Source: a virus. From it: a stretch of 30,170 nucleotides of DNA. Under the pieces are notes generated by a model, which saw nothing but the letters and a program-made list of their open reading frames with translations, had not been told where the DNA came from and did no database searches. A program made the translations under genes and the position numbers. The stretch spans positions 1-30,170 of the IMG/VR virus record IMGVR_UViG_3300007555_000410; one strand, given 5' to 3'. Below, piece after piece: positions 1 to 30,170 of this stretch (position 1 is its first letter; every line of letters starts with the position of its first letter).

Positions 1-2
1 AC

Positions 3-509
3 TTTGTTACAGGAGGGTTCATAGATAGAATAGGTATAGATGGTACTTTTCCTAAAGTAACAGCAGACACTAATATTCACGAAGCATTTCCTTTAGCAGG
101 ATTCTTTAGATATCCTATGTCAAAAGCCTGCCCTAATAAATGTACATTAATGAAAGGTTATCAAGAAGTTACTCCCGGGCAACATTACGCTTCATTTAAT
201 GACGGTACTAATAGCTGGGGATCTAGCCACCCAAGAAGAATGCCAGTAGAAGAAGTATTCACTCAGGTTCATCACTTTAAATGGGATAGTACATGTTTAA
301 CTAGAATGTTAGAAGTTGCTGAAATAAAAAAAGATTACGCATTCTCTAAGGAGTACAGTAAAATGTATAGAGCTATTGCAAGAACAGATTGGAAAATAGA
401 TATAACTAAACCCGAATATTTAGTTGCTAATTTAAAAGAAAATTCGTATATTGAATATAAAGACTACCCACACTGGGATGAATTACGTAAATTAATAATA
501 ACAATATGA
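3..509 (+). CDS. Glycosyltransferase family 2-like protein, C-terminal part (cut by window edge)
   Basis: The frame is open from the left edge, so the gene begins upstream of the window; the Met at 117 is probably internal. About 168 residues are visible. The stretch 'GGFIDRIGIDGTF' followed by a run ending in 'VHHFKWDSTCLTRM' resembles the C-terminal half of family-2-type glycosyltransferases common in phage and marine bacterial glycan clusters, where a His-Phe-Lys-Trp segment precedes a helical tail. The nucleotide-sugar site would lie in the missing N-terminal half, so donor and acceptor cannot be judged. Its stop overlaps the next start (ATGA), suggesting translational coupling into the long operon that follows. 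The family call rests on pattern memory of the C-terminal motif and is moderate. Confidence 0.55.
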   Translation, partial: FVTGGFIDRIGIDGTFPKVTADTNIHEAFPLAGFFRYPMSKACPNKCTLMKGYQEVTPGQHYASFNDGTNSWGSSHPRRMPVEEVFTQVHHFKWDSTCLTRMLEVAEIKKDYAFSKEYSKMYRAIARTDWKIDITKPEYLVANLKENSYIEYKDYPHWDELRKLIITI

Positions 510-712
510 GTGCAAAAATCGACAAAGAAGTATTAGAAGCTGAAAAAGTTCTAATCGAAGAAAGAAAAACTAAAGCGTTAGAGAAGATCGCTGTATCATT
601 AGATGCTCTAACTGTATGGTTTGAAGAAATCGACAAAGAAGACTGGGACGGAAGAATACAGTTTTACTTATCAGAATGGCATAATAATCTAACTGAAGGC
701 AAGGACAAATAA
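506..712 (+). CDS. Small charged helical protein, unknown function
   Basis: Sixty-eight residues. It is rich in Glu and Lys, with a probable amphipathic or coiled-coil N-terminal half (about residues 4-35) and a short aromatic C-terminal part containing 'WFEEIDKEDWDGR'. No signal peptide, membrane segment or recognisable catalytic motif is visible. The start overlaps the upstream stop by 4 nt (ATGA), and its TAA shares one base with the next ATG (TAATG). This tight packing and its normal codon use argue that it is a real gene rather than a chance ORF. It could be an accessory subunit of a neighbouring glycosyltransferase, but nothing in the sequence shows that. I do not recognise the family. 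Confidence 0.7.
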   Translation: MSAKIDKEVLEAEKVLIEERKTKALEKIAVSLDALTVWFEEIDKEDWDGRIQFYLSEWHNNLTEGKDK

Positions 713-2112
713 TGGCAGTACATAAACTCGGAGTAATTGTACCTTACAGAGACAGGTACGATCATCTCTTGAAGTTTAAAATGCTTATCCAAGCTAAGTT
801 ATATGGAGCAAAAATTCCTTATGAACTAATAGTAGTAGAGCAAGACGATAGTCAATCTTTCAATAGAGGTAAACTTTTAAACATAGGATTTCAAGAGGCA
901 GAAAAACTAGGATGTGATTATGTCGTATTTCACGACGTAGATATGTTACCTAAGAAAGTGGACTATTCTTACGCTGATCACCCTGTACATTTAGCTACAC
1001 AAGATATACCGTTTGAGGAATACTTTGGAGGCATAACAATGTTTCCAGTAGAAGACTTTAAAAAGATAAATGGTTTTTCTAATAGGTATTGGGGATGGGG
1101 ATTTGAAGATGATGACTTACTGCATAGATGTAGACTTAAAGGAATTAAGCTAGACGAGCTTCCTCTAAATGATGCTGGCCCTAACACAGCAGCTTTAAAA
1201 TTAAACGGAGTTAGTTCTTATGTTGAAGTTCCTAATAGGATTAGAACCAGAGGTGATTTTTCTATACATATTTCATTAGAACCTAAAGGTTATACATTAG
1301 ACTCTAATAAGAGAGAAGATAAGTACGTAGCCTTTGGCATACCAGGTTTTGACTTTAATATAATGTATACGAGTTTTAGGAGGTTTGCTGTTGAGTTTTT
1401 TGATAGCAAAAAGAACCACCATTTTATATACTCTAATATAGTACCTAATGTCAAGACTACGTTAACTTTTGTGTATAATAAAGAGAAAAACACTGCTTCA
1501 TTATACCAAAATGCTAAACACATAGGTACGGAGGTATTAAAAAATCCTATGAGACTATACGATAAAGCAGGTAAAGCTTATATAGGATGTACAGACCCAG
1601 ATAGAGAAGAAGATAATAACTTTTTCAAAGGGTATATTAATACCTATGCTGTATGGAATAAAGCATTAACGTATGAAGAAATAGTTACTGTTCAAAACAA
1701 CAAATACTTTGGATTAGCAGATAACTTTGAAAGCTACCAAAGTGCTGGTAATTTAGTATCATATGGAGACGCTAAATTTATAAAAGAGTATAAGTTAATC
1801 GATATAGCTAAGCTAGAGGAGCATAGTCAAATAGTAGACTGTGAAGTTGTTCAATACGACTTACCTAAACATAGAGTACTTAAAGTACCATTCAGAAGAA
1901 CTAGTGATTACAAGACCTTAGATCACGAGGATAATGGATTCTTGACAACAGGATGGAAAGACATTACAACCAGGTATAATCAGTTAAAGTTCATGAATGA
2001 AGTTATGTACGGATCTACTACTTTAGAACAAGATGGCTTAACTACATTAAAATATAGGATACTATCTAACTCAAATGTTAGAAATATAACCCAATTAACA
2101 GTTAAATTATGA
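712..2112 (+). CDS. GT7 (beta-1,4-galactosyltransferase-like) enzyme with a nested LamG-like domain, copy 1
   Basis: 466 residues. The N-terminal part carries hallmarks of the GT7/B4GALT fold: 'VIVPYRDR' near residue 8, the metal-binding Asp-Val-Asp at 75-77, 'YFGG' at 104-107, and 'WGWGFEDDD' at 127-135. Residues about 160-330 then look like a laminin-G/ConA-like jelly-roll: 'LNGVSSYVEVPN' at the start and 'FFKGYINTYAVWNKALTYEEI' type ending (about 304-324). After that the GT7 C-terminus resumes: His405 fits the third metal ligand, and 'DGLTTLKYRIL' (441-451) matches the B4GALT 'DGLNSLTYQVL' segment. The lectin-like domain therefore appears inserted inside the catalytic domain. In known GT7 enzymes a UDP-sugar is transferred to a terminal sugar; donor and acceptor here are unknown. 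The ATG shares one base with the upstream stop. Confidence 0.85.
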   Translation: MAVHKLGVIVPYRDRYDHLLKFKMLIQAKLYGAKIPYELIVVEQDDSQSFNRGKLLNIGFQEAEKLGCDYVVFHDVDMLPKKVDYSYADHPVHLATQDIPFEEYFGGITMFPVEDFKKINGFSNRYWGWGFEDDDLLHRCRLKGIKLDELPLNDAGPNTAALKLNGVSSYVEVPNRIRTRGDFSIHISLEPKGYTLDSNKREDKYVAFGIPGFDFNIMYTSFRRFAVEFFDSKKNHHFIYSNIVPNVKTTLTFVYNKEKNTASLYQNAKHIGTEVLKNPMRLYDKAGKAYIGCTDPDREEDNNFFKGYINTYAVWNKALTYEEIVTVQNNKYFGLADNFESYQSAGNLVSYGDAKFIKEYKLIDIAKLEEHSQIVDCEVVQYDLPKHRVLKVPFRRTSDYKTLDHEDNGFLTTGWKDITTRYNQLKFMNEVMYGSTTLEQDGLTTLKYRILSNSNVRNITQLTVKL

Positions 2113-3524
2113 AATTAGGAGTATGTGTACCTTATCGTAATAGAGAAATGCACCTTAACGAGTTTATACCTAAAGTAGGTAAGTACTTAAAAGAGCAAAA
2201 TATCGATTTTCAAATGTACTTTTGTCATCAAGTAGATGATAAATTATTCAATAGAGGAGCAACTAAAAACATTGCTGCTAAACATGCTTTCGAAGAAGGA
2301 TGTACACATATTGTATGGCATGATATAGATATGATACCTGAAAAAGGCGGTGGTGCAGACTACTCCTTTCCAGAAGATGGTCCTAGGCACATTGCTACAC
2401 AGATATCACAAATGAACTACGGTCTTAAATACCATGAGTATTTTGGTGGAGCTGTAGTATTTTCAAAAGAACAAGTAGAAGCCACTAATGGATATTCTAA
2501 TGAATATTGGGATTGGGGAATGGAAGACGATGATCTATTTTGGAGATGTAATAAAGAAGGTCTAACTAATAACACATATATTCAAGAATCTCTCACCTCT
2601 CAACCCTATAAGAGGTTTAATGGAGATAATTCATTTATCAAAGTACCGTTTACTAAACCTATGAGATCCCTAAACTCTAGATCACACACAGTTTCGGTAT
2701 TAATGAGAGCTAGACAGCAACCTGATAAGAACCCTATATTCTTGATCGGTAGTAACGAAAGAAAATATGTTGAATACCCAGTTATAAGGGTTAAAGGATA
2801 TGATTACGGTATTGGATTTAATAATTCTAGAGCCATTTCGTTAACGTATTGGAACAACTTTCATCAACATAACTATATGTGGGTAAAAAGATACGATGAA
2901 CAATGGACTTGGGTGACTGCTGTATTTGATTCGATGGATAGAAAATCACACTTCTACCTTAATGGCTCAGAAGTAGATACTAGAGGAGGATTCGGTTCTC
3001 AATCACCATTAGAGTTTCAAGGTAGATTAAAGAACTACGGTTCAGAGCCATGGTATATCGGTACATCACCTTCAGAACCGGATGATAGTACTATAAAATT
3101 CTTCAAAGGAGATATTGCTAAGGTGTTTGCGTGGAAAAGAGCTTTAACACCTAAAGAGGTGAGTAACTTAGAGACTACTATACCTAAAGACGAGTTAACT
3201 ATTGATATAGATTTTAAAAATCCTCAAACTGAGTTTCAAGAGTATATGACTGAAACAAAAGTAGAGGACATTAAAATACCAAACTCAATATTACCTTATA
3301 GATCTGACGGTAGATTTAGATGTTTACCTCACAAAGATGAAGGAATCGTTAACGGAAAGTTCGCAAAAGGAGAAACAACAGCAAGAAACGAGCGTAGATA
3401 TGTACTTCAAATGCAACAAGATGAAATCGATTATAAATTAGATGGAATAAACTCACTTAAATATGAACTAGTAGGTGAAGACATACTAACACCTTGGGCT
3501 AAAATGATCAATATAAAACTATGA
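2109..3524 (+). CDS. GT7 (beta-1,4-galactosyltransferase-like) enzyme with a nested LamG-like domain, copy 2
   Basis: 471 residues; a divergent paralogue of the gene just upstream, with the same architecture. Visible GT7 motifs are 'GVCVPYRNR' (4-12), Asp-Ile-Asp at 72-74, 'YFGG' at 111-114 and 'WDWGMEDDD' at 134-142. A LamG-like jelly-roll spans about 168-355, opening with 'FNGDNSFIKVPF' and closing with a segment containing 'FFKGDIAKVFAWKRALTPKE'. The GT7 tail returns with His408 (candidate metal ligand) and 'DGINSLKYELV' (445-455), ending in an 'INIKL' strand as copy 1 ends in 'LTVKL'. ATGA overlaps at both ends point to coupled translation. Two copies in tandem suggest two related but distinct linkages or acceptors; that is inference. 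Confidence 0.85.
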   Translation: MKLGVCVPYRNREMHLNEFIPKVGKYLKEQNIDFQMYFCHQVDDKLFNRGATKNIAAKHAFEEGCTHIVWHDIDMIPEKGGGADYSFPEDGPRHIATQISQMNYGLKYHEYFGGAVVFSKEQVEATNGYSNEYWDWGMEDDDLFWRCNKEGLTNNTYIQESLTSQPYKRFNGDNSFIKVPFTKPMRSLNSRSHTVSVLMRARQQPDKNPIFLIGSNERKYVEYPVIRVKGYDYGIGFNNSRAISLTYWNNFHQHNYMWVKRYDEQWTWVTAVFDSMDRKSHFYLNGSEVDTRGGFGSQSPLEFQGRLKNYGSEPWYIGTSPSEPDDSTIKFFKGDIAKVFAWKRALTPKEVSNLETTIPKDELTIDIDFKNPQTEFQEYMTETKVEDIKIPNSILPYRSDGRFRCLPHKDEGIVNGKFAKGETTARNERRYVLQMQQDEIDYKLDGINSLKYELVGEDILTPWAKMINIKL

Positions 3525-4894
3525 CATCAGAAGAAGTAAAAGGGAAGTTAGATAAAGTAGGCTGTGGTATGTGTCTTGCAAAATGGACACAATCTACTAT
3601 CCACCTGTCTATGGGTATGACTCATTCTTGCCATCACCCTTCTCCTCATAAAATAAAAGAAGCAGAAATAAAACGTAATCCAACAGCTCTTCACAATACT
3701 AAATTTAAAAAATTTAAGAGGAAAGAGATGCTTGAAGGTAAAAGACCTGAAGAGTGTAATTACTGTTGGAACGTAGAAGATAACTCTAACTCATTTTCAG
3801 ATAGAGTATTTAAATCTTCAGAGCCTTGGTCTATCAAAAGTTATGATGATATCGTTAAGGCTAACTGGAGAGATGATTTTAATCCTCGCTACGTAGAGGT
3901 ATCTTTTTCAAATACATGTAATTTTAAATGTGCTTACTGTGGTCCACAATTCTCATCTAAATGGGTTGATGAAATTGAGAAGCATGGAGCATATCCAACT
4001 TCTACCAAATTTAACGGTATAGAACAATTAAGAGCGAAAGGTGAAATGCCGTATAAGCACTCCGAGCATAATCCTTACGTAGATGCATTTTGGAAATGGT
4101 GGCCAGATTTATACAGAGATCTACATACATTCAGAATAACTGGAGGAGAGCCTCTACTTGCGAAGGATACCTTTAAGGTATTAGACTATATAATCGAACA
4201 AGAAGAACCTAACACAGAGTTAGCTCTATCAATTAATACTAATCTTGGAGTACCCGATGCTTTAATTGATAAGTTTATTGAAAAAGCAAAAGTCATATGT
4301 GAAAACGATAAGGTAAAAGAATTAGTAGTATTTACATCTGTCGAAGCTACTAAGTCACAAGCTGAATATACTAGGTATGGACTGGATTATGATAAATTCT
4401 GGGTAAATGTAGAAAAGATACTTACTGAATTACCTAAAGTAACGATTAATGTTATGGCTACTTTTAATGCTTTATCTGTTTTTACTTACGGAGAGTTAGT
4501 AGATAAGATATTTGAGATTAAAAAGAAGTACCACAATGGTCAGAGATACAGTATTTCAGCTATTCAACTAGATACTTCGTACTTAAGGTGGCCTAATCAC
4601 CTTTCAGTTCGTATATTGGAAGAAGAGCATAAGGAACTTATACTCGAAGCTGCAAAGAAAGCTTTATACTATGGTCAGAAAGAGTTTAGTCACGAGGCAT
4701 ATGGTTTTACAAATGTTGAGATACAAAAGATAAAGCGAATATACGATTATTCGAAAGCTCATAGTGCTCTTTACGATAAAGAAAAGAATAGAGAAGACTT
4801 TGTAATATTTGTTGATGAATTAGATAAGAGAAGAGGAACTAATTTCTTAGAGACTTTTCCTAAATTAGATAAAATGTATGCTAAATATAAGTAG
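3521..4894 (+). CDS. Twitch-domain radical SAM protein, copy 1
   Basis: 457 residues. The radical SAM [4Fe-4S] motif CxxxCxxC is at Cys133, Cys137 and Cys140 ('CNFKCAYC'), with the SAM-binding 'GGEP' at about 208-211. An N-terminal block with Cys18, Cys37, Cys79 and Cys82 ('ECNYCW') looks like a twitch-type auxiliary cluster placed before, not after, the core, as in the family called twitch domain-containing radical SAM proteins. Members presumably cleave SAM to a 5'-deoxyadenosyl radical; substrates are largely unknown. It follows two GT7-LamG genes (ATGA overlap) and precedes a stand-alone LamG-like gene, so a sugar or glycoprotein substrate is plausible. No peptide-precursor gene typical of RiPP systems is visible nearby. 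Confidence 0.87.
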   Translation: MTSEEVKGKLDKVGCGMCLAKWTQSTIHLSMGMTHSCHHPSPHKIKEAEIKRNPTALHNTKFKKFKRKEMLEGKRPEECNYCWNVEDNSNSFSDRVFKSSEPWSIKSYDDIVKANWRDDFNPRYVEVSFSNTCNFKCAYCGPQFSSKWVDEIEKHGAYPTSTKFNGIEQLRAKGEMPYKHSEHNPYVDAFWKWWPDLYRDLHTFRITGGEPLLAKDTFKVLDYIIEQEEPNTELALSINTNLGVPDALIDKFIEKAKVICENDKVKELVVFTSVEATKSQAEYTRYGLDYDKFWVNVEKILTELPKVTINVMATFNALSVFTYGELVDKIFEIKKKYHNGQRYSISAIQLDTSYLRWPNHLSVRILEEEHKELILEAAKKALYYGQKEFSHEAYGFTNVEIQKIKRIYDYSKAHSALYDKEKNREDFVIFVDELDKRRGTNFLETFPKLDKMYAKYK

Positions 4895-5465
4895 TGGTAA
4901 TCCATGGGTCTTTTGGCCAAGTCATATATGTGATACCTTTCCAGAATATCCTGCAAATAAAGTACTTACTGGGTTGAATCCTTTTGAAGTATATGTAGAT
5001 ATGAAAATCAAGAAGGTAGAAGGTATTATAGGAACTCTTTTTACATTGCTTCCTCACTATACAGCAATCGATATATACGAAGGTAGGTTACTGTTTACGA
5101 TGATGAATGAGGATAAGAAAACAGAGTACTGGGATTTACCTTTTGCCGTATTTGACGATGTAAGGTTAAAAATTACATGGAAGCACATTCCAAACCAAAG
5201 TTTTACGGTATTTATTAATAGTAGAGAGGTACACAAGGTTGATTTGACTGAAAAGGCATTTGCAACTGAAATGGATCCTCATATAATATTTGGGGCAGGA
5301 AACTTCCCTAAAAATGGATATAATTTAAACTATACTGATATAGAGTTGTACGAATTTAAGGTTACGCAAGAAGATAAGTTACTTTGCCATCACACCTTTG
5401 AAGAGTATATATACGATAAATCAGTTGATTTAACTGGAGATTGTAACTTTATGAATAAAATATAA
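4878..5465 (+). CDS. Stand-alone LamG/ConA-like (jelly-roll) protein
   Basis: 195 residues, predicted to be all-beta. The pattern of alternating strands, the segment 'VRLKITWKHIPNQSFTVFIN' (about residues 95-114) and the later 'IIFGAG...NYTDIELYEFKV' resemble the LamG-like domains nested in the two GT7 enzymes upstream. No catalytic motif, signal peptide or membrane segment is visible. The start overlaps the upstream radical SAM gene by 17 nt, and the TAA overlaps the next ATG by one base, so it lies exactly between two paralogous radical SAM genes. It may act in trans as a sugar-binding partner of the radical SAM or GT proteins. The fold call is from strand pattern only. Confidence 0.6.
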   Translation: MLNISSGNPWVFWPSHICDTFPEYPANKVLTGLNPFEVYVDMKIKKVEGIIGTLFTLLPHYTAIDIYEGRLLFTMMNEDKKTEYWDLPFAVFDDVRLKITWKHIPNQSFTVFINSREVHKVDLTEKAFATEMDPHIIFGAGNFPKNGYNLNYTDIELYEFKVTQEDKLLCHHTFEEYIYDKSVDLTGDCNFMNKI

Positions 5466-6988
5466 TGGCAGATCAGAACTTAGTAAAATGGAGAACAGAA
5501 CATTTAGATTCTGTTAGTGAAAGTTTTTGTGCTGCAAAATGGTACAATGCATCTTTACATTTAGGACATGGGTTTACTAACTCCTGTCACCTACCTTTAC
5601 CTCATCCAATAGATTTAGAAGAGATTAAAACTAATCCTTCAGCATTACATAATACTGCTTTCAAAAAGAAGATACGTAAAATGATGCTTGAAGGTGTTAG
5701 ACCAGCAGAGTGTTCATATTGTTGGAAAGTAGAAGATATAGGAAACGACTCAATAGGAGATAGAGTTTTTAAGAGTAGAATATACTCTGATGAAGATATA
5801 GCTGAACTAGCTGAACTGCCATGGGATTATGACATACCTTTAAAGACCGTAGAAGTATCTTTTGATAGAACTTGTAACTTTGCTTGTTCGTATTGTAATA
5901 CTGGGTACTCAACTACATGGGCTAAGGACATAGAAGAAAACGGTCCTTATCAGAAATTTAAAACAACATCAGCAGGAGCATATCATTCAGATGGTTCATG
6001 GGCAGATATCTTTGGTAAGAATAATAAAGATAATCCATATGTAGATGCATTTATAGAATGGTGGCCAACACTTGCTCCTGGCTTGCAGGAACTTAGAGTA
6101 ACCGGTGGAGAACCTTCTGCATCGTTTAACTTCTGGAAGTTTTTAGAGACTATGCAGAAAACACCTGCACCTAATCTTAGACTAGCTGTTAACTCTAATC
6201 TTGGAGTACATGATAAGTTAATTAATAAGTTAATTGATATGTCTAATACACTCCCTATTAAAGAGTTTGATTTATATACTTCTTGTGAAGCATTTGGTAT
6301 ACAAGCAGAATATATTAGAGATGGGTTAGTATGGGATGTATGGAGAAATAATCTAGTTAAAGTAATAGAAGAAGGAAACTTCAGACAAGTAATTTGTATG
6401 ATGACTATCAACTCATTATGTCTATATTCTATAACTGAATTTATGGATGATATGTTCGTACTTAAGGAAAAATACGGTATGAATAACCCAGGTATTGATT
6501 TGAACATACTTAGATGGCCAGCATTTATGTCGCCATTAAACTTACCAGATAGTGAAAAAAAGAAACTACATAAAAAATTAGCTGATTGGTACGAAATTAA
6601 AAAAGATCATCCATTGATGATGGATCATGAAAAAGCTCAAATCGAAAGATTAATAGACTATATTGATGTAGTAGAGCAAGGTCATGTAGAAACAGAAGAA
6701 GATAAAGAAAAACATTATCATGATTTTAAATCTTTTTATGAACAATATGATAAAAGAAAAGGACATGACATTAGGGAAGCTTTCCCCGACTTAGTTGAAT
6801 GGTACGACACTATAGAAGTAGATCAATCAATACCTGATGTTAAAGTAAACGACGGTAGGATTACTCACTTCGAATCAGGAGAATATAAACCAGATATAGG
6901 AAAGAAAAAACAACAAACATTACCACCTGCAATAGCAGAGAGAAATAAAAAAAGCAAAGGGAAAGTAAAATGGCAAAAGATCCTATAA
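5465..6988 (+). CDS. Twitch-domain radical SAM protein, copy 2
   Basis: 507 residues; a paralogue of the gene at 3521. Radical SAM Cys137, Cys141 and Cys144 ('CNFACSYC') and 'VTGGEP' at about 212-217 are intact. The N-terminal auxiliary-cluster cysteines are at 22, 41, 83 and 86 ('ECSYCW'), the same arrangement as copy 1. The shared surrounding residues 'LHNTxFKKxxRKxMLEG' and 'NPYVDAFxxWWP' show common ancestry. Compared with copy 1 it has an extra lysine-rich, low-complexity C-terminal tail (roughly residues 470-507, including 'IGKKKQQTLPP'), which overlaps the next gene by 19 nt. Substrate unknown; a glycan or glycoprotein modification is inferred from context. Confidence 0.87.
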   Translation: MADQNLVKWRTEHLDSVSESFCAAKWYNASLHLGHGFTNSCHLPLPHPIDLEEIKTNPSALHNTAFKKKIRKMMLEGVRPAECSYCWKVEDIGNDSIGDRVFKSRIYSDEDIAELAELPWDYDIPLKTVEVSFDRTCNFACSYCNTGYSTTWAKDIEENGPYQKFKTTSAGAYHSDGSWADIFGKNNKDNPYVDAFIEWWPTLAPGLQELRVTGGEPSASFNFWKFLETMQKTPAPNLRLAVNSNLGVHDKLINKLIDMSNTLPIKEFDLYTSCEAFGIQAEYIRDGLVWDVWRNNLVKVIEEGNFRQVICMMTINSLCLYSITEFMDDMFVLKEKYGMNNPGIDLNILRWPAFMSPLNLPDSEKKKLHKKLADWYEIKKDHPLMMDHEKAQIERLIDYIDVVEQGHVETEEDKEKHYHDFKSFYEQYDKRKGHDIREAFPDLVEWYDTIEVDQSIPDVKVNDGRITHFESGEYKPDIGKKKQQTLPPAIAERNKKSKGKVKWQKIL

Positions 6989-8019
6989 ATAGAAGGTATA
7001 TTAGAGTTAAAGAACCATGGGGTGGTGGACACACACCTTATGATACAGGATTCGGCAATAGGTTACTACACTGGGATGCCTGTTATGTTTTAGAGAACGC
7101 TTCTACTACAGACCATTTCTTACAACTAGAACACAAGTATTGGCATGAAACCGAGTACTTAGAATTCCCAGCAGAAAAGATTTATAAACTAGAAGGTGAT
7201 GACGATGAAGTAACTGATTGGTTAGCTAATTACGATTTCAATTACGATACTAAAGAGATTACTAAATTGCCAGTAATAGGCAACGAAGAAGTGGATAAGT
7301 TTCTGAACACTTCTGATTACATAGACTACGATCTTCCAGAAAATAGATATGTTGTGGATTTTGATTGGTCCTGTATCGATAAGATTTTAGCTAGAGCAGA
7401 TGAGAAAGAAATTCCTACTGGACTTCACCGTGTAAAAATTAAAGACCACCAACTAAGATCTGCTATCAGACAAATAGCTACAGGGTGTGTAGGTCTTCAT
7501 ATAAGAAGAGGAAACGGAGTATACAAAACAAATAAAAATTATAAAGAACTTCCTGATAGTGTTAGAGATAATATTCAATATACACAAGTAGATGATACAA
7601 TTTACAAGTACTGGGAAGATAGCAAATACGCAGCTTTAATAAAAGAAATACTAGAACAAACACCAAATCAAAAGTTTTATATTAGTTGTGACTTATTAGA
7701 AAAGGAATATATACATCTTAAAACAAAATTTAATGCAAGAATATATACAAGAAGAGATGTAATTAATTCACTACCTTCTTACTTAACAAAGAATGTAAAC
7801 TTAGAAGATGTTGAGTGCTCTAAAAGAATTGCACTAGAAAGCGTAATAGATATGATGTGTTTAGCTAACTCTAATTTTATAGTTGGTGCCCCACATTCAA
7901 CATGGTTATCATCAATTCAGAGAATGAGACCAGTACCTTATAATTTTATAAACGAAGGTAAAGATAGAATATTGAGAGAGTATGTAAAGTCATTAAACAC
8001 TTATTCGACATTAGTATGA
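6970..8019 (+). CDS. Fucosyltransferase-like GT-B glycosyltransferase
   Basis: 349 residues. Two motifs of the fucosyltransferase superfamily (GT11/GT23/GT65/GT68 type) are visible: an N-terminal 'GFGNRLLHW' at 27-35, like the G-x-G-N-[QR]-L loop, and 'GLHIRRGN' at 175-182, like the H-x-R-R-G-D donor-binding segment. 'FYISCDLLEKE' in the second half resembles the 'SD' strand of the same fold, and 'IVGAPHSTWLSS' near the C-terminus fits the late S/T-rich donor loop. It probably transfers a deoxy-sugar from a GDP-sugar, but the donor is inferred. The start overlaps the upstream stop by 19 nt; the stop overlaps the next ATG (ATGA). No fucose-synthesis gene (gmd/fcl) is certain in the window. Confidence 0.65.
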   Translation: MAKDPINRRYIRVKEPWGGGHTPYDTGFGNRLLHWDACYVLENASTTDHFLQLEHKYWHETEYLEFPAEKIYKLEGDDDEVTDWLANYDFNYDTKEITKLPVIGNEEVDKFLNTSDYIDYDLPENRYVVDFDWSCIDKILARADEKEIPTGLHRVKIKDHQLRSAIRQIATGCVGLHIRRGNGVYKTNKNYKELPDSVRDNIQYTQVDDTIYKYWEDSKYAALIKEILEQTPNQKFYISCDLLEKEYIHLKTKFNARIYTRRDVINSLPSYLTKNVNLEDVECSKRIALESVIDMMCLANSNFIVGAPHSTWLSSIQRMRPVPYNFINEGKDRILREYVKSLNTYSTLV

Positions 8020-8612
8020 GTTTTGGATTAGTAGGAACATTTGAGAAACAAGTTGCTGAGTTCTATGGAGCTGATTACGGTGTAGCAGTAGACTGTTGTA
8101 CACACGGATTAGAATTGGCTTTGAGATATACAAAGGCAGAAGAAATCTTAGTTCCTTATCATACTTATCTATCCGTACCTATGTTAGCAGATAAGCTAAA
8201 TATTAAACGTACATTTATTCACGATGAATGGGAAGATTATTACTATATTACAAATAATATTATAGATTCAGCCGTTTATTGGAAAAAAAATTCGTATATT
8301 AAAGGTACGTTCATGGTACTTTCTTTTCAATTCCAAAAGCATTTAAGTTTAGGAAGAGGAGGTATGATACTAACAGACAATAGGGAGGCATCTCATAAAT
8401 TAAGATGCATGACTTATGACGGTAGAGACAATTCAAACGGTCCATGGGCCCAACAAGATATAGAAGAAATAGGATATCATTATTATATGACTCCTGAGGT
8501 AGCAACTCAAGGATTGCATTCTTTAAACGATGCAGTAGCTAAGGTACCAAAGAAGTGGTCATATAAAAATTACCCTAATCTAAATAGTTTTAAAGTATTT
8601 AAGAATGGTTAA
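8016..8612 (+). CDS. Miniature DegT/DnrJ/EryC1/StrS-family aminotransferase
   Basis: 198 residues, about half the usual 370-400. The PLP-dependent sugar aminotransferase pattern is clear: 'FEKQVAEFYGADYGVAVD' then 'CTHGLELAL' (28-36), 'VPYHTYLS' (46-53), 'DSA' (84-86, fitting the Asp that binds the PLP ring nitrogen), 'SFQFQKHLSLGRGG' (103-116) with Lys108 as candidate Schiff-base lysine, 'DGRD' (135-138), and 'YMTPEVATQGLHSL' (157-170). It lacks the roughly 150-residue C-terminal small domain and is shortened between the Thr loop and the Asp. The reading frame is clean and overlaps its neighbours (4 nt upstream, 8 nt downstream), so this is a compact form rather than an obvious frameshift. 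It would place an amino group on a keto-sugar or keto-cyclitol; whether it is active is open. Confidence 0.8.
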   Translation: MSFGLVGTFEKQVAEFYGADYGVAVDCCTHGLELALRYTKAEEILVPYHTYLSVPMLADKLNIKRTFIHDEWEDYYYITNNIIDSAVYWKKNSYIKGTFMVLSFQFQKHLSLGRGGMILTDNREASHKLRCMTYDGRDNSNGPWAQQDIEEIGYHYYMTPEVATQGLHSLNDAVAKVPKKWSYKNYPNLNSFKVFKNG

Positions 8613-9615
8613 CGTAAAAAACGAATACGGTAAATTAAAAGAAGTAATAGTCGGTAGAGTAGATAATGCAAACCAACCATTTCACGGTACTGACTTACAT
8701 GCTATTAATTATGCAGATAAGAACTCAATACCTTCATCAGAAAGAGGTTTATTTGATCCTCAAGTGTATGAAGAGTCTGTTGAAGACCTAGATTTATTAG
8801 CAAAAGCATTAGAAGATTTCGGAGCGAAAGTTCACCGACCTAATTTGCTAGATACGAAAAAAACTGTGTCTAACGGCTATTGGGAAACAGATCAATACTA
8901 TACATTCTGCCCTAGAGATACTATGACAGTCATTGGAGATACCCTTATAGAATCACCTATGACGTTAAGATCTAGACAGTTTGAGAACGATGCATATAGA
9001 GAGCTGTTTATTGATTATATGGACAAAGGAACCAAATGGGTTTGCGCTCCTAAACCGAGATTGACTGATGATTCGTATCAAAGAGATGACTTAGATAAAT
9101 TAACATTAACTGAAGTAGAACCTGTATTCGATGCAGCTAATATTCTCAGACATAATGACGATATTCTTTACTTAAATTCTAATACAGGAAACAAGAAAGG
9201 GTATACTTGGTTAAAGAATATTCTAGGAGATAAATATAAGGTCCACTTCTTAGAAAATATGTATTCGTATTCTCATATTGATTCTACGATTGCTATTCTT
9301 AGAGACGGTCTGGCACTTGTAAATCCGTCAAGAATAAACGAAAGTAATATGCCAGAACTCTTTAAAGGTTGGGATATTATATATTCTCCTCCGATGGTAG
9401 ATATTGGATATAAAGGAGTATTAAGAGCATCTGAATGGGTAGGTATAAATCTAATCTCATTAGACGAGAATACAGTATGTGTGGATAATAGACAAACAGA
9501 ATTAATTAACGAACTAAAAAAATATAACATAGAAGCATTAGACTTAAAGATTAGACACTCTAGAACATTAGGAGGTTCTTTTCACTGTTGTACTGCTGAT
9601 ATGGTAAGAGACTAA
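8605..9615 (+). CDS. Amidinotransferase of the AGAT/StrB1 family
   Basis: 336 residues. It matches L-arginine:glycine (AGAT) and L-arginine:inosamine-phosphate (StrB1) amidinotransferases along its length: 'LKEVIVGRVDNAN' (11-23), 'PRDTMTVIGDTLIESPM' (103-119), 'RSRQFENDAYR' (122-132), 'KWVCAPKPRL' (144-153), 'EPVFDAANILR' (172-182), 'SHIDST' (223-228) and 'GGSFHCCTAD' (323-332). The catalytic triad aligns as Asp176, His224 and Cys328, with the Asp-to-His spacing within one residue of human AGAT. These enzymes move the amidino group of arginine to an amine, giving a guanidino product and ornithine. Sitting directly behind a DegT/StrS-type aminotransferase (8-nt overlap), a guanidino-sugar or cyclitol product is a reasonable inference; glycine as acceptor remains possible. 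Confidence 0.92.
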   Translation: MVNVKNEYGKLKEVIVGRVDNANQPFHGTDLHAINYADKNSIPSSERGLFDPQVYEESVEDLDLLAKALEDFGAKVHRPNLLDTKKTVSNGYWETDQYYTFCPRDTMTVIGDTLIESPMTLRSRQFENDAYRELFIDYMDKGTKWVCAPKPRLTDDSYQRDDLDKLTLTEVEPVFDAANILRHNDDILYLNSNTGNKKGYTWLKNILGDKYKVHFLENMYSYSHIDSTIAILRDGLALVNPSRINESNMPELFKGWDIIYSPPMVDIGYKGVLRASEWVGINLISLDENTVCVDNRQTELINELKKYNIEALDLKIRHSRTLGGSFHCCTADMVRD

Positions 9616-9617
9616 TT

Positions 9618-10523
9618 ATGAAATTTACATTAATAGGCGGCGCAGGATTTATTGGAAGTCAACTAATGACTTATCTGCCACAATTTGGACACGAAGTAAA
9701 AGTTATTGATAACTTAACATATGGGCAAAACTTTGGTTACCCTGATGAAGTGAAGTTAATTAATGACGATGTAAAGAATATAGGTAGATATGAGACTGAA
9801 CTTAATGAAGCAGATTACGTTTTCTATATGGCATCACCTAGGTTAAATGAAATAAATGACTTAGAAGAACCATTACCTCATCTTGCAGGATTAAAAACAA
9901 CCCTTGATATTTGCCAAAACAACAATACTCAGGTAATTTTCTTTAGTAGCTGTTCTGTTTACGGCTACAGAAAGAATATGGTTAATGAATTATCTACTAC
10001 TAAAGTAACCTCTTTATACTCTAAGCTAAAAATAGATTCTGAAAATCTACTTAAAAAATACGATGAAGATAGGTTTAAAATAGTTAGACTATCAACTTTA
10101 TTTGGCACATCAGGAGTAGGTAGAAATGATTTACTTGTTAATAACTTTGTTAAGGATGTGTTATTTAGCCAATACTTAGAAGTATATGATCCAGAAGCAT
10201 GGAGACCTAATATCAATATACATACTCTCTGCGGGGTACTAAAAGAACTTGCAGAAAAAAATGCTTTCCAAAGTATATTAAATATTGGGTATAATATTTT
10301 GAATACCACTAAACAGGAATTAATACTTAAAATGGTAACGAGAAATAAATTAGATTTTACTGTTAAGTATTACTCTCCTGATGATAGTAGGAGCTACAAA
10401 GTAGACTTTAGTAAAATGGAAGAGCTGATTGATTTAGAACCTATACAATATGTAGACGGAATAGACCAATTAGTAAGTACTTTCAGAGAGGTTATAATAG
10501 AACAAAACCAAGACAATGAGTAA
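9618..10523 (+). CDS. NAD-dependent epimerase/dehydratase (extended SDR), copy 1
   Basis: 301 residues. The Rossmann motif 'GGAGFIG' is at 7-13, followed by the acidic end of beta-2 and 'IDNLTYG' (30-36), typical of NDP-sugar epimerases. 'FFSSCSVYG' (108-116) carries the catalytic Ser, and 'YSKLK' (134-138) is the YxxxK active site. The family interconverts or dehydrates nucleotide sugars in the cytoplasm; the exact reaction cannot be read. It starts 2 nt after the amidinotransferase and overlaps the next epimerase by 8 nt. Its C-terminal half is somewhat divergent, with 'AWRPNINIHTLCGVL' fitting the usual 'R.fi.v.D.a' segment. Confidence 0.88.
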   Translation: MKFTLIGGAGFIGSQLMTYLPQFGHEVKVIDNLTYGQNFGYPDEVKLINDDVKNIGRYETELNEADYVFYMASPRLNEINDLEEPLPHLAGLKTTLDICQNNNTQVIFFSSCSVYGYRKNMVNELSTTKVTSLYSKLKIDSENLLKKYDEDRFKIVRLSTLFGTSGVGRNDLLVNNFVKDVLFSQYLEVYDPEAWRPNINIHTLCGVLKELAEKNAFQSILNIGYNILNTTKQELILKMVTRNKLDFTVKYYSPDDSRSYKVDFSKMEELIDLEPIQYVDGIDQLVSTFREVIIEQNQDNE

Positions 10524-11535
10524 AGAAACTATACTAATTACAGGTGTTGCAGGACTACTAGGAAGTAGGTTAGCTGAATACTACAGAAAAAACTACCCAG
10601 ATACCAAAATAGTGGGTATAGATAATTTATCAGGAGGATTTAGAGAGAACGTTCACAAGGATACTATCTTTTATGAGACTGATTTAGTGAGTGAAAACAT
10701 CCAAGGTATCTTTTCAGCACATCAGCCGGATTATGTTTACCATTTTGCTGCATATGCCGCAGAAGGTCTCTCCCCTTTTATAAGAACATATAATTATAAT
10801 AACAATGTTGTTGCTACTGCAAAGATAGTTAATGAATGTATAAGAGCTAACGTAAAGAGGTTAGTATTTACGTCTTCTATGGCAGTATACGGTCACGGTT
10901 GGGAAGGTAAAAGACCTTTTGATGAAGGAGATATTCCTAAACCTATAGACCCGTATGGAATTGCAAAATACGCCTGTGAGATGGATATTCAAGTTGCTGG
11001 AGAACAGCACGGATTAGACTGGTGTATTATTAGACCTCATAATGTCTACGGTATAGGGCAGAACATATGGGATAAATATAGGAACGTTCTCGGTATCTGG
11101 ATGTATCAATACATGAATGGACAAGCAATGACAATATTTGGAGATGGAACTCAGACTAGAGCATTTAGTAATATTGAAGACTGTTTAGAACCTCTATATA
11201 AAGCTTCTAAGATAAAAGAAGCATCAAAACAGATTATTAACTTAGGTGGAATTAAATTTCACAGTATTAACGAATCTAATGCTATTCTTAGAGATGTTAT
11301 TAAAAACGGTAAAGTTGAGCATGTAGAAGGAAGACATGAAGTTAAAGATGCTTATCCAACCTGGGCAAAGTCACAGGAGATATTAGGATACGAATATACC
11401 GTAGAGTTAAACGAAGGTTTAAGTGAAATGTGGGATTGGGCACAACAGCAACCAAAAAGAAAAAGATTCTTTTGGGAAAATTATGAATTAGATAAAGGAC
11501 TATATAGTTTCTGGAAAGATGAACCTAGTATTTGA
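10516..11535 (+). CDS. NAD-dependent epimerase/dehydratase (extended SDR), UDP-glucose 4-epimerase-like, copy 2
   Basis: 339 residues. NAD-binding 'GVAGLLG' is at 10-16 with 'GIDNLSGG' at 34-41, 'HFAAYAAEG' at 76-84, 'FTSSMAVYG' at 118-126, and the YxxxK pair Tyr147/Lys151 ('YGIAK'). 'IIRPHNVYGIGQN' and 'QTRAFSNIEDCLEP' match UDP-sugar 4-epimerases and related C4 epimerases better than dehydratases. It likely acts on an NDP-hexose in the cytoplasm, supplying one of the donors for the GTs around it. The C-terminal 20 residues are rich in Trp, Phe and Lys. The stop lies 17 nt inside the next gene. It is not a recent duplicate of the preceding SDR. Confidence 0.9.
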   Translation: MSKETILITGVAGLLGSRLAEYYRKNYPDTKIVGIDNLSGGFRENVHKDTIFYETDLVSENIQGIFSAHQPDYVYHFAAYAAEGLSPFIRTYNYNNNVVATAKIVNECIRANVKRLVFTSSMAVYGHGWEGKRPFDEGDIPKPIDPYGIAKYACEMDIQVAGEQHGLDWCIIRPHNVYGIGQNIWDKYRNVLGIWMYQYMNGQAMTIFGDGTQTRAFSNIEDCLEPLYKASKIKEASKQIINLGGIKFHSINESNAILRDVIKNGKVEHVEGRHEVKDAYPTWAKSQEILGYEYTVELNEGLSEMWDWAQQQPKRKRFFWENYELDKGLYSFWKDEPSI

Positions 11536-12862
11536 AAATTTAGAAACATCTCTTAACCTAGCAGGTGAAGATAAAAATGGCAATGAAAGAATTTGCTTGT
11601 CTCCGTATGCTAATAGGTTAAATATACTGAAGACAGAACACAGAAGCCTTCATGAAAAGAGAACTGAAGATTGGATATTTTTCCAATCAGGAGAAGATAA
11701 GATAAAATGGAATATTAATACATACTCTGTAGAAGATGTAGTTAAAGACCCTAGCATTAAATATATTATCCCAGTAGGAGTTCATGAATCTCCTCTAACT
11801 TGGGCAGGATACGCAGGAAAATATAGCACTATATTTGATCTAGTTAGCGATACATACCTTAAGCATTTACGAGAAGGAAGAGCATACATATTATTTGATA
11901 ATACTCTTGAGGGCTACCATACTGATTGGCTATTTGATTTCTTTTACGATGAAGCGGTTAGATTAAGTATTGATCCGAGTAACATAATACTTACAACAGG
12001 AAATGCTCAACTAGAACAGAGAGCTGAAGAGTGGGAAAAAAAGACAGGTAAAAAATGTATTCAGACACTTGGGTATACACATTTTGAATTTGATGTATAC
12101 CTTAACATAGACCACTATAATAGGAAAGGTCAAAATATTCCTACTTATGAAGACCACCTTAAATATAAAGATAACAATCCACTATTAATTAAACCTTATA
12201 ACTTCCTAAACCGTAAACCTAGGAAGCATAGAATAGCACTTTTTAATAAACTATTTCATGCAGGGTTACTTCCTGATGGATTAATAAGTATGAACCCCTG
12301 GAATGATGAAGTACTTCACGAAGCTGTAGACATAGACGGCTGGTCTCCTGAAGTACAGCAGTTAGAACATTCACATCAGTTTACCCCAATGCGTTGGGAT
12401 GGAACAGACAACTTAGCTAACCCTGGAGATAAGATTGCAAGACTAAATGAAAAGTCAATGTTAAATTCATGGTGTACTATAGTTAGTGAAGCTCAATTTG
12501 ACGATTCTCAACAGTCTGTATTTTTATCAGAAAAAGTATTTAAACCTATAGCATGTAGTCATCCATTTCAAATATTAGGAGCTAAAGGTTCATTGAAAGA
12601 ACTAAAAAAACTAGGTTACCTTACTTTTGATAATTTATTTGATGAATCTTATGATGAGTTAGATAATATAGAAAGATTAGATGCTATAGTAGAAAACATT
12701 AACTCTTTAGCTGATAATAACGAATGGCATAATCATTTTCGCTGGATGAAATCTAGATTGAAATATAATAGAAACGTTTTAACATTTAATGCTCTTTTTA
12801 AACCTCCAAAAGGATTTCACAAATTTAATAGATTATGCAATACAGCATCAGAAAAAGTTTAA
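11519..12862 (+). CDS. GT10-like phage glycosyltransferase, paralogue A
   Basis: 447 residues. The C-terminal half carries a block shared with two later genes: 'FLNRKPRKHR' (229-238), 'VSEAQ' about 14 residues before 'FLSEKVFKPI' (335-344), 'HPFQILG' (348-354), 'GYLTFDNLFDESYD' (366-379). The layout Glu ... S/T-E-K ... G-x-P-x-x-x-G resembles the donor-binding C-terminal motif of GT10 alpha-1,3-fucosyltransferases, where Y-x-T-E-K is typical. The N-terminal half shows no motif I recognise. This paralogue is the most divergent of the three: it lacks the 'RPNGTS' N-terminal segment of the other two. It overlaps its neighbours by 17 and 28 nt. The family assignment is by motif layout only. Confidence 0.6.
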   Translation: MNLVFENLETSLNLAGEDKNGNERICLSPYANRLNILKTEHRSLHEKRTEDWIFFQSGEDKIKWNINTYSVEDVVKDPSIKYIIPVGVHESPLTWAGYAGKYSTIFDLVSDTYLKHLREGRAYILFDNTLEGYHTDWLFDFFYDEAVRLSIDPSNIILTTGNAQLEQRAEEWEKKTGKKCIQTLGYTHFEFDVYLNIDHYNRKGQNIPTYEDHLKYKDNNPLLIKPYNFLNRKPRKHRIALFNKLFHAGLLPDGLISMNPWNDEVLHEAVDIDGWSPEVQQLEHSHQFTPMRWDGTDNLANPGDKIARLNEKSMLNSWCTIVSEAQFDDSQQSVFLSEKVFKPIACSHPFQILGAKGSLKELKKLGYLTFDNLFDESYDELDNIERLDAIVENINSLADNNEWHNHFRWMKSRLKYNRNVLTFNALFKPPKGFHKFNRLCNTASEKV

Positions 12863-13782
12863 AAGTAAATAAAGACTCTAAGTTAATTATAGCTTTAGGA
12901 GATTCTTTTGTCGAAGGTCAAGGAGCTGTATCGAAAGAGACATGGGAGAAATATGATTGGTCAGAATCTAAAATGACTATGATTAATCCTATGTCTGATG
13001 AATTTAATTCCTTAAGAGAAGAGGAACATAATAATGCTTTCGTTAATGTATTATGTAAAAAACATTTTCCTGATTATACTCCTATTAACTTAGGATATAG
13101 AGGTAACGGAAACAGAGCAACAGTAAAAGCTCTAACCACTCTTCATCCAGACTTAAACTTAGGAGTAGCAAAAGAAAAAATAGTAATATTCTTCGTAGGT
13201 CAAATGGTTAGGTTTGACTTTTTTAATAAAGGTCTGAACAATAGTCATAACTATTTTCATACAATATGGCCAACTATAACTGATAGCGAAGAAATTGGTC
13301 TACAGAACTTATGGAGTGGATATGCTACTGAAGTATACTCACCTGTAACTGAAGCTTTAGAAGTTATTTCAAACATTGTCGAAGTACAAAACTGGTGCAA
13401 ACTTAATAATGCAAAGTTGCTTTTAGTTAATTCTTTTACTCATGCTTTTGAAAGAGAAAAACTTATAGACGCTCTTACAGACTTTACACCAGGCTTTAAA
13501 GACGAAGATGGACTCATTGTAAACTTAGTAGACACGATAGATTGGAGCAACTTAGCTATGCTACCAAAAGGAAGAAAGCAAATGGTAGATGTACTATTAG
13601 ATAGGGAAAATAGACATGATTTAGCAGGAAATGATCACCTATGGTACTTCTGGCCTAGAGAACTTAAAAACTTTACTCCTAAAGGGCTAATGACACCTTG
13701 TTCTCATCCATCACCTAAAGGTCATCAACTCATAGCTAAAGTATTAGCAAAAGTAATTAAAGGAAAGAAGTATGAGCAATAA
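12835..13782 (+). CDS. SGNH/GDSL-type hydrolase or acyltransferase-like protein
   Basis: 315 residues. Block I 'ALGDSFVEGQG' (20-30) puts a candidate nucleophile at Ser24; 'NLGYRGNGNR' (85-94) fits the Gly and Asn oxyanion blocks; 'CSHPSPKGHQLIA' (289-301) resembles the C-terminal catalytic His block, with His291 the likely base. The usual Asp three residues before that His is not present (Pro288), so activity is uncertain. Such proteins often remove or add acetyl groups on polysaccharides. No signal peptide is visible, so it probably acts in the cytoplasm. The start lies 28 nt inside paralogue A, the longest overlap in the window; there is no better downstream Met before the GDSF block. Confidence 0.72.
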   Translation: MQYSIRKSLKVNKDSKLIIALGDSFVEGQGAVSKETWEKYDWSESKMTMINPMSDEFNSLREEEHNNAFVNVLCKKHFPDYTPINLGYRGNGNRATVKALTTLHPDLNLGVAKEKIVIFFVGQMVRFDFFNKGLNNSHNYFHTIWPTITDSEEIGLQNLWSGYATEVYSPVTEALEVISNIVEVQNWCKLNNAKLLLVNSFTHAFEREKLIDALTDFTPGFKDEDGLIVNLVDTIDWSNLAMLPKGRKQMVDVLLDRENRHDLAGNDHLWYFWPRELKNFTPKGLMTPCSHPSPKGHQLIAKVLAKVIKGKKYEQ

Positions 13783-15145
13783 GATTGAAAATAGTTACCT
13801 ACCTATACCTGATACCTGGGACGGATTGGACTGGCTGCAGATTAACCTCAGTGAAGAAGGTTATGATTCTATTTTTGCTGGCCCTAGACCTAACGGTACT
13901 TCAAAGACTTGGTATAAAAAAGAAACAGGTACTTTTCACTACCCTTATAACTTAGGCATCTGGAATTTTTTTGGAGAAACAGGAGAGTGGTTTGATGCTG
14001 AAAAATTAGAACTACAGCATCGTCCTCATATTATAGATCCGAATCACTGTTTTTATAAAAGTAAAGATAAACTATCAGGCGCTAATCATTTATATATTAT
14101 AACTGTTTTTAATCCTCAATTCTTTGAATTAAATAGAGAATTAGGATTTAGTTTAATCGATCAACAATATCAAAATGATATAAGAAACGGTGATGCTGCA
14201 GTTGTACTATTTTACCCATGGGAAGGTTATTCCGGAATGGAAGGAAATGACGATTTTAAAATAGCAGAAGAATGGAGGAAAAAAGCTCATTTTCCTAAAG
14301 GATCAGTTCACTTCTTTACTGGAAACTTAGAAGCAGACGGACACGATGATATTAAAAACTCAGGAATAAAAGTACACCCTTATAATACTTTTGATAATTG
14401 GAACGCAGATAAATTTGAGGAGCCATTAATTGATTTTATTCCTAACGATAATAAATTTTTATACCTTAGTTATAATAGAAATCCTAGAGGACCTAGAATT
14501 TATTTAGGAGCTAAGTTAATTGAATATAACTTACTCGATAAAGGTTTAGTTAGTTTAGGTAAACCAGATTGGTGGACTCCAAATAATGTATTAAGAGCAG
14601 ATGGTATCCGAGATCAAGAGTATGCAAAGCTAAATAAACAACTGCCGATAGAGATTGGTAAAAAATTATTCTTTAACCTAGCCTGTAATATAGATTTACA
14701 AGATTTTCAATCAACCTTTTGTTCTATAATTACTGAAACTTTAGTAGAGAACAAAACACTATTCATATCAGAAAAAACATGGAAAGCTATACAAGTAGGA
14801 CACCCGTTCTTTCTTTTAGGAAACCCAGGTACTCTAAATTACTTAAGAAATAGAGGATATAAGACCTTTGATCGATGGTGGGATGAAAGTTACGACCATG
14901 TAACGGAATACAGATTAAGAGTAGAAATGATTCTTAAAGAAGTAGATAGATTTAGCAAAAAAAGTAAAGAAGAGCTGATAGAGATAAGAAAAGAAATGCA
15001 TGAAGTGTTAGAGTTCAACAAACAACTTCATTATAGAAATATGATTCAGAAGTGGGGATACGGAACAAGCGAAAAACCAGAACAAGTCTTAAGAGAACTT
15101 TGGGGAATATACGATAAACTAGGCAATGGAAAAGATATTATGTAG
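13772..15145 (+). CDS. GT10-like phage glycosyltransferase, paralogue B
   Basis: 457 residues. Shared family motifs: N-terminal 'YDSIFAGPRPNGTSKTW' (31-47), 'YLSYNRNPRGPR' (231-242), 'ITETL' before 'FISEKTWKAI' (331-340), 'GHPFFLLGNPGTL' (343-355) and 'GYKTFDRWWDESYD' (362-375). The S-E-K block preceded by a Glu and followed by the H-P-F-x-x-x-G loop fits a GT10-like donor site. The N-terminal half is closely related in layout to the next gene, indicating tandem duplication. It overlaps the SGNH gene by 11 nt upstream and paralogue C by 20 nt downstream. Donor and acceptor are unknown. No membrane segment is evident. Confidence 0.62.
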   Translation: MSNKIENSYLPIPDTWDGLDWLQINLSEEGYDSIFAGPRPNGTSKTWYKKETGTFHYPYNLGIWNFFGETGEWFDAEKLELQHRPHIIDPNHCFYKSKDKLSGANHLYIITVFNPQFFELNRELGFSLIDQQYQNDIRNGDAAVVLFYPWEGYSGMEGNDDFKIAEEWRKKAHFPKGSVHFFTGNLEADGHDDIKNSGIKVHPYNTFDNWNADKFEEPLIDFIPNDNKFLYLSYNRNPRGPRIYLGAKLIEYNLLDKGLVSLGKPDWWTPNNVLRADGIRDQEYAKLNKQLPIEIGKKLFFNLACNIDLQDFQSTFCSIITETLVENKTLFISEKTWKAIQVGHPFFLLGNPGTLNYLRNRGYKTFDRWWDESYDHVTEYRLRVEMILKEVDRFSKKSKEELIEIRKEMHEVLEFNKQLHYRNMIQKWGYGTSEKPEQVLRELWGIYDKLGNGKDIM

Positions 15146-16457
15146 TAGAGAGCCCTACGACAGTATAATAGGGCACAATAGACCAAACGGCACTTCTAGA
15201 ACTTGGAATATGCAAGAAGGTGGGAAAATACCCACTCTACTTCATACTCTTACACCTGATGTAATTAATGCATACATAGAGGATCCAAGTAAGTATAACG
15301 ATCATCACTATTCTCTTTCATTCCATGAAGATTATGAGGACGTAGAAATAGAAGACATAGGTGACAATAAACACATCTACATAATTAGAGTTTATAATCA
15401 TAATTTTTTTAGATTAAACTTAGATACCGGTTTTTCTTGTATATCTAAACTTGTATTAGAGGACATTAAGATAGGTAAGTGTGCCTTAATTATTGAATGT
15501 ACAACAGAAGGGAAGTATACTAGAACTGCAAACACTGAACTAGATATAATTGAAAGATGGAGAATCAAAGCTGAGCTACCTGATTATAGCGTAAGCGTAA
15601 TACACGGTAATTTAATATGTGATACATATGTTAAGGCTAACAACCTGAAAATAAATGCATACGGTTGCAGCTCATTCGAAACATTTTTCAATCCACCTGA
15701 GGAGTATATAGTCGATGAAGAAAAAATTGTACCTTTTGATGCTAAAATTAGTAATCCTCAAAAATATTTCTTATCTTACAACAGACAGCCACGTAACCAT
15801 AGACTTCTTTTTGGATACCTAATGTGGCAAGAAAGAATAATAAACAAAGGATTGATAAGTTTAAGTTTCCCAAAAAACAGATTAAGATACTCAGACATTT
15901 ATACAGGTAATGTAATAAACGAAAATTCGTTTAATAAATTTAGAAGCGAAGGAGAAAGAAGTATTGATATCTCAACTGTAGATAATTTAGCAACAAACTT
16001 TACTTTATCAAATTATGAAAGTACATTCCTATCAGTAGTTTCAGAAACTGTTATGGACCCTGGATGTATATTTTTCTCAGAAAAAATATGGAAACCTATT
16101 AGTGTTGGGCATCCTTTTATAATAATGGGTTCACCGTTTTCTTTAGAGAAACTCAAAGATATGGGATATATGACTTATGATTCTTTATGGGACGAATCTT
16201 ATGATAAGATAGTTTCTGAAGCTGATAGAGTTATTGCTATTACCAGGTTACTAAAAAGCATTACATTAAAATCAGATGATGAACTTAATGAACTTAAGTT
16301 AAAGTCTATTCCTATTGCTATACATAATAAGAGAGTATTTAGAGAGTATATCTCTAAAGAATACAAAGGTAAAGAGAATCTTCATGGAGTTATTCTACCT
16401 ATTACTAACATTACAAAAAAAATATACGACAACTTAGGGTACTCTAAAGACATATGA
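15126..16457 (+). CDS. GT10-like phage glycosyltransferase, paralogue C
   Basis: 443 residues. It has 'YDSIIGHNRPNGTSRTW' (11-27), matching paralogue B at the N-terminus, then 'FLSYNRQPRNHR' (215-226), 'VVSETVM' before 'FFSEKIWKPI' (316-325), 'GHPFIIMGSPFSL' (328-340) and 'GYMTYDSLWDESYD' (347-360). B and C share motifs in both halves, whereas A shares only the C-terminal half, so B and C probably duplicated more recently. The conserved DESYD after the GT10-like block is not part of GT10 motifs I know and marks this phage family. It overlaps paralogue B by 20 nt and the next gene by 4 nt (ATGA). Confidence 0.62.
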   Translation: MEKILCSREPYDSIIGHNRPNGTSRTWNMQEGGKIPTLLHTLTPDVINAYIEDPSKYNDHHYSLSFHEDYEDVEIEDIGDNKHIYIIRVYNHNFFRLNLDTGFSCISKLVLEDIKIGKCALIIECTTEGKYTRTANTELDIIERWRIKAELPDYSVSVIHGNLICDTYVKANNLKINAYGCSSFETFFNPPEEYIVDEEKIVPFDAKISNPQKYFLSYNRQPRNHRLLFGYLMWQERIINKGLISLSFPKNRLRYSDIYTGNVINENSFNKFRSEGERSIDISTVDNLATNFTLSNYESTFLSVVSETVMDPGCIFFSEKIWKPISVGHPFIIMGSPFSLEKLKDMGYMTYDSLWDESYDKIVSEADRVIAITRLLKSITLKSDDELNELKLKSIPIAIHNKRVFREYISKEYKGKENLHGVILPITNITKKIYDNLGYSKDI

Positions 16458-18352
16458 AAAACTTATACTTAATACAAGTAGCGGATAAATATGGTCCTAA
16501 TAGCTTTTTACCGGTAGCTATTAGCTATCAATGGATGTATGCTAGTACAAGTAAAGCAGTAAAAGAAAACTTTGAAGTAGCAGACGTATTAATAGAAAAG
16601 AAAAATCCACATACATATGTAGATTCTTTAGAAAAAGAACCTCACGTAGTAATGTTAAGTTCCTATGTCTGGAATTGGGAATATAATAAAGTACTCGCTA
16701 AATTAATTAAAGATAAATACCCAGATTGTCTTACTATTACCGGTGGACCAAATGTAGATAAAAGAGATAAAGAATTCTTTGAAAAGTATCCTATGTTTGA
16801 TATCGCAGTAATGGGAGAAGGAGAACAGGCTTCAAAAGAAATCCTCAGAAGATATTTGAAAGGAGAATCATATGATGATATCCCTCATGTATTTCCTAAA
16901 GGCGGTACTTTATGTCCCCTTCCACAAAGGGCAGATAACTTAAATTTAATTCCCTCACCGATCCTAACAGGTTTTTATGACTGGATTATGGAAAGAGTTG
17001 AAAAGGAACATGGTCCTCAAATGTGGCAAGTTACTTACGAAACACTTCGAGGTTGTCCCTATAGATGTACTTTTTGTGATATTGGAGATTTATATTGGCA
17101 AAAGATTAAAACCTTTGAAATGCCTAGAGTCGAGAAAGAGATCGATTGGATGTCTGATAGAAAAATAGAATACGTTGCAGTATGTGACTCTAATTGGGGA
17201 TTAATGCCAAGAGATGTAGATATAACTAAGTACGTAATAAAAAAGAAACTCGAAAATGGGTACCCTAAATTCTGGGACGTAACATGGGCTAAAGCTAACT
17301 CAGATCGGATATACGAAATAGCAATGTTAGATAAAGAAGCAGGAACTAGACTCTTTAAAGGAGTTACTTTTGCTATGCAGTCTTTACATCAAGAAACATT
17401 AGATGCTTCTAGAAGATTAAACCTTAAATATGATGCTGCTTTTGAATACTTAGAAAAATACAGAAAAGAAGATATACCTACCTACTCTGAACTAATATGG
17501 CCAATGCCAGAAGAAACCTACAGTTCATTAAAAGATGGTATTCAAAGATTAATTGATTTAGGGCAAAAAGACTTCTTGATGGTACACCCCTTAGTATTAA
17601 CATTTAATGCTGAAATGGGTCAACCAGAGTATATAGAAAAACACGGACTTCAATTTAGAGACGTCCCGTTAGATACTTTTTACTTAAGTGTAGATGATTT
17701 AGAAGACTATATAGTTGAAAAGACCTGGGGTGTTATTGGAACTAATGCAGCGAATCCGATTGAAGTATATAGAGGTCATTTATTAGCTCACCTTCTCATA
17801 GTCATGTACTATTACGGTTGGGGACATTATCTCTTAGAGTATCTAAACTCGAAATACGAATATAAACACATAGACGTTATAGAGAAAATGTTAGAGTACT
17901 TTATGGATACAGACACACTTATCGGTAGAGAGTTGCAAGAGACGGTAGATTCATTAACTGCAGTTTTTGATAGACAAGAGTTTTGGGGTAGACAGGTATT
18001 AGGTGATGATGATGTATTCTGGGAATATAAAGGAGCAACGAGTATAGTGTTTTATAAGAATATAGACTTACTTAAATCAGAACTTAACAAATTCTGTACA
18101 GATAAACTAAAAATAGATGCAACAGATGCTATTGAGTTAAATATTGATATGTGTCATACTAATGATAGAGTATACCCATTTACTAGAACATATAAACTTG
18201 ACTCAGTAAAACATGCTTTAGGAGTTGAAGAGGAAACACTTACATTAGATCATTACGATAAGGAAGAGATGACAGATAAAGAGTTCTTCCACTTAGCCTA
18301 CCATTATCAAAGAAAGAATAGATACTGGAGGTGTAACATTAACCGCGCTTAA
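16454..18352 (+). CDS. B12-binding-type radical SAM protein
   Basis: 632 residues. Residues about 60-145 form a Rossmann-like B12-binding domain as seen in this class ('VVMLSSYVWN', 'TITGGPNV' at 95-101, 'VMGEGEQ' at 119-125); the classic DxHxxG cobalamin-ligand motif is not visible, as in many class members. The radical SAM motif is Cys201, Cys205, Cys208 ('GCPYRCTFCD'). 'WDVTWAKANSDRI' and 'AMQSLHQETL' fit the downstream SAM-binding barrel, and a roughly 200-residue C-terminal extension follows. Known members perform methylation, ring or C-C chemistry on small molecules and lipids; the substrate here is unknown. It is the last gene of the 18-kb operon and ends 56 nt before the next start. 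Confidence 0.88.
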   Translation: MKNLYLIQVADKYGPNSFLPVAISYQWMYASTSKAVKENFEVADVLIEKKNPHTYVDSLEKEPHVVMLSSYVWNWEYNKVLAKLIKDKYPDCLTITGGPNVDKRDKEFFEKYPMFDIAVMGEGEQASKEILRRYLKGESYDDIPHVFPKGGTLCPLPQRADNLNLIPSPILTGFYDWIMERVEKEHGPQMWQVTYETLRGCPYRCTFCDIGDLYWQKIKTFEMPRVEKEIDWMSDRKIEYVAVCDSNWGLMPRDVDITKYVIKKKLENGYPKFWDVTWAKANSDRIYEIAMLDKEAGTRLFKGVTFAMQSLHQETLDASRRLNLKYDAAFEYLEKYRKEDIPTYSELIWPMPEETYSSLKDGIQRLIDLGQKDFLMVHPLVLTFNAEMGQPEYIEKHGLQFRDVPLDTFYLSVDDLEDYIVEKTWGVIGTNAANPIEVYRGHLLAHLLIVMYYYGWGHYLLEYLNSKYEYKHIDVIEKMLEYFMDTDTLIGRELQETVDSLTAVFDRQEFWGRQVLGDDDVFWEYKGATSIVFYKNIDLLKSELNKFCTDKLKIDATDAIELNIDMCHTNDRVYPFTRTYKLDSVKHALGVEEETLTLDHYDKEEMTDKEFFHLAYHYQRKNRYWRCNINRA

Positions 18353-18366
18353 AGTTGCTTTTTAGC

Positions 18367-18374
18367 TATTTATA
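18367..18374 (+). promoter_or_regulatory. TATTTATA late-type box upstream of the dehydrogenase gene
   Basis: The sequence CTATTTATAT lies in the 56-nt gap that breaks the long operon, and the 8-base core ends 34 nt before the ATG at 18409. The same core precedes five other gene starts in the window. By analogy with T4 late promoters, which use TATAAATA, this is a candidate phage promoter box for genes 18409-21386. Confidence 0.6.
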
Positions 18375-18408
18375 TCATATATTGTTATAACAGATTAATA
18401 CAGTTTCA

Positions 18409-19578
18409 ATGAAAATAGGATTTATAGGAGTTGGCAAACTCGGTAAAGAATCAGCCGAAGTCATGGCTGAAAAACATGACGTAATAGGTTACGATATTAA
18501 TACAGTATCCCCTGAAAATTTTAAAATGGTACCTTCGATTAAAGACGCATGTCAAGATCGACAACTTATCTTTATTGCTGTACCAACACCTCATCACCCA
18601 GACTATGACGGTAGGTACCCTACAGCACATTTACCTAATAAAGATTTTAACTACCAAATAGTTAAAGACGTACTTACAGAAGTAAATAAACACGTTAACA
18701 GGGAACAACTAGTAGTACTTATATCTACAGTTTTACCAGGTACAATACGAAGAGATTTTATAGATTTAATTCCTAATGGTAGGTTTATCTATAACCCATA
18801 CTTAATTGCTATGGGAACAGTAAAATGGGATATGGTTAACCCTGAAATGATTATTATTGGAACAGAAGACGGTTCTACAACAGGAGATGCTAAATTACTT
18901 TTAGATTTCTATCATACATTTATTACCGAAGGTACTAGATATGAAATAGGTACTTGGGATGAAGCAGAAGGAATAAAAATATTCTACAATACATTTATAT
19001 CTACTAAAGTAGCTTTAGTTAATATGATACAAGATGTAGCTGAAAAATCAGGTAATATTAATGTAGATGTAATAACAGGCGCACTCGAAAGATCTACACA
19101 AAGGATATTAGGTCCTTCCTATATGAAAGCAGGAATGGGAGATGGAGGAGGTTGCCATCCTAGAGACAATATTGCACTAAGGTATATGGCAGAAAACTTA
19201 GACATAGGATATGACTTATTCGATGCTATTATGAATGCTAGAGAAAAACAAGCAAAGAATCTAGCTGATAAACTAGTAACCTTAGCAAAGAATGCTCAGT
19301 TACCAATTATAATTTTAGGTAAAGCATACAAACCAGATGTTGACTATGAAGATGGCTCTACATCAATACTTACAGGTCATTTCTGTGCTGAACAAGGTAT
19401 TGTACCAGAATATGATCAACCAGTACCCTACAAAGCGGTGTACCTATTAGGACATATGGGCAAGCATCATGATTATGAATTCCCCGAAGGGTCTATAGTA
19501 TTAGATCCATGGAGATCATATACTGCTAAAGATGAATCAATAGAGGTGGTGCACTATGGCAATACAAGATTACAATAA
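18409..19578 (+). CDS. UDP-glucose/GDP-mannose dehydrogenase family protein
   Basis: 389 residues. NAD-binding 'IGVGKLG' (6-12), the 'VPTP' loop (58-61), 'STVLPGT' (106-112), 'EGIKIFYNTF' (187-196) with Lys190 and Asn194, and 'GDGGGCHPRDN' (244-254) with catalytic Cys249 match the three-domain UDP-glucose dehydrogenase family. Such enzymes oxidise an NDP-hexose to the uronic acid in two NAD-dependent steps. The usual 'GGSCFPKD' has become GGGCHPRD, with Arg at the common Lys position. The C-terminal NAD/UDP domain 'ILGKAYKPDVDYEDGS' is present but the protein is shorter than the usual 430-450 residues. It is the first gene after a TATTTATA box and overlaps the next gene by 23 nt. Confidence 0.9.
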   Translation: MKIGFIGVGKLGKESAEVMAEKHDVIGYDINTVSPENFKMVPSIKDACQDRQLIFIAVPTPHHPDYDGRYPTAHLPNKDFNYQIVKDVLTEVNKHVNREQLVVLISTVLPGTIRRDFIDLIPNGRFIYNPYLIAMGTVKWDMVNPEMIIIGTEDGSTTGDAKLLLDFYHTFITEGTRYEIGTWDEAEGIKIFYNTFISTKVALVNMIQDVAEKSGNINVDVITGALERSTQRILGPSYMKAGMGDGGGCHPRDNIALRYMAENLDIGYDLFDAIMNAREKQAKNLADKLVTLAKNAQLPIIILGKAYKPDVDYEDGSTSILTGHFCAEQGIVPEYDQPVPYKAVYLLGHMGKHHDYEFPEGSIVLDPWRSYTAKDESIEVVHYGNTRLQ

Positions 19579-20509
19579 GAAAAGACTGTTCATTGTCGGA
19601 TGTAGTTACTCTAAATATGCTTATCCTACATATGCAGATATTCTAGGAGCAGACTTTGATGAAACAATTAATGCAGCAGCTTCAGGCGCAGGAAACACAT
19701 ATATCTTTAATACTGCTGTTCACTTACTAAGCAAATACGAGTTTACTGAGAACGATACTGTGATAGTTCAATGGTCAGGTATAACTAGATGGGACCATAT
19801 TCACGGACATGACATATACTTTAGAACTCCAGGTACTTTAGAATACCAAGAAGATATTCCTCTTAAAGTTGTCGATAAATACTTTAATTTAGTTGCCGAA
19901 GCATATAAACTTATTAATTATGTAAGAGCAGTAAAAGATGTTAGCAGGCACCTTAAATGTAAGTTTGCTACCTTTAATATGTTAGACCCTTGGATTTCTC
20001 TTTTTTACGGAGAACCATACTCAACTAGCTTCTTTAATAAAGATATAGACTATATAAAAGAATATTATCCATTTGAAAAACTAAAAGAAGCTTTTAATAA
20101 AGCAAAAGCATTGTCAAGTGTAGAAGAATTTATATGGGGAGTACCTATGGAACGTCCTCACTACTATTATGAAGGTCCTGGAAAGAGACAAGACGAAACA
20201 CATCCTTCTACAACACAACATTTAGCATTCGCAAAGTATTTAGATAAAGAGTTAAATTTAAATGGAACTAATTTATACACAGAACAGATGAGTAAATACC
20301 TCAAAGACATTGAAGATGTATTTTGCGAACCTGATCTAGATTTTGATAAATTAGCAAAAAATGAAAAACCCCAATATCGTTTATTTGGTTACGGGTCTAG
20401 CTGGAATAAAAACAAACACCTTCAATTACCTTACAAAAATTACCCTTCTAAGATATTCAATAAAGGGTACCAAGCGTATGACAATGACATGAAAACATGG
20501 AAGCAGTAA
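19556..20509 (+). CDS. SGNH-hydrolase-like protein (GCSYS variant)
   Basis: 317 residues. 'IVGCSYSKY' (13-21) replaces the usual GDS block, with Ser17 as possible nucleophile; 'AASGAGNTYI' (41-50) fits the Gly/Asn oxyanion blocks; 'VQWSGITRWD' (71-80) is a strand-loop seen in this phage-associated branch; and 'DETHPSTTQHLAFAKYL' (213-229) gives the Asp213/His216 dyad. Thus, unlike the SGNH protein at 12835, it keeps a full D-x-x-H. No signal peptide is visible. It may act on acyl groups of the same glycan. It sits between the dehydrogenase and a probable GT with overlaps of 23 and 13 nt. Confidence 0.68.
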   Translation: MAIQDYNKKRLFIVGCSYSKYAYPTYADILGADFDETINAAASGAGNTYIFNTAVHLLSKYEFTENDTVIVQWSGITRWDHIHGHDIYFRTPGTLEYQEDIPLKVVDKYFNLVAEAYKLINYVRAVKDVSRHLKCKFATFNMLDPWISLFYGEPYSTSFFNKDIDYIKEYYPFEKLKEAFNKAKALSSVEEFIWGVPMERPHYYYEGPGKRQDETHPSTTQHLAFAKYLDKELNLNGTNLYTEQMSKYLKDIEDVFCEPDLDFDKLAKNEKPQYRLFGYGSSWNKNKHLQLPYKNYPSKIFNKGYQAYDNDMKTWKQ

Positions 20510-21132
20510 TTATCTCAGGTTACTTAAAAGATCTGTCCGATAATATAATTCCATTTATTAAAGGTAATGACTTATATGTTCATACCTGGAATGATAGAGA
20601 TAATACAAGATGGTTAAATAAACTTGAAAGATATAGGAAGTATACTAATAAGATGATATGTTATGTAGATCCTCCTAAGTACGAAAAAAAGCTTTATTCT
20701 TATTTTTATTCAACTTATAGAGCGTTAGATCTTATACCTAATATAGATATATACGACAAGATAGTAAAATTTAAACCTAACTTGATAGGAGATAAGATTG
20801 AATTTAAAGGTGATACACAGAAATACTTTAATAAAGCTAAACTAGCTACGAGACCTTTATTAAAAGACTACAACAGAGAAGACTGTTTATATGGCTCAGT
20901 ATACTATAAGAATATAGATGAAAGATTATTTTCTGGTCATTCGTTGGCTTTTAAAAAAAACTTTCTTATATTAAATGATATAGAGGCGTCTATGTATAAA
21001 CTAGATAACACGTTAGAACAGAAGTACGGAAAAGAATACGAAGGAAGTATATTTTGGACTGAGTGGTTTAGTAATAATAAAACGCCAATAATAGTAGATA
21101 CAGATTTAATCATACCTAATAATAAAATGTAA
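20497..21132 (+). CDS. Putative small GT-A-type glycosyltransferase
   Basis: 211 residues. The pattern 'DLYVHTWND' (25-33) followed by 'YDKIVKFKPNLIGD' (about 86-99) resembles a family of short capsule/LPS glycosyltransferase-like proteins, where an 'htW' strand precedes 'yD.viR.RpDl'. In those the acidic residue of R-x-D is thought to bind the donor; here the segment reads K-P-N, so the key Asp is replaced by Asn and activity is doubtful or the match is distant. 'SGHSLAFKKNFLIL' further on fits the typical later strand. The gene overlaps the preceding one by 13 nt and shares one base with the next start. Family call is weak. Confidence 0.42.
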   Translation: MEAVIISGYLKDLSDNIIPFIKGNDLYVHTWNDRDNTRWLNKLERYRKYTNKMICYVDPPKYEKKLYSYFYSTYRALDLIPNIDIYDKIVKFKPNLIGDKIEFKGDTQKYFNKAKLATRPLLKDYNREDCLYGSVYYKNIDERLFSGHSLAFKKNFLILNDIEASMYKLDNTLEQKYGKEYEGSIFWTEWFSNNKTPIIVDTDLIIPNNKM

Positions 21133-21386
21133 TGGCAAAAAAAACTAAATTAGCACAAGAAGAAATTCAAGCACTTGAAAACATTAAAACAAAAAATATA
21201 GCTATCGTCGAAGAATTCGGGAGAATAGGTATAATTAATTTAGATATAGAAGCTAGACAAGAAAGAGCAGAAGACTTCTTAGCTAAGTTAAGAAATGAAG
21301 AAGTTAACTTATCAAAATCACTAGAAGAAAAGTACGGAAAAGGTACAGTAAATCTAGAAACTGGAGAGTTTAACTCCCTTAAGTAA
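21132..21386 (+). CDS. Small coiled-coil phage protein ending in a KYGKG...LETGEF motif
   Basis: 84 residues. Residues about 5-65 are highly charged and heptad-like, consistent with a coiled coil; the end contains 'LEEKYGKGTVNLETGEF' (64-80). I recall similar endings on many short phage hypothetical proteins near structural genes, but the function is unknown. It is the last gene before a 146-nt non-coding gap leading to the tail sheath gene, so it closes the second operon. TAATG overlap with the upstream gene. The poor T-rich hairpin just after its stop (about 21381-21396) is too weak to call a terminator. Confidence 0.75.
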   Translation: MAKKTKLAQEEIQALENIKTKNIAIVEEFGRIGIINLDIEARQERAEDFLAKLRNEEVNLSKSLEEKYGKGTVNLETGEFNSLK

Positions 21387-21438
21387 AAACTTTTTTAACT
21401 TACATTTTTATCTTAGTAGGTTTTCAACTTTCTTTTCC

Positions 21439-21446
21439 TATTTATA
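21439..21446 (+). promoter_or_regulatory. TATTTATA box, distal, upstream of tail sheath
   Basis: CCTATTTATAAATG in the non-coding gap. The core ends 86 nt before the sheath ATG, and a second copy lies closer. The longer context contains TTTATAAA, so it is nearly palindromic and could also be read on the other strand. It may be an upstream alternative start or regulatory copy. Confidence 0.5.
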
Positions 21447-21495
21447 AATGTTAATATCATACGAACAGGCAGATCTGTTTTCGATTTACTAACGA

Positions 21496-21503
21496 TATTT
21501 ATA
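21496..21503 (+). promoter_or_regulatory. TATTTATA box, proximal, upstream of tail sheath
   Basis: GATATTTATAAGAG; the core ends 29 nt before the sheath ATG at 21533. The 29-nt spacing is identical to the boxes before the genes at 23923 and 29050. The leader between box and ATG is A/T-rich and has no Shine-Dalgarno sequence. Confidence 0.65.
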
Positions 21504-21532
21504 AGAGAACGAATAATCTAATTTAAGATACA

Positions 21533-23275
21533 ATGGCAGAATCATTAATCTCCCCAGGGGTACTATCAAGAGAGCAAGATAGATCTTTTATTGCTCCCGC
21601 TCCATTAGAAGCTGGTGCAGCTTTTATAGGGCCAACAGTAATCGGACCAGTAGAAGAACCAACAGTGGTTACTTCATACGGTAGCTACCAAAGCAAATTT
21701 GGTGTTACTTTCGAGTCTGGTTCTAACAAATACGAATTTTTAACCTCACTAGCAGTTAAGTCCTACTTTGAGCAAGGAGGTAACTCAGCATTGATTACTA
21801 GAGTAGTAAACGGTTCCTTCACTGGAGCTTCTAACTCTACAATCGCTTCAGCAGATGCAGGTACAGCGCCATTCACTATCCAAACTTTAGGAAAAGGAGC
21901 TATACTTAATAACTCTACAGGAGCAGGAGATGCAGGAGCACAAAATAGCGACGGGTCACTAGTTGACGGAAGCGCAGAAAATATTAGATGGGAAATCGGT
22001 AACGTTGACGCAAAGAACGGTACATTCTCATTATTGATCAGAAGAGGAGATGATAATTTAAGTCAAAAGACAGTACTTGAATCATTCAACGATCTTAGTT
22101 TAGATCCTAATTCAGAAGGATACGTTGCTAAAATTATTGGAGATCAGTATAAGTCTAAATCAGTAGATGGTGGACAGACTTATATCTCTACAAAAGGATC
22201 ATATGTAAACAGATCTAACTACATTAGAGTAGCATCTGTAGACAGACAAACACTTAATTACTTAGCTAACGATGGAGTTTCAGTAAGAACAGCAGCATAC
22301 ACTGGTTCTTTACCGGTAGCATCTTCTGGATCTTTCCACGGAGCAGCAGGTAATTTATATCAGTCAACTGAACCTAACAAACATTTCTCAGAAATTTCAG
22401 CTGGAAATACACAAGGTTTAGAAGCAGCAGATTATTCGGATGCTATTTCAATTTTAACTAACCAAGACGAATACGTTTTCAATATCGTTTCTGCTCCAGG
22501 ATTAATTTATTCATTCGGAGATCATAAAACTCAATTAGATGCAGTTATTTCATTAGCATCTAATAGAGGAGACAATATTGCAGTAGTAGATTTATCTTCA
22601 TATGGAACTTCAGTATCTAATGCAGCAGGAAATGCAGCATCAGTTAATAGTTCTTATGCAGCTACTTACTGGCCTTGGCTACAAATGCAGTCTTCAACTG
22701 GCAAGTTAGAGTTCGTTCCTGCCTCAGTTGTAATTCCAGGTGTATATACATTCACTGACGGAGCTGCAGCACCATGGTTTGCACCAGCTGGTTTAACTAG
22801 AGGTGGAATATCAGATGTAATTCAAGCAGAAAGAAAATTAACTAGATCTCAAAGAGATACATTATATAGTGCTAATGTTAACCCAATCGCTACATTCCCA
22901 GGAAGTGGAATATCAGTATTCGGTCAAAAGACATTACAGAAGAAAAAATCAGCACTAGATAGAGTAAATGTTAGAAGACTATTAATTGACCTTAAGAAAT
23001 TCTTAGGAGATCAAGCTAAATCATTAGTATTCGAACAAAATACAATTGCAACAAGAAATACATTCTTGTCTAACGTTAATCCTTACTTAGAATCAGTGGT
23101 ACAGAGACAAGGTCTTTATGCTTACAGAGTAGTAATGGACGACACGAATAACACCGCAGACGTAATTGACAGAAACCAATTGGTAGGGCAGATATTTATT
23201 CAGCCTGCAAAAACAGCGGAATTCATTACACTTGATTTCGTAATCTTACCAACAGGTGCAACATTAGGTGAATAA
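21533..23275 (+). CDS. Contractile tail sheath protein (T4 gp18-like)
   Basis: 580 residues. The N-terminus 'SPGVLSREQDRSF' and the early block 'FIGPTVIGPVEEPTVVTSYG' followed by 'YFEQGGNSALITRVV' (about 80-94) are hallmarks of myovirus tail sheath proteins. The C-terminal part has the conserved sheath features: 'RRLLIDLKKFL', 'FEQNTIATRNTF', 'VNPYLESVVQRQGLYAYRVVMD', and a final beta strand 'AEFITLDFVILPTGA', which in known sheaths helps link subunits. The middle (about 95-330) is variable. The protein polymerises around the tail tube and contracts at infection. It is the first gene of the tail module, behind two TATTTATA boxes, and ends 38 nt before the tube gene. Confidence 0.96.
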   Translation: MAESLISPGVLSREQDRSFIAPAPLEAGAAFIGPTVIGPVEEPTVVTSYGSYQSKFGVTFESGSNKYEFLTSLAVKSYFEQGGNSALITRVVNGSFTGASNSTIASADAGTAPFTIQTLGKGAILNNSTGAGDAGAQNSDGSLVDGSAENIRWEIGNVDAKNGTFSLLIRRGDDNLSQKTVLESFNDLSLDPNSEGYVAKIIGDQYKSKSVDGGQTYISTKGSYVNRSNYIRVASVDRQTLNYLANDGVSVRTAAYTGSLPVASSGSFHGAAGNLYQSTEPNKHFSEISAGNTQGLEAADYSDAISILTNQDEYVFNIVSAPGLIYSFGDHKTQLDAVISLASNRGDNIAVVDLSSYGTSVSNAAGNAASVNSSYAATYWPWLQMQSSTGKLEFVPASVVIPGVYTFTDGAAAPWFAPAGLTRGGISDVIQAERKLTRSQRDTLYSANVNPIATFPGSGISVFGQKTLQKKKSALDRVNVRRLLIDLKKFLGDQAKSLVFEQNTIATRNTFLSNVNPYLESVVQRQGLYAYRVVMDDTNNTADVIDRNQLVGQIFIQPAKTAEFITLDFVILPTGATLGE

Positions 23276-23289
23276 ATTTAAAAGTTGAA

Positions 23290-23297
23290 TATTTATA
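23290..23297 (+). promoter_or_regulatory. TATTTATA box upstream of tail tube
   Basis: GAATATTTATAATAAAG in the 38-nt gap between sheath and tube genes. The core ends 16 nt before the tube ATG, the same spacing as the box before the tape measure gene. A separate start here would let the tube be made in excess over the sheath, which is an inference. Confidence 0.6.
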
Positions 23298-23313
23298 ATA
23301 AAGATAACATAAA

Positions 23314-23799
23314 ATGGCAGTATTAGATCCTAACGAAATAATGTTCAGAGCTTTCGAACCGAAAGTCCAAAACAGATTTATCATGTATATTGATGCAATT
23401 CCATCATTCATGATAAAAAACGTCAAAGCACCTACGTTTACAGACAACGTAGTAAAGCTAGACCATATAAATTCATACAGAAAAATTAGAGGAAAGAGAG
23501 AATGGGCAGAGATGACTATGACTCTATACGATCCGATAACTCCAAGTGGAGCACAAGCCGTAATGGAATGGGCAAGACTAGGATACGAATCAGTAACTGG
23601 TAGAGCTGGATATTCAGATTTCTACAAAAAAGATTTAACTCTTAACGTATTAGGTCCTGTAGGGGACGTAATTGGAGAATGGATCATTAAAGGTGCATTC
23701 GTTACAAACGGAGACTTTGGTCAATTTGACTGGTCTTCTGATGCAGTAGTTGATTTAGGAATTACAATCAACATGGATTACTGTATATTGAATTACTAG
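23314..23799 (+). CDS. Tail tube protein (T4 gp19-like)
   Basis: 161 residues, the usual size of a myovirus tube protein. 'NRFIMYIDAIPSFMIKNVKAPTF' (about 20-42), 'KIRGKREWAEMTMTLYDPI' (about 57-75) and 'WIIKGAFVTNGDFGQFDWSS' (about 122-141), ending in 'DLGITINMDYCILNY', match the tail-tube family, whose beta-barrel hexamers stack to form the DNA channel. It directly follows the sheath, as in T4-like phages. A strong terminator lies 28 nt after its stop, so sheath and tube form their own transcription unit. 'ATAAAATGG' start with no Shine-Dalgarno sequence. Confidence 0.95.
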   Translation: MAVLDPNEIMFRAFEPKVQNRFIMYIDAIPSFMIKNVKAPTFTDNVVKLDHINSYRKIRGKREWAEMTMTLYDPITPSGAQAVMEWARLGYESVTGRAGYSDFYKKDLTLNVLGPVGDVIGEWIIKGAFVTNGDFGQFDWSSDAVVDLGITINMDYCILNY

Positions 23800-23826
23800 G
23801 AATAAAATACTTTATTATATATTAAG

Positions 23827-23851
23827 AAGCCCCCTTGTGGGGCTTTTTTTT
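23827..23851 (+). terminator. Rho-independent terminator after tail tube
   Basis: A 7-bp stem AAGCCCC / GGGGCTT with loop CTTGT is followed by an unbroken T run (eight Ts at 23844-23851, the first two pairing in the stem). It is the only GC-rich hairpin with a T tract seen in the window. It separates the sheath-tube unit from the gene at 23923, which has its own TATTTATA box downstream of the terminator. Confidence 0.92.
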
Positions 23852-23885
23852 AGTTTATAGTTGTTTCTAAAAGTTTATATTCGTA

Positions 23886-23893
23886 TATTTATA
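23886..23893 (+). promoter_or_regulatory. TATTTATA box upstream of the gp26-like gene
   Basis: GTATATTTATATATAAAC located 34 nt after the terminator's T run. The core ends 29 nt before the ATG at 23923. Terminator followed by a box and then a gene is the strongest positional support that this motif is a promoter element. Confidence 0.68.
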
Positions 23894-23922
23894 TATAAAC
23901 TAGTTCTAATTATTAATAATTT

Positions 23923-24687
23923 ATGGAAAATCAAGTAAAAAAGGCAGAAAAGCCTAAATTTCAAATCCCTACCGAACAGGTAGACATTCCATCTAAAGGT
24001 AAGTTATACCCATCCGATCACCCTCTGGCCAGTGGTAAAGTCGAAATGAAGTATATGACTGCCAAAGAGGAAGATATCTTAACGAATCAAAACTACATTG
24101 AAAAAGGAGTAGTAATTGATAAGTTATTACAATCACTAATCGTATCAGATTTCAACTACAACGATTTACTTATTGGAGACAAAAATGCAATTATGGTTGC
24201 AGCACGTATATTATCTTACGGTAAAGATTACGATATTCAATATAACGGTAAAGATATTACAGTTGATTTAACTGAAATCAAAGATAAAGAGTTAGATTTC
24301 GATAGTCTTGAACAAGGACAGAGAGAGTTTACTTTTGGACTACCTAAAAGTGGTAATGAAGTAACTTTTAAACTTCTTACTCATGGAGATGATAAAAACA
24401 TTGACAGAGAAGTAGAAGGACTAAAGAAAATCAACAGAGAAAGTAGCGCTACACTATCAACTAGAATGAAGTACATTATTACTTCAGTAAATGGAGATAG
24501 AGAGGTATCTACAATAAGACAGTTTGTTGACCAAGGGCTATTAGCTCAAGATGCAAGAGCATTGAGAGAAGAATACGCAAGAGTACAACCAGATGTTGAA
24601 TTTAAAGTCTACCATGTGGATGAAGACGGTGTTGGGGAGGACATCGACGTCCCTGTGACGATCAACTTTTTTTGGCCTGACGCCTAA
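23923..24687 (+). CDS. T4 gp26-like baseplate / tail-assembly chaperone-type protein
   Basis: 254 residues. 'QVDIPSKGKLYP' (19-30), 'VEMKYMTAKEEDILTN' (40-55), 'KGVVIDKLLQSLI' and 'LLIGDKNAIMVAARILSYG' match the family named after T4 gp26 (T4_baseplate), found widely in marine myoviruses. The ORF ends 'INFFWPDA'. T4 gp26 is assigned to the baseplate hub, but here the gene lies between tube and tape measure, the slot used by tail-assembly chaperones (lambda G/GT, Mu, P2). It overlaps a second ORF in another frame at a seven-T run. A chaperone role for the tape measure, with or without frameshifting, is therefore my preferred reading; the sequence alone does not settle it. Confidence 0.82.
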   Translation: MENQVKKAEKPKFQIPTEQVDIPSKGKLYPSDHPLASGKVEMKYMTAKEEDILTNQNYIEKGVVIDKLLQSLIVSDFNYNDLLIGDKNAIMVAARILSYGKDYDIQYNGKDITVDLTEIKDKELDFDSLEQGQREFTFGLPKSGNEVTFKLLTHGDDKNIDREVEGLKKINRESSATLSTRMKYIITSVNGDREVSTIRQFVDQGLLAQDARALREEYARVQPDVEFKVYHVDEDGVGEDIDVPVTINFFWPDA

Positions 24688-24937
24688 CGCTGCTGCGGAA
24701 ACGCGAAGCAGATTATTTCGGCAAATACACGACATAGTATTTCATGGTAAAGGTGGCTATGACTGGCATACTGTGTATAACATGCCGATATGGTTAAGAA
24801 GATTAACTTTCAACTATATTAACGAGTGGTATAAAGAGCAAAACGAAGAAAACGAAAGCGCTCAACAACAAACCACAGATAATAGACCAAAAGGACCGGA
24901 TATTTCTCCATCCTATAGCACAACGGCTTCTAAATAA
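24659..24937 (+). CDS. Frameshift-type downstream ORF between gp26-like gene and tape measure (no own start codon)
   Basis: This frame is open from 24659 (after TGA at 24656-24658) to TAA at 24935-24937, about 92 codons. It encodes a protein-like sequence: 'AAAETRSRLFRQIHDIVFHG', then 'GGYDWHTVYNMPIWLRRL' and 'TFNYINEWYKEQNEE', followed by a Gln/Ser/Thr-rich tail. I recall similar 'vFHG.GGY....vYNMPiwLR' proteins next to gp26-like genes in other phages. The first ATG (24782) lies within the conserved part, and no upstream GTG/TTG fits. A +1 (or -2) shift at TTTTTTT (24667-24673) would fuse it to the gp26-like protein as ...INFF-GLTPN.... Alternatives are a non-canonical start or a one-base homopolymer error. 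It ends 38 nt before the tape measure gene. Confidence 0.75.
   Translation, partial: RSTFFGLTPNAAAETRSRLFRQIHDIVFHGKGGYDWHTVYNMPIWLRRLTFNYINEWYKEQNEENESAQQQTTDNRPKGPDISPSYSTTASK
24664..24675 (+). other. Candidate programmed frameshift site AACTTTTTTTGG
   Basis: In the gp26-like frame the codons read AAC TTT TTT TGG. The downstream ORF overlaps only over 24659-24687, so any shift must happen in this 29-nt window, and the seven-T run is its only slippery feature. A -1 shift hits TGA four codons on (TTT TTG GCC TGA), so +1 or -2 is required. Confidence 0.5.
24690..24711 (+). other. GAAA-tetraloop stem-loop just after the gp26-like stop
   Basis: CTGCT-GCG-GAAA-CGC-GA-AGCAG: 3 bp closed by a GNRA tetraloop, a two-base GA bulge, then 5 bp. 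It starts 16 nt after the T run and 2 nt after the 0-frame stop. It stands out against AT-rich surroundings and could stimulate frameshifting or affect ribosome recycling. Confidence 0.45.
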
Positions 24938-24951
24938 TTAGGAGCCTTTGC

Positions 24952-24959
24952 TATTTATA
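24952..24959 (+). promoter_or_regulatory. TATTTATA box upstream of tape measure
   Basis: GCTATTTATATTAAAC in the 38-nt gap before the tape measure gene. The core ends 16 nt before the ATG at 24976, the same as at the tube gene. It suggests that the tape measure can be transcribed separately from the gp26-like gene. Confidence 0.62.
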
Positions 24960-24975
24960 TTAAACTCATAGGTAA

Positions 24976-27900
24976 ATGGCGGAAGAAAAAGATCCCCTAC
25001 AAGGTAACGAAGGAGCTACACAAGCACGTATAGATCAATTAAAAATGATCAATAGGGAAGGAGCGCAAGCTAAAGCAGCTCTTGAAGGGTTAGCTGGTGC
25101 CTTTAAGAATCTTGGAGCAGCCGATGCTGTCTTCGCCGAACGCGCAGTTAAGTCTAGTAATGAGATAGCAGGACAAGTAAAAAACTTTAGTAAATCATAT
25201 AAAGATAATATTGATCTTGCTAAAAAACTTTCTGGTTTTACTACGAACCAGCTAAAAGATACAAAAACACGTAATGCTTTTGAAAAACAGGTACTCAAAG
25301 CTGAAGCAGAACAAGCATCAGTACAGGCACAAAAAGCCGAGCTAGCAGAAAGAGCAGAAGTACTCGGTCGAGAATTATACGCGAATGAGGTATCTCTTTT
25401 AGAACAGATTAAACAAGTTGTTTTAGCTGAAGAACAAGTTATAGCTGCTAAACAACAACAAAAAGACATATCTAAAGATGCGGAGGCTCAACGAAAAACA
25501 GCTTCTGATGCAGCATTTGAATCTCAAAAGAAGAGTGAAGACTTATCAAAGCAAATAGCTTTACTATCCAGCAAGGAAGGATTAAAAGCTTTTGAACAAT
25601 CAAAAGGGGCAAAAGCAACACAAGGTGAGTTAGTTAAAATAATAAATCAGAAAAAAGCACAGCTAGCTGCTGAACAAGATAATATAAAAGCTCAATCGGA
25701 GCAAATGGAAGCTGCTGAAAAAATGAAAACTGACGCTTCCAACGTAGTAAAATCGGCAGAAGATAAGCTTAAGGTAGAAAAAGCAGTAGCAGAAGCATTA
25801 GAAGAACAGCAAGAAGACTTATCAGCTCAGGTAATTACCACTGATATGATGGTTGAAAACCTTAGCAAAGCAGCTCAAGAGATAGAAAATGGTTTAAACT
25901 ATGCTCAAGGATTATCTACTGAAATAGAAAAAGTAAATAATGCCACTCCAAAATTTATAGAAGCATTTGAGAAATTTGGAGCTGCTGCATCTGGTATACC
26001 TATTATAGGTAGCGCAATTAGCTTCTTAACTGGTGGTATATCGGAGGCTTCTAAGAAGTTTAAAACACTAAAAGCAGAAGGAAAAGGAGCAGGAGAAGCG
26101 GTTAGAAAAGCTTTTGGAGGATTTGTATTTGCAGGACTTACAGCTGCATTAACAGCATTCATTTCTTTAGCAGTTGATGGAGCCAAAAAGTCTTCTGAAG
26201 CTGTAGTAACATTAAATAAGAGCGTTGCTGGATCGATGGTAAATATGCAAGCTCAGATGAGTCGAGTTTCTGCAGCAGCCGGAAAATTTAGTGTACCTTT
26301 AAATGAAGCTGCCGCTACAATAGCAGGAATAAATGATTCTCTTGGTACGTCTTTAGACTTTACCAAAGAAACTACAGAACAAGCTATTAAGTTAGCAAAT
26401 AAATACGGAGTATCTGTTGATGCCGTAGCTCATATAGTTAAAAATTCAGCAGCGAATAAAAAGACAATGACTGAGACTGTTGATGCAGTCACAGCAGGAG
26501 TAGCTAGGTTTAATGAGATGAATAACGTCTCTATAAGTACTAAAGCTATTTTTGAAGATATAGGTAAAGCCTCTGCCACAACTTTAAGAGGCATAGGGAA
26601 ACAACCTGGAGCATTAGCAGCAGCCGCTGCAGCAGCAAGATCGTTAGGTATGTCAATGGAGGACATAAGAGCTGCATCTGAATCAACAACAGACTTCCAG
26701 AAAAGTTTAACTGATGAAATGACTACTGAGATGATGCTCGGTAAACAGTTAAACTTAAATAAATTAAGAGAAGCAGCTTTAACAGGAAATGTAACTACAC
26801 AGGCCGAAGAAATGAAAAGGCTTGTTATGGAGAACCAAGGAAGAATTGGTAATAACGTAAAACTTCAAGAACAGTTTGCTGCTACATTAGGTATCACAAG
26901 AGACCAATATAATGATATTATAAAAAACGGTGAGGCCCTATCTACTTTAACTGAAAAATCAGGAGCAGCAGAAGAAGCAAACGGCAAAGCTAGAAAAATG
27001 TCTCAAGAAGATATTGCTAAATCTGTAGAAAAAACAACCGGCAAGTTAACTTCTTTAGGAGACAAAATTGCAAAGTTCCAAGAAAACATGGCTCTTGGAG
27101 CAAATAGTTTTGCCTCAGATATAATTGACGGTTTTGACGATGGATTCATGGCTGGTATGTCAAATATCGGGAGTATGATGTGGGATGAAATATCTAAAGC
27201 TTTTGAAGAAGGCTTTGACTATTTTAAATCTGGTTCAAACGTAGGAAGATTTTTAGGAGTTTTAGCAGTTGGAGGAGGAGCAGCAATAACATTTAAAGCT
27301 GCAAAAGGTGTTTTTAGCGGGATTAAAAGTTTCTTAGGACTAGGTTCTAATAAACCTACAGGTAGCGCAATGGATCCTATTCATACCGTAAGTGGAGGAA
27401 TGAATGCCGGAGATCTTACCCAATCTTTAGGTAAAGCGGGGTTCTTTAAACAGGTAAAAACTTTATTTAAAAAGCCTCAAGTGTTCTTTAGAGCATTGAA
27501 AATGAAAGGTGGCTTCTTAGGTAAACAAATAGGTAGATTTGGAACGATGTTCTCTAAAATGAAACTTCCAAATCTTACTAAGATATTCTCTAAAATAAAA
27601 TTACCTAATTTAGGTAACATTTTCTCTAAACTTAAATTTCCTTCAGGAGCAGCTAGTGGTATATTAAAAACCGTAGGGGGTAAGATATTAGCACCATTAG
27701 AATTAGCAATGGGTGCTTTTAAAGGTGTTAATCAAGTTAAAGATTTAACTGCTGAACAAAAGAAAGAACAAGGTATCCGAGAGGATATGGGCGTAGTTGA
27801 AGCCGGCGTCTTAGGTGCTTTAACTGGAGGAGCTGAAAAAGGCTCGATGTTTAGTGAAAAATTAGGTATAGAGAAAGGCGGTGCAGGAGATGAAGCATTA

Positions 27901-29010
27901 GGTATTGCTTCTGCAGGTGCTAGAGGTGCAATGACAGGAGCAGCTATTGGTTCAGTTATTCCTGTGGTAGGTACAGCTGTAGGCGCAGCTGTTGGTGGAG
28001 CAATAGGGTTAATATCAGAAGGGTTTAAAGTATTCTCAGACCCTAATTCTACACTTAGAAAAGGAGTAAGCGAGTTTGCAACTGCTACTTGGGATAAAGC
28101 TAAGGAGATAGGTAATAAAGTTAAAGAAGGTGCCATTATGGTAGGCGCCAAAATTAAAGACTTTGCTGTAGGTGTTAAAGACAAAGCTGTTGAAGTAGCA
28201 GGTAGAATGAAAGACTTTGCGGTCGGAGTAAAAGATAAAGCATTTGCATTTGCCTCATCTGTCGGAGAAGGTATATCTAACTTTGCAACTTCAGCAAAAG
28301 ACAAAGCAGTCGAATTAGCCAGTGCAGTAGGTGAAGGTATATCTAACTTTGCAACTTCAGCAAAAGAAAAGATTGGAGCATTTGCCAGTACTGTAGGTGC
28401 AGGAGTAGCTAATTTTGCTAGTACTGCTAGAGACAAAATCGCAGGTTTTGCTTCATCTATAGGAGAAGGCGCATCTAAAGTTGCTAGTAAGATAGGAGAC
28501 TTCATATCAGAAAGTGGAGGTTTTGCAAATGCAGTCGGAGCAGCCGCTCGTGGATTAGCTTCTAAAGCTAAAGATATGCTAGGTAGTGCATGGAAAGGTG
28601 TTAAAAACTTTGTCGGAATGGGTGATAAAACTAAATCAGCATCCCCAGAGATCAAACAGAAAGAAATTAAAAAGGTTACTGCACCGTTAATGCAAATGTC
28701 TAAAGATCAAGCTAAGACATTCACTACAGCTATTAATACTGCGATAGAAAAGAGTACTAAAGGTACTGTTAAAGCGATGGATAGTTTAGGAGATGTATTA
28801 GAAAATCCTTTAGGAGAAAATGCAAAAGCAGCAAACAATCAATTAGTAGAGCTAAAGAAATTAAAAGAATCAAGTGATAAGCAACATTCAAAAGAATTAC
28901 TAGAACTTAGAAATCAAACATTACTACTATATCAATACATAAAATCACCGCAGAAAAATATAATAAAAATGAACACTTTCAAAGTCGGTCAATCATTAAC
29001 AAGAGTATAA
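24976..29010 (+). CDS. Tail tape measure protein
   Basis: 1344 residues, by far the longest gene and placed after tube and chaperone-type genes, as expected. Residues about 50-310 are Ala/Glu/Lys/Gln-rich coiled coil. Hydrophobic, Gly/Ala-rich segments lie near 379-400 ('FGGFVFAGLTAALTAFISLA'), 755-780 and 984-1013 ('GAAIGSVIPVVGTAVGAAVG'), typical of tape measures, which enter the host membrane. Short tandem repeats occur at about 859-891 (12-residue 'FSKxKLPNL' units) and 1063-1168 (22-residue 'FAxSxKDKAxx...' units). No lysozyme or peptidase motif is apparent. The length sets tail length; at the usual 0.15 nm per residue this gives very roughly 200 nm if all residues count. It starts behind its own box. 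Confidence 0.93.
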   Translation: MAEEKDPLQGNEGATQARIDQLKMINREGAQAKAALEGLAGAFKNLGAADAVFAERAVKSSNEIAGQVKNFSKSYKDNIDLAKKLSGFTTNQLKDTKTRNAFEKQVLKAEAEQASVQAQKAELAERAEVLGRELYANEVSLLEQIKQVVLAEEQVIAAKQQQKDISKDAEAQRKTASDAAFESQKKSEDLSKQIALLSSKEGLKAFEQSKGAKATQGELVKIINQKKAQLAAEQDNIKAQSEQMEAAEKMKTDASNVVKSAEDKLKVEKAVAEALEEQQEDLSAQVITTDMMVENLSKAAQEIENGLNYAQGLSTEIEKVNNATPKFIEAFEKFGAAASGIPIIGSAISFLTGGISEASKKFKTLKAEGKGAGEAVRKAFGGFVFAGLTAALTAFISLAVDGAKKSSEAVVTLNKSVAGSMVNMQAQMSRVSAAAGKFSVPLNEAAATIAGINDSLGTSLDFTKETTEQAIKLANKYGVSVDAVAHIVKNSAANKKTMTETVDAVTAGVARFNEMNNVSISTKAIFEDIGKASATTLRGIGKQPGALAAAAAAARSLGMSMEDIRAASESTTDFQKSLTDEMTTEMMLGKQLNLNKLREAALTGNVTTQAEEMKRLVMENQGRIGNNVKLQEQFAATLGITRDQYNDIIKNGEALSTLTEKSGAAEEANGKARKMSQEDIAKSVEKTTGKLTSLGDKIAKFQENMALGANSFASDIIDGFDDGFMAGMSNIGSMMWDEISKAFEEGFDYFKSGSNVGRFLGVLAVGGGAAITFKAAKGVFSGIKSFLGLGSNKPTGSAMDPIHTVSGGMNAGDLTQSLGKAGFFKQVKTLFKKPQVFFRALKMKGGFLGKQIGRFGTMFSKMKLPNLTKIFSKIKLPNLGNIFSKLKFPSGAASGILKTVGGKILAPLELAMGAFKGVNQVKDLTAEQKKEQGIREDMGVVEAGVLGALTGGAEKGSMFSEKLGIEKGGAGDEALGIASAGARGAMTGAAIGSVIPVVGTAVGAAVGGAIGLISEGFKVFSDPNSTLRKGVSEFATATWDKAKEIGNKVKEGAIMVGAKIKDFAVGVKDKAVEVAGRMKDFAVGVKDKAFAFASSVGEGISNFATSAKDKAVELASAVGEGISNFATSAKEKIGAFASTVGAGVANFASTARDKIAGFASSIGEGASKVASKIGDFISESGGFANAVGAAARGLASKAKDMLGSAWKGVKNFVGMGDKTKSASPEIKQKEIKKVTAPLMQMSKDQAKTFTTAINTAIEKSTKGTVKAMDSLGDVLENPLGENAKAANNQLVELKKLKESSDKQHSKELLELRNQTLLLYQYIKSPQKNIIKMNTFKVGQSLTRV
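27550..27648 (+). repeat. 12-residue FSKxKLPNL tandem repeats in the tape measure gene
   Basis: Three in-frame units starting at 27550, 27586 and 27622, each beginning Phe-Ser-Lys-x-Lys-(Leu/Phe)-Pro. Bases differ between units, so the repeat is old or selected at the protein level. Confidence 0.8.
28162..28479 (+). repeat. 22-residue tandem repeats in the tape measure gene
   Basis: One 18-codon unit (28162-28215) followed by four 22-codon units (28216, 28282, 28348, 28414). Each is built of two 11-residue halves: 'FAxxxKDKAxx' and 'FASxxGEGxxN'. Two adjacent units share a stretch of about 30 identical bases 66 nt apart (from 28270 and 28336), so at least one duplication is recent. Confidence 0.88.
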
Positions 29011-29012
29011 AC

Positions 29013-29020
29013 TATTTATA
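29013..29020 (+). promoter_or_regulatory. TATTTATA box upstream of the small gene at 29050
   Basis: ACTATTTATAAGTAT in the 39-nt gap after the tape measure. The core ends 29 nt before the ATG at 29050, matching the sheath-proximal box and the box before 23923. Confidence 0.65.
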
Positions 29021-29049
29021 AGTATATTAACAATTAAAACTAAACAACT

Positions 29050-29238
29050 ATGGCACTTATTGATTCATTAGCAACAACAACTTTAGGTCTTGGAGGAGCA
29101 CAACCAGCATTAAGAGCAGGAGCATCCGCTGATACAACCAAAGTACATGTTGACGGAGGAAATATCGCTGCAGGTTCTTCAGCTATCGATTTAGATGGAG
29201 CAACACCAGCAAAGTACTTGGATAATCCTCCTACGTAA
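29050..29238 (+). CDS. Small Ala/Gly/Thr-rich protein of unknown function, probably structural
   Basis: 62 residues, low complexity, rich in Ala, Gly, Thr and Asp ('TTTLGLGGAQPALRAGASAD', 'GGNIAAGSSAIDLDG'). No cysteine, membrane segment or catalytic motif. It has its own TATTTATA box at the common 29-nt spacing and lies between the tape measure and a baseplate-like gene with 5 nt to the next ATG. Position and strong promoter context suggest a tail component or assembly factor made in quantity. I do not recognise the family. Confidence 0.72.
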   Translation: MALIDSLATTTLGLGGAQPALRAGASADTTKVHVDGGNIAAGSSAIDLDGATPAKYLDNPPT

Positions 29239-29243
29239 TATTT

Positions 29244-30170
29244 ATGGCATTAACAGATCTAAAAACTGATCTAAAGTCTTTAAAATTTGAGAGCGGTTTA
29301 AATCGTAAACCTCTTATTGTAAAAGATATAGATAAAGAAGGCGGAAGAAATTCCGGCTTAGCTGTACAAGGTATCCTCGCTGCAAAGCGATTAGACGATA
29401 CTATACGTATGGCTAAACTTGTTATTGCTAAACCCGGGATAACCCACGTAGTAAAACAAGCCTTAACTGGATTTATTAGTGCTGTAGATAAAAAAGCATT
29501 ATATAAAGGAACTGCCGCATTAGGTAAGGAACTTTTAGACGAAGGTAAAGACATACTTTTGACTGCTTTGACAAATATAGGACAAACACCTTTAAATGGT
29601 TTAGGTTTACATCTATATAAAGGAAGTAAAGAGTTTGGAGGAGTTGATGTTAGAGACTACATAAAAAGAACTTATACAAATGAGTATAATAGTAAAGCTG
29701 GAAAACGAATAATACAATCAGGTCATTCCAATGCACTTTCAGCAGGTATTAAAAAAAGTAAAAAGTTACCCTTATCTGAAACCGATTCCGATAAAGCTAA
29801 ATATGGTAGAATAAACTATACAAGTGAAATAGGTAATTCTGTTAATACTGCAGATCCAATTAATGCTCTCAAAATTAGCAGAGGAGAATCAATACCTTCT
29901 GTTTTTGATGACCAAATGGATTTAATTCCTTTCGGATTTTCAGTATATGACCAAGAAACTCCTATTAATATTAGATTTAGAGCTTTCTTAGATAGCTTTT
30001 CAGATACCTTTACAGGTAATTGGAATAGTACAAGGTACTTAGGTAATCCTCAACAATTTAGAACATACGACGGATTTGATCGTCAACTTTCTATGGGATT
30101 CAAAATAGCTGCATTAACTAGAGAAGAGCTAATACCTATTTACAGGAAACTTAATGTACTTGTATCTACT
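29244..30170 (+). CDS. Baseplate-like structural protein, N-terminal part (cut by window edge)
   Basis: The frame is open from ATG 29244 to the right edge, 309 codons. The start 'MALTDLKTDLKSLKFES' follows the previous stop by 5 nt. The first ~180 residues are Lys/Gly-rich with a 'GRNSGLAVQGILAAKRLDDT' segment. From about residue 228 it has 'DLIPFGFSVYDQETPINIRF', then 'AFLDSFSDTFTGNWNSTRYL', 'FRTYDGFDRQLSMGFKIAAL' and 'TREELIPIYRKLNVLVST'. I associate this pattern (an F-x-A-x-L-x-S-F-S-D start, a Y-x-G-F-x-R-x-x-x-x-x-F strand and a closing E-L-x-P-x-Y-R-K-L-N) with baseplate or tail-hub proteins of marine myoviruses. The C-terminal part lies outside the window. Confidence 0.68.
   Translation, partial: MALTDLKTDLKSLKFESGLNRKPLIVKDIDKEGGRNSGLAVQGILAAKRLDDTIRMAKLVIAKPGITHVVKQALTGFISAVDKKALYKGTAALGKELLDEGKDILLTALTNIGQTPLNGLGLHLYKGSKEFGGVDVRDYIKRTYTNEYNSKAGKRIIQSGHSNALSAGIKKSKKLPLSETDSDKAKYGRINYTSEIGNSVNTADPINALKISRGESIPSVFDDQMDLIPFGFSVYDQETPINIRFRAFLDSFSDTFTGNWNSTRYLGNPQQFRTYDGFDRQLSMGFKIAALTREELIPIYRKLNVLVST

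Follow-up and report, generated by a model that had tools for sequence, protein, structure and literature searches.

Two adjacent viral genes raise the question of whether a lectin-like domain can be built into the catalytic domain of a glycosyltransferase and, if so, what such an arrangement might accomplish. The genes reside in IMG/VR record IMGVR_UViG_3300007555_000410, a viral DNA of 30,170 nucleotides whose full length is here called the window. Both open reading frames (ORFs) are real, and they share a four-base overlap (ATGA) in which the start of the P2 gene lies over the stop of the P1 gene. The relevant features are as follows.

712..2112, + strand: P1, GT7 glycosyltransferase with nested LamG domain, 466 amino acids (ORF, Pfam, AlphaFold2 model)
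712..1164, + strand: P1 GT7 first half, residues 1-151, with DxD, the G-loop YFGG and W-G-F-E-D-D-D
934..942, + strand: P1 DxD motif, D75-V76-D77 (each D in 188/188 distinct homologs)
1096..1116, + strand: P1 xED motif, W129-G-F-E132-D133-D134-D135 (W129, E132 and D133 in 188/188)
1165..1887, + strand: P1 LamG/pentraxin-like insert, spanning residues 152-392, give or take a few at each border
1888..2109, + strand: P1 GT7 second half, residues 393-466
1924..1926, + strand: P1 H405, the expected metal-binding C-terminal His (186/188 homologs)
2032..2037, + strand: P1 D441-G442 of the DGLTTLKY motif (D in 162/188, G in 187/188)
2109..3524, + strand: P2, the other GT7 glycosyltransferase, likewise with a nested LamG domain, 471 amino acids (ORF, Pfam, model)
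2109..2576, + strand: P2 GT7 first half, residues 1-156
2577..3293, + strand: P2 LamG/pentraxin-like insert, spanning residues 157-395, give or take a few at each border
3294..3521, + strand: P2 GT7 second half, residues 396-471, including H408
3521..4894, + strand: twitch-domain radical SAM protein (NF033640)
4878..5465, + strand: 195-amino-acid protein, probably a stand-alone LamG-like domain related to the insert

Three Pfam families match both proteins above their curated cut-offs, namely GT7N (P1 2-84, P2 2-79), GT7C (P1 98-151, P2 93-155) and Laminin_G_3 (P1 166-324, P2 184-352). The preliminary description had placed the LamG block inside a GT-A fold and had proposed joining the flanking halves for a profile search. 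The joined halves of P1 match B4GALT1 (2ae7_A) in a single stretch, 3-222 (E 1.7e-30, 109.6 bits); intact P1 scores 105.4 bits, and its best stretch covers only 3-148. In a profile of the P1 family, the last 47 positions also align with the end of B4GALT1 (...SDGLNSLTYQVL...TQITVDI), a match that is weak when taken alone (7.3 bits); the two alignments displayed for the P2 family profile contain no such second, C-terminal segment.

Structure prediction and superposition on B4GALT1, also proposed at the outset, gave the same picture. The AlphaFold2 models of P1 and P2 have pLDDT values of 94 and 91, and their pTM values of 0.89 and 0.83 suggest that the predicted domain arrangement is fixed. Both models superpose on B4GALT1 over their full range (1..466 and 1..471), with best Z scores of 26.7 and 27.6 against B4GALT1/B4GALT7 (208 and 215 residues superposed, at about 2 Å). 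The GT-A fold, including its C-terminal strands, is present in both predicted models, and the C-terminal part thus completes the fold as had been anticipated. The intervening block is, again in both predicted models, a jelly-roll that superposes on the PAPP-A LamG domain and on pentraxins (Z 17-22). Its extent had been underestimated as 160-330 (170-190 residues), because strands between residues 330 and 390 complete the jelly-roll; the insert runs from about 152 to 392 in P1 and from about 157 to 395 in P2. In L139 and L140, a strand resembling the usual start of a LamG domain seemed to come last, and a circular permutation was suspected; this was ruled out because superposition on pentraxins and PAPP-A spans the same first-to-last range.

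GT7 relatives that lack the insert, 31 bacterial and 40 viral, supply the empty site (examples are L145, L151, L152 and L191). Whole uninterrupted proteins have a median length of 231 residues, against 233 for the cores of insert-bearing proteins. On each side of the junction they share motifs with the insert-bearing proteins; the bacterial proteins align across it, and the viral ones have the same core. For 21 of the 31 bacterial proteins, the match to the profile picks up again no later than position 410, after a gap of -7 to 12 residues (median 1; negative values denote overlapping matches), whereas nine resume later and one has no match to the C-terminal part. A search for uninterrupted viral GT7 proteins with the single protein from L141 found none; an alignment query for them found at least 532 relatives, of which 80 were kept. 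Because uninterrupted homologs align with one clean gap, we regard it as nearly certain that the LamG block is a true insertion within the GT7 domain of both proteins. The contrary view, a C-terminal fusion whose last 75 residues stand outside the GT-A fold, could cite the failure of the C-terminal parts of P1 and P2, searched alone against Pfam, to match any family. It conflicts with the full-range superposition of the predicted models, the one-stretch match of the joined P1 halves and the continuous alignment with uninterrupted GT7s, and is scarcely credible.

The insert follows the xED helix and precedes the strand bearing the metal-binding His; its median length is 245 residues, and it exits about 12 residues before this His. 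The segment that follows the His presumably corresponds to the mobile acceptor-site loop of B4GALT1. B4GALT-type motifs on both sides of the block, as noted in the preliminary description, include nearly invariant catalytic residues among 188 distinct homologs: DxD and the xED base are present in 188/188 and the C-terminal His (His405 in P1, His408 in P2) in 186/188. We take D133 to be the catalytic base by its role in B4GALT1. The expected correspondence of metal ligands with B4GALT1 stands for the His but not for Met. Position 402, which we take to correspond to the Met (bovine 344) used by B4GALT1 as a further ligand, does not retain a Met of that type in the 188 homologs; it is C in 93, L in 30, S in 25, V in 18 and T in 6. 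We regard this Met as a trait of B4GALT1, not as one that defines the GT7 family. Y104, kept in 187/188, stands at what we take to be the place of bovine Tyr289, a residue whose role presumably favors UDP-Gal, and is suggestive of UDP-Gal as the donor. One P2-type protein, L050, lacks the entire C-terminal half.

The family was assembled from 197 distinct GT7 hits. Seven were excluded (six ORFs open at an edge and one fused 914-amino-acid ORF) to leave 190 rows, on which the mean identities, the P1- and P2-type percentages (95 rows each) and one family profile were computed. Removal of two cut copies, L031 and L135 (the latter being P1 of the window itself, truncated where a locus ends), left 188 distinct viral homologs, including those of the window, that carry the insert, usually as a tandem P1-P2 pair. 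P1 is followed by P2 in 120 of 133 loci, 95 of them with a four-base overlap, and in eight more loci the second gene is truncated or fused. Every complete ORF among the fetched P1/P2 relatives keeps the insert, although insert-bearing queries favor such relatives.

For phylogeny, insert-bearing proteins (18 P1-type and 18 P2-type rows sampled) were aligned with uninterrupted ones after dropping open-ended ORFs, ORFs shorter than 200 amino acids and the 366-amino-acid ORF L245, which is open to the locus edge. The first mixed alignment misplaced 18-52 residues per uninterrupted protein in insert columns, and its tree was discarded; cores were then cut out and realigned, and the tree used 107 of 189 rows. 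The free tree requires two changes for the insert and places three long-branch bacterial rows beside insert-bearing ones. A tree constrained to hold all insert-bearing rows in one clade has a likelihood 6.15 higher, and the AU test does not reject it (p-AU 0.68). When five long-branch rows are omitted (L157, L158, L163, L169 and L171), one change suffices and the insert-bearing rows form a single clade (SH-aLRT 93). These trees fit an insertion that probably happened once: a pentraxin-like LamG domain, perhaps from the phages' own LamG genes, would have entered an ancestral GT-A domain after the xED helix and ahead of the C-terminal His strand, and the nested gene would then have been duplicated to yield P1 and P2.

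P1 and P2 share with B4GALT1 and B4GALT7 (CAZy GT7) the GT-A fold and the DxD, YFGG, WGxEDDD, C-terminal His and DGLxxLxY elements, but those enzymes have no LamG insert, and B4GALT1 differs further at the Met ligand. Uninterrupted bacterial and viral GT7 proteins, with the same core length and common motifs, likewise differ in lacking the insert. The jelly-roll has the same strand order as the PAPP-A LamG domain, pentraxins (PTX3, CRP), 4dqa and Laminin_G_3, but in P1 and P2 it is nested inside an enzyme. According to PMC5785973, an insertion also splits the GT-A fold of PGAP4, a GPI-GalNAc transferase; there the inserted part consists of tandem transmembrane segments rather than a lectin-like domain, and the enzyme is a different one. 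As described in PMC9296478, a lectin domain guides or supports catalysis in GALNT (GT27) and MGAT4A (GT54), as we propose may occur here, but it lies C-terminal to the GT-A domain instead of being nested and has a beta-trefoil or CBM32-like fold, in contrast to the LamG jelly-roll. In GALNT, MGAT4A and POMGnT1 the lectin domain is placed terminally to the catalytic domain, whereas nesting may let P1 and P2 hold a target beside the active site. No description of a GT7 domain with a nested LamG was found in the open-access literature, INPHARED gave no match, and none of the best 50 of 467 BFVD entries (E <= 0.001), many of them unnamed, is identifiable as GT7 plus LamG, in agreement with the earlier impression that the architecture was new. 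The phage family is large, with 188 distinct proteins, and its uninterrupted relatives are natural controls, so that one can ask directly how a lectin at the active site alters acceptor choice.

The genes nearby offer some clues to function. In 116 of 118 loci, a twitch-domain radical SAM gene follows P2 at a distance of no more than 3.5 kb; no paper on such proteins in phages was found in the open-access literature. A stand-alone LamG gene occurs near the pair in 74 of 118 loci, and two near-duplicate records carry a run of 11 LamG matches beside it. The LamG likeness of the 195-amino-acid protein in the window is weak but is stronger for the proteins that relatives encode at this position. 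The cluster includes nucleotide-sugar enzymes (epimerases and UDP-sugar dehydrogenase-like proteins). A tail sheath gene lies downstream of the pair within the window. Contig L001 encodes a P1 that is 100% identical to that of the window and has a tail-fibre-like gene 4.4 kb upstream of it; of six upstream proteins tested in L001, only one has a tail match. The cluster therefore appears to sit between tail-fibre-like and tail sheath genes.

We give about an even chance to the reading that P1 and P2 are active inverting hexosyltransferases which, as a pair, glycosylate an acceptor on the virion (tail) or on a surface while the LamG domain holds it. They would be two metal-dependent GT7 enzymes of a phage glycan pathway, probably acting one after the other on a single chain, and their donor would most likely be UDP-Gal. 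The LamG domain would most likely bind the acceptor, either a glycan or a protein that carries one, and keep it beside the catalytic pocket. A tail or other virion protein is the most likely acceptor because of the gene position, which is itself a weak pointer. The family points to a glycan pathway that is widespread in uncultured tailed phages but has received little study. A bolder version, which we consider doubtful, is that LamG serves as an internal lectin through which acceptor capture drives active-site closure: binding of an already glycosylated chain would move the C-terminal His strand and mobile loop, and the pair would build a phage tail glycan processively or by following its own product.

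It is also possible, although on the unlikely side, that the same enzymes act on the host surface (LPS or capsule), with superinfection block or receptor change as the outcome. PMC12619734 mentions temperate-phage glycosyltransferases that modify host serotype, and the epimerases and UDP-sugar dehydrogenase-like enzymes of the cluster would suit such a role. The apparent location of the cluster between tail genes speaks against it, to the limited degree that position can. A virion acceptor held by LamG must also be weighed against functions of the insert that involve no sugar. PAPP-A and pentraxins form assemblies, and since these are the nearest folds, perhaps LamG is a protein-protein module that docks P1 to P2 or to LamG-bearing tail proteins. 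The frequent adjacency and overlap of the two genes and the stand-alone LamG genes beside them, including the run of 11, are consistent with docking, which we nonetheless hold to be rather unlikely. Speaking against it, P2-type inserts retain aromatic and polar residues such as sugar sites often contain, and these may lie on the surface.

The conservation of the insert bears on this question and on whether it has any ligand. Mean pairwise identity over the 190 rows is 0.31 for the insert versus 0.54 and 0.40 for the core, and the P1 and P2 inserts of the window are 17% identical over 214 columns. Among P1-type inserts (95 rows), there is no aromatic cluster comparable to that of P2-type inserts. 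Because of this absence and the faster evolution of the insert, a glycan ligand common to both is not evident. Such rapid change, together with the retention of the same motifs by uninterrupted relatives, would suit a tolerated domain that mainly stabilizes or spaces the fold without a ligand. We find this improbable, as the insert is kept in all complete fetched ORFs, with the query bias given above, and specific residues are strongly conserved in P2-type inserts. There, N238-N239-S240-R241, Y256, W258, K260, R261, W266 and W268 are each present in 91-100% of 95 rows, a dense aromatic and polar set that suggests a maintained surface.

In predicted models and by homology, each of the tandem proteins P1 and P2 is a split GT7 core of the B4GALT type with complete motifs and a nested LamG/pentraxin-like jelly-roll (about residues 152-392 of P1 and 157-395 of P2). 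The window features concerned are:

712-2112, (+): P1, ORF of 466 aa that adjoins P2
2109-3524, (+): P2, ORF of 471 aa with an ATGA overlap with P1
3521-19578: extended cluster of glycan-type genes, ahead of the tail sheath
4878-5465, (+): 195-aa protein, probably LamG-like and stand-alone, between two radical SAM genes

In both P1 and P2, Pfam places GT7N, GT7C, and then Laminin_G_3, all above cut-off; PHROGs matches are weak and partial only, and NCBIfam gives no match (E up to 0.01). Residues ~1-153 match B4GALT1 and B4GALT7 when PDB sequences are searched with phmmer (best E 2.5e-29 for P1 and 3.3e-27 for P2). The best stretch of intact P1 against B4GALT1 (2ae7_A) covers 3-148 with 105.4 bits, and P1 minus its LamG matches in one stretch, 3-222, with 109.6 bits. 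The gain in score is small, and at the sequence level the weight rests on the continuity of the B4GALT1 match. Joined P2 halves match two B4GALT1 sequences (6fwu and 6fwt) over 2-168, through the region of the expected metal-binding His (C-His), and human B4GALT7 (4irp) over 2-216; the remaining B4GALT rows stop at 153-156. The last 47 positions of a P1 family profile (86 sequences) also align weakly, at 7.3 bits, with the C-terminus of B4GALT1 as a second segment, and no such segment is present in the two alignments displayed for the P2 profile.

AlphaFold2 models built from alignments of 86 (P1) and 65 (P2) natural sequences have mean pLDDT values of 94.4 and 91.3 and pTM values of 0.89 and 0.83, respectively. 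With VIA-align 2, the P1 model (range 1..466) superposes on B4GALT1 1nmm_B with Z 26.7 and rmsd 2.0 (208/272 aligned), and the P2 model (range 1..471) on 1tvy_A with Z 27.6 and rmsd 1.9 (215/272 aligned). Foldseek alone gives shorter GT7 alignments of about 150-185 columns. The P1 insert matches the PAPP-A LamG 8hgg_C (Z 21.9, 196 aligned, model 158..387), 4dqa (Z 21.6), and PTX3 8s50_A (Z 19.5), and the same kind of match is found for the P2 insert (7y5n_C, Z 21.6; 7zl1_A, Z 20.4).

Interruption of a GT-A fold is already known. Excerpts of published accounts describe PGAP4 as a GT-A fold split by a tandem transmembrane insertion (PMC5785973) and GnT-II as a GT-A fold with inserted loops, and place the lectin domains of GALNT, MGAT4A, and POMGnT1 terminally (PMC9296478). 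On these excerpts, P1 and P2 resemble PGAP4 in being interrupted but differ in that their insert is lectin-like rather than transmembrane, and they differ from the other lectin-bearing enzymes in that the domain is nested. This nesting appears to be new; no lectin-like domain within a GT-A catalytic domain was found described in the open-access literature searched.

The search of related loci returned 266 viral relatives of P1, of which the best 80 were kept, and 53 of P2. Together with the window's own loci, these gave 197 distinct GT7 ORFs, of which 190 counted as full-length (95 closer to P1 and 95 closer to P2); two are cut copies of others, leaving 188 homologs that include P1 and P2. The insert is present in 188/188, its length being 190-251 residues when counted between positions 152 and 393 of P1. 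No complete ORF under 380 aa occurs among the P1/P2 hits, although insert-bearing queries favor insert-bearing relatives.

An empty site is nevertheless evident in GT7s that lack the insert. The P1 alignment retrieved 55 relatives from genome contigs, and 31 bacterial GT7s (complete ORFs of 192-419 aa, profile E under 1e-30) are uninterrupted. In all 31, the profile match exits at position 140-154. For 21 of them it picks up again no later than 410, the two parts being separated by -7 to 12 residues (median 1); for nine it picks up at 420-439 after 15-43 residues, and the remaining one (L150) has no C-part profile match. When 16 uninterrupted GT7s were aligned with P1, P2, and two insert-bearing MAG proteins, one clean gap fell between ...G-(I/L)-... 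and a segment like R-x-G-x-F-x-x-L-x-H.

Both kinds of GT7 occur on viral contigs. An alignment query matched at least 532 relatives, of which 80 were kept for the viral counts. The 136 stop-terminated viral GT7 ORFs comprise 48 that do not exceed 300 aa (204-279) and 87 that reach 440 aa or more (455-568); the one left, of 366 aa, was counted as cut because its frame runs open to the locus edge. In a mixed set without identical sequences (40 viral and 31 bacterial uninterrupted, 118 with insert), cutting at P1 151-393 removes 223-331 residues (median 245), and the median core of 233 residues compares with 231 for whole uninterrupted proteins. Among the C-terminal positions that insert-bearing and uninterrupted proteins have in common are C-His (0.97 and 0.93), an N (1.0 and 0.93), and the DG-motif G (0.99 and 1.0). 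Among 14 hand-picked large viral records, two of them near-duplicates (G003 and G004), the best GT7C matches sit in frames of 220-239 aa in the three with uninterrupted loci; in each of the 11 with insert-bearing loci, two or three open frames of 464-498 aa match both GT7C and Laminin_G_3. This tally disregards weaker GT7C matches outside these frames.

P1 is followed by P2 in 120/133 loci (93 distinct sequence pairs), a count that includes the window's own loci and some contigs reached by both scans. The genes overlap by four bases in 95/120 pairs and by one base in 16/120. The other loci comprise eight with P1 and a cut or fused second gene, four with P2 only, and one with P1 only. In one fusion (L070:4175-6916), a P2-type GT7-LamG that breaks off right behind its DG motif continues in frame, within one 914-aa ORF, into a twitch radical SAM-like protein of the kind that normally follows P2. 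The longest GT7-LamG proteins have 568 aa (L241:260-1963) and 521 aa (L193:1016-2578). In some viruses there is an additional upstream copy, making three in tandem (L204, L222, L225, L228, L230, L232, and others); the sampled upstream copies cluster apart, as a third group, when the cores are placed on a tree.

When only the cores are used for the tree (107 rows), two changes are required for the insert, and three long-branch bacterial rows stand next to insert-bearing ones. Forcing all insert-bearing rows into a single clade is not rejected (p-AU 0.681) and raises the likelihood by 6.15; one change suffices when five long-branch rows are removed (SH-aLRT 93). For these reasons, one insertion followed by duplications is the simplest reading, although not a proved one. 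Five insert-bearing loci lie on MAG contigs (L136-L140). At least some of these look viral, because among ten neighbors tested from L136-L139, one in L138 matches a virion structural protein family and two in L139 match phage-family radical SAM and carbamoyltransferase proteins.

The insert lies between the xED motif, which holds the expected base D133, and C-His; an excerpted description of the GT-A common core lists b3-aC, b6-b7, and the tail after b8 as its three hypervariable regions (PMC7185993). D75, D77, W129, E132, and D133 are kept in 188/188 homologs, Y104, R395, N423, and G442 in 187/188 each, H405 (C-His of P1) in 186/188, and D441 in 162/188. Two rows lack H405, among them a P2-type ORF of 396 aa (L050:5465-6652) that stops after the LamG, without the C half and the metal-binding His. 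B4GALT1 uses Met as a metal ligand, and its place is mostly taken by C, L, S, or V in the homologs. By analogy with GT7 biochemistry, P1 and P2 would perform metal-dependent inverting transfer with D133 as the base. The LamG is proposed to hold the acceptor. The insert exits about 12 residues before the metal-binding His, which is followed by the segment that corresponds to the mobile acceptor loop of B4GALT1.

Gene position suggests that this acceptor is on the virion. Contractile-tail genes (sheath at 21533, tube, baseplate hub, and tape measure) lie further on in the window, an IMG/VR record of 30,170 bases. In a locus with P1 and P2 100% identical to the window's (L001), the start of a protein that matches tail-fiber and baseplate PHROGs lies 4.4 kb upstream of P1. 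Five more upstream proteins were tested in this locus: one matches a DNA methyltransferase family, and four have no match. A protein in a similar place in another locus (L009) matches tail-spike and tail-fiber families. Glycans are described on the capsid and tail tube of Mycobacterium phages in an excerpted report (PMC12619734). It is possible that P1 and P2 instead target the host surface. Between P2 and the sheath, the window encodes two twitch radical SAM proteins, one B12-binding radical SAM protein (KedN5-like, below the NCBIfam cut-off), epimerases, a UDP-sugar dehydrogenase-like protein, and a 198-aa DegT-type protein; several proteins of this cluster have no family match. A twitch-type radical SAM relative occurs within 3.5 kb after P2 in 116/118 loci.

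The insert is the most divergent part of these proteins, with a mean pairwise identity of 0.31, compared with 0.54 for the N half and 0.40 for the C half (190 rows). Many polar and aromatic residues of P2-type inserts are retained in 91-100% of 95 rows (E222, P224, R227, N238-N239-S240-R241, Y256, W258, K260, R261, W266, and W268). P1-type inserts keep fewer, e.g., D203, G212, D214, and S221 at 95-100%. Among the 118 loci that have 3 kb or more of sequence downstream, 74 encode stand-alone LamG-like proteins, defined by a match to the insert profile or to the window's 195-aa protein, that begin 1.35-2.7 kb after P2. The 195-aa protein itself has no Pfam match and matches the insert profile weakly (E 6.8e-5, one-sequence search). 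Such genes might possibly have been the source of the insert. In G003:148796-161609 and G004:148021-160834 (contigs of L024 and L025), 11 LamG matches lie within 13 kb, directly beside the GT7-LamG pair.
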